From Rhizobium sp. Q54 (GTDB lineage: Bacteria; Pseudomonadota; Alphaproteobacteria; UBA7879; VGCX01), in the NCBI GenBank assembly GCA_945870825.1, contig CAMBTM010000011.1:1-43215 (forward strand): DNA of 43,215 bases, given 5' to 3'. Both the position numbers and the translations under genes were made by a program. The notes beneath the pieces were generated by a model. The model was not told where the DNA came from and did no database searches. It saw only the letters and a program-made list of their open reading frames with translations. Of this stretch, positions 1 through 43,215 are shown in pieces. The number at the start of each line of letters is the position of its first letter. Within the stretch, counting starts at the first letter, position 1.

Positions 1-307
1 TTTTTTGGTTTAAAGTCCTTGAAAATACTGTATTTTAGCCCCCCGACGCCGTCTTCCAGAGTCCTGCCGCAGGCAGGGCGTGGGACCCAGGAGGTTAGCC
101 GAATGGCTAAAATGCCCCCTTTCAACCCTCTAAAATGGTGAGGGAGTCAAATCGTGATTAGCCCTAACGGGCTATTTTTCTGGATCCCACGCCCACCTTC
201 GGTAGGCTTTGGAGGACGGCACTGGTGGGGCTTTAGCGGTGTCTGAATGATCGATGGAGAGCGAAGGGTTTTTCTTTATCATAAATTTCGTAGGCGATGG
301 TTCAGCT
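1..307 (+). repeat. Palindromic dispersed repeat, copy 1 (left end cut by window edge)
   Basis: This segment matches the copies at 23071-23452 and 35267-35617 almost throughout. It contains two long imperfectly complementary arms, one starting near 40 (CCCCGACGCCGTCTTCCAGAG) and one ending near 230 (GGAGGACGGCACTGGTGGGG). Each arm carries its own small hairpin, such as CCTGCC-GCA-GGCAGG near 64. The centre has TTAGCC-GAAT-GGCTAA near 97 and TAGCCC-TAAC-GGGCTA followed by a T run near 160. The right terminus reads ATTTCGTAGGCGATGG then TTCAGCT, the reverse complement of the left terminus of copy 3. No transposase is encoded. It looks like a MITE-like or structured intergenic repeat. Confidence 0.85.
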
Positions 308-488
308 CTGGATGATGGGCAGCGGGGGTGTTTTTAAATGCTTACCCACTCGTTTTGCATAAGAACCTCTCTTTTTTTCAGTCTATACAGTATATATGAC
401 ACTCAAGGGGTGGGTGAAAGTTTCCCTACAGCCATCATCAAAAGCTGATACCCCCGAGATATCTTCATTAAAAAAACAAGTGATGACT

Positions 489-746
489 CTATCTCTCTAA
501 GACCCGTCTCAGTCGGCTTTGCTGGTAATACGATTGTGATTTAACAAGGTTTTTAACCAACTGATTCAGTTGCATAGAAAAATTTTGACGGGACAGCTCT
601 GAAGATTCCAAAAGACGCCTCAGGGCCCACGCATCTTGTTCAAGGCGCATTTTCAATTGACCGATTGACATCAAATCAGATTTCTCTAGATGAAAAGCGT
701 GACGATGATCTTTTTTCCATGAAAAATTTTCAATTATACGTTTCAT
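489..746 (-). CDS. Small helical hypothetical protein (85 aa)
   Basis: No family is recognised. The start is supported by a strong ribosome-binding site (AAGGAAT, four bases before the ATG). The protein is basic and appears largely alpha-helical, with regularly spaced Leu residues around positions 30-65 (QLKMRLEQDAWALRRLLESS). It has no signal peptide or membrane segment. It stands alone between the repeat and atoE, reads leftward, and has a plausible promoter about 45-70 bases upstream. A real short cytosolic protein is likely, but nothing in the sequence tells its function. Confidence 0.55.
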   Translation of the reverse strand: MKRIIENFSWKKDHRHAFHLEKSDLMSIGQLKMRLEQDAWALRRLLESSELSRQNFSMQLNQLVKNLVKSQSYYQQSRLRRVLER

Positions 747-787
747 GTTATTCCTTTCTTATCCTAAATCGACTCCCTATCACGGAC

Positions 788-816
788 TTTTATGACAGAT
801 AAAACACGAAAGTCAA
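788..816 (-). promoter_or_regulatory. Candidate sigma70 promoter of the 85-aa gene
   Basis: On the minus strand TTGACT (811-816) is followed after 17 bases by ATAAAA (788-793), about 40 bases before the gene start. A perfect 14-bp dyad, AACAAATATTTGTT, lies just upstream at 824-837 and could be a regulator site. The -10 box is a weak match. Confidence 0.4.
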
Positions 817-872
817 TACAAAAAACAAATATTTGTTGTTTTTACCTCAATAGCACATCATGTTGCGGCCTT

Positions 873-896
873 AAAAAAAAGCCCCCAAGTGGGGGC
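873..896 (-). terminator. Rho-independent terminator of atoE
   Basis: The minus strand has a hairpin, AGCCCCC-AAGT-GGGGGCT minus loop pairing (881-896), followed directly by eight T residues (873-880). It lies about 25 bases after the atoE stop codon. Both the stem and the T tract are canonical. Confidence 0.9.
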
Positions 897-920
897 TCAA
901 ACAATCTATCGTGGATATAC

Positions 921-2252
921 TCAGAAAACCAAGAACACCACAGACAAGACGATTCCTGAGACAAAAAGGGCCATAACACAGTATCCCATGATATCCCGAA
1001 GCTTAAGACCTGCGATCGCAAGAAGTGGCAAAGCCCAAAAGGGTTGGATCATATTAGTCCACGCATCTCCCCATGCAACAGCCATGGCTGCCATGGGTAA
1101 GTTAGCACCAAGTTCCTTAGCCGCTTGAATTACGATTGGCGCTTGGACCGCCCACTGACCACCCCCTGAGGGAATGAAAAGATTTAAAAAACCCGCTGTA
1201 TAAAATGTCAAAAGGTTAAAGGTTTCAGGTGTTGCGACCTTCACGTAGGCCCCTGCAATAATGGTATCAAGTCCTGATCCTTGAAGCATCCCCATAATAC
1301 CCGCATAAAAAGGGAACTGAAGCAAAATAGGCCCCACGCGACTGGCACCGCCTTCAATAACTTTAATGAATTCACGCGGATTTTTATGAAGAAACAATGC
1401 CAAAAAGAGGAAAAGGAAATTCACCATATCAAGGCTCAGCGCAAACTTATTGTTCAAAATACGAATCAAAACATAACCAAGACCTAATCCCCCAAAAATA
1501 CGAGAAATCCACTTGCTTCTTTCCAACCACTCTGCTGGAACAGGAACATGGTTTTTCTCGGATACCTTTTTTTCTTGCTCTGCAATAACAGTCACGTAGG
1601 ACTTAGCGGCATTGACACCCATCAGCCAGTTCACAAGGGGAATAAGGACCGTGAGTGAAATCACCGCCACAATATTAAAGGGCGCAAAAAGAGTTTCACT
1701 AACAGGGATAAGTCCCCCGATAGCAGCCTCTGTAAAATTGCCAGGTGTTGCAATCGTTAAAGGAATGGAGCCAGAAAGACCACCATGCCATACCAAAAAA
1801 CCACTATAAGCACTTGCAACCATCAACCGAAAATTCCCTTTTGGAACAGACTGACCAAGCTCACGGCATAAAAGGCCACTAATCACGAGTCCAAAACCCC
1901 AGTTCATCCAACATCCAACGCAAGAAACGACCGAGATGACCAAAATAGCCTGACCCGGCGTTTTAACGTGTTTGGAAACCTTATCAAGAAATGACTTAAC
2001 GAGGGGTGTTGATGCCAGTACATAGCCGCCAACAAAAACCATGACCATCTGCATGGTAAAAGGCATCAGCTTCCAAAACCCATCGCCCCAGGAGAGAATC
2101 ACTTGTTGGGGTGTCGCATCTGTACATACCACAGAGGCAACAAGAACAATGGCACTGAGAATGAGGGCTAAAATGAAGGGATCGGGGGTATATTGACGCA
2201 TCAGTCGATCAAAGAAATTAGCTGAAGTGTTCACAAATCCTTTTATCATCAT
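921..2252 (-). CDS. atoE: Short-chain fatty acid transporter, AtoE family
   Basis: This 443-residue protein matches the AtoE/short-chain fatty acid transporter family in length and sequence. Members are inner-membrane permeases thought to import acetoacetate, butyrate or similar short acids. Visible features are a cytosolic N-terminus ending in MRQYTPDPFILAL, about ten or more hydrophobic helices, a conserved-looking NWGFGLVISG stretch near residue 115, and the SGGGQWAVQAPI segment near 365 that is typical of the family. The ATG (followed by a second ATG) has AAGGAA three bases upstream. A good promoter lies at 2286-2313 and a terminator follows the stop, so it is a single-gene unit. The substrate cannot be told from sequence. 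Import of host-derived acids would fit an intracellular life but is inference. Confidence 0.9.
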   Translation of the reverse strand: MMIKGFVNTSANFFDRLMRQYTPDPFILALILSAIVLVASVVCTDATPQQVILSWGDGFWKLMPFTMQMVMVFVGGYVLASTPLVKSFLDKVSKHVKTPGQAILVISVVSCVGCWMNWGFGLVISGLLCRELGQSVPKGNFRLMVASAYSGFLVWHGGLSGSIPLTIATPGNFTEAAIGGLIPVSETLFAPFNIVAVISLTVLIPLVNWLMGVNAAKSYVTVIAEQEKKVSEKNHVPVPAEWLERSKWISRIFGGLGLGYVLIRILNNKFALSLDMVNFLFLFLALFLHKNPREFIKVIEGGASRVGPILLQFPFYAGIMGMLQGSGLDTIIAGAYVKVATPETFNLLTFYTAGFLNLFIPSGGGQWAVQAPIVIQAAKELGANLPMAAMAVAWGDAWTNMIQPFWALPLLAIAGLKLRDIMGYCVMALFVSGIVLSVVFLVF

Positions 2253-2285
2253 GTATTCCTTATTTTGATTAAAAAACAGGACCCC

Positions 2286-2313
2286 ACTATACGCATGACG
2301 ACAAGACCGTCAA
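2286..2313 (-). promoter_or_regulatory. Sigma70-type promoter of atoE
   Basis: On the minus strand TTGACG (2308-2313) and TATAGT (2286-2291) are separated by 16 bases. They sit about 35 bases upstream of the atoE start and just after the end of the preceding SH3-protein gene. Both boxes are close to consensus. Confidence 0.65.
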
Positions 2314-2344
2314 CCCCATTTTTCTCCAGAAAAGAGAACAGACC

Positions 2345-2818
2345 CTACTCTTTAATATCAACGCCCCAAAGGTCTGTTTTTAAAACCCAGCCTTTAAAAG
2401 AATCTTCTCGTCGAATTTGGATTTGGCAAAAGTCGCCTTTACACTTGAGAAGCTTTGCAACAACCCCGTTTTGAAGCCACGCCACAACAGAAGAATTTTT
2501 ATCATTATCCCCTAAAAGAGGGGTTTTATCTTTTAGGACCAACCCATAAAGATGGCCACTTAAAAGCGATTTGTGAATCCATCCTTGAGTGCCATCAAAA
2601 TCCTTAACTTTACGCCAGTCACCAAATTCGGCAATAATTTCAATGGGAAGATTGGCCCGCTGATAGACCCAATCCGTTGGAAAATGGTTACCAGGACCCA
2701 CCCGCAGATTGACTTCAGAAGAACGCAAAGATACAAACCGTGGGATGGGCAGACCGGAGGGCGTCGATAAGACATCCACTGAAAGAAAAATTGTGAGAAA
2801 GAAAACGCTAAAACGCAT
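2345..2818 (-). CDS. Exported bacterial SH3-domain protein (157 aa)
   Basis: The N-terminus MRFSVFFLTIFLSVDVLS is a signal peptide. The mature part holds two SH3b-like units. The first is around residues 30-85 (VNLRVGPGNHFPTDWVY, then GDWRKV and GTQGWIHKSLLSG). The second is around 95-150 (VAWLQNGVVAKLLKC, then GWVLKTDLWG). The pattern of an LRVGPG motif followed by W-K-V and GWI fits the small periplasmic SH3 proteins of alphaproteobacteria, which are thought to bind peptidoglycan or act at the envelope. Its start lies two bases after the stop of the nitronate-monooxygenase-like gene, so it is the last gene of the rbfA-pnp transcription unit. Two Cys residues around 120-126 might pair. Its precise function is unknown. 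Confidence 0.85.
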   Translation of the reverse strand: MRFSVFFLTIFLSVDVLSTPSGLPIPRFVSLRSSEVNLRVGPGNHFPTDWVYQRANLPIEIIAEFGDWRKVKDFDGTQGWIHKSLLSGHLYGLVLKDKTPLLGDNDKNSSVVAWLQNGVVAKLLKCKGDFCQIQIRREDSFKGWVLKTDLWGVDIKE

Positions 2819-2820
2819 AG

Positions 2821-4218
2821 CTAATCTCCCGTCATCAGTCTTTCCACCAGCTGCTTAACAGTTGGAACGAACCCACCCGCATAAAAGGGATCTTGGCCAA
2901 AGCGATACGCCCCATGGCCAGCAAACATTAGTTCATTTTCAACATCCCCTCCATGGGCAATAGACATGAGGCTTTTTTGAATACAAAAAGACCGAGGATC
3001 TGCTTTTTTCCCTGTTGTCCAAGGATCCTCTTGAAACCAATTGCTAAACCGGCAAGCACTGAGGCACCCCATGCAATCCCGTTGATCTTTCAAAATCGCC
3101 TGAGATTCTTCCGGGGTTACAAAAATAATGGTACTATCAGGCGTTTTTAAAACTTCCGTATACCCAGCTCTGACCCAATTTTGGGCCATTTGAAAATCAG
3201 GCTCGGTCACAAAGGCCTTGCGTTGGCGCGGACCATACAAAAACTCCGTATTATGTTCACCCACCAACTCGCTGGTATAGGCGATTTGACGCTCTGACCG
3301 TTCCCGAAGATTTTCCAAAAAAGGATTTTTAACAGCAGAGGAATAAAAACCCGTTGGACTAAACCGATTGAGAAAAACGTCCCCTTCTTTCAATGTCAAA
3401 AGTTTCTTCTTCCATTGATCTGAAATGGGACTTTCTTGGGTCAATAAAGGCCTTGTCCCAAGTTGAAAAGCGATAGGGCCAATTTCCGGATTAGAGAGCC
3501 AATGGTCCCACTCGCGCAGATACCAAACGCCACCGGCCATAATAATCGGTACATGTTGAAGGCCTGCTTCATTCATGACCTGACGCAGTTCCCTCACCCG
3601 TGGATAAGGATCCTCTGGAACATCGGGATTTTCTGCCCGGCTTAGTCCATTGTGTCCCCCTGCTTTCCAAGGATCTTCATAAACAACAGCCCCCAACCAT
3701 TCTTGAAACTTATGGTAAGACCGCTTCCAAAGGGCCCTAAACGCCCGCCCAGACGAAACGATGGGATAATAATAGATGTTATACTGTGCCGCAATCTCAC
3801 CCAATCGGTAAGGCATACCAGCACCACAAGTCACACCGTGAACGATATCTTTGACTTGCTCTAGAATACCGTGAAGGATGGTTTCAGCACCCCCCATTTC
3901 CCAAAGAACGTTCAAGTGAATACGCCCGTTACCCCCTGCCATATCGTGGGCACGTTGGGCTTGGGCAATCCCGCCCTTAATCCCGTAGGTCAAAAGCTCA
4001 TGATGACGGTCTTTGCGAGTTTTGCCATGATAAATGATGGGAATCAAGTCGCCATTATCATCATACGCATCAGCGTTAACAGCAGAAAAAGTACCAACAC
4101 CCCCAGCTGCCGCAAAGGCCCCTGCGCTCACCCCATTGGAAATGGAAATGCCCTTCCCCCCTTCAACAAGAGGAAGGACTTCTTTTCCAGATAAATTAAG
4201 TGATTGAAGGGGCTTCAT
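2821..4218 (-). CDS. Nitronate monooxygenase-family flavoprotein
   Basis: The 465-residue protein belongs to the nitronate monooxygenase (2-nitropropane dioxygenase) TIM-barrel family, whose members use FMN to oxidise nitronates. Family signs are the Gly-rich N-terminal half (SNGVSAGAFAAAGGVG, 28-43), the AGGHNG motif at about 186-191 that lies near the flavin, and IIMAGGVW at about 225-232 in the phosphate-binding region. It is longer than usual (about 320-380 aa). The extra C-terminal part carries CMGCLSAC (Cys 382, 385, 389) and Cys 412, a cluster that could bind a metal or iron-sulfur centre. The ATG follows the pnp stop by eight bases, with AGAAG as ribosome site, so it is co-transcribed with pnp. 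The substrate is unknown, and the enzyme could have a different oxidoreductase role. Confidence 0.8.
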   Translation of the reverse strand: MKPLQSLNLSGKEVLPLVEGGKGISISNGVSAGAFAAAGGVGTFSAVNADAYDDNGDLIPIIYHGKTRKDRHHELLTYGIKGGIAQAQRAHDMAGGNGRIHLNVLWEMGGAETILHGILEQVKDIVHGVTCGAGMPYRLGEIAAQYNIYYYPIVSSGRAFRALWKRSYHKFQEWLGAVVYEDPWKAGGHNGLSRAENPDVPEDPYPRVRELRQVMNEAGLQHVPIIMAGGVWYLREWDHWLSNPEIGPIAFQLGTRPLLTQESPISDQWKKKLLTLKEGDVFLNRFSPTGFYSSAVKNPFLENLRERSERQIAYTSELVGEHNTEFLYGPRQRKAFVTEPDFQMAQNWVRAGYTEVLKTPDSTIIFVTPEESQAILKDQRDCMGCLSACRFSNWFQEDPWTTGKKADPRSFCIQKSLMSIAHGGDVENELMFAGHGAYRFGQDPFYAGGFVPTVKQLVERLMTGD

Positions 4219-4226
4219 TCGCTTCT

Positions 4227-6335
4227 CTACTCTGCAGATCCAGATTCATTCAAATCCTTCATGGTGAGGCGAATCTTCCGGGTCTTTGGATCAACCCCAA
4301 CAACTTTGACACGAACTGTGTCCCCTTCGTTCACCACATCAGTCACTTTCTCCACACGCTCCGGGGACAATTCACTGATATGGACCAATCCAGAAGTGCT
4401 CAGAAAATCAACAAAGGCACCAAAGTCCATGATCTTTACAACTTTACCTGTATAGATCTTACCGACTTCCGCTTCAGCTGTGATATTTTGAATGCGCGCC
4501 AAAGCATCGTTCACACGACGAGACTCTGTGCCATAAATCCGCACCAACCCAGTATCGTCGATATCGATCTTGACATCATAGGTTTCACAAAGCTCACGAA
4601 TCACCTTGCCCCCTGTTCCGATGACTTCACGAATCTTGTCTTTATGGACATGGGTCGTTGCAATACGCGGCGCATAATCTTTGACTTCTGGACGGGAATG
4701 ATCGATGGCCTTCGCCATTTCACCCAAAATATGCAGACGACCTTCTTTGGCCTGGGCCAACGCCTGCTTCATAATGCTGGAATCGATGCTTGTGATCTTC
4801 AAGTCCATCTGAAGGGCTGTAATGCCATCTTTGGTGCCTGCTACTTTAAAGTCCATATCGCCTAAGTGATCTTCATCGCCTAAGATGTCGGAAAGCACTG
4901 CAAAATCATTGCCTTCTTTAATAAGCCCCATAGCGATACCCGCGATCGGACTTTCAAGCGGTACACCGGCATCCATCAAGGACAAGGATGTTCCACAAAC
5001 AGTCGCCATGGATGAGGATCCATTAGACTCTGTAATTTCAGAAACAACGCGAAGGGTATAAGGAAATGCATCAACGTTAGGGAGTTTACGCTTAATTGCA
5101 CGCCAAGCAAGCTTGCCATGACCAATCTCACGACGGCCTGGGGATCCAAGACGCCCCACTTCACCCACAGAAAATGGCGGGAAGTTGTACTGAAGCAAGA
5201 ACCGTTCACGGTTTTCGCCGTGAATGTCTTCCATGATTTGCTCATCATCCCCGGTCCCAAGGGTGGCTGCAACAATCGCCTGGGTTTCACCCCGGGTAAA
5301 CAATGCACTCCCATGAACACTGGGCAGGATCCCAACTTCACACACAATGGGGCGCACAGTCTTGGTGTCCCGACCATCGATCCGAAGACCTGTTTTCAGG
5401 ATGTCTTTACGAACAATATCACTTTCAGCCTTTTTGAAGGCCTGCTCAAACAATGTATCGGAATAAGACTCTTCACCAACCGTTGCGAGAACTTTTTCCT
5501 TCGCTTTGTCATGAACAACAGCAATTAAAGCCTGGCGATTGGATTTTTCTCTTTCTTGATAGGCTTTACGAAGATCCCCTTCAAAATTGTCTTGAATCAC
5601 TTTCTTGATGGCCAAGATGTTCTCGCCTGTATCTAGAAGGTCCCAAGGATCTTTTGCGGATTCTTCGGCAAAGTCAATAATAGCTTGAATCACACATTGC
5701 ATCTCAGCATGGCCAAAATTAACAGCCCCAAGCATGATTTCTTCACTCAACCCTGACGCTTCGGATTCAACCATCAAAACGCCGGCGGATGTACCCGCGA
5801 CGATAAGGTTAAGATCTGACTTTTCAAGGGTTTCATAGGAAGGATTCAATACATACTGTCCGTCGACATACCCAACACGCGCTCCAGCAATAGGGCCTAA
5901 GAAGGGAATCCCAGAAATCGTCAAGGCAGCAGAAGCCCCAACGAGCGCCAAGATATCAGGATCTTGGTGCGTGTCATGACTTAGAACCGTACAAACAACC
6001 TGGGTTTCATTCCGGAAAGACTCAGGAAATAGAGGGCGAATGGGACGATCGATCAACCGAGATGTTAACGTCTCTTTTTCACTGGGACGGCCTTCGCGCT
6101 TTAAAAATCCGCCAGGAATACGGCCAGCGGCATATAATTTTTCTTGATAATGAACACCCAGTGGGAAAAAATCCACTTTAGGGTCGGCCTGCTTTTTTGC
6201 AACAACTGTACACAAAACCCTTGCATTCCCTGATGAAACCAACACAGCACCGTCAGCCTGACGCGCAATCTTACCAGTTTCTAAAACAAGGGTGCTTTCT
6301 CCCCATTTAATTTCTTTTCTTACAATATTGAACAT
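4227..6335 (-). CDS. pnp: Polyribonucleotide nucleotidyltransferase (PNPase)
   Basis: PNPase degrades RNA 3' to 5' with phosphate and is a core degradosome enzyme. The 702-residue protein has the full domain order: two RNase PH domains separated by a helical linker, a KH domain (about 548-605, with GTGG in [15 protein letters not shown]) and an S1 domain (about 618-690, [16 protein letters not shown]). The PH-domain motif [23 protein letters not shown] is intact. The start is taken at the ATG giving MFNIVRKEI, the usual beginning, with AGG nine bases upstream. An in-frame GTG two codons earlier is less likely. It follows rpsO, as in many bacteria, with a hairpin between them that probably sets the rpsO:pnp ratio. 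Confidence 0.97.
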
Positions 6336-6360
6336 ACACACATACCTAACTTATACGTTT

Positions 6361-6389
6361 AAAGGAAAGGCGGCCCCTTTTGGACCGCC
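6361..6389 (-). terminator. rpsO-pnp intergenic hairpin (attenuator/terminator)
   Basis: On the minus strand GGCGGTCC-AAAA-GGGGCCGCC is followed by TTTCCTTT. It lies directly after the rpsO stop and before pnp. In Escherichia coli the same position holds a partial terminator and an RNase III site. Here only a terminator-like hairpin with an interrupted T run is visible, so partial read-through is expected. Confidence 0.7.
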
Positions 6390-6400
6390 CCTTAGATGCC

Positions 6401-6670
6401 TTATCGGCGAAGATTTAATTTTGTGATCAAGTCTTTATAACGCTCAACAGAACGGGACTTGACGTAATCCAAAAGACGACGTCTTTGACCCACCATCTTA
6501 ATCAGGCCAAGCCTTGAGTGGAGGTCTTTCTTGTGGGCTTTCATATGCTCACTGAGACTCGCAATTCTTTCAGTCAGAATGGCAACCTGAACCTCGGGAG
6601 ACCCCGTGTCTTTCTCAGTAATGGCATGAGCCGCAATAATTTTTTTCTTATCCTTCATTGTCACCGACAT
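6401..6670 (-). CDS. rpsO: 30S ribosomal protein S15
   Basis: The 89-residue protein is a complete S15, which binds the central domain of 16S rRNA and helps start assembly of the platform. The family core is obvious: [22 protein letters not shown], then the [11 protein letters not shown] helix and the C-terminal LNLRR. The ATG has AGGAAA seven bases upstream. It lies 14 bases after truB and 60 before pnp, the usual order. Autoregulation of rpsO through its leader is known in other bacteria, but no pseudoknot could be shown here. Confidence 0.98.
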
Positions 6671-6684
6671 CTTCGTTTCCTTTC

Positions 6685-7632
6685 TTAATAAATGAACACA
6701 CGATTGGGATGCAAAACACCCTCTTTTAAGGTAGACATGGCCACTAACGTTTGTGAAAAATCCTTTAACAAAACACCTATAGAGACGTTAACGTCAGGAA
6801 GGATCCCCAAAGATTCACAGTAAGAAATGGTTTGACCATGTCTGATTTTCTTGACTGCATCTTCTCCTATGACCAAAGCCGGGATGTCGTCTAGCACAAT
6901 TGCCATAGGATGCACCCACTCTTGTAACGCAATTTGCCCCTTCACTTCAAGCAATTTATTATAATTGGCTGCGCGTTCTCTTGAAAAAATCCCCACCGAT
7001 TCCCGGCATAAGACGTCAACATGGGAACAAGTCCCTAAAAATTCTGCAAGATCACGGGCAAGGCTTCGAATATAGGTCCCCTTCCCGCACGTTACTTGAA
7101 AATCGGTTGTATCGCCTGCATGTCCTAGAACCTTAAAATCATGAACCTCGACCGATCGTGCCTTTAACGTCACTTCCTCCTGTTGGCGCACCCGATCACA
7201 CGCCCGTTTTCCTTGCACTTTGACAGCCGAGTATTGAGGCGGTACCTGTTGAATGATCCCCGTGAACTGGGCCAAAGCACTTTGGATATCATCCAAGGTG
7301 GGACGATTATCGGACGTCTTGATGGGAACCCCATCTTTATCATCCGTATCAGTCTGGGTCCCCCAGCGAACAGTAAAGGTATAGGTTTTGACCGTATCGA
7401 CCATATAATCCATCAATTTGGTTGCTTCCCCAAAGGCAATAGGTAAAACCCCTGTTGCAAAAGGATCAAGAGTTCCTGCAAACCCTGCCTTTGGGCGGCC
7501 AAAGTGATGACGGATTTTCGTCAGGACCGCGTTTGAACTAAGACCCGAAGGTTTATCGACAACAAGCCATCCGTGGAAAGGGGTTTTATTTGAGCGCATT
7601 ATTGATGGCAGCAAAGGCGTCAAAGGTTTCAT
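6685..7632 (-). CDS. truB: tRNA pseudouridine(55) synthase TruB
   Basis: TruB converts U55 of tRNA to pseudouridine. The family motifs are present: [15 protein letters not shown] at the N-terminus, the catalytic Asp in [42 protein letters not shown] and YIRSLARDL. The length (315 aa) is normal. Two starts are possible. The ATG at 7632 has AGG five bases upstream and overlaps the end of rbfA by 47 bases. An ATG at 7599 gives a shorter lead ([11 protein letters not shown]) with no clear ribosome site. Either way it is translationally coupled to rbfA. The C-terminal part (about 235-315) is the smaller, more variable RNA-contacting region. Confidence 0.95.
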
Positions 7633-7945
7633 CAAGCCTGAAATCTAAGGCTGGAACATGACGCAATTGAACTTTTTTGGATAAAAAATGACGAAGACGG
7701 GGGCCATGGAGTCGCACTGTTTCTAAAACAACCTCCTTGGCTGTACCCCCCAAAGGTAACATAAAAACCTTGGCATGGCCTAAATCTGCACTCATTTGCA
7801 CTTCTGTAATCGTAATGGATGCCCCGGAAATTCCTGAGTCTGCGAACAAATAACTTTGGAAAATGGATGCCAATACCCGGCGAATTTCTTCCCCGACCTT
7901 TAAACACCGCTGCGTTGGTCCTGCATGGATATCTTTTTTCATCAT
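7586..7945 (-). CDS. rbfA: 30S ribosome-binding factor RbfA
   Basis: RbfA is a late 30S assembly and cold-adaptation factor that binds near the 5' end of 16S rRNA. The 119-residue sequence shows the expected RVGEEIRRVLASIFQ-type helix near the start and the KH-like core with ITITEVQMSADLGHAKVFMLPL. It continues with [26 protein letters not shown], the hallmark C-terminal strand. It heads the rbfA-truB-rpsO-pnp-NMO-SH3 unit. No clear SD sequence precedes the ATG-ATG start. The next gene on the other strand begins 100 bases away, so the promoters are in that divergent gap. Confidence 0.95.
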   Translation of the reverse strand: MMKKDIHAGPTQRCLKVGEEIRRVLASIFQSYLFADSGISGASITITEVQMSADLGHAKVFMLPLGGTAKEVVLETVRLHGPRLRHFLSKKVQLRHVPALDFRLDETFDAFAAINNALK

Positions 7946-8045
7946 GAGGGTAATCTAGGGACTTATGGGGATTATTTCAACCCCCTTGCGTTTTTAGTAC
8001 AAAAACGTCATTTTTAGACCATGGTAGCAATTAAGAGTGAATCAA

Positions 8046-9029
8046 ATGAATATTGTTGTGGTTGGGTGTGGAGATTGGGGTAAGAACATTGCAAAGACTT
8101 TAAAAGGTCTTGGCAGTCTTTATGCGATCTGTGATCAAAAAGGCTTCGAAAAGGCCGTGAAATGCGCAGAAGATTTGAACGTCCCCATGCAAGACTTTGA
8201 AGATGTTTTAAAAGACTCAACCGTTGATGGTGTTGTGATCTCAACCCAACCCCATTCTCACTATGATCTTGCCAAGAGGGCCCTTTTTGCAGGCAAACAT
8301 ATTTTTGTGGAAAAACCTCTGGTCCCGTCTAAAGCGGAGGCCATCGACCTTGAAGCTATCGCCTATGAAAATGGGCTGACCCTGATGGTCGGACATCTGC
8401 TGCGGTACCATGGTGCTTTTGAAGCATTACAAACATGGGTGGTAGAGAAAAAACTTGGCGATATTCTTCATATCAACACCAGCCGGAAAAACCTTGGAAA
8501 AATTTACCCGAACGACAGTGTCATTTGGGACTTTGCCCCCCATGATTTGTCCATGATTCTGGCCCTTACTCAAAAAAAGGTCAGCCGTGTTCTTGCAACG
8601 TCCGGCAATTATGCGATCCCCATCCAGGCGGATGAAGCGATGATCTCCCTTGAATTTGAAGGGGGGCACCAAAAATCCTTTATTACACTCTCTCGCCTTA
8701 GCCCCTTTAAAGAGCAAAAAATTACTGTCGTTGGGACGAATGGCATGGCGGTTTTTGACGATACATTGCCGTGGGAAAGAAAGCTTCGTTTTTTTCATAA
8801 TGAAATTACCCAAGAATCCATCACCTGCTTTAAGATCCTCCATGATGTGGAGGGAGAGGCTGCTGTCTTAACTCCCTCTGAACCCTTAAAAAATGAAATG
8901 ACCCATTTTATCGCATGCATGGAAAATAAGACACCACCGCGTACCCCAGCCAAAGACGCTATCGAGATTTTAGACGTCATCCAAGCAGCCCATCAGTCCG
9001 TTCAACGCGGAGAATGGGTGGGGGTTTAA
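8046..9029 (+). CDS. Gfo/Idh/MocA-family oxidoreductase
   Basis: This 327-residue protein has the N-terminal Rossmann fold (MNIVVVGCGDWGKNIAKTL, glycine motif at 8-13) and the EKPL motif of the family in HIFVEKPLVPSKAEA near residue 90. A C-terminal alpha/beta domain starts around 115 with VGHLLRYHGAF and includes WDFAPHDLSMIL, whose His is in the usual catalytic region. Such enzymes oxidise or reduce sugars, inositols or nucleotide sugars with NAD(P). The start is the ATG at 8046, preceded by AAGAG with good spacing. It is a single gene divergent from rbfA. Its stop lies next to the first 50-bp palindromic repeat. The substrate is not deducible, and a role in surface sugar synthesis is only a guess. 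Confidence 0.88.
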   Translation: MNIVVVGCGDWGKNIAKTLKGLGSLYAICDQKGFEKAVKCAEDLNVPMQDFEDVLKDSTVDGVVISTQPHSHYDLAKRALFAGKHIFVEKPLVPSKAEAIDLEAIAYENGLTLMVGHLLRYHGAFEALQTWVVEKKLGDILHINTSRKNLGKIYPNDSVIWDFAPHDLSMILALTQKKVSRVLATSGNYAIPIQADEAMISLEFEGGHQKSFITLSRLSPFKEQKITVVGTNGMAVFDDTLPWERKLRFFHNEITQESITCFKILHDVEGEAAVLTPSEPLKNEMTHFIACMENKTPPRTPAKDAIEILDVIQAAHQSVQRGEWVGV

Positions 9030-9032
9030 GAT

Positions 9033-9082
9033 TTATCCTCGTATTTTATGCCCTTGACAACACAAATTACGAGGATAAATTT
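9033..9082. repeat. 50-bp direct repeat, copy A (downstream of the ATPase gene)
   Basis: It is identical over 50 bases to 10225-10274 and in the same orientation. It begins TTATCCTCGTA and ends TACGAGGATAAATTT. The 11-bp arms (9033-9043 and 9068-9078) are perfect inverted repeats around a 24-base loop. Its inner edge supplies the last codons and TAA stop of the ATPase gene, and its outer edge lies three bases past the stop of the oxidoreductase gene. Confidence 0.95.
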
Positions 9083-10206
9083 TGGGAAAAATCCGTAAGA
9101 CTCTGGACAAAAATCTTGTCTGTTAAAGGGTAAGAACGTTGACCAGGCGTTATGACTGTGAACCGATCAAGTTTTAAATCCTCCAAAGCAGAATGCATCG
9201 ATTTTGTCGTTTTGGGATGTTCTGAATATTTAAATTCATAGCCCAAACGTTCCCCATTTTTTAAGACCAAAAGATCCAGCTCCGCCCCTTTTTCTGTTTT
9301 CCAAAAATAATACTCTGCAAGCTCATTTTCCGTACTATGAACAATTGTCTCTAGAGCATAGCCTTCCCATGACGCCCCACATTTTGGATGAAAATGGATA
9401 TCGTGGGAAGGGATTCCCAAGAGAGAATGAAAAATCCCACTATCGCAAATATAAAGCTTGGGGCTTTTGATTTGACGTTTTGATATATTCTCGAACCACG
9501 GTCTGAGTTGGCGAATCATAAAACACCCTTCTAAAATATCAATGTATCGTTTAATTGATCTTTGGGTCATGTCAAGAGAACGGCCAAGTTCAGAGGTATT
9601 CAGGATTTGTCCATGGTAATGTGCAAGCATGCTCCACAATCTTCGCATATGAATAGGACTAATATCGATGCCCATCTTTGCTAAATCTCGCTCCAAAAAT
9701 GTCCTAATATAATCAACCCGCCATCGTTCACTATGAAGATCAGAGGATGCCAAAAAAGATTTAGGAAAACCACCCCGTGTCCAATGGGTTTGCATATCAC
9801 CTACTTCCCATAGTTGAAATGGTGGTAATTCAATATAACCAATACGTCCCGCAAGAGTTTCAGAAGATTGTTGGATCAAATCTTGGGATGCGCTTCCTAA
9901 AATCAGAAATTTTTTATCAGCAGCGTTATCCACCAAGAATCGCAAGTAGGGAAAGAGATTGGGTTTTAATTGTATCTCATCAATGATAATAAGTCCTTTT
10001 AAATTGGGAAGAGTCAAAGAAGGAGAATCAAGCAAAGCCAAATCTTGGGGATTTTCCAGATCAAAAAAATGAACATCATCGAACGACTGAGCATATATCT
10101 TTGCAAGTGTCGTCTTACCGCACTGCCGAGGACCAAGAACAGCACAGACAGGGTGTACTTCAAATGTTTCTTGCAATGACTTTAAATAGTTTTTTCTTTC
10201 GATCAT
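9067..10206 (-). CDS. AAA ATPase with DUF4143/nuclease-like C-terminus
   Basis: The 379-residue protein is an AAA_14 + DUF4143 ATPase. The Walker A motif is GPRQCGKT (25-32) and Walker B is IIIDEIQ (73-79). The sensor-like LILGSAS and the ELPPFQLWEVG segment follow. The middle part, from about 150, is a winged-helix-like region (LSELGRSLDMTQRSIKRYID). The end has the DUF4143 feature of Glu-Leu-Asp (309-311) and GYEFK (322-326), resembling a PD-(D/E)XK nuclease core. Its ribosome site is AAAGGTGAAG. The gene sits exactly between two identical 50-bp repeats, and its last codons lie inside one of them, which suggests it arrived as a unit. The cellular role of the family is poorly known. Confidence 0.9.
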   Translation of the reverse strand: MIERKNYLKSLQETFEVHPVCAVLGPRQCGKTTLAKIYAQSFDDVHFFDLENPQDLALLDSPSLTLPNLKGLIIIDEIQLKPNLFPYLRFLVDNAADKKFLILGSASQDLIQQSSETLAGRIGYIELPPFQLWEVGDMQTHWTRGGFPKSFLASSDLHSERWRVDYIRTFLERDLAKMGIDISPIHMRRLWSMLAHYHGQILNTSELGRSLDMTQRSIKRYIDILEGCFMIRQLRPWFENISKRQIKSPKLYICDSGIFHSLLGIPSHDIHFHPKCGASWEGYALETIVHSTENELAEYYFWKTEKGAELDLLVLKNGERLGYEFKYSEHPKTTKSMHSALEDLKLDRFTVITPGQRSYPLTDKIFVQSLTDFSQNLSS

Positions 10207-10223
10207 TCTTCACCTTTTTTCAA

Positions 10224-10252
10224 ATTATCCTCGTATTTTATGCCCTTGACAA
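10224..10252 (-). promoter_or_regulatory. Promoter within the 50-bp repeat driving the ATPase gene
   Basis: On the minus strand TTGTCA (10247-10252) and GATAAT (10224-10229) are separated by 17 bases. The -10 box overlaps one arm of the repeat's palindrome, so a protein bound to the dyad could block transcription. The gene start follows about 18 bases later. Confidence 0.6.
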
Positions 10253-10274
10253 CACAAATTACGAGGATAAATTT
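10225..10274. repeat. 50-bp direct repeat, copy B (between fic and the ATPase gene)
   Basis: It is the same 50 bases as 9033-9082, with the same orientation and no mismatch. Its right end overlaps the TAA stop of the fic gene by two bases. The inverted 11-bp arms are at 10225-10235 and 10260-10270. The sequence between the two copies contains only the ATPase gene. Confidence 0.95.
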
Positions 10275-11406
10275 AAAAAATTTTAAGGGGATTCTCAATT
10301 TCTTCAAGGGTTATGAGCTGATAGCTTGTACTGCGACCCCCTTGAGGATTTTGAACCAAGATAGAATGATTGACCAAATTTTGGATATCCCGCAAGGCCG
10401 TATCGGTCGAACACTTGGCCAACTGGGCATATTTTGACGTGTTCATATGTCCCTTAAAATCCCCGAGCATCATGTGAATAATATGCCTCTGGCGATCGTT
10501 CAAACGATACTGATTCACATGGTACCATCGCTTTGTCCGATCGATAGCCTTTTCAACCATGAGATCTGCGTGATCAATCGCCCGCTCTAAACATGCCAAA
10601 AACCACATTAACCATCCAGTCACATCGAGGTTCCCTCGCTGATGATGTTCAAGCTGCCGGTAATATTCCTGCCTTTCCATTTCAATTTGGGAAGAAAGAC
10701 TATAAAAACGACGCAATGTCCCTTCTGCCTGTGCAAGAGCCATATCACCAATCGCCCGCGCTATACGACCATTGCCGTCTTCAAAAGGATGGATGGTGAC
10801 AAACCAAAAATGCATGAGACCTGCTTTCAAGAGCGGGTCTATCGATGAAGAGCCCTCAAATGCCTTGAGGAATAAGTCCATTTCATGATCTAACACAGCC
10901 GCAGTAGGGGCCTCAAAATGGATAGTCTCTTTACCAACTGGACCGGAAACTACTTGCATAGCTCCTGCAGAAGACGGTCTCCAAGCACCCACTGTGATTC
11001 TACGTATACTACTGCGACCATTGGGGAATAAGGCCGCATGCCATCCAAACAACCTTTCTGCAGTCAAAGGTTTTTGATAGTGTTGTGTTGCATCCATCAT
11101 CATGGAGACAATACCCTCAACATCCCGATTCGTTGGGGGAAGACCGCCTATATCCATCCCCAATTGCCGTGCGATAGATGACCGGACCTCTTCTGGGTGC
11201 AGGATTTCCCCTTCAATGGCAGAAGATTTAATAACATCATTCGTGAGAGTCTGAAGAGTTGCTTCTTGCTGCAAGGAAAGCCCAATAGCATCCATCCGAC
11301 CCAGCAGTTTCCCTTGCTTGTAACGCACATCCATGAGTTTTGGCCTGAGACTTTCAAGATCCCACTTAAATGACGGCCAGTTTTTTTGTTCATAAATCCA
11401 CATCAT
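10273..11406 (-). CDS. Fic-domain protein with DUF4172 N-terminus and C-terminal helix-turn-helix
   Basis: Fic enzymes usually transfer AMP to target proteins. The catalytic motif HPFEDGNGRIAR is intact (206-217), with the His and Gly-Asn-Gly-Arg needed for activity. An inhibitory-helix motif, SSAIEG (about 61-66), sits N-terminal to the core, which is the arrangement of self-inhibited class II Fic proteins. The N-terminus (WIYEQKNWPSFKWD) fits DUF4172. The last about 100 residues include a winged-helix segment (RHIIHMMLGDFKGHMNTSKYAQLAKCSTDTALRDIQNLV), so it may bind DNA at its own operator. The start is the ATG at 11406 (or 11403), behind a perfect AAGGAG, which shortens the longest frame by 16 codons. 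The target is unknown. Confidence 0.92.
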   Translation of the reverse strand: MMWIYEQKNWPSFKWDLESLRPKLMDVRYKQGKLLGRMDAIGLSLQQEATLQTLTNDVIKSSAIEGEILHPEEVRSSIARQLGMDIGGLPPTNRDVEGIVSMMMDATQHYQKPLTAERLFGWHAALFPNGRSSIRRITVGAWRPSSAGAMQVVSGPVGKETIHFEAPTAAVLDHEMDLFLKAFEGSSSIDPLLKAGLMHFWFVTIHPFEDGNGRIARAIGDMALAQAEGTLRRFYSLSSQIEMERQEYYRQLEHHQRGNLDVTGWLMWFLACLERAIDHADLMVEKAIDRTKRWYHVNQYRLNDRQRHIIHMMLGDFKGHMNTSKYAQLAKCSTDTALRDIQNLVNHSILVQNPQGGRSTSYQLITLEEIENPLKIF

Positions 11407-11425
11407 GAAACTCCTTAATACAAGA

Positions 11426-11454
11426 AGTATACGACAGGATGTGGGGAACAACAA
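11426..11454 (-). promoter_or_regulatory. Promoter of the fic gene
   Basis: On the minus strand TTGTTG (11449-11454) and TATACT (11426-11431) are separated by 17 bases. Transcription would start about ten bases before the AAGGAG ribosome site, giving a very short leader. The palindromic operator lies immediately upstream. Confidence 0.7.
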
Positions 11455-11457
11455 GTG

Positions 11458-11501
11458 TATTCACCGCATAATTTGCGGTGAATAATCCCTCTATTCACCG
11501 C
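11458..11501. promoter_or_regulatory. Three-half-site palindromic operator upstream of fic
   Basis: Three copies of the half-site TGCGGTGAATA occur in 44 bases, alternating in orientation. One pair forms ATTCACCGCA-TAATT-TGCGGTGAAT around 11460-11483. The third half-site, at about 11491-11501, overlaps the stop codon of mfd. The array ends just upstream of the fic -35 box. This is what a binding site for a dimeric or oligomeric repressor looks like, and the helix-turn-helix at the Fic C-terminus is the obvious candidate binder. Confidence 0.7.
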
Positions 11502-14500
11502 ACGCTCCCCTTTACCGTCCCCCACAATTCCCCCAATAACTGGGTCAACCCCTGGAGTTGGTTTTGGGGGGTATGCCAGGCTTTGACGATGACAATTTTG
11601 TGGTCTGGACGCAGGCGCACCGTATTGCCTTGACGCCCCATAAAACCCAAAAGGACCTCTATGTAGGGACAGTCATTTTCAAAAAACGTTACCAAAATCC
11701 CCTTGGGACCTGCTTCAATTTTTTCAAGGTTCAACTTTTTACACAAATTCTTGATATGAATCACACTGAAAAGATTCAAAACCTCTGGTGGCAAAGGACC
11801 AAACCGATCAATCATTTCAGCCTTCAGATCTTCGGCCTCTTCTTGACTCCCGACTTCAGAAAGGCGCCGGTAAAAACTCAATCGTAGATTGAGATCGCGC
11901 AAATATGTCTCGGGAATGAAGATTTCCAGACCTAAGTGAATTTGAGGAGACCACGTTTTCTGGGGTTTTTGATCATTACCCCCAGCGTTTTGCTTATATT
12001 CAAGAATAGCCTCTTCCAACATGTGGTGATAAAGTGAAACCCCAACCTCTTTTACATGACCAGACTGTTCTTGACCGACCAAGTTCCCAACCCCTCGAAT
12101 ATCCATATCTCGGCTGGCCAGAGAAAAACCTCCGCCAAGGCCTTCTAAATTCTGCATCACCTCAAGACGCTTCAAAGCGTTCTCTGTCAAAATCTTTTCA
12201 GGGGTTACTGTGAAATACGCATAGCCCCGCACCTTAGATCGACCTACACGACCCCGCAGTTGATACAGCTGGGAAAGCCCAAACAGGTCAGAACGGTGGA
12301 TAATGAGGGTATTGGCATTTGGAATATCAAGACCTGACTCTACAATATTAGTGGCAAGAAGAAGGTCAAATTCATGATCCTCAAAGGACTGCATAGTCCG
12401 TTCCAATTGTTCAATGGGCATGCCGCCGTGGGCGATCGCCATTTTGATTTCAGGAACCAATTTTACCAACGTTTCTTGAACCCTCTCCAAATCGGCAACC
12501 CGGGGACAGACATAAAAAATCTGACCCCCGCGATGAAATTCGCGCAAAATAGCTTCCCGAATCACAACAGAGTCATAGGGCATGACAAAGGTATTAACCC
12601 CCAGCCTATCGACAGGTGGCGTTGCAATAACACTCATATCCCGAATGCCGGAAACCGCCATTTGGAGACTTCGGGGAATGGGTGTTGCACTCATGGATAA
12701 AACATGGACATCTTCCACCAGATTTTTGAGGTATTCCTTTTGTTTTACGCCAAAGTGTTGTTCCTCATCCACAATGACCAACCCCAGATTTTTAAACCCG
12801 ATTTTTGAGGACAGTAAGGCATGGGTTCCCACGATAATGTTGACTTCCCCTTTTTTGAGTCCTTCATGAATTTCTTGGATTTCTAAGGGTTTTTGAACCC
12901 GCGATAAGCTTTCAACGCGGAGCGGAAAATGAACAAAGCGCCGTTTAAAAGTTTGAAAATGCTGGGCGCACAAAATTGTTGTTGGACAGATAAGTGCCAC
13001 TTGGTACCCCGCTTGGGCCACCACAAAAGCCGCCCTCAGGGCCACCTCTGTTTTGCCAAACCCCACATCCCCACAAAGCAAGCGGTCCATGGGTTTTCCA
13101 CGGCTTAAATCCTCCAAAACCTCTTGAATGGCTTGTCCCTGATCGGCCGTTTCCACATAAGGAAAACTCCTGCAAAACTCATGGTAGGCCCCTGTTTCCT
13201 TTGAAAACACGTGGGCAGACTTTTCTTGGCGTTTTGCAGCCAAGTCCACCAAGGCTTTGGCAATATCTTGAATACGCTTTTTGGTACGTGCCTTTTTAAG
13301 ATCCCAATGCCCGCTCCCTAACCGATCAAGGGAAGCATGGTCCAACCCACTACCATAAAATGACAGAACCTCCATATTTTCAACAGGCACGTAGAGCACA
13401 TCCCCCTTGTCATACTCCAATTCAATGCATTCATGGGATGCATTGTTGAGTTGAAGGGGATGCAGACCCTTATAGCGCCCTACCCCATAATCGCGGTGCA
13501 CTAAAAGATCTCCCACTTGAAAACTCATGATTTCAAAAAGAGATGAAACCTTTTTGCGTTTTTTGCTGCCTTCGTATTGCAGTGAACGCCCTAAAACTTC
13601 TTCTCCTGAGAGAATCTCAAACGCTGGCCCTTCAAACCCTTTGGCTAAAAGGCATTGGGTAACAAATACCCCCTGAGAAGGTTTAATGTCATCCCATGTC
13701 TGCACGTCTTCAAGGGGGGCGGCTCCTTGTTCTTTCAAATAAGCCTTCAAATAATCCACATACCCCTCAGAAGGCGCCATAACGATAAGTCTTTTTTGAA
13801 GCTTTTGAAGATGTTCCTTCAATATCCCATCACGTACTTTTCCTTTGGAAAAATCCCCTAAATCTATGGAAGGCTTATAGCCAAAATCCATACCTTTTGG
13901 GTCTTTGAGGGGGGTATAAGAAACGTGAGAGATATTTTTGGGATCCCATGATTGATAAAGTGCTTCTGGCGCAATGGGCCTGTAAGACGTTGAATGCTGT
14001 AGACTAAGTCGGGCTTTGAAATGATCCGTCACTTGGGCAAGATAGCCTTCTGCTATGGCCTCAACTTGTGATGGTATAAAGAAAATAGAGGGACCCGCAT
14101 AGGTGAAAAAATCCACCATCTTTGGATAAAAATAAGGCATCCAGTGTTCTTGCCCTGGGAAAATTCTCCCTTCTGACACGGCTTCGTAAAGAGGATCTTT
14201 GGTACTCTCAACACCAAAGATTTTACGATACTGTTCTCGAAAATAATCCTGGGTTGTCTTGGTGAGAAAAACCTCTGTCGTTGGCATAAGGGTCAGAGAT
14301 TTCAATGATCCAAGGGTCCGCTGGGTCTCTGGGTCAAAACTTTTCAAGGACTCCACATGGTCACCAAAAAAATCAAGGCGCAAGGGAACATCAGCCCCTG
14401 GCGGAAAAACGTCCACAATGCCGCCGCGCACAGCGTATTGTCCTTGTAACGTCACAACCTCCAGACGTTCATAGCCATTTTCAGAAAAGAATTTCAACAA

Positions 14501-14929
14501 TTGTTGGATCGGAAAAGACTGACCAACTTTTAAAGAAAGGATCCTATTTTGAAGAATAGAGGGGGGAGGCAACCGCTGTAATAAAGCTTGAACGGTTGTA
14601 ATGACACAAAATTTTTGGGAAGTTTTTGTACTCAGTTTGGATAGGGTATGAAGTCTTTCTCCAACCACACTCTTACTGGGGGAAATCCGGTCATAGGGCA
14701 AACAATCCCAATTGGGAAACGTCAGGATATCCACATCATGAGGTTTAAAGAATGAAAGAAGCGCCCGTGTGGCAGGTATTTTTTCGTCATGAGGCAACAC
14801 CAATACTGGCAAATCACTGGATTGATTTTCTCTCATAAACTGGGCAAAAAGATGGACTGTTGCTTCCAGCGACAGATTGGAAACAAGACGCTGGGAGTGT
14901 TTTAGCAGGTGTGATAAGTTCTGAGCCAT
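11495..14929 (-). CDS. mfd: Transcription-repair coupling factor
   Basis: Mfd removes RNA polymerase stalled at DNA damage and recruits UvrA. The 1144-residue protein has the full layout: an N-terminal UvrB-like region, the RNA-polymerase-interacting CarD-like domain (about 456-530, GDLLVHRDYGVGRYKG), a superfamily 2 translocase, and a C-terminal TRCF domain (ETYLRDLNLRLSFYRRL). The translocase has Walker A GDVGFGKTE near 620, DEEQH near 720, and RGRVGRSKVRGYAYF. The ATG at 14929 is preferred (MAQNLSHLLK). A TTG twelve codons upstream is also open. The stop codon lies in the fic operator. The start is 50 bases from the divergent membrane-protein gene. Confidence 0.97.
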   Translation of the reverse strand: MAQNLSHLLKHSQRLVSNLSLEATVHLFAQFMRENQSSDLPVLVLPHDEKIPATRALLSFFKPHDVDILTFPNWDCLPYDRISPSKSVVGERLHTLSKLSTKTSQKFCVITTVQALLQRLPPPSILQNRILSLKVGQSFPIQQLLKFFSENGYERLEVVTLQGQYAVRGGIVDVFPPGADVPLRLDFFGDHVESLKSFDPETQRTLGSLKSLTLMPTTEVFLTKTTQDYFREQYRKIFGVESTKDPLYEAVSEGRIFPGQEHWMPYFYPKMVDFFTYAGPSIFFIPSQVEAIAEGYLAQVTDHFKARLSLQHSTSYRPIAPEALYQSWDPKNISHVSYTPLKDPKGMDFGYKPSIDLGDFSKGKVRDGILKEHLQKLQKRLIVMAPSEGYVDYLKAYLKEQGAAPLEDVQTWDDIKPSQGVFVTQCLLAKGFEGPAFEILSGEEVLGRSLQYEGSKKRKKVSSLFEIMSFQVGDLLVHRDYGVGRYKGLHPLQLNNASHECIELEYDKGDVLYVPVENMEVLSFYGSGLDHASLDRLGSGHWDLKKARTKKRIQDIAKALVDLAAKRQEKSAHVFSKETGAYHEFCRSFPYVETADQGQAIQEVLEDLSRGKPMDRLLCGDVGFGKTEVALRAAFVVAQAGYQVALICPTTILCAQHFQTFKRRFVHFPLRVESLSRVQKPLEIQEIHEGLKKGEVNIIVGTHALLSSKIGFKNLGLVIVDEEQHFGVKQKEYLKNLVEDVHVLSMSATPIPRSLQMAVSGIRDMSVIATPPVDRLGVNTFVMPYDSVVIREAILREFHRGGQIFYVCPRVADLERVQETLVKLVPEIKMAIAHGGMPIEQLERTMQSFEDHEFDLLLATNIVESGLDIPNANTLIIHRSDLFGLSQLYQLRGRVGRSKVRGYAYFTVTPEKILTENALKRLEVMQNLEGLGGGFSLASRDMDIRGVGNLVGQEQSGHVKEVGVSLYHHMLEEAILEYKQNAGGNDQKPQKTWSPQIHLGLEIFIPETYLRDLNLRLSFYRRLSEVGSQEEAEDLKAEMIDRFGPLPPEVLNLFSVIHIKNLCKKLNLEKIEAGPKGILVTFFENDCPYIEVLLGFMGRQGNTVRLRPDHKIVIVKAWHTPQNQLQGLTQLLGELWGTVKGSVR

Positions 14930-14979
14930 GTCCCCATGTCTAGTTGTTGAAGGCCTATGGGTCAAGAGGAAATAAATAC

Positions 14980-16317
14980 TTGAAACAAGAGAAAGGGGAA
15001 GATATACCAGTTCTTATGGAAAAAATAGCGACATCAAAACATCTGCATTATTGGTGGTGGATCCTTTTAGGGTCTGCTTTTCTCATAGAAATTTTTGTCT
15101 GGTGGCCAGGCATTTTACGTCCCGATAGTGTTGCCCAGCTCAGTCAAGCGCAACAAGGCATTGTAACTGGGGATGCTCATCCGCCCATCATGGCCTTTTA
15201 CTGGTATTTTCTAAATCTTCTTTACCCTGGGCCAGGTCTGATGCTTCTGACCCATCTAAGTCTTTTATTTGCTTCAGTGATCACCTTAAGCCGTTGTTTT
15301 CAGGATTTATCGCGATGGTTTTTTATTGGCATTCTCTTTTTCCCCCCAATTTTTTGTTATGCAGGTTTTGTGTTGAAAGATATTGGTTTTTCTCTTTCTT
15401 ACCTTTTTGTAATCTCTATCTTAGCCTTTCACACAATCCATAAAAAACCCTTAAACTTCCCAAGTCTCTTTGGGCTTCTAATCCTTATTTTCTACGGTAC
15501 CGCTGTCAAATATCAGGCTATTTTCTTGCTTCCTATCGTCTCTTTTTGGACGGCATTTTGCACGAAGCGTCATGTAATGATAAAAGGCCTTTGTATTTGG
15601 GCTATCCTTTGGACAAGCGTCACACTTTTCAACGACTGGGCTTCTCCCAAAAAGGACCATTGGTGGCAATACGTAAAATTGTATGATCTGGCGGCAATCA
15701 GCATAGAAACAGGCGAACATTTAATACTGCCTTACAATAAAACTGAAGATTTTTCTTATGAAAATATTATAAAAGACTTTGATCCATCCCGGATAGATTC
15801 TTTGTTTTACTTATTGAAAAAAGGCGCTAATGAGGAAGAACGTTCAGGCCTATGGGATACGTGGGCTAAAGGTGTTTTAAATCACCCTATGGCCTATTTG
15901 AAGCATCGTTTTCGTCTTAACAAATATCTCCTGAGCACTCCCTCTATTAAACCTTTTCACCAGATTAAAAATTATCAAGAGTTTGTGCCGAATTTCATAA
16001 AAGAAATCCTTTATTTTTTAGAAAACTGGAAGGCTATTTCTTTGTTGCAATCCATCACAGCATTTTATATTTATATGCCCTTTGTCTTCCTGTATATAGC
16101 TTTGGGGATTATTGCTTATAGGCGAACAAAAACGCCTTATGGATTAAGCCTTCTGGCCATGAATGGAATGGCCCTTTTTCATATCTGTGTTCTTTTCATT
16201 TTTTCTTTATCCAGTGATGCCCGCTATATCTACATCAGTGTTTGTCTTTTCCATTTTAGCCATCCCTTCATGATAGAATGTCTAAAAAGTCTTAAGACAA
16301 AAAAATTAAGCGTTTAA
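14980..16317 (+). CDS. GT-C-like multi-pass membrane protein (DUF6020-type)
   Basis: A membrane protein of about 445 residues with roughly ten hydrophobic helices. Near the N-terminus, WWPGILRPDSVAQLSQA and GDAHPPIMAFYW give the DS..Q and HPP signatures seen in DUF6020 and related GT-C glycosyltransferase-like proteins. These use lipid-linked sugars and carry an acidic residue in the first outer loop. Two starts are possible: TTG at 14980 with AGAGGA nine bases upstream, or ATG at 15016 (MEKIATSK) without a good ribosome site. The 3' end overlaps the convergent gene at 16314 by four bases. A role in modifying surface glycans or lipids is inference. A Tyr/Ser-containing soluble part lies around 230-330. 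Confidence 0.7.
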   Translation: MKQEKGEDIPVLMEKIATSKHLHYWWWILLGSAFLIEIFVWWPGILRPDSVAQLSQAQQGIVTGDAHPPIMAFYWYFLNLLYPGPGLMLLTHLSLLFASVITLSRCFQDLSRWFFIGILFFPPIFCYAGFVLKDIGFSLSYLFVISILAFHTIHKKPLNFPSLFGLLILIFYGTAVKYQAIFLLPIVSFWTAFCTKRHVMIKGLCIWAILWTSVTLFNDWASPKKDHWWQYVKLYDLAAISIETGEHLILPYNKTEDFSYENIIKDFDPSRIDSLFYLLKKGANEEERSGLWDTWAKGVLNHPMAYLKHRFRLNKYLLSTPSIKPFHQIKNYQEFVPNFIKEILYFLENWKAISLLQSITAFYIYMPFVFLYIALGIIAYRRTKTPYGLSLLAMNGMALFHICVLFIFSLSSDARYIYISVCLFHFSHPFMIECLKSLKTKKLSV

Positions 16318-18341
16318 ATATTAACACTGTTTACCTGATCCTCAAGACTTTCTTGCACGATACCGTCTGAAAAAAATTGACCATCCCCTGTTGTTTTAAT
16401 ATTGCCACCTTCAACGGGGATTGTTTCAATTAATTTACCCTTAAGAGGACTTAGAACTCTTGTTGTTTGAGGATTAGGATTAAAAACATTCCCACTATCT
16501 GGATCAGAGGGGAACATTTCATCTGTTCCTTCATTGTCTTCCCATCCTTGTTTATGAAAGCGTCCTTGCATAGGATTTGAAAAACCATTGCCATTGCTTT
16601 GTGGCCCTCCCCATCCGGTTTGTCCTGTCATAGCTGGTACCATCATGCCTGATCCCATTCCGGGCCCCATTTTACTGCCCATACCAGCATTGCCATTCAC
16701 ACCAGAATTAATACCTGTAAAAGGGATATTTGCATTCCCAAAACCAGCCCCTGGTTGAAAAGACATAGATCCCGGCCCCCCAAGCCCAACGGCAGGATTA
16801 GGAAAAGCAGGTCCTGTCACAGCTGGAGGGACCATTGTCCCACCTGCCGTCCCAGTTGTGGCCCCATCTGTCTGCCCAGTCGCAACAGGAACAGACGGAG
16901 GGGTTCCAGCCCCAGAAACATCTGGAGACGGAGGGGTTCCAGCCCCAGAAACATCTGGAGACCCACTCGTCCCAGGTGCCGTGGGGGGGGCCATAAATGG
17001 ACTTTGAACAGCTCCTCCAATGCCTCCAGGTGCGCCGCCAGGAGCCGCGTTAGGATCAGGAGCCCCCCCTAGACTGTTAGGATCTGTGCCCCCCGAACCT
17101 CCCATCATACCACCTGGACCACCCATACCACTGGGATCCATGCCGCCGCCCATACCGCTCATACCAGCGCCCATACCGCTCATACCAGCGCCCATACCGC
17201 TCATGCCACCGCCCATACCCCCAAGTCCTCCCATCATAGCACCTGGACCACCCATACCACTTGGATCCATGCCGCCTCCTGGGGCTCCCATACCACCCAC
17301 TGCACCATCCGCATCACCTGCTAGAGTATCTCCAGTACGCGTCGCATCGGCTGCTGCCACATCTGCATCACCAGCGGCCGTTTCAGCTGCACTCTCATCC
17401 CCAACAGGTGGGGATAGCTTGTCTAAGCCTTCCTGCTTCTTTGCAAGTGCTTTGGTTTTTTTGTCTAAATTGGAATTGGCTGTTTTTTGGGCTTTTTTAG
17501 CATCTGCTAATTCTTTAGCAGCCTGCTTTTTTTGAGCTTTCGTTGCATTAGGGTCATTCAATACCTTGTCAGCATTAGCTTGTTTTTCAGCAACCAAAGC
17601 ATCCGCATCTTCTTTTTGTTTTTTCGCAGCATTTTTTTCTGCTTCAGCGGCATCCTTTTCCTGTGTTGCTTTTTTCGTGGCCGCCGCTTGCTTTAGTTCA
17701 CCTTGCTTAGCGTGAGCTGCCTTGGCTTTTGCATCCGCTGCATCTTTCTTAGTCTGGGCAGCGGCAATTCTCTTGGGATCCCCACTTTTTTTAGCCCGGG
17801 CTAATTCTTTATCAGCATCCTTGGATTCTTTATCGGCTGCCTTGCTTTCAGCTGCTGCAGCTTTAGACGCCGCTGCTTGATCAGCTTTTTCTTGAGCCGC
17901 TACCGCCCCAGATGCTTTCTTATCTGCTGCTTTAGCAGCAGCAGCCTTTGCATCAGCATCAGCTTTTTTCTTCTCAGCTGCTGCAATTTTTGCCTTATCA
18001 GGGGGTGTCTCTTTTTTCGCAGCATCTAATTCTTTTTGGGAATCAGCAGCCTCCTTGTCAGCGGCTGATTTAGCTGCTGCTTTTTCTTCAGCGTCCTTTT
18101 TAGCCGCATTTTCTGGGCTCAAGGCCTTTGCTGGCTTCTCCTCTTCTTCTTTCTTGTTGGACTCTGCTGCATCCGCATCTTTCTTTTCTTCTTCTTTCTT
18201 TTCAGACTCTTTTTCTTTTGTTTTATCATCAGCCGCCGCTTCTTTGGCTTCAGATTTCTCAGGTTTTTCATCGCTGTAATCACCAGCATAAACACTGTGG
18301 AAATTCAAAATAGACACTAGAAGAACGAAAAAACAAAACAT
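16314..18341 (-). CDS. Exported low-complexity protein, Lys/Glu/Ala then Gly/Met/Pro-rich (675 aa)
   Basis: A signal peptide (MFCFFVLLVSILNFHSVYAG) is followed by a highly charged Lys/Glu/Ala region up to about residue 310 that should form coiled coil or long helix (KKEEEKKDADAAESNKKEE). From about 350 to 594 comes a Gly/Met/Pro-rich stretch with several repeats: GMSGMGA three times in a row, GGGMDPSGMGGPG twice, PDVSGAGTPPS twice. A more ordinary C-terminal 80 residues ends in SLEDQVNSVNI. It starts 23 bases after the stop of the neighbouring 917-aa gene and is probably co-transcribed with it. No known family is recognised. Extracellular, surface or periplasmic filament-like roles are all possible. 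The proteins of this cluster share composition rather than clear domains. Confidence 0.75.
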   Translation of the reverse strand: MFCFFVLLVSILNFHSVYAGDYSDEKPEKSEAKEAAADDKTKEKESEKKEEEKKDADAAESNKKEEEEKPAKALSPENAAKKDAEEKAAAKSAADKEAADSQKELDAAKKETPPDKAKIAAAEKKKADADAKAAAAKAADKKASGAVAAQEKADQAAASKAAAAESKAADKESKDADKELARAKKSGDPKRIAAAQTKKDAADAKAKAAHAKQGELKQAAATKKATQEKDAAEAEKNAAKKQKEDADALVAEKQANADKVLNDPNATKAQKKQAAKELADAKKAQKTANSNLDKKTKALAKKQEGLDKLSPPVGDESAAETAAGDADVAAADATRTGDTLAGDADGAVGGMGAPGGGMDPSGMGGPGAMMGGLGGMGGGMSGMGAGMSGMGAGMSGMGGGMDPSGMGGPGGMMGGSGGTDPNSLGGAPDPNAAPGGAPGGIGGAVQSPFMAPPTAPGTSGSPDVSGAGTPPSPDVSGAGTPPSVPVATGQTDGATTGTAGGTMVPPAVTGPAFPNPAVGLGGPGSMSFQPGAGFGNANIPFTGINSGVNGNAGMGSKMGPGMGSGMMVPAMTGQTGWGGPQSNGNGFSNPMQGRFHKQGWEDNEGTDEMFPSDPDSGNVFNPNPQTTRVLSPLKGKLIETIPVEGGNIKTTGDGQFFSDGIVQESLEDQVNSVNI

Positions 18342-18364
18342 CAGATAAAACCTATAGTTAATAT

Positions 18365-21118
18365 TTAAGTGCCTGATCGTACCTTATCGATAAGTCCAAC
18401 AAGGGTTGTTGTAAAATTTTTCATTTTTTCAAGAGGGTCTTTAGGCATAAACCCTGAATATTGGATAAGATACGCTTCTTGTAATCTTGTAACAGCTGCT
18501 GTCATATTGCTACGAACAGACTCTTGCGATATTTCTTCCTTGGTAAACTCACTTGCAATAGAGGCTTCAAGAGCGCCAATCAACTCCCTAAGAAGTACCC
18601 CGTCATGTAATAATTTTTCTGCACCTTTTTCTTCTGGCTTAACCTCAAAAACTCCTTCTTTATTCTCTTCTTCATTAACATCCTTTAAACCAATCCCTGT
18701 TGACCGTGTACGCGTTCTTGTCTTTGTGTTTCCTAGCTCTGTTGCTTGTTTAATCTGTTCTTCTGATGGCGATATATTCCAATCTCCGTTATAATAGTAA
18801 TCTAAAAGATCAAGCCAAATACCTTGCAATCTGTTCGTAGGTATTGTGGATAATATGGATAGATCACCCTGAATAATCTTATCGAGATTATCATTAGATA
18901 AACCACTCAAGGCACTCTCCGCTTTTTTGCGACGCGCTTGATGTGCTATAATTGTCTTTTGGGCCGTGCTTGTATTTAAAATTGCATCATTATTAGCCTG
19001 TTTAACAAATTGAATAACATCATCACTGGACACCCGCATATCAATGCTAAGTGTTGCCCCTCGATTGAAAACACCCTCCCTAAGATACTTCACAAGCTCT
19101 TCTATCGGGGTTACTTGCGCCCCTAAACCTCTTGCGATAACAATCCTTCTTGTCACAGTTCCTCTGGTTAACTGAATATTTTGATTTTCTTGTGCATAAA
19201 CTTGCATTGCAAGAATTTTAAGAATCTTATCAAGGAATGTCTGCACCTGCGTATAGGTCAATTGAGGAGGCAATTGGGATTCAGGATCTCTCAGTGCCGC
19301 ATCAAGTTTATCCTTATAATCCATTAAAATATCAGGCGTTTGCGCATAAAGCTCTTTATCAGACAAGGCATGAGCCGTATTATAGATGGTGTAAATTTGT
19401 TGCATCAAAGCATTTTGACTTGTACGGAATGGATTGGGCGTGCTTGGGCTATCAATCGCCGCAAGTACTTTTTCCACCTTCTGTGCATGAGCCTCAAGCG
19501 TTTTCACCAATGCGTTATCAGAGCCCTGTGCACGTTCCGTATCAGTATATTTTTTAATACCCTCAATAATCCCCAAGATGTCTGCTTTTAAGGCAACAAT
19601 ATCATCCCTGTTCATTTGGAATGCTGTTGCTGCAGTGGTTGTTGAAGATGTTGTCAGAGATGACGTTGAAGCAAGATGGGCAGAAGATCCCATGCGCCCC
19701 CTATAGGGTCTTGAAGCGGTTGCTGAAGATGTTACAGGTCCAATCCGTCTGGTATTATCAATCAGGGCCTCCCAATCTGTATCAGCCACACTATCCATCA
19801 TGTTATCAAAGAGTTTGCCCTTTGCAATCAGCATATTATAAAGAGAACGATTGATACGTTGCACTGTATCTTCATCTTTGCGACGGACAGCTTCGCCTTT
19901 TGCTTGATTAAGCTGGCGCTCATCAAAAGCAATTTTCTCAATACTACCCTCTAATTCTTTAACTGTCATGTTCGCTGTCGATGATTGATAAGCACCCTGT
20001 AAACGTCTTGAAGAATAGGAACGTCTTGAAGAAGCAGGTTTCCTTAAAAGAAGATCTTCACCAAGACCATCCGGGGTAATCCATTTCTCCAATAATGCGT
20101 TAAGACGGGCTATACGTTCTTGACGCACTCCCACATCTGGGAGTTTTGATGCATTAGGGTCGAGGAGTAATGTGCTGGGATCTGTTAAAGCGAGGTTAAC
20201 CCGACTCATTTGAACATCAATATCCGCAATGTCCACACCCTGTGGTAATTCATCAGGATTGACAGCAACAAGATCTTCTAAATCTTTTTGATAACGCTCT
20301 AAATCTTTAGGCGACCTATTGGCAAGAACACTATTCGTTAAGCCTCTCACTATACGGTAAGCCCCCACACTACGCTGTGCTTGGAGCTTTTGACCAATAG
20401 ATGTTTGCGTTTGCAATACTGAAAGTACATCCGTCATCCCAGGTGTCATTGTTGGTATTCCTGAAACACTAGGACCCATCTCACTCATCATCATAAGACC
20501 AAGGGGATCTGCTTGAAATCCGCCACCAAATGCCCCGCTGGCAAATGAAGAACCAAAAGAAGGAAAAGAACCCATACCCCCCATGCCTACGCCGCCCATA
20601 CCGCCCATGCCTCCGTAAGGATTCATAACAGGCAACATTTGGCTAATGGGAGGTGCAATCATAGTTGCTCCAATCCAACTTCCTCCCATAGACATACCAC
20701 CCATACCCATCGTAGGCATACCAGGGAATCCCCCACCAACGGGAATTCCAGTTGGAATCATCGGATTATTAGGATCATAGCCAGATCCAACTTGCGTAAT
20801 AGGGCCTTGCATTCCTCCCGGTGAAACCATGAGAGATCCACTTCCAAAAGAACTACCCCCCCCTTGATAAACTGTTACATTCGTTACAGGTGGTGGTGCA
20901 TAGGGACCCTGCGGAGACTGCCCATACCCTGGTGGCGGGGGACCATAGGGATTATATCCCGGTGGGGGGGGGCCATAAGGATTATAACCAGGAACAGAGG
21001 GATAATATCCTTGTGGGCCATAGCTTGGCGGACCATAAGGATAAGCACCAGGATAGCTAGGCATCCCGAACAAAACCAGAATCAATAACGCTAAAATAGA
21101 AAAAACTGAGCTACGCAT
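18365..21118 (-). CDS. Exported protein with Pro/Gly/Tyr-rich N-terminus and helical C-terminus (917 aa)
   Basis: The N-terminus (MRSSVFSILALLILVLFGMP) is a signal peptide. Residues about 24-75 are Pro/Tyr/Gly-rich with the decamer GYNPYGPPPP twice in tandem. Residues about 75-240 are Gly/Met/Pro-rich (GMGGMGGVGMGGMGSFPSFG). The remaining about 670 residues look like a long helical, soluble region with polar Ser/Thr-rich linkers (TSSLTTSSTTTAATA near 495) and no Cys. It is preceded by GGGAGG eleven bases before the ATG and followed by the 675-aa gene. I do not recognise the family. The architecture resembles surface or matrix proteins with flexible sticky N-terminal repeats, but that is inference. 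Confidence 0.8.
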   Translation of the reverse strand: MRSSVFSILALLILVLFGMPSYPGAYPYGPPSYGPQGYYPSVPGYNPYGPPPPGYNPYGPPPPGYGQSPQGPYAPPPVTNVTVYQGGGSSFGSGSLMVSPGGMQGPITQVGSGYDPNNPMIPTGIPVGGGFPGMPTMGMGGMSMGGSWIGATMIAPPISQMLPVMNPYGGMGGMGGVGMGGMGSFPSFGSSFASGAFGGGFQADPLGLMMMSEMGPSVSGIPTMTPGMTDVLSVLQTQTSIGQKLQAQRSVGAYRIVRGLTNSVLANRSPKDLERYQKDLEDLVAVNPDELPQGVDIADIDVQMSRVNLALTDPSTLLLDPNASKLPDVGVRQERIARLNALLEKWITPDGLGEDLLLRKPASSRRSYSSRRLQGAYQSSTANMTVKELEGSIEKIAFDERQLNQAKGEAVRRKDEDTVQRINRSLYNMLIAKGKLFDNMMDSVADTDWEALIDNTRRIGPVTSSATASRPYRGRMGSSAHLASTSSLTTSSTTTAATAFQMNRDDIVALKADILGIIEGIKKYTDTERAQGSDNALVKTLEAHAQKVEKVLAAIDSPSTPNPFRTSQNALMQQIYTIYNTAHALSDKELYAQTPDILMDYKDKLDAALRDPESQLPPQLTYTQVQTFLDKILKILAMQVYAQENQNIQLTRGTVTRRIVIARGLGAQVTPIEELVKYLREGVFNRGATLSIDMRVSSDDVIQFVKQANNDAILNTSTAQKTIIAHQARRKKAESALSGLSNDNLDKIIQGDLSILSTIPTNRLQGIWLDLLDYYYNGDWNISPSEEQIKQATELGNTKTRTRTRSTGIGLKDVNEEENKEGVFEVKPEEKGAEKLLHDGVLLRELIGALEASIASEFTKEEISQESVRSNMTAAVTRLQEAYLIQYSGFMPKDPLEKMKNFTTTLVGLIDKVRSGT

Positions 21119-21273
21119 TCGCTGTAAAGCCCTCCCATTATGAAACCCTGAGATTTCTTATACTTTATAATTACTTACAGGTTACCAGAGATTTCCGTTA
21201 AATGGCAAGGCGTTAATTCAAGATGTCACAAAATTCCTGACAGAACCTGCTAACAATAAATTTCACAAAATCA

Positions 21274-21301
21274 TTAAAACAAAGGGGGGATTACACCCCC
21301 C
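21274..21301 (-). terminator. Terminator after the 425-aa exported protein gene
   Basis: The minus strand has a six-base G/C stem, GGGGGG-TGTAAT-CCCCCC (21284-21301), followed by TTTGTTTT. It lies 30 bases beyond the stop codon and separates this gene from the next two. Confidence 0.85.
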
Positions 21302-21331
21302 TCAATCTCAAAATTTCAAAGATTTTTTTCT

Positions 21332-22609
21332 TTATTTGGAGATATACTTCCAATTACTTCCGTCTGCTCTTGGCAGAAAATTATCACGCTTGATTTCACT
21401 TTCCCTAATATCAAATTCATCTCCAATGACAAGATCTCGACCCATAATACTTTCGATATTAGATCTTTTATCCGTATGAATTTGGTATTTAGCCCCACGA
21501 TCAGTCTCGAGGTAAATATTCCGTTGCCCTTCACCTACGTCTGTAACTCTCACACGAATAAATCCTTCTGCTGGCGCAGCTTCTGCCGCAGCCCTTGCTT
21601 CTGCCGCAGCTTTTGCTTGTTCCGCAGCCCTTGCTTGTTCCGCAGCTCTTGCTTCTGCCGCAGCTTTTGCTTGTTCCGCAGCCCTTGCCTCTGCCGCAGC
21701 CGTTGCGTATCCCGCAGCCGTTGCTTTTGCCGCAGCCGTTGCTTCTGCCGCAGCTATTAGTCCTGCTCTAGCTCTTACTAATGCCTCATCTCTTCCTAAT
21801 GCCTCAGATCTTGCGCCTGCCGCAGCCGTTGCTTCTGCCTCAGCTATTCGTCTTGCTTCTTCTTTCTCAGACATTGCATTACTTAGAACACCATTTCTTG
21901 CTGTAACAGCGTCGCGGAAGTTGTCTTGTGTTGCTTTGCTTAATTTTTCTAGTGCGAGCTCAGCTCGGTCCAACTCACGGCGTGATTCAGAATATTTTTT
22001 TCGTGCGTCTAATAACATTATCCCTGCATCAACTACTGTTTTTTTAAGACTTTCTTTTTCTTTTTCTATGCCACGTCGCTTATCGGTAGCACTCACTGTC
22101 AGTACTGCTCTGATTTCCATAATGTTGAGATTTGCGGCTGCTTGATCAAGTTTTTTTTCTAGATATTTTACCTTTGCATCAAGCATATGTATTTGTGCCG
22201 GCAGGATTGCGCTGGTTGCGTCGCCTAATGATTTCATTGTTTCTTGTGTTCGGTGCCCAAGGTCTGCAAAATTGGCCCTGTTGTAAGCAGTTGTTAGTTT
22301 CGCAACGTTGTTTGCTGCTGTTTCCATAGCGTCTGCTGCTTGGGTAATTTCTTGCATTATCCTCGTTTGCTTCGCTCTCTCCGTTTTTAACATATTCAAA
22401 TAATCTTGTGGTTTAATAGGTTCTTCCCTATTATAGTCTTTCGCCAAAGTTCTTGCTTCCGCCTCAGCCGTTGCGAGCACCTCAGCCTCCGGTGCTCTCT
22501 GTTCAAAAGCGCGTTCTGCACTTCCACTTGCAGCTTCACTTGCACTTGCATCACACGATAAAACGACCAAACAGCCTAACAAATTTTTTTTGATTGATTT
22601 AAATTGCAT
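21332..22609 (-). CDS. Exported Ala-rich coiled-coil protein (425 aa)
   Basis: The N-terminus MQFKSIKKNLLGCLVVLSC looks like a signal peptide. The Cys at 19 could make it a lipoprotein, although the -2 Leu is atypical for a lipobox. Residues about 40-280 are long amphipathic helices (IMQEITQAADAMETAANNVAKL; KKYSESRRELDRAELALEKL). Residues about 283-348 are near-perfect Ala/Glu/Arg/Lys heptad-type repeats (AEARAAEQAKAA). A separate, probably beta-rich C-terminal domain of 75 residues follows (GFIRVRVTDVGEGQRNIYLE). GGGAG precedes the ATG by twelve bases. It has its own terminator and is the first of three exported low-complexity proteins. No family is recognised. TolA-like or envelope-spanning functions are conceivable. 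Confidence 0.75.
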   Translation of the reverse strand: MQFKSIKKNLLGCLVVLSCDASASEAASGSAERAFEQRAPEAEVLATAEAEARTLAKDYNREEPIKPQDYLNMLKTERAKQTRIMQEITQAADAMETAANNVAKLTTAYNRANFADLGHRTQETMKSLGDATSAILPAQIHMLDAKVKYLEKKLDQAAANLNIMEIRAVLTVSATDKRRGIEKEKESLKKTVVDAGIMLLDARKKYSESRRELDRAELALEKLSKATQDNFRDAVTARNGVLSNAMSEKEEARRIAEAEATAAAGARSEALGRDEALVRARAGLIAAAEATAAAKATAAGYATAAAEARAAEQAKAAAEARAAEQARAAEQAKAAAEARAAAEAAPAEGFIRVRVTDVGEGQRNIYLETDRGAKYQIHTDKRSNIESIMGRDLVIGDEFDIRESEIKRDNFLPRADGSNWKYISK

Positions 22610-22783
22610 TTAAATTGTCTCCCAGTTTTATGCATATTTTTTTTATATATCTATTTTTAGAATAACCCAAACTGACCTTTTGTGTCTAGGTCATTTTTCT
22701 AAATGTCAGAAACACAAGATACCCTTGGCAAAAAATAGTGTAGCTTTTTAAAACAAGATATGATAGACATAGGTGAAATTTGA

Positions 22784-22860
<77 letters not shown>

Positions 22861-22951
22861 ATTTTTTTCCAACGAGTTCCCTAATTTTATCTGTTTATAT
22901 AAAAGTTTTTAAGTTCACAAATAACCATTTGTAAAACCTGGAGACGTTCAC

Positions 22952-23110
22952 ATGAAGCATAAACTCCCTCTTTTTGAAAATTATAAAATCCGTCGTCACT
23001 TTGATGAAAAAACCCTTCTCTCCATCGATCATTCAAACACCGCTAAAGCCCCACCAGTGCCGTCCTCCAGAGCTGATACATCGCCTACGAAATGTGTGAG
23101 AGAAATGTAG
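22952..23110 (+). pseudogene. Truncated Bro-N/phage-antirepressor-like gene, 5' fragment
   Basis: The ATG has GGAG eight bases upstream and encodes MKHKLPLFENYKIRRHFDEK, which resembles the start of Bro-N/DinD-type proteins (IRR..DEKT...). After about residue 20 the frame runs into the inverted repeat fragment and ends at TAG (23108-23110) after 52 codons, so the DNA-binding domain is lost. It lies just downstream of the initiator tRNA, a common place for phage or mobile DNA. The family call is by eye and rests on 20 residues. Confidence 0.55.
23007..23070 (-). repeat. Inverted partial copy of the palindromic repeat
   Basis: On the minus strand this reads GGACGGCACTGGTGGGG, GCTTTAGCGGTGTTTGAATG, then ATCGATGGAG, matching the right part of the dispersed repeat (35522-35585). 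It abuts copy 2 head to head, sharing the AGCT junction at 23071. It interrupts the Bro-N-like gene. Confidence 0.8.
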
Positions 23111-23452
23111 GCTTTTTTTGTTTTAAAGCCCTTGAAAATACTGTATTTTACCCCCCCGACGCCGTCTTCCAGAGTCCTGCCGCAGGCAGGGCGTGGGACC
23201 CAGGAGGTTAGCCGAATGGCTAAAATATCCCCTTTCAACTGTCTAAAATGGTGAGGGAATCAAATCGTGAGTAGCCCTAACGGGCTATTTTTCTGGATCC
23301 CACGCCCACCTTCGGTGGGCTCTGGAGGACAGCGTCGGGGGAGCTTCAGTGGGCTCTGGAGGACGGCACTGGTGGGGATTTAGCGGTGTCTGAATGATCG
23401 ATGGAGAAAAGGGGTTTTCTTTATCATAAATTTCGCAGGCGTTGTATCAGCT
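23071..23452 (+). repeat. Palindromic dispersed repeat, copy 2
   Basis: A full-length copy begins AGCTGATACATCGCCTACG and ends GCGTTGTATCAGCT. Its termini are inverted repeats (CATCGCCTACGAAAT against ATTTCGCAGGCGTTG). It is about 30 bases longer than copy 3. Its right arm carries a tandem duplication, with GGGCTCTGGAGGACRGCR occurring twice, near 23318 and 23349. The inner hairpins CCTGCC-GCA-GGCAGG and GCCCACC-TTC-GGTGGGC are perfect. Between the Bro-N fragment and tkt nothing else is coded. Confidence 0.9.
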
Positions 23453-23564
23453 CGGGAAGACGGCTTCGGGGGTTGCGCGTTCAATGAATACCCCCTGGGA
23501 AATTAAAGAAACATTGATGTCTTAAATGAAAAATAAAACAATATTCCAAAAATATACTTCTCTG

Positions 23565-23593
23565 TTGATACACTCCTTAAGAACCTCTATTAT
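23565..23593 (+). promoter_or_regulatory. Sigma70-type promoter of tkt-gap
   Basis: TTGATA (23565-23570) and TATTAT (23588-23593) are separated by 17 bases and lie 27 bases before the tkt ATG. The leader contains the AAAAAGG ribosome site. Confidence 0.7.
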
Positions 23594-23620
23594 GCCTTCA
23601 ACATCAAAAAGGTTCAAAAT

Positions 23621-25612
23621 ATGCATAAAGACAAAACCCTTGTTGCTTCCATGGCCAACGCCATTCGTTTCTTGTCCGCTGATGCGGTAGAACGTGCCCA
23701 GTCAGGTCATCCTGGCATGCCGCTCGGCATGGCAGATGTTGCAACTGTTCTATTCACTGAATTTCTTAAATATTCCCCAACCAATCCCGAATGGCTTGAC
23801 CGAGATCGCTTTGTCTTGTCCGCAGGGCATGGATCGATGTTGCTTTATAGCCTTTTGTATCTGACCGGTTATGAAGATATGACCCTTGAGGATATTAAAA
23901 ACTTTCGTCAGCTTCACAGTAAAACGGCTGGCCACCCTGAATACGGCGAAGCCAAAGGGATTGAAACAACGACCGGCCCCTTGGGCCAAGGTCTTGCAAC
24001 CGCCGTTGGTATGGCTATGGCAGAGAAAAATCTTGAGGCCCGGTTTGGATCAAGCCTTGTTGATCATCACACCTACGTCATTGTGGGGGATGGGTGTTTG
24101 ATGGAAGGTATTAGCCAAGAGGCTATTTCCTTTGCAGGTCATTTGAAACTTTCCAAACTGATTGTTCTTTTTGATGATAATAAAATCACAATTGATGGTC
24201 CAACCTCCCTTTCAACTTCGGAAGATCATAAGAAACGCTTTGAAGCCTGTGGGTGGGATGTGTTTGAGGCTGATGGGCATGATGTGGCTGATATCCGAAA
24301 GGCCTTGTCCCATGCCAAAAATTCCCCCAACCCTGCCATGATTGCATGTCACACAACGATTGGTTTTGGGGCGCCCACAAAAGCAGGATCCTCTGGATCC
24401 CATGGATCACCTCTCGGGGCTGAGGAACTAAAGGGTCTGCGGGCAGCATTAAACTGGCCCCATGACCCTTTTGTCATCCCAAACGATATTTTGAAAGCTT
24501 GGCGTACCGCTTCTGCAGAAGGCGACGCCCTTTTTGAAGCCTGGGATAAACGGGTGAGAGAACTTCCCGAACCGTTAACAAAATCTTTTTTCAATCAACA
24601 AAAGAAAGAAATTGAGCCTCTTTGGGACAATGCTCTGACTGATTTTTGCAAAAAGACTATTGAAAAAAAATCCAAAATGGCAACCCGCAAAAGTTCCCAG
24701 CATGTCCTAGATGTTTTAACACCTCATTTACCCCAATTGATGGGTGGATCCGCCGATTTGACGGGATCTAATAATACAAAAGCTGCAACCATGAGATCTG
24801 TGACCCCTCATGATGCGAGTGGAAATTATATTTATTACGGAATCCGGGAACATGCCATGACGGCAATGATGAACGGAATGGCACTTCATGGTGGATTCAT
24901 CCCCTATGGAGGCACATTTCTGACATTTTCCGACTATTGTAAGCCCAGCATTCGTTTGGCGGCCCTCATGAAGCAACGCAGCATTTTTCTCATGACCCAC
25001 GATTCCATTGGCCTTGGGGAAGATGGTCCCACGCACCAACCCATTGAACATTTGATGAGCATGCGGGCCATTCCCTATCTGCAAGTTTTCCGTCCCATGG
25101 ATACCATTGAAACGGCTGAAGCGTGGGATATTGCCATCAAAACCATTGACGCCCCATCCATGATTGTCTTGAGTCGTCAAGATTTACCAACCCTTCGGTC
25201 ATCCGTTGATCAGAATCTAACGGCCCAGGGGGGATACATTTTATCAGAAGTTGACAATCCCACCGTCACTTTGCTTGCAACAGGATCCGAAGTCTCTATT
25301 GCCATCGGCGTGAAGGCTCTTTTAAAAACCCATGGGATTTGTGCAAAAGTTGTCTCCCTTCCCTGTTTTGAACTGTTTGATAAGCAGTCCCATGATTATC
25401 GACATCATGTATTGAGTGGGAAATTAAAAGTCTCCATCGAAGCTGGCACCACCTTTGGGTGGGAAAAATATGTGGGACTTGAGGGCCTTCGCTTTGGTAT
25501 CGACACCTTTGGGGCGTCAGGTCCAGCCCCTGACCTCTATAACTACTTTGGGTTAACCGCAGAAAAAATTACGGATAAAATTTTAACCACACTTAAGGGA
25601 GGACACGCATGA
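23621..25612 (+). CDS. tkt: Transketolase
   Basis: Transketolase moves two-carbon units between sugar phosphates using thiamine diphosphate (pentose phosphate pathway). The 663-residue protein is full length. Visible motifs are SADAVERAQSGHPGMPLGMAD at the N-terminus, the TPP/metal-binding GDGCLMEGISQEA (about 156-168), FDDNKITIDG, and the pyrimidine-domain GIREHAMTAMMNGMALHGG near 410. The C-terminal domain begins after LATGSEVSIAI. Its TGA stop overlaps the ATG of gap (ATGA), so the two are translationally coupled. Together they join the pentose phosphate and glycolytic pathways. Confidence 0.97.
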   Translation: MHKDKTLVASMANAIRFLSADAVERAQSGHPGMPLGMADVATVLFTEFLKYSPTNPEWLDRDRFVLSAGHGSMLLYSLLYLTGYEDMTLEDIKNFRQLHSKTAGHPEYGEAKGIETTTGPLGQGLATAVGMAMAEKNLEARFGSSLVDHHTYVIVGDGCLMEGISQEAISFAGHLKLSKLIVLFDDNKITIDGPTSLSTSEDHKKRFEACGWDVFEADGHDVADIRKALSHAKNSPNPAMIACHTTIGFGAPTKAGSSGSHGSPLGAEELKGLRAALNWPHDPFVIPNDILKAWRTASAEGDALFEAWDKRVRELPEPLTKSFFNQQKKEIEPLWDNALTDFCKKTIEKKSKMATRKSSQHVLDVLTPHLPQLMGGSADLTGSNNTKAATMRSVTPHDASGNYIYYGIREHAMTAMMNGMALHGGFIPYGGTFLTFSDYCKPSIRLAALMKQRSIFLMTHDSIGLGEDGPTHQPIEHLMSMRAIPYLQVFRPMDTIETAEAWDIAIKTIDAPSMIVLSRQDLPTLRSSVDQNLTAQGGYILSEVDNPTVTLLATGSEVSIAIGVKALLKTHGICAKVVSLPCFELFDKQSHDYRHHVLSGKLKVSIEAGTTFGWEKYVGLEGLRFGIDTFGASGPAPDLYNYFGLTAEKITDKILTTLKGGHA

Positions 25613-26619
25613 CACTCAACGTTGCAATCAACGGATTTGGCCGTATCGGCCGCATGGTTTTAAGAGCCTTATTGGAATCCAAGCGTTCAGATATTCAAGT
25701 GGTGGCGATTAATGACCTGGCCCCTTTTAAGGCCAGCGTCCATTTGTTGCAGTACGACTCTGTCCATGGCCCCTTCCCTTTTCCCATCACGCTTAATGAA
25801 GGAACTCAATCCATTTGCAGTGAAGGACAAAGCATTTTGGCATTGTCTGAATCAAATCCTGAAAAGCTTCCCTGGAAGGCGTTAAATGTGGACATCGTCC
25901 TTGAATGTTCTGGCGTCTTTACGGACGGCGAAAAGGCAAAGGTCCATCTGGCCTCCGGTGCCAAGAAGGTCATCATTTCTGCCCCAGGTGATCATGTAGA
26001 CAAGACGGTTGTTTATGGGGTCAATCACCAGACGTTAACGCCTCAGGATCTTGTTATATCCAATGCATCTTGTACCACTAATTGTCTTGCCCCCATGGTT
26101 AAAATCCTGGACGAGGGCTTTGGTATCGTGAAAGGTCACATGACCACCATCCATTCCTATACAGGGGACCAACGTCTCATCGACACCTATCATAAAGATC
26201 TAAGACGTGCACGGGCTGGCGGCTTGAATATGATCCCAACATCAACGGGGGCTGCCAAGGCCGTAGGTCTTGTGCTGCCTCACATGGCTGGAAAACTAGA
26301 TGGCGTTGCCATCCGGGTTCCGACCCCCAATGTGTCCATGGTGGATTTTACCTTTGTGGTTGAAAAACCAACTACCCCCAATGACATCAATGCCGCGTTC
26401 ATCAAGGCCAGTCATGAGGAATTGAAAGGCATCCTGGATACAACCGACCTCCCCTTGGTGTCATCAGACTTTAACCATAACCCCCACAGTTGTATTGTGG
26501 ATCTCACCCAAACCAATGTGGTCCAAGGAAATTTGTGCCGTGTTGTCGGGTGGTACGATAACGAATGGGGATTTTCTAACCGCATGCTAGATGTGGCCGT
26601 TTGGATGGGGAAAATATAA
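25609..26619 (+). CDS. gap: Glyceraldehyde-3-phosphate dehydrogenase
   Basis: GAPDH oxidises glyceraldehyde 3-phosphate to 1,3-bisphosphoglycerate. The 336-residue protein has the NAD-binding INGFGRIGRMVLRA (8-20), the Asp of INDLAP (36) that favours NAD over NADP, and the active site SNASCTTNCLAP with the catalytic Cys at 155. The substrate-binding stretch GAAKAVGLVLPHMAGKLDG follows. It ends NEWGFSNRMLDVAVWM, as usual. It overlaps tkt by four bases. The next gene (rpmE) is 73 bases away with its own leader. Confidence 0.97.
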   Translation: MTLNVAINGFGRIGRMVLRALLESKRSDIQVVAINDLAPFKASVHLLQYDSVHGPFPFPITLNEGTQSICSEGQSILALSESNPEKLPWKALNVDIVLECSGVFTDGEKAKVHLASGAKKVIISAPGDHVDKTVVYGVNHQTLTPQDLVISNASCTTNCLAPMVKILDEGFGIVKGHMTTIHSYTGDQRLIDTYHKDLRRARAGGLNMIPTSTGAAKAVGLVLPHMAGKLDGVAIRVPTPNVSMVDFTFVVEKPTTPNDINAAFIKASHEELKGILDTTDLPLVSSDFNHNPHSCIVDLTQTNVVQGNLCRVVGWYDNEWGFSNRMLDVAVWMGKI

Positions 26620-26692
26620 GTTACCCCTTGAATATTCGCCCAAAGTTATATATCTAAGAGGGTATGATTTTTACTGATAGGATTTTAAGACG

Positions 26693-26917
26693 ATGAAAAA
26701 AGGCATTCACCCAGATTACCACGAAATTAATATTGTCATGACCGATGGGACGAAGTACAAAACCCGTTCCACGTGGGGCAAAGAAGGCGACACATTAAAG
26801 CTTGAAGTTGATCCCCATACCCATCCAGCATGGACAGGGGTTCACCGTCTTATGAATACAGGTGGACAGCTCAGCAAGTTTCAAAGCCGTTTCAAGGGTC
26901 TTAAAATCGAAGGTTAA
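26693..26917 (+). CDS. rpmE: 50S ribosomal protein L31
   Basis: A 74-residue L31, a peripheral 50S protein that bridges to the 30S head. The sequence [41 protein letters not shown] is typical of the alphaproteobacterial form. All four zinc-binding Cys residues are absent, so it is the zinc-independent form. The region upstream has TTGAAT and TATCTA spaced by 17 bases around 26630-26658, a possible promoter. The following MFS gene starts 35 bases after the stop. Confidence 0.95.
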
Positions 26918-26952
26918 GGCCTTTTCACTCCGTTACTTGGAGTCACTTCCGC

Positions 26953-28140
26953 ATGTTTTCAACACGTATTGTTCCAGCCCCCCACAACGCCAGTTTGTGG
27001 GTTGTGGCTTGGATTTCTTGTCTTTGGTCAGCCTCTTCGTTAATGGTATTCTCCCTTTTTCCAACCTTCTTGAAGGACGAACTCCATATGACGGTCGGTC
27101 ACATTGGCCAAATGGAAGGGGTCGCCATTTTTTTATCCTTTGGCGTTAGACTTTTTTCCGGCATTTGGAGCGACCACATTCATTCGAGAAAACCCTTTAT
27201 TTTGACAGGGGCCATTTTCAGCACACTCATCAAACCAGCCTTTTCCATTGTAACATCGCCCTTTATGGCCTATGGCATCCGCATCTTGGATAGAACCAGC
27301 AAGGGCGTTAGGGCAGCCCCCTTAGACGCCCTTGTATCCGACCTGTCGCCCCGAAAAAACAGAGGTGCTGCCTTTGGTCTACGCCAAAGCCTTAAAACCC
27401 TTGGTGTCATTATGGGCGGCATCTTTGCAACCCTTTGCATGTATCTCTCCAACAATAACTACCGCTTCACCTTTTTGATGGCAACCCTCCCAGCGCTTCT
27501 CAGCATTTTTTTGACGTTTCGGATCAAACAACCGCCCTTCAAGAAAGAAGCGGACATGCAAAAACAATCCTGGAAATTTTCTGAAATCAAAGATCTTCCC
27601 AAGGCTTATTGGCAAACGCTCGTCTTTTGTCTTTGTTTGTTTGGTGCTTATTTTAGTGAGTTTTTCATTGCACTTCATTTAAAAGAAACAGGCATCTCGG
27701 TGACCTTTCTGCCCCTTTTAGTTGTCAGCATTAATGTGGTACATGCCTTGTCGGCCTTCCCCTTTGGTAAACTTTCAGACCGCGTAGGCCGTCAAAAAAT
27801 GTTGGTCTTTGGTGTCATTCTTTTAATCATTGTGGATCTTGTTTTTGCCTTTGCTTTGAGTCTTCCTATGTTATTCCTTGGGATTTTATTCATTGGTCTC
27901 CATTGGGGCGTAACCCGTGGCCTTGTGCGTGCAACCCTTGCAGAACATGTCCCATCGCACCTTCGAGGCACAGCTTACGCTGTTTTCTACTTCCTGACAG
28001 GATTTTCATTGTTGGGGTCTAATTATATCGCAGGAACCTGCTCAGAGCATTATGGCTCTGCTGGCCCCTTCCTCGCTGGTACCGTTTTTGCAACGCTGGC
28101 CTTGGTGGTATTGCTGAGAAATGGCAGAAAAAGACATTGA
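26953..28140 (+). CDS. Major facilitator superfamily transporter
   Basis: The 395-residue protein shows about twelve hydrophobic helices arranged in two halves of six. The MFS motif between helices 2 and 3 is GVRLFSGIWSDHIHSRKPF, and the second-half equivalent is FGKLSDRVGRQKMLVFG. The segment ILDRTSKGVRAAPLDALVSD, with AFGLRQSLKTLGVIMG after it, resembles a subgroup of drug or metabolite efflux permeases. The ATG has GGAG twelve bases upstream, a little far. Substrate and direction are unknown. No regulator is adjacent. Confidence 0.88.
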   Translation: MFSTRIVPAPHNASLWVVAWISCLWSASSLMVFSLFPTFLKDELHMTVGHIGQMEGVAIFLSFGVRLFSGIWSDHIHSRKPFILTGAIFSTLIKPAFSIVTSPFMAYGIRILDRTSKGVRAAPLDALVSDLSPRKNRGAAFGLRQSLKTLGVIMGGIFATLCMYLSNNNYRFTFLMATLPALLSIFLTFRIKQPPFKKEADMQKQSWKFSEIKDLPKAYWQTLVFCLCLFGAYFSEFFIALHLKETGISVTFLPLLVVSINVVHALSAFPFGKLSDRVGRQKMLVFGVILLIIVDLVFAFALSLPMLFLGILFIGLHWGVTRGLVRATLAEHVPSHLRGTAYAVFYFLTGFSLLGSNYIAGTCSEHYGSAGPFLAGTVFATLALVVLLRNGRKRH

Positions 28141-28167
28141 GAATTTTTAATTTTTGTTTTTTTGATA

Positions 28168-28210
28168 TTGACGATTGATATGCAGATATCGCATAATGAT
28201 ATCATACAGA
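28168..28210 (+). promoter_or_regulatory. vapBC promoter with GATAT operator repeats
   Basis: TTGACG (28168-28173) and CATAAT (28192-28197) are separated by 18 bases. GATAT occurs four times around them (from about 28164, 28177, 28185 and 28198), and ATGATATCAT is a perfect 10-bp palindrome overlapping the start region. Repeated dyads at the promoter fit autorepression by an RHH antitoxin-toxin complex. Confidence 0.6.
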
Positions 28211-28223
28211 TGTTGCGAGGCAA

Positions 28224-28445
28224 ATGATGACCCGTGTTTTAATTGACATACCAACCAATACTTTAAGCCAATTCGATGATATGGCTGCTGAAGAAAAGAT
28301 ATCGAGAGCGGCACTTGTGCGTTTGGCCATCCACGCATTCATAGAAAAAAACAAAAAAACAAAAATCAACGACGTTTTTGGTATCCTTAAAACACAAAAA
28401 ATAGACGGACTGACGTTAGAAAAAACATTAAGGAGCGAGTGGTGA
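28224..28445 (+). CDS. vapB: VapB-like antitoxin, ribbon-helix-helix
   Basis: A 73-residue protein whose first 45 residues form a ribbon-helix-helix (TRVLIDIPTNTLSQFDDMAAEE, then ISRAALVRLAIHAFIEKNKK). The acidic/basic C-terminal tail (DVFGILKTQKIDGLTLEKTLRSEW) is the likely toxin-binding part. There are two adjacent ATG codons after GAGG. The gene overlaps vapC by seven bases, as type II toxin-antitoxin pairs do. It probably represses its own promoter through the GATAT repeats. Confidence 0.85.
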   Translation: MMTRVLIDIPTNTLSQFDDMAAEEKISRAALVRLAIHAFIEKNKKTKINDVFGILKTQKIDGLTLEKTLRSEW

Positions 28446-28807
28446 AAGCCCTCCTTGATACCAATATTATTATTGATTATCTAAACGGAGAATCTAAGGC
28501 TTTTAAAGAAATAAATCTTTATGAGACTATTTATATCAGCATTGTAACCTATATAGAGGTTCTAGTGGGTGTCAGTGATACAAAAAGCGTTGAAGTGATT
28601 AGGGATTACCTTCTTTCCTTAAATATTGTTCATGTTGACATCGATATATCAAACACGGCTGTTGATATACGAAAAAAATATAAAATTAAAATACCCGATG
28701 CGCTTATCTTTGCATCAGCCCAAAAAGTTGGTGCCATTCTCGTGACTAGAAATACGAAAGATTTTGATAAAAATATTCCTTTGGTAAGAGTGCCTTACGA
28801 GATTTGA
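28439..28807 (+). CDS. vapC: VapC-like PIN-domain toxin ribonuclease
   Basis: A 122-residue PIN-domain protein. The conserved acidic residues are present: Asp7 in LLDTNIIIDYL, Glu40 in TYIEVLVG, Asp87 in IPDALIFASA, and an Asp in VTRNTKDFDK. These bind the divalent metal used to cut RNA, typically tRNA or rRNA. The start is GTG (28439, or 28442) behind AGGAG within the antitoxin gene. The pair lies between the MFS gene and the convergent glmM gene, with 20 bases to glmM. The catalytic residues are complete, so an active toxin is likely. Confidence 0.9.
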   Translation: MVKALLDTNIIIDYLNGESKAFKEINLYETIYISIVTYIEVLVGVSDTKSVEVIRDYLLSLNIVHVDIDISNTAVDIRKKYKIKIPDALIFASAQKVGAILVTRNTKDFDKNIPLVRVPYEI

Positions 28808-28827
28808 TGGGATGTTGTGAATAAACC

Positions 28828-30186
28828 CTACCCCTGTTCTATATCCATCTTTCCCAACACGTCCAGCACCCCTTGGACTTCCCGTTCCATAACCCCAATA
28901 TCGTCACATTCGGCCATGACACGGATCAGGGGTTCTGTCCCAGAGGTACGGATTAAAAGGCGGCCCTTGGCTTTTTCCAATGCCTTATGGGCTTTTTGAA
29001 TAGATTCCTCAACAAGGGAATTCTTCAAAAGATCTTTGGTCTTATAGCGATAATTTTTCAAGACCTGGGGAACAGGGTCAAATTGATGAAAGACCTCACT
29101 CGCGGGGCGGCCTTCTTCTACCAACAACAGCAAGACCTGTAACATGGCAACCAGTCCATCGCCTGTGGTACTATAATCCGTAAGAATAATATGGCCCGAC
29201 TGTTCGCCCCCTACGTTCAAGTTGCCCTTGCGCATGGCCTCAATGACGTAACGATCCCCCACATCGGTGCGTTCCAAGGTAATCCCCTTAGACTTTAAAT
29301 AATGTTCAAGGCCAAGGTTGGACATGGATGTTGCCACAATGGTATTGGATTGAAGACGTCCTTGTTTAGACCACTGGACACCGATCATGGCCAAAATCTG
29401 GTCACCATTAATAACTTGGCCCTTTTCATCCACCAGAATCAACCGATCACCGTCGCCGTCTAAGGCAATTCCCACATGGGCATTATTTTCTAAAACCGCT
29501 TGGCACAAAGCCTCGGGGTGCGTTGCCCCACAATCTTGGTTAATATTATACCCATCGGGATGCACACCGATGGGTATAACTTCGGCCCCCAGTTCCCATA
29601 AAATGGTTGGCGCAATTTTATACCCCGCACCATTGGCACAATCGACAACAATTTTTAACCCATCGAGACGTGTCTTTTTATCAAACGATGTCTTCACATG
29701 CTCAATATAACGGCCCAAGGCGTCATCTAAACGCTTGGCAGACCCCAAGTTTTCAGCTGTTGGCAAATCATCTTCTGAGAATTCATGGAAGCGCTTTGTG
29801 ATCGCAGCCTCTAATTTGTCTGGCAGTTTATATCCATCACGGCCAAAAACCTTAACCCCATTATCTTCCGCAGGGTTGTGAGACGCTGAAATCATAATTC
29901 CCAAATCAGCCCGCAAGGACTGGACCAACAAGGCAATGGCAGGCGTTGGCATGGGGCCTACCAGGACCACATCAAAACCTGCGGAAATAAACCCAGCAGT
30001 CAAGGCTGGTTCCACCATATAACCAGAACGGCGGGTATCTTTGCCGATCACAACCAAATGGCGATGGGTCCCCCACATAAACTCCAAACCTATACACTGG
30101 GCCAACCGTACAAGACTATGGGGCGTTAAAAACCCTTGATTTGCCCGCCCCCGAATACCGTCTGTGCCAAAAATCTGTCTTGCCAT
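28828..30186 (-). CDS. glmM: Phosphoglucosamine mutase
   Basis: GlmM converts glucosamine 6-phosphate to glucosamine 1-phosphate, the entry to peptidoglycan and lipopolysaccharide precursors. The 452-residue protein starts MARQIFGTDGIRGRAN. It has the phosphorylated serine in SASHNP (Ser102), the metal-binding DGDGDR (243-248) and the C-terminal phosphate loop RTSGTEPLIRVM. The longest open frame begins 28 codons upstream inside ftsH, but the ATG at 30186 fits the family and lies one base after the ftsH stop. The ftsH-glmM order is conserved in proteobacteria. Confidence 0.97.
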   Translation of the reverse strand: MARQIFGTDGIRGRANQGFLTPHSLVRLAQCIGLEFMWGTHRHLVVIGKDTRRSGYMVEPALTAGFISAGFDVVLVGPMPTPAIALLVQSLRADLGIMISASHNPAEDNGVKVFGRDGYKLPDKLEAAITKRFHEFSEDDLPTAENLGSAKRLDDALGRYIEHVKTSFDKKTRLDGLKIVVDCANGAGYKIAPTILWELGAEVIPIGVHPDGYNINQDCGATHPEALCQAVLENNAHVGIALDGDGDRLILVDEKGQVINGDQILAMIGVQWSKQGRLQSNTIVATSMSNLGLEHYLKSKGITLERTDVGDRYVIEAMRKGNLNVGGEQSGHIILTDYSTTGDGLVAMLQVLLLLVEEGRPASEVFHQFDPVPQVLKNYRYKTKDLLKNSLVEESIQKAHKALEKAKGRLLIRTSGTEPLIRVMAECDDIGVMEREVQGVLDVLGKMDIEQG

Positions 30187-30187
30187 A

Positions 30188-32080
30188 TTACGCTTTTTCA
30201 CCCTCATCTGCAGGAGAAACCGTTGGCAAAGATCCACCTTTCTTCTTCGGCTTATCGGTAATTTTATCACGCTTTAGTTTTTTACCCTCAAGAAGGATTT
30301 TGATATCTTCCCCTGTCAATGTTTCAAACTCCAAAAGCCCTTGAGCCAGACTTTCCAACTGATCCCCATGCTTTTTTAAAATAGTCTGGGCTGTTTTGTA
30401 CCCTTCTTCCACAATACGTCGTACTTCACGATCAATGGACTGTGCCGTTTCGTCAGAGATATCTTTGCTTTGACTTCCTGTGTAACCTAGAAACATTTCC
30501 TGCTGGGATCCCCGATAATTAAGGGGTCCCAAGGTATCGCTCATGCCCCACTCAGTGACCATACGGCGTGCCAAATCCGTTGCCATACTGATATCAGAAG
30601 ATGCGCCTGTCGTGACTTTATCCTCTCCAAAGGTTTTCTCCTCTGCAACACGTCCCCCCATGGCAACCGCAATGTCCGCTTTAAGACGCGCAAACGTCAT
30701 AGACACGCGGTCTTGTTCTGGTAACCGCATCACCATCCCCAAGGCCCGCCCACGCGGGATAATGGTTGCTTTGTGGATAGGATCGGAATCCTTCAAATGA
30801 GACGCCACTAACGCGTGACCTGCCTCATGGTAGGCCGTCATCTTCTTTTCATCATCCGTCATGACCATAGACCGGCGTTCAGCCCCCATCATGACCTTGT
30901 CTTTAGCTTCTTCCAATTCTGCAACGCCCACCACACGACGGCCTTTTCTGGCCGCAAGAAGCGCTGCTTCATTCACAAGGTTCGCCAAGTCCGCCCCTGA
31001 GAACCCAGGGGTGCCCCGTGCAATCGTTTTCATATCGAGTCCTGTAGCCTGGGGGATTTTTTTCATGTGAACATCCAGAATCTTTTCACGACCTGCCACA
31101 TCGGGCAATGGTACCACGACCTGACGGTCAAAACGGCCTGGTCTTAAAAGGGCTGGATCCAAGACGTCGGGACGGTTAGTCGCCGCAATCAAGATAATCC
31201 CCTGATTTTCATCAAACCCATCCATTTCAACCAATAGCTGGTTCAATGTCTGCTCCCGTTCATCATTACCACCACCATAGCCTGACCCACGATGACGTCC
31301 AACCGCATCAATTTCATCAATAAACATAATGCAAGGGGCATTTTTCTTCCCCTGTTCAAACATATCTCTAACACGGCTCGCCCCAACGCCCACAAACATC
31401 TCAACAAAGTCTGACCCAGAGATAGAGAAAAATGGAACACCCGCTTCTCCCGCAATAGCCCGCGCCAAAAGGGTTTTGCCTGTTCCAGGCGACCCCATCA
31501 GCAAGACACCTTTGGGGATGCGGCCGCCTAGACGTTGGAATTTTTTCGGGTCTTTTAGAAAATCTACAATTTCTTTGAGTTCCTCCAAAGCCTCGTCAAT
31601 CCCTGCCACATCATTGAAGGTGACCTTGACCTTATTTTCAGACATAAGTTTAGCCTTTGAGCGACCAAATCCCATCGCCTTATTGGATCCTGTTTGCATT
31701 TGACGGTAAAAATAGACCCAAACACCGATAAACAAAAGCATAGGAAACCAAGAAATAAGAATACTGAACAAAGAAGAATATCCCTCATCCCGACTGCCCG
31801 CCGACACATCCACCCCTTGACTTGCAAGAGTATCCGCCACAGCTACATTATCGGGAACTTTAGTCACAAAGGCCCCCCCTTCCGTATTTTTACCTGTGAT
31901 CGTGTCGCCCTTCATCACGACAGAACGAATCTGTTTTTGTTCAACAGCTGTCTTAAAGGCAGAATATTCAAGCTGTTGCGCTGTGGCATATTTGCTATCT
32001 GATTCAAAAAGATTATAAAAGAACACCAATCCTAAAACGATCAGAATCAATAACCAAATATTGCGTGGGGTAAAATTCAT
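30188..32080 (-). CDS. ftsH: ATP-dependent zinc metalloprotease FtsH
   Basis: FtsH is the membrane-anchored AAA protease that degrades misfolded membrane proteins and regulatory targets. The 630-residue protein has two membrane helices (about 8-25 and 105-125) around a periplasmic domain. The AAA module has Walker A GSPGTGKT (196-203) and Walker B IMFIDEID (251-258), plus the second region of homology with RPGRFD. The zinc site is HEAGH (418-422). The start is the ATG behind GGAG (nine bases), giving [11 protein letters not shown]. It lies 13 bases after tilS and one base before glmM, as in many relatives. Confidence 0.97.
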
Positions 32081-32093
32081 TAACAAAGACTCC

Positions 32094-33359
32094 TTAAATA
32101 AACCATAGGGACCGCAGTAACCGACTTTTCGGCAAGAACAGAACCTTGGGTGAGTCTACCATCCTCTGGGGTGATTTAAAATCCCCAAAAGGAAGGAAAA
32201 ACACTTCTCCCTGGGTGTTAAAGAAAGCTGGAAGGGATTTGTAAATGTGATGAGAATAGGGCTGCACTGCAAGATTATTCCTCACCTGCCTCCACCCTTT
32301 CTCACCCAACGCAGCACAGTAAATGCCTTGAGAGACAAAAGAAGGGGGAATATCGCTGATCAAAAACCGACCGTCCCACAAAAAAGAATCGGACGTATCC
32401 AGGTCATGGCGCACATGAAGACGACCCCATTCCCGTGTAACAAAGTACGACCCCTTTTGTTTCATAATAAGACATCCGCCTGCGGTGGTTTTATCCACAG
32501 GCAATCGCTTTAAAAGTCCTGTAACCATTTGGGACCCCACAGGATACCCATGCCCCCCAATGGTCGTTAAAACATGACCCCAAACCTGGTTTTTCAGGTC
32601 TTCAGGGACATCTTCTTGAAGGGTTGCATATCCCCAGTCACTCACACAAACATACCGCCCAAGGGCTGCTGCAAGGACTTTTTCTCTTTGATATCTTTTG
32701 ATGCCCAAATCTTTTAAATGCGGCGCTTCTAACGGGGCATTTTCCAGACGAAACCGAGGACGCCAAAAGGCCGGGTTGATATTACTCGGGTCTTGAATGA
32801 AGGGATGATCTCCCAAGACTTCTTTTAATTCTTGCTTGGAAAAATCTAAAAGAGGTCTTAGGAGACGTAAGGATGCCTGTTCTTCGATCGCTGCCATGCC
32901 GGCCAGTCCGTCGGGTCCACTTTTTTTTGACAACCGATAAAAATAAGTTTCTTCTTGGTCTTGGCGATGGTGGGCTAAAAAAAGATGCAGAATGTGATGA
33001 TTTTCACAGAATGTTTTAAGGAAGTGATACCGGGCGTCACGGGCCTTTTCTTGAATATTTGATAAAGGAAGGGAGGGATACCAGGACAAGACATGGACAT
33101 CAATGCCTTTGGCTTCAAGCCAGGATTGAAGAGTGAGGGCCTCGTGGCGAGACGTTGGGCGAAGGCCATGATCCACATGAAGCGCAATGAGTTTTCCGCC
33201 ACAACCTTGAACCCACTGATGGAGAAGAAATGTAAGGGCCAGACTATCACCCCCCCCTGAAACTGCTACTGCCACAACAGGAAACGTCTCAAAAGGCCCA
33301 AACCTTGAGACAGAAGATAAAAAACGTTCGTAAAGACTACCGGTCTTTAGGGCGCACAC
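32094..33359 (-). CDS. tilS: tRNA(Ile)-lysidine synthase
   Basis: TilS adds lysine to C34 of tRNA-Ile so that it reads AUA. The 421-residue protein has the N-type ATP pyrophosphatase P-loop SGGGDS (34-39), followed by [17 protein letters not shown] and the [18 protein letters not shown] motif near 130-146. The C-terminal half is variable. It overlaps the end of cpoB by 13 bases, with AAAGAG just before its ATG, so translation is coupled. The longest frame and the ATG agree. Confidence 0.93.
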
Positions 33360-34327
33360 ATATACTCTTTTTTCTTCTGAGCCGCCATGGTGCGGGTTGC
33401 ACTGTCAGCCGTTGGATATTCTGACAAAAGCTTGCCAAGACTAGCACAAGCCGCCTTTTTCTTATCCAAGGCATGCAATTTCATGGATAATTTCAAAAGG
33501 CTTTTGGGAGCCTTTGAACCACTAGGGTCACTTTGGAATGATTTCAAGTAATGTTCCGAGGCCTTGGCATGATCTTTCTTCACGTTGGCAATTTCCCCTA
33601 AATAAAAATGGGTAGATGCTTTCTGTTCAGACGGAAGTTCATGTTCTAACAAAGCCCCATAAGCCTTTTCAGCCACATCATATTGCCCTGTCAATAAGGC
33701 ACCTCGGGCTTTTTTATCAAGTTCTTCTGTGGAGAGATTTACTGCTTCCTCAATCTTTTCGCTAGAAGGCTCCCCTAATGCTTCTTGAATATCAAGGGGC
33801 TTCTCTTGAGTAGGCTCACGTCCCATCACAGGCTCTGCAGTCTCCTCAAGCGGGGGAAGGGTCGCAATTTCATTTTTTTCTTTTTCAATTTTTGCAATTT
33901 TCTGAGCTAAAAGGTGATTTTTTGCCTGCTCATCAGCCAAAAGTTTTTTGAAATGATTCAGATATTGCACAAAGGTTTTGTTATTCTCTGTCAACTGTTG
34001 GATCGTATGTTCTGAGTGCTCAAGCCGATTCAACAAAGATGGGATCTGCTCAGAAACATCTTCTAATTTTTTCGACAAGATATCCACTTGCCCCTGTTGG
34101 ACTTCCGTCAAAGTAGCACCTTTTTCACTGACAGGGGAATGGTGACGGTTGGGCCCTAAGCTACGATAGACAAAGCCCTCCAGTTTCTTCAAATCCTCAT
34201 AGAGCTTCCTATGATCTTGAAAACCATTCACTGCTGGAACGTCAATATCTTCAGCAAAAACGGGGAAGGACAACATAGCCGCTATCGACAAAGCCCATAG
34301 GGGATAAAATTTAATGCATGATTTCAT
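33347..34327 (-). CDS. cpoB: Cell division coordinator CpoB (YbgF)
   Basis: A 326-residue periplasmic protein of the Tol-Pal system that links outer-membrane constriction to wall synthesis. The N-terminal signal peptide is MKSCIKFYPLWALSIAAMLSFPVFA. A coiled coil follows (about 80-150, ENNKTFVQYLNHFKKLLADEQ). The C-terminal part holds TPR repeats (LTGQYDVAEKAYGALLEHEL, then HAKASEHYLKSFQSDPSGSKAPKSLLKL). The start is the ATG at 34327 behind AGAGG. It is next to pal, as usual, with a hairpin between them. Confidence 0.93.
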   Translation of the reverse strand: MKSCIKFYPLWALSIAAMLSFPVFAEDIDVPAVNGFQDHRKLYEDLKKLEGFVYRSLGPNRHHSPVSEKGATLTEVQQGQVDILSKKLEDVSEQIPSLLNRLEHSEHTIQQLTENNKTFVQYLNHFKKLLADEQAKNHLLAQKIAKIEKEKNEIATLPPLEETAEPVMGREPTQEKPLDIQEALGEPSSEKIEEAVNLSTEELDKKARGALLTGQYDVAEKAYGALLEHELPSEQKASTHFYLGEIANVKKDHAKASEHYLKSFQSDPSGSKAPKSLLKLSMKLHALDKKKAACASLGKLLSEYPTADSATRTMAAQKKKEYMCAP

Positions 34328-34371
34328 TGCTGCCTCTTTGTTCAAAGTCTTATGTACCCTTCATAATAAAC

Positions 34372-34399
34372 AAGGCCGCCTGTTCGCACAAGCGGCCTT
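34372..34399 (-). terminator. Hairpin between pal and cpoB
   Basis: The minus strand has AAGGCCGC and GCGGCCTT around a 12-base loop, then TTGTTTATT. The stem is strong but the T run is broken, so it probably reduces rather than stops transcription into cpoB-tilS-ftsH-glmM. Confidence 0.65.
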
Positions 34400-34425
34400 T
34401 GTTATAAAACAAAATAAAAAGTAAA

Positions 34426-34917
34426 TTATTTCTGAGGAATCGTAATCGCGTTACGGTTCTTAGCCCAGGCTTCCTCGTTAGATCCTGGAACACTTGGGTT
34501 ATCCTTGCCATGGCTTGTAACCGTGATACGTCCAGCGTTGATGCCCTTTGAAATCAAATATTCTTTGGCAGCATTCGCACGGCGCGCACCAAGACCTAAG
34601 TTATACTCACGGGTACCGCGTTCGTCACAGTTACCATCAACGACAACCGGCACACTTGGGTTATCTTGTAACCACTGTACTTGGGCATCTAACGTTGCTT
34701 TGCTTTCTGCAGTCAAGTCGTAACGATCAAAGGGATAAAAAACCCGATCAGTCACATCGCCCATGGGCCCCTTTGAACTCAGGTTTGCTGCTGACATCGA
34801 AGCGTCGTAACCTTCCCCTTGACCTGCACCGTTTACAGATGTCTCATCCGTTGTGTTACATTTACAAGACGCAATAGTCAAAGCCAACAAAGACGCCGCT
34901 AAAAATTTTATTTTCAT
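34426..34917 (-). CDS. pal: Peptidoglycan-associated lipoprotein
   Basis: A 163-residue outer-membrane lipoprotein that binds peptidoglycan and TolB. The signal peptide ends with a lipobox at LTIASC (lipidated Cys18). The OmpA-like domain is clear: FYPFDRYDLTAESKATLDAQ, then NCDERGTREYNLGLGARRANAAKEYL, containing the Asp and Arg that bind diaminopimelate. AAGGGG precedes the ATG. It is separated from tolB by about 770 bases containing a repeat and a gene remnant, and it has a promoter of its own. Confidence 0.96.
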   Translation of the reverse strand: MKIKFLAASLLALTIASCKCNTTDETSVNGAGQGEGYDASMSAANLSSKGPMGDVTDRVFYPFDRYDLTAESKATLDAQVQWLQDNPSVPVVVDGNCDERGTREYNLGLGARRANAAKEYLISKGINAGRITVTSHGKDNPSVPGSNEEAWAKNRNAITIPQK

Positions 34918-34956
34918 ATGATGTATCCCCTTAAAGTGTATTCAAAAACAGTGTGT

Positions 34957-34985
34957 ATCCTATCTTACATACTATCAGGAGTAAA
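34957..34985 (-). promoter_or_regulatory. Candidate promoter of pal
   Basis: On the minus strand TTTACT (34980-34985) and TAGGAT (34957-34962) are separated by 17 bases, 40 bases before the pal ATG. A promoter here is needed because the upstream terminator at 35012-35045 would stop transcription from tolB. Confidence 0.5.
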
Positions 34986-35011
34986 TCTTTTTTTCACCTG
35001 TTTTTTTGGAT

Positions 35012-35045
35012 AAAAAAACTGCCGGAGACTTGAAGTGTCCGGCAG
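35012..35045 (-). terminator. Rho-independent terminator between the remnant and pal
   Basis: The minus strand has a perfect 8-bp stem, CTGCCGGA/TCCGGCAG (35019-35026 and 35038-35045), followed by seven T residues in TTTTTTTATCC. It would end transcripts from the remnant and from tolB. Confidence 0.85.
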
Positions 35046-35130
35046 CTTGAGTCATTTAAAAATTTTACTTTAAAGCTGTAAAAACCATAGACTTCATTCC
35101 ATGTGGCGTAGAACTATTGTATACAAAACC

Positions 35131-35277
35131 TCAAGTATTCACTGAAACGCCGCCTGTCAAAAACTTTCTCCACAATTCTGGTTGAGCTTTTTTTAGTCCT
35201 TCATTATGGGCGGCCGTTCCCACAACATCCATCCAATCTGCAATACCATCTCTACGAATACTCTCAAGCTGAACCAT
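35131..35277 (-). pseudogene. C-terminal remnant of an unidentified gene, cut by the repeat
   Basis: The minus strand encodes a 45-residue tail ending WRKFLTGGVSVNT and a TGA stop (35131-35133). The upstream end runs into the left terminus of repeat copy 3, where a stop lies at 35281-35283. The only ATG in the frame (35277) lies within the repeat. The tail is helical (GTAAHNEGLKKAQPELW) with no family I recognise, and a terminator follows. It is probably all that is left of a gene inserted between tolB and pal. Confidence 0.5.
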
Positions 35278-35617
35278 CGCCTACGAAATGTGTGAGAGAA
35301 ATGTAGGCTTTTTTTGTTTAAAGTCCTTGAAAATACTGTATTTTATCCCCCCGACGCCGTCTTCCAGAGTCCTGCCGCAGGCAGGGCGTGGGACCCAGGA
35401 GGTTAGCCGAATGGCTAAAATGCCCCCTTTCAACCCTCTAAAACGTTGAGGGAGTCAAATCTTGAGCCCCCTAGCCCTAACGGGCTAATTTCTGGATCCC
35501 ACGCCCACCTTCGGTGGGCTTTGGAGGACGGCACTGGTGGGGCTTTAGCGGTGTCTGAATGATCGATGGAGAGAAGGGTTTTTCTTTATCATAAATTTCG
35601 TAGGCGTTGTATCAGCT
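35267..35617 (+). repeat. Palindromic dispersed repeat, copy 3
   Basis: A full copy of 351 bases with terminal inverted repeats (AGCTGAACCATCGCCTACG against CGTAGGCGTTGTATCAGCT). CTCA occurs immediately outside both ends (35263-35266 and 35618-35621), a possible 4-bp target duplication. The arms, inner hairpins and centre match copy 1 closely. It is inserted in the tolB-pal interval and cuts the gene remnant. Confidence 0.9.
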
Positions 35618-35690
35618 CTCAAGGATCCAATCTTTAGATTATTTTATATTTTTTTGTCAGTGCAATTTTTTAAAAAAATCGTAACAACTA

Positions 35691-37010
35691 TTACTTCAAC
35701 GTCAAGGGTAACGACGGCGACCAAGCGGGGTCTGTGGCGTCTATGGGGGTTGGTACAAGGCGCTCATGACGCCCTGTAATATCAATGGCATACAAGTTAG
35801 CCGGCGCCATGGTCCCATCTTTTTTAGACTTTCCTTGACGCCAAAACATGATCACACGACCATTGGGCGCCCATGTTGGGGATTCCACCATAAAGCCACT
35901 CGCAATGTTCCTCTCTTCTGACCCATCTGGCTTCATAAGACCGATATAGAACCCTCCCTCTTGTTTGGTAAAGGCAATCAAATCCCCTCGCGGTGACCAA
36001 ACGGGTGTTGCATAACTTCCCCCTCCAAAACTGATGCGCTTAATATCAGACCCATCAGCATTCATGACATAAATTTGCTTTCGTCCACTTCTATCAGAGT
36101 TAAACACAATCTTGGACCCATCAGGTGAATAAGACGGAGACGTATCGATGAAGGGGCCTTTGGTCAGCTGTTGGACCCGTCGACTTTTAATGTCCATGGT
36201 GTAAAGTGACGAGTTACCATTCAACGACTGGCTCATGATCACTTTAGACCCATCTGCTGAAAATCGCGGGGCATAGGTAAGTCCTGGAAAGCGCCCAACC
36301 AGTTCTTGTTTACCAGTCTCCAAATCAAGGATGAAAACTTTAGGTACCTTATGATCATAGGTCATATAGGTCACTGTCTGGCACGTTGGACTAAACCGAG
36401 GACTCATGGCCATGACTTTGCCGTCCGTCAGGTATTTATGATTGGCACCATCTTGGTCCATAATGGCAAGACGCCTTGTCCGACTGGTTTGTTTGCCGGA
36501 CTCTGCAATATAGACAATACGGGTATCAAAATACCCTGATTCCCCCGTAATACGTTTATAAATGGCATCGGCAATCAAATGGGCAATACGCCGCCAATGC
36601 TGTTTTTTGGTTTTCATGGCAGAGGCCACCATCATGCTTTCGGCATAAACATCCCATAAACGGAATCCGACAGAAACAGATCCATCAGCTTCTTTAGCAA
36701 CCCGACCATTGACCAAAGCCTCTACTTTAATCAGTTTCCAGTCTTGATACCGCGGCGTCATCTCAAGGGTTAAGTCTGTCTGGATAAAACTTTTAGTTGG
36801 CACCATATCAAAAAGGCCGGTACTTTCAAGATCGTGCAAAATGACGCCCTTAATGTTGGCTGCCAGCGCTTGAGTGTCCTTATCTTCAGACTCAAAATCC
36901 ACAATCGCCATGGGCAATGGATTCATCTGTCCTTGGGTCACCTCTATTTTCATTTCTGCCTGGGCGATGGAAGCCACAAACACCATAATAACCCATTGAT
37001 ATAATTTCAT
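35691..37010 (-). CDS. tolB: Tol-Pal system periplasmic protein TolB
   Basis: The 439-residue protein has a signal peptide (MKLYQWVIMVFVASIAQA), an N-terminal alpha/beta domain (about 25-160) and a six-bladed beta-propeller. The propeller repeats the WD40-like pattern SPDGSKIVFNSDRSGRKQIY and SPRGDLIAFT. TolB binds Pal and the N-terminus is used by TolA. It starts 29 bases after the toxin-antitoxin pair that separates it from tolA. The 3' side is separated from pal by the repeat and terminator. Confidence 0.97.
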   Translation of the reverse strand: MKLYQWVIMVFVASIAQAEMKIEVTQGQMNPLPMAIVDFESEDKDTQALAANIKGVILHDLESTGLFDMVPTKSFIQTDLTLEMTPRYQDWKLIKVEALVNGRVAKEADGSVSVGFRLWDVYAESMMVASAMKTKKQHWRRIAHLIADAIYKRITGESGYFDTRIVYIAESGKQTSRTRRLAIMDQDGANHKYLTDGKVMAMSPRFSPTCQTVTYMTYDHKVPKVFILDLETGKQELVGRFPGLTYAPRFSADGSKVIMSQSLNGNSSLYTMDIKSRRVQQLTKGPFIDTSPSYSPDGSKIVFNSDRSGRKQIYVMNADGSDIKRISFGGGSYATPVWSPRGDLIAFTKQEGGFYIGLMKPDGSEERNIASGFMVESPTWAPNGRVIMFWRQGKSKKDGTMAPANLYAIDITGRHERLVPTPIDATDPAWSPSLPLTLK

Positions 37011-37039
37011 TTTTTCTCCCTATTATTGACTTCTTTAGT

Positions 37040-37417
37040 CTAGGCAACTGCTGGACTTTCTAATCCATATTCTATATGAATTCTATCAAATTTAACTTCA
37101 GCCACAAGTTTTCCTTTTTCTTTTCTTTTAAGATCTATCATTCTACAATTACGCATACGCTTAAGGGTTCTTGAAATATTTCCTTTATTGCGTCCTGTCA
37201 TGGAGGCTATTTCTTGAATAGACTGAGGATGATGGTCTCTTATCAATTCTAACAAGAGTTTATTTTTAGGGGATAATAACTTTGCCAAAGAATCTAAGGA
37301 TGTTAACCATATTTTAGGTTCTGTGGGAGACACTTTATAATTCCCTCTCGCAATTTCAAGGACTCTCTTTTTGTAAGATTCCAGACTCATAACGCCAATA
37401 TTTAATGTTACAGTCAT
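37040..37417 (-). CDS. TumA-like antitoxin, winged helix DNA-binding
   Basis: A 125-residue protein with a winged helix-turn-helix in its centre (LLLELIRDHHPQSIQEIASMTGRNKGNISRTLKRMRN). It resembles the HVO_A0114/MarR-like family that accompanies TumE toxins. AGGTG precedes the ATG, which lies three bases after the stop of the toxin gene. It probably neutralises the toxin and represses the pair. The family call is by motif and context only. Confidence 0.7.
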   Translation of the reverse strand: MTVTLNIGVMSLESYKKRVLEIARGNYKVSPTEPKIWLTSLDSLAKLLSPKNKLLLELIRDHHPQSIQEIASMTGRNKGNISRTLKRMRNCRMIDLKRKEKGKLVAEVKFDRIHIEYGLESPAVA

Positions 37418-37420
37418 TTT

Positions 37421-37759
37421 TCACCTCTTATTTTTCAAATAATGCTCTACATTCTGGAAAAAATCTTCCATGAGCTTTTCCGCATTTACATAATCATATT
37501 TTTTAATCCTCTTTCTCCTATGAATATGATCAAAAGGATCATTTTTCTTATGTTCATAGGCAGCATGGGCATTATCATACCCCAGCACCCTTTCTCCTTC
37601 TGGGCCATGAAGTGTTAAAGAATATTTTATACCATGAGGTCTTTGAGGAACTGGATTAATAAGATAAGCATTAAACCCTATCCAATATCCTTCTCCAACG
37701 TCGACAAATTCCCCATTTAACCCTAATAAATACTCTAAAGTGTAATCTCTTCTACCCAT
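37421..37759 (-). CDS. TumE-like toxin (DUF6516 type)
   Basis: A protein of about 112 residues with the DUF6516/TumE signature: GIKYSLTLHGPEGERVLGYDNAHAAYEHKK, then HIHRRKR and LMEDFFQNVEHYL. The GYDN and downstream His/Lys cluster is the most family-like part. These proteins form toxin-antitoxin pairs with a DNA-binding partner encoded just downstream, as here. ATG codons at 37759 and 37768 are both possible, and a TTG at 37792 is also in frame. A promoter lies at 37801-37829. The toxic activity is inferred from the family. Confidence 0.7.
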   Translation of the reverse strand: MGRRDYTLEYLLGLNGEFVDVGEGYWIGFNAYLINPVPQRPHGIKYSLTLHGPEGERVLGYDNAHAAYEHKKNDPFDHIHRRKRIKKYDYVNAEKLMEDFFQNVEHYLKNKR

Positions 37760-37800
37760 GCTCACCATACCATCGTTGTAACACCAGGACAACAGCGATT

Positions 37801-37829
37801 TTCATACAAAGAGATTAAATATGGTCCAA
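37801..37829 (-). promoter_or_regulatory. Candidate promoter of the TumE/TumA pair
   Basis: On the minus strand TTGGAC (37824-37829) and TATGAA (37801-37806) are separated by 17 bases. They lie in the 100-base gap after tolA. Transcription could also continue into tolB, replacing or boosting read-through from the tol operon. Confidence 0.5.
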
Positions 37830-37891
37830 CAATCAGAGAAATACGAGTTGAATGGTTTGGGAATTTCAACGAATAAGCGAAGGGAAATGCT

Positions 37892-38719
37892 TCAAATCAT
37901 ATCTTTTGGATTAAAAGTAATGACAAAGGTTTGCCATTTTTCATAGCTATTTTTGGGCAATTTCAACGGTGTACACTGAGGGGAAAACAATGCCCGTTTC
38001 GCACTTTCAGCAGCCGTTCTAAAATAACCATCACGATGCATACGCGATTGGTCCAAAATATCAGCCTGTTTAACGATCGCATCTGGTCCCATGGTAACGC
38101 GAATATCAACCCCTAAATCCTTGGCATTCAACGCACCTGCTGGCACATTCCAACACCGTTGCAACTGCTGGCGCAAGGCATCCATTTCAGAAATAGATAA
38201 TTTGTCAGCAATATTCTCAGAATCGATCGCCTTATCATCACTGGCTGTTGCTTTTGGACCTGTTCTTTTCACTTCATTCACCGCCTGCAAGACGGACATG
38301 AAATCATCGTCTTTCTTCACGGTCTTTTTTTCCGGTTTGGTATCGGGTTTTTTCTGAGGTTTTGATTCATGCTTTAAAGGCTTTTCCGATGCTTGCTTTT
38401 CCACTGGTTTTGTTGCAGGAACAGGTTTTGGTACCACTTTATCAGGTTGGGGGATAGGCTTTTTTTCCACAGGCGGGAGCGTTGGCGCAGGTTTGCTTTG
38501 AGCTGCTTGATGGGTTTCCATCTTGGTTTTTGCAACATTCTCTTGAGGTTTTACTTTTTTAGGCGGTGACTGGGTTAGAGCCGAAATAGATACAATTTCG
38601 ATTGGAATGACAGGCGTTAAATTTAAAGGCTTTGCATTCAAAAAGGGTAATTTTGCCAACAGGAGAAACCCCACCAATAGGTGGAGGGACGCTGAAAAAA
38701 TATAGGCCCTTTTCTCCAT
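37892..38719 (-). CDS. tolA: Tol-Pal system protein TolA
   Basis: The 275-residue protein has one N-terminal membrane helix (YIFSASLHLLVGFLLLAKL). A long Pro/Lys-rich spacer follows (about 50-150, KPIPQPDKVVPKPVPATKPV). The C-terminal TolA/TonB-like domain includes CWNVPAGALNAKDLGVDIRVTM and ALFSPQCTPLKL, with two Cys likely to form a disulfide. TolA carries proton-motive energy from TolQR to Pal/TolB. It is shorter than the 420-residue Escherichia coli protein, mainly in the spacer. It lies 18 bases after tolR. Confidence 0.93.
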   Translation of the reverse strand: MEKRAYIFSASLHLLVGFLLLAKLPFLNAKPLNLTPVIPIEIVSISALTQSPPKKVKPQENVAKTKMETHQAAQSKPAPTLPPVEKKPIPQPDKVVPKPVPATKPVEKQASEKPLKHESKPQKKPDTKPEKKTVKKDDDFMSVLQAVNEVKRTGPKATASDDKAIDSENIADKLSISEMDALRQQLQRCWNVPAGALNAKDLGVDIRVTMGPDAIVKQADILDQSRMHRDGYFRTAAESAKRALFSPQCTPLKLPKNSYEKWQTFVITFNPKDMI

Positions 38720-38737
38720 TGCAACGAACCTTATAAT

Positions 38738-39181
38738 TTATCGCTGTTTCACAGCTGGGATTTCTGCAACAAGCGCAACTTTTGAATACCCTGCATCACT
38801 GATGCATCCCATCACTTGCATGATGTTTCCGTAGTTGAGTTTCCGATCCCCACGCACATAAATCCGTGTCCCCGTATTCTGCTTTGTAATTTGGGATAGA
38901 CGTGCTGTTAGTTGATCCAAAGGCACCAGGGTTTCTTGAATGTACAAAGCCCCATCCGCCTTCATGCTCACAACAATAGGGTCTGTCGTATCGCTCATGG
39001 CACTGGTTGAACTTTCAGGGAGTTCCACCGGCACCCCAACCGTTAACAAAGGAGCTGTGACCATAAAGACGATCAACAACACCAACATCACGTCCACAAA
39101 AGGGGTGACGTTGATATCACTCATGGGGCGATAGCCCCCCCGTCGTCCCTTGCTATTTCCACTTGGTAATTGCATACCCAT
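38738..39181 (-). CDS. tolR: Tol-Pal system protein TolR
   Basis: The 147-residue protein has a single membrane helix with the proton-path Asp (INVTPFVDVMLVLLIVFMV, about 23-41) and a periplasmic domain. The domain includes ALYIQETLVPLDQLTARLSQI and TRIYVRGDRKLNYGNIMQVM, the ExbD/TolR pattern. It is two bases after tolQ, so translation is coupled. Together TolQ and TolR form the proton-driven motor. Confidence 0.97.
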   Translation of the reverse strand: MGMQLPSGNSKGRRGGYRPMSDINVTPFVDVMLVLLIVFMVTAPLLTVGVPVELPESSTSAMSDTTDPIVVSMKADGALYIQETLVPLDQLTARLSQITKQNTGTRIYVRGDRKLNYGNIMQVMGCISDAGYSKVALVAEIPAVKQR

Positions 39182-39183
39182 TC

Positions 39184-39915
39184 TTAAGCCCCGTACAATT
39201 TTCTGGACATCAACGTATGTAGCTCGTTGGAAAAATTCTCCAAGGTCATGGCATATTTACTAAGACGGGATGAAATTTTGTTATAGGCCATCACGGCAGG
39301 AATGGCTGCGATCAGCCCCAAGGCCGTTGCAAACAGGGCCTCTGCGATACCGGGTGCCACAACCGCAAGACTTGTATTTTTAGAAGCCGCAATAGATTGG
39401 AAGCTATGCATAATGCCCCAAACGGTTCCAAGCAACCCAACGAAGGGCGCTGATGACCCAACGGTTGCCAAAAAGCCTGTGTGTTCTTCCAACTTTTCCA
39501 TCTCAACCGTCTGGCAATTGGCTAAAACCCGGTCAATCCGATCCAAGAAATTTTGTTTTCTCGCATCATCTTTGGAGGCCGCCCCTTTGGAATAATCCCC
39601 CCACTCTTGCATAGCCGCCACAAACATCCGTGCCATGGGATCCTGGGCTTTGTAGCGAATATCTTTGTAAAGGTCATCTAAAGAATGGCCAGACCAAAAA
39701 GCTTTCTCAAAAGCCTTGCTGTGTTTTTGAACTGTTCCAAGCTGCATCAACTTGGCGTAAATAATACTCCAACACCAAAAAGAAGCACCAAGTAGAACAA
39801 GGATAATAGCCTGCACGAAGAAATCCGCATGAAGAAAAAGTCCCCACATAGAGATATCCCGCGATGCTACTTCCAAAGATTGTGCTAAAACTTCGCCAGA
39901 ACTTGTATCAACCAT
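39184..39915 (-). CDS. tolQ: Tol-Pal system protein TolQ
   Basis: The 243-residue ExbB/TolQ-type protein has three membrane helices: about 30-50 (FVQAIILVLLGASFWCWSII), about 145-170 (VGLLGTVWGIMHSF region) and about 190-210 (ALFATALGLIAAIPAVMAYN). The large cytoplasmic loop and the conserved G-LGTVWGI segment are typical. GAGGAT precedes the ATG. It follows ybgC by 12 bases. Confidence 0.97.
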   Translation of the reverse strand: MVDTSSGEVLAQSLEVASRDISMWGLFLHADFFVQAIILVLLGASFWCWSIIYAKLMQLGTVQKHSKAFEKAFWSGHSLDDLYKDIRYKAQDPMARMFVAAMQEWGDYSKGAASKDDARKQNFLDRIDRVLANCQTVEMEKLEEHTGFLATVGSSAPFVGLLGTVWGIMHSFQSIAASKNTSLAVVAPGIAEALFATALGLIAAIPAVMAYNKISSRLSKYAMTLENFSNELHTLMSRKLYGA

Positions 39916-39927
39916 TTTATCCTCGTT

Positions 39928-40323
39928 TTATTGATATTGTAATTTCTTCTGCAAATTCTCCGGGATCTTCTTTGGGATACCCTTTGTATTAATAAAAGCA
40001 ATTTCTACCGTCAGTGTCACTAAAATTTTTCCATCCCGCATAATATTTTGCAAAAATGTTATACGGGCACCCTTCAAGGACGTCACCGTTGATTCAACAG
40101 TCAAAGCATCATCCAGCCTTGCAGAGGCTTTATAGTCAACCTGCAAACGATGTACCACAAACAAAAAACCAGCTTCATCAAACAAGCGTTGTTGTTCAAC
40201 CCCCAGCGTCCTTAAATATTCTGTCCTGGCGTGTTCTGCAAAGGTTAAGTAATTTGCATGATAAACCATACCACCCGCATCCGTTTCGCTATAATAGACC
40301 CGCACAGGGAATACATGGGTCAT
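39928..40323 (-). CDS. ybgC: Acyl-CoA thioesterase YbgC (hot-dog fold)
   Basis: The 131-residue protein is a hot-dog thioesterase. The active-site block is [29 protein letters not shown], with the Asp expected for catalysis. It hydrolyses acyl-CoA or acyl-ACP thioesters and is linked to phospholipid metabolism in the Tol operon. Its ATG overlaps the TGA of ruvB (ATGA). The position between ruvB and tolQ is conserved. Confidence 0.95.
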
Positions 40324-41363
40324 GATGATAATTCCTCATCTGGAAGAACCCCTTGAAAAGAAGTAGGAGGTTCAAGTCCAAGATAAGAAAACGCTTTGGA
40401 CGTTAAAAGACGACCCCTGGGGGTGCGCTGGATAAATCCTTGCTGAATCAAATAGGGTTCCACCACTTCTTCTAAAACATCTTTTTCTTCTGATAAAACA
40501 GCCGCCATGGTTTCAACCCCGACAGGGCCCCCTTGATAGTTTTCAGCAATAGACTGCAAATACCGCCGGTCCATGGCATCAAATCCTTGGTCATCCACTT
40601 CAAGTTGCAACAGGGCCCGATCGGCTGCATTTTTATCAACGGGAATTTCTTGCCGCATGGTGGCAATATCCCTAACCCTTCTTAAAAGCCGCAAGGCAAT
40701 CCGCGGCGTTCCCCTGGACCGTTTGCTAATTTCCAAGGCCCCTTCTTGTGTTAACGGCAGATTCAATAAAACAGCGGCCCGCTGAATCACATGCTTTAGT
40801 TCCTCAGGCGTATAAAAACTAAGGGGGGTTGGAATCCCGAACCGTTCCCGAAGAGGGCGTGTGATAAGGCCTGAACGTGTGGTTGCCCCCACCAAGGTAA
40901 AAGGAGGCAAATCAATTTGAACGGACCGGGCAGAAGGCCCCTCCCCAATCATGAGGTCCAGTTTAAAATCCTCCATCGCAGGATAAAGAATCTCTTCAAC
41001 AGCAGGACTGAGGCGATGAATTTCATCAATGAAGAGCACATCATGAGGTTGCAGATTGGTCAAAAGCGCTGCTAAATCCCCAGCGCGCACAATCACAGGT
41101 CCAGAGGTTGCCCGAAAGCCAACCCCCATTTCTTTGGCGATAATTTGGGCAAGGGTCGTTTTTCCAAGGCCTGGCGGACCGTAAAGCAACACATGATCCA
41201 AGGATTCCTTGCGTTGACGGGCAGCCGCCACAAAGGTTGAAAGGTTCGCCCGGGCTTTTTCCTGACCAATAAAATCTTTAAGACTTTGGGGTCTTAAGGC
41301 ATGTTCTGGACTGTTGAGGGACTCTTCCAAACTTTCCTCTGGCGACAAAATCCGTTCATCCAT
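40320..41363 (-). CDS. ruvB: Holliday junction helicase motor RuvB
   Basis: The 347-residue AAA+ motor drives branch migration with RuvA. Walker A is GPPGLGKT (62-69), Walker B FIDEIH (111-116), and the family motif [16 protein letters not shown] follows. The C-terminal winged helix is present ([19 protein letters not shown]). It overlaps ruvA by eight bases and ybgC by four, so the genes are tightly coupled. Confidence 0.98.
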
Positions 41364-41982
41364 GACCCACCCCTCTCATTTGCGATAGTTTTTTCAAGGC
41401 ATGGGCAATAAGACCCTCTAGGGCAAGCGCAGGCCATTCACGAGAAACATCGTGTAAAACATCCACCACTTCTGCGCGACGATACCCAAGATTCATCAAA
41501 GCGGACAAAGCCTCCTGGTGCAGGTAATGGGCTTTGTCATTGGATGAGGCAAGACCCTGCGTGACTGGAGCAAAGTTTAATTTCCCAACTTTGTCTTTGA
41601 GTTCCCGTACAATGCGTCCTGCAAGTTTTGGCCCTACCCCATCAGCTTGGGTAAAGACCCCTTCCTGCTGAGATAAAATCGCATGAGATAAGACAGACGG
41701 CGCCGCAACAGACAAAATGGATAAAGCCATCCGCCCCCCAATACCTTGAACAGTGACAAGGATTTTGAAATAGTCTTTTTCGTCCATGGTCAAAAATCCA
41801 TAAAGGGTCAATTGCTCCGCCTTCATGATGGTTTCAACAAAAATTTCTGCAAACTCTCCAGGACTTGGAAGATTAGATAAGGTTTGACGGGAACAGGACA
41901 AAAGGTACCCTACCCCCTGGACATCCACAATGACCCAGGCATCCCCAATAGTATCAACACGGCCTTTTAATTTTGCGATCAT
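41356..41982 (-). CDS. ruvA: Holliday junction DNA-binding protein RuvA
   Basis: The 208-residue protein has the N-terminal OB fold ([26 protein letters not shown]), two helix-hairpin-helix motifs ([16 protein letters not shown] and [20 protein letters not shown]) and a C-terminal domain that contacts RuvB. The longest frame begins nine codons earlier inside ruvC. The ATG at 41982 fits the family and lies four bases after the ruvC stop. Confidence 0.97.
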
Positions 41983-41986
41983 TGTT

Positions 41987-42487
41987 TTAAGTCCACTTGT
42001 GATTAACACGGCTGAAATGAGCGTGGCAAATGGCTACAGCCAAGGCATCTGCAGCATCTTTGGTGGCATCTCGCGCATCAGGCAACAATAATTTCACCAT
42101 CGATTCCACCTGCATTTTATCAGCGTGTCCAGAACCCACAACTGATTTTTTCACTTTATTGGCTGAATATTCGCCAACAGACAGATGATGATTGGCAGGG
42201 GCCAGCAGAACAACGCCCCGCGCCATCCCAAGCTTTAGGGTGGACGCTGGGTTTTTGTTGACAAAAACCTCTTCCACTGCAGCACAATCGGGCGTGTATT
42301 GTTGGATGACTTGTTGCAATCCCTTGTAAATCTGCTGCAGCCTTATGGCTAGGTCCGCATGTTCATCGGTTTTAACGACCCCGTGGGCGATATACCGCAA
42401 ATGGTTACCAGCGGATTCAATTATCCCCCACCCCGTTAAGCGAAGCCCTGGATCAAGTCCTAAAATACGTTGTGTTGTTTTATCCAT
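41987..42487 (-). CDS. ruvC: Holliday junction resolvase RuvC
   Basis: The 166-residue endonuclease resolves Holliday junctions with two metal ions. The acidic catalytic residues are present: Asp12 in ILGLDPGLRLTGWGI, Glu in AAVEEVFVNKNP, and the Asp pair in KDAADALAVAICHAH. AAAGGG lies two bases before the ATG. It is the first gene of the ruv-tol-pal unit, with a good promoter just upstream. Confidence 0.97.
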   Translation of the reverse strand: MDKTTQRILGLDPGLRLTGWGIIESAGNHLRYIAHGVVKTDEHADLAIRLQQIYKGLQQVIQQYTPDCAAVEEVFVNKNPASTLKLGMARGVVLLAPANHHLSVGEYSANKVKKSVVGSGHADKMQVESMVKLLLPDARDATKDAADALAVAICHAHFSRVNHKWT

Positions 42488-42508
42488 ATCCCTTTATATC
42501 AGGGTGGG

Positions 42509-42537
42509 AATATACTAACCACCATAAAAGCAACCAA
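42509..42537 (-). promoter_or_regulatory. Promoter of the ruvC-led operon
   Basis: On the minus strand TTGGTT (42532-42537) and TATATT (42509-42514) are separated by 17 bases. The predicted start gives a leader of about 15 bases before ruvC. Confidence 0.65.
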
Positions 42538-42685
42538 TTACACCAGGCCTGCGTTTTAACCATGATGGAATTCAAACTTCGGGATTAACCCTTTCCACCT
42601 AAACTAGGATGGCCAAGTGCACCTCTCTCTCATCTATCGGCCATTTAAAGATGGCACAGGAATAAGTTCGAAGGGGCCCTTCTTG

Positions 42686-43117
42686 TCACATCGCCGATAT
42701 GATTTTATTCCTTAGTTCCTCTCCTATTGTCGACAGAATGTCGAAGAAATACCCTTCAAGATCTATACTCTCAGTCGGGAATGTTTTGATTGCTTTCAAA
42801 ACCTTCAAAAGAAGCTGTGCCTTAAAATCGTTGTTTTGTATTGGACCCAATCTACCCAAAATTATTTTTGCATTCTCCACCGTGTCGTCTAGCTCAACCA
42901 ACTCTAAGAAAGACTCTACCGTAAACTTCGGCAGGACCCCTGCTGGACCAGAAGCCGCTGCTGGACTAGGGGCTGCTGCTGGAAGTTCAGGCTCACGAAT
43001 TGAAACAACAAGTGGAACCCCAGGAGCGCCTGCTGGAGCGGGCCTAGGGTCTGCTGCTGGAACGCTTAGCCGCTGCTGAGACACCGACATCATCAAGTTG
43101 AATGAGCATTTGCCCAT
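42686..43117 (-). CDS. Hypothetical protein, Pro/Ala-linker plus helical domain (possibly frameshifted part of a longer gene)
   Basis: The frame encodes a Pro/Ala-rich linker (about residues 20-63, SVPAADPRPAPAGAPGVP) and a helical C-terminal domain of about 80 residues (FTVESFLELVELDDTVENAK; LLLKVLKAIKTFPTESIDLE). No family is recognised. The ATG at 43117 has no good ribosome site. In the frame one base away, sensible helical protein is coded from the window edge to 43044. The two frames together look like one protein, so this may be the 3' part of a broken or mis-sequenced gene. Confidence 0.5.
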   Translation of the reverse strand: MGKCSFNLMMSVSQQRLSVPAADPRPAPAGAPGVPLVVSIREPELPAAAPSPAAASGPAGVLPKFTVESFLELVELDDTVENAKIILGRLGPIQNNDFKAQLLLKVLKAIKTFPTESIDLEGYFFDILSTIGEELRNKIISAM

Positions 43118-43214
43118 ATAATCTATCTAATTTTTCTAAAATTGTAGTTTTTTCAACCGTACTAAGCTTACAATTTCTATCTTCAAGAACTTGCGGGATC
43201 AACTGAATCACAGC
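43044..43214 (-). pseudogene. Open frame entering from the right edge, probable 5' part of the 42686 gene
   Basis: From the edge the minus strand codes 56 residues, including IQLIPQVLEDRNCKLSTVEK and LEKLDRLYGQMLIQLDDVG, ending at TAG (43044-43046). The last ten residues (AAAKRSSSRP) look out of frame. The other frame over the same bases gives the Pro/Ala linker of the next gene. This suggests a one-base frameshift around 43055-43090. The upstream part lies outside the window. Confidence 0.45.
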
Positions 43215-43215
43215 A

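What the first reader, a model, noticed from the sequence alone, without database searches (positions are those of the whole stretch)
9033..10274. Single ATPase gene framed by identical 50-bp palindromic direct repeats
The 50-bp repeats are identical, contain perfect 11-bp inverted arms, and enclose nothing but an AAA/DUF4143 ATPase gene. One copy supplies the promoter (TTGTCA-17-GATAAT overlapping one arm). The other supplies the gene's last codons and stop. Removing one repeat plus the gene would leave a clean convergent junction between the oxidoreductase and fic genes. This is what a one-gene mobile cassette, or a gene with a self-recognised site, would look like. The C-terminal nuclease-like motif makes self-mobility conceivable.
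Basis: partly seen in the sequence, partly recalled or inferred. Interest (0 to 1): 0.65.

Follow-up and report, generated by a model that had tools for sequence, protein, structure and literature searches.

The report
One-gene ATPase cassette with palindromic site
A single ATPase/nuclease gene, of a family catalogued as a very common but untested phage-defence candidate, sits between two copies of its own palindromic promoter site, and relatives show that such genes come and go as one-gene units at these sites, so they may be mobile elements rather than, or as well as, defence genes.

Summary
Two identical 50-bp direct repeats, each an imperfect palindrome, frame one AAA_14/DUF4143 gene and nothing else, and the 50-mer occurs only there in the genome. 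About 90% of close relatives, across many phyla, carry a conserved ~41-bp palindrome on the promoter just upstream of the start codon: a self-linked site, probably an operator. About 8% carry a second, near-identical copy at the stop codon, as here. Cross-phylum pairs share only palindrome-to-stop DNA, so the gene moves as a one-gene unit. At the ligA locus of Acidobacteriaceae, species show palindrome-gene-palindrome, palindrome-gene, palindrome alone, or nothing. In a sister genome, two 96%-identical segments differ by the gene, with the palindrome kept in both. Other copies lie between 77-160-bp duplications of a target gene's 3' end; for one of these, empty sites were found. The protein matches PADLOC PDC-S01, an unvalidated defence candidate; its neighbour matches SoFic. 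Best reading: an autoregulated one-gene cassette bounded by its own palindrome. Whether the ATPase-nuclease drives the movement is unproven, as is the way the flanking copy forms.

The parts
10225..10274 (-). Upstream copy of the 50-bp palindromic repeat; overlaps the ATPase promoter (operator-like site)
   Evidence: model R1 matches 10223-10272; same place as the conserved palindrome of relatives
9033..9082 (-). Downstream copy, 100% identical, same orientation; contains the last codons and stop of the ATPase gene
10224..10252 (-). Promoter-like TTGTCA-17-GATAAT inside/overlapping the upstream palindrome
   Evidence: sequence; family-wide enrichment of promoter-like pairs upstream (>=10 of 12 matches in 31/100 against 2.8% of shuffles)
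9067..10206 (-). AAA_14/DUF4143 ATPase (COG1373-like; PADLOC PDC-S01), 379 aa
   Evidence: AF2 model pLDDT 88
9802..10158 (-). AAA+ ATPase domain (residues 17-135), P-loop GPRQCGKTT
9448..9657 (-). Winged-helix-like region (residues ~184-253), candidate DNA-binding part
   Evidence: Secondary structure order H-H-H-strand-strand in the model; inference
9145..9381 (-). PD-(D/E)XK-nuclease-like domain (residues ~276-354): invariant E309-x-D311 and E324-x-K326
10273..11454 (-). Neighbour upstream of the cassette: Fic protein (DUF4172+Fic; PADLOC SoFic); its stop codon touches the repeat
8043..9029 (+). Neighbour downstream, convergent: Gfo/Idh/MocA oxidoreductase, stop 4 bp from the repeat

Best explanation
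This is a one-gene mobile cassette. Its unit is a ~41-50-bp palindrome (P), which carries the promoter, plus one gene for an AAA+ ATPase with a winged-helix-like and a PD-(D/E)XK-nuclease-like domain. Inferred: the protein binds P through the winged helix, represses its own promoter, and uses P as its boundary. Shown by comparison: P plus gene is the unit shared between unrelated genomes, and loci exist as P-gene-P, P-gene, P alone, or nothing. Proposed cycle (inferred): P-gene-P is the fresh or excisable state, as in the window with 100% identical copies. Recombination between the two P copies would leave a solo P and release a P-gene circle, which could re-enter at a solo P. Entry at a new site, usually the 3' end of a gene, duplicates 77-160 bp of target. 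Whether the ATPase-nuclease or the host performs the recombination is open.
For: P at about -50..-13 from ATG: palindrome score >=9 in 69% of genes against 3% of shuffles; PWM hits upstream in ~90/100 (PWM trained on upstream sites); strong pair covariation, few G-U pairs, collapse on sliding. A downstream P in 8 distinct loci, cleanly separated from the rest (14.4 vs -0.1), each close to its own upstream P. Unit ends at P and at the stop in cross-taxon pairs. Solo P at gene 3' ends in ATPase-rich genomes; three match (36-37/41) the P of an ATPase in the same or sister genome; 0-1 sites in two ATPase-poor genomes. ligA locus: L086 P-g-P; L186, L212 P-g; L207, L201 (decayed L190) P alone; L191, L195, L202, L206 nothing. 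G001 C31/C128: same two flanks, same P, gene present or absent. L099: 77-bp target duplication, orthologues intact and without ATPase.
Against: Only 8% of relatives have P on both sides; the 79%-identical copy L036 lacks the downstream P. No near-identical copies within one genome, so no recent transposition burst. Solo P, and the L186/L207 and C31/C128 pairs, could result from gene deletion alone. No excised circle, binding or cleavage has been observed. Non-palindromic target duplications at other copies imply a second insertion route or other machinery. Thermus and Rhizobium plasmids gave no clean empty site.
Confidence: 0.6

Rival explanations
1. Autoregulated non-mobile gene. P is only the operator of a vertically inherited or passively transferred (perhaps defence) gene. 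The second copy arose by local tandem duplication, and solo P are leftovers of ordinary gene deletion between the repeats.
For: P on the promoter is the universal feature and the downstream copy is rare. The best presence/absence cases, L186/L207 and C31/C128, are explained by deletion next to P.
Against: Needs separate duplications of exactly P, placed at the stop codon, in at least 8 loci of 5 or more genomes. Does not explain 77-160-bp target duplications around other copies with intact empty sites, nor single-gene units shared between phyla with unrelated flanks.
Confidence: 0.22
2. Passenger cassette: P-gene units are moved by other machinery (integrases, IS elements, host recombination with microhomology), while the ATPase itself does something else such as phage defence (PDC-S01).
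For: PADLOC PDC-S01 match, SoFic next door; PDC-S01 was named by embedding in defence loci (PMC12988326). Plasmid copies lie near tyrosine integrases and IS elements.
Against: No recombinase or IS gene lies inside the unit or next to it in the window, the ligA locus or C31/C128. P is tied to this gene family.
Confidence: 0.15
3. REP/IS200-like logic: P is a mobile extragenic palindrome that can move alone, with the ATPase as its mobiliser.
For: Solo P at gene 3' ends, low copy, often supplying a stop codon.
Against: No HUH Y1 transposase; solo copies are few and mostly match the P of a particular ATPase rather than forming a family.
Confidence: 0.05

Closest known systems
PADLOC PDC-S01 (phage-defence candidate, single gene; ATPase + PD-(D/E)XK; PMC12988326)
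   Same: Same protein family (E=2.5e-76), single gene, next to SoFic in the window
   Different: Known only as a candidate from genome context, not validated. The promoter palindrome and cassette behaviour seen here were not described in the passages read or in the papers found by the searches.
Integron gene cassettes
   Same: One gene with one recombination-type site; insertion leaves the gene between direct repeats of the site
   Different: Site lies at the 5' end on a promoter, no separate integrase, sites dispersed, not in an array
Homing endonuclease genes
   Same: Single gene with a nuclease domain and a cognate site, patchy distribution across distant taxa
   Different: The cognate site is kept intact beside the gene instead of being split; AAA+ ATPase present; no LAGLIDADG, HNH or GIY-YIG domain
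IS200/IS605 and REP-RAYT systems
   Same: Direct-orientation palindromes at both ends of one gene; solo extragenic palindromes
   Different: No HUH Y1 transposase; the palindrome carries the promoter and changes from locus to locus
Archaeal Walker ATPases of the PAB2304 type (PDB 2qen)
   Same: Best whole-length structural match of the model (E=2.4e-8)
   Different: Only 13% identity; no site or mobility known to me

Membership tests
AAA_14-DUF4143 ATPases (COG1373-like) | Pfam AAA_14 and DUF4143 above gathering scores | tested here: met
   89 and 133 bits against cut-offs 27 and 28.1
PADLOC PDC-S01 | Match to the PDC-S01 models | tested here: met
   E=2.5e-76
PADLOC PDC-S01 | Antiphage activity | not testable with these tools
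   Called pending for most such candidates in PMC12988326
PD-(D/E)XK nucleases | Acidic residue and ExK motif on a beta-sheet core | tested here: met
   E309, D311, E324, K326 invariant in 12 sequences on strands 309-316 and 319-325 of the model; activity not tested
Classical IS/DDE transposon | Terminal inverted repeats, transposase, short target duplication | tested here: not met
   Repeats are direct, no transposase domain; flanking duplication is P itself or 77-160 bp
IS200/IS605, REP-RAYT | HUH Y1 transposase | tested here: not met
   Only AAA_14 and DUF4143 found
Integron gene cassette | attC site 3' of the gene, integrase-dependent array | tested here: not met
   Conserved site is 5' on the promoter in ~90%; no integrase within or beside the cassette and no array; attC motif not searched
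Homing endonuclease gene | Insertion splits the recognition site | tested here: not met
   P is intact next to the gene and in the empty alleles

The most novel reading that the evidence does not exclude
PDC-S01/COG1373 ATPases, reported as the fourth most common 'defence system' of prokaryotes, are an undescribed class of one-gene mobile element. An AAA+ ATPase-nuclease recognises one palindrome that is promoter, operator and recombination boundary at once, and the family's embedding in defence islands reflects its own mobility.
Probability: 0.35. Interest if true: 0.9.

Novelty: new variant of a known kind. Interest (0 to 1): 0.72.

Why it matters
The family is reported as one of the most abundant 'defence' families in bacteria and archaea, with no tested function. 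A conserved self-linked palindrome on its promoter, and loci where the gene is present, reduced to a solo palindrome or absent, give a concrete and testable biology: which DNA the protein should bind, how it should be regulated, and that it may be a selfish one-gene element. If so, counts of defence systems based on it need rethinking, and it would be a minimal mobile element without a known recombinase.

Tried and rejected
Simple terminator or RNA hairpin: P covers the promoter and varies by Watson-Crick symmetry with few G-U pairs. Classical target-site duplication for the window: DR extent equals the palindrome in all eight cases and the same P type accompanies the gene in other contexts. 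Thermus plasmids as presence/absence test: boundaries coincide with IS elements and shared C-terminal fragments, not informative. Rhizobium and Phaeobacter plasmids: no clean single-gene empty site. G000/G001 synteny of the window locus: the oxidoreductase lies elsewhere in G001, so no orthologous empty site for the window itself. Sequence search of the PDB gave no useful relative. Literature on the domain names gave nothing relevant. Two searches failed for lack of a genome handle.

Full report
1. The observation. The two 50-bp repeats at 9033-9082 and 10225-10274 are identical, in direct orientation, and each is an imperfect palindrome. They frame only the 379-aa gene 9067-10206 (-), an AAA_14/DUF4143 protein. 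The upstream copy carries TTGTCA-17-GATAAT; the downstream copy supplies the last codons (QNLSS) and stop. The 50-mer is not found elsewhere in the 1.15-Mb genome. The neighbours are a convergent Gfo/Idh/MocA oxidoreductase and a Fic protein whose stop codon touches the repeat.

2. The gene family. Relatives are patchy: 11 in G000 itself, 35 in the same-genus genome G001, 22-24 in two other genomes of the class, none in most. Copies within a genome are divergent, so there is no recent burst. A scan of 85,000 species genomes gave 80 close relatives (47-57% identity) in many phyla. PADLOC names the family PDC-S01 (E=2.5e-76), and the neighbouring Fic matches SoFic. [quoted passage not shown] experimental validation is described there as pending for most such candidates. 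The AF2 model (pLDDT 88) shows AAA+, a winged-helix-like region (184-253) and a PD-(D/E)XK-like domain with invariant E309-x-D311 and E324-x-K326. The best structural match is the P. abyssi Walker ATPase 2qen.

3. A family-wide self-linked palindrome. In 105 relatives, the 100 bp upstream hold a palindrome of score >=9 in 69% of cases, against 3% of shuffles, usually at -50..-13 from the start. The consensus is about TnCC(A/T)TGAAAAT(T/C)...(A/G)ATTTTCA(A/T)GGnA, 41 bp. It covers the promoter; promoter-like pairs with >=10 of 12 matches occur in 31 of 100 genes against 2.8% of shuffles. Pairing covariation exceeds all shuffles, collapses when slid by one base, and uses few G-U pairs, as expected for a two-fold symmetric DNA site. 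Several distant subfamily members (25-35% identity) have palindromes of their own at the same place. Caveat: the 90/100 uses a matrix trained on upstream sites; one search is free of that circularity.

4. The second copy. Downstream of the stop, a high-scoring palindrome occurs in 8 distinct genes of 100 and nowhere near threshold in the rest (14.4 against -0.1). These are the window, four in G001 (L037-L040), one each in G018 (L043), G025 (L008) and an Acidobacteriaceae (L086). In each case left and right copies are near-identical to each other and different between loci, the repeat equals the palindrome, and it starts within -30..+20 of the stop codon. So the window shows a minority but recurrent state, P-gene-P. 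The nearest relative, L036 (79%, same genus, other neighbours), has an upstream P with the same arms and no downstream P.

5. The unit. Pairs of similar copies in different taxa (for example L075 Deltaproteobacteria and L099 Verrucomicrobia, 84% over 1,188 bp) share DNA only from just before P to the stop codon; flanks are unrelated. P plus one gene therefore travels alone. (L101/L105 share ~190 bp more upstream.)

6. Empty and occupied sites. (a) ligA 3' end in Acidobacteriaceae: L086 is P-gene-P, with the left P supplying the ligA stop; L186 and L212 are P-gene; L207 has a solo P at the same +21 offset as L186 and nearly the same P; L201 has a solo P, L190 a decayed one; L191, L195, L202 and L206 have only 12-14 bp. 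(b) In G001, segments C31 and C128 share 385 bp (96.6%) on one side and 122 bp including an identical P (95.9%) on the other; C128 has a family member (1.17 kb) where C31 has 44 bp. (c) Solo P elsewhere: G000:C26, G001:C1, G018:C23, C53 and C96, two in G025, mostly at or between gene 3' ends; three match (36-37 of 41) the P of an ATPase in the same or sister genome; genomes G008 and G049, with one or two family members each, show one and no site.

7. Other copies lie between longer, non-palindromic direct repeats that are 3' ends of genes: priA (L047, ~160 bp), acr3 (L055), engB-like (L029, ~104 bp, in G000 itself), a large Verrucomicrobial protein (L099, 77 bp). For L099, orthologues in three relatives end ...VELVLEKN* without ATPase, while L099 keeps that end only on the far side of the insert. 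The unit shared with L075 excludes these repeats, so they are target duplications. Overall, flanking repeats are at 20/97 family genes against 3/174 control ORFs.

8. Mechanism. Shown: conserved palindrome on the promoter; one-gene unit; alleles with gene, with P only, and empty; target duplication in some copies. Inferred: binding by the protein, autorepression, recombination at P, role of the nuclease. The deletion-only rival explains (a) and (b) but not sections 5 and 7. The passenger rival (movement by other machinery, defence as the function) is open.

9. Limits. Most genomes are metagenome assemblies; starts were placed by alignment; some survey rows are the same contig (L122=L039; L129, L130, L132); the survey is biased to close relatives. 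The window's own locus has no orthologous empty site in the genomes at hand. Absence of earlier description rests on a limited open-access library.

Noticed in passing
window 10273-11454: The neighbouring DUF4172-Fic protein matches PADLOC SoFic, so two single-gene defence-type families lie side by side; a Fic family gene also follows the ATPase on Rhizobium plasmid pR132503 (L173).
   Followed up: partly
L029 4840-4943 and 6274-6377 (G000:C21): Another family member in the window's own genome lies between ~104-bp direct repeats that are the 3' end of an engB-like gene.
   Followed up: partly
L156 1-551 and L167 71-1747 (G001:C31 and C128): Near-identical segments with a nucleotidyltransferase-like gene and an identical palindrome, one with and one without the ATPase; the last 44 bp of the neighbouring gene differ.
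   Followed up: yes
L101 1694-1830, L105 308-445 and 1761-1898: A ~138-bp repeat of unknown kind (with TTTGACGGTAAGTC) bounds the cassette in one Gammaproteobacterium, and its left copy is shared by another genome, so it may be part of a larger unit.
   Followed up: no
L170-L184 (Thermus thermophilus plasmids): Many plasmids keep only a C-terminal fragment of the ATPase with a shared right edge 46 bp after the stop, often beside PIN/AbrB or DUF433 genes; possible remnants.
   Followed up: no
L061, L070, L073: Bacteroidota members carry a second palindrome ~80-140 bp further upstream, perhaps a double operator.
   Followed up: no
L166 4749-5132 (G011:C8): Degraded ATPase C-terminus followed at once by an intact palindrome, as if the gene decayed but the downstream site stayed.
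   Followed up: no
G018:C96:696-744 and G018:C53:10494-10542: Solo palindromes without a close match to any surveyed ATPase site (27-29 of 41), possible targets or scars of unsampled members.
   Followed up: no
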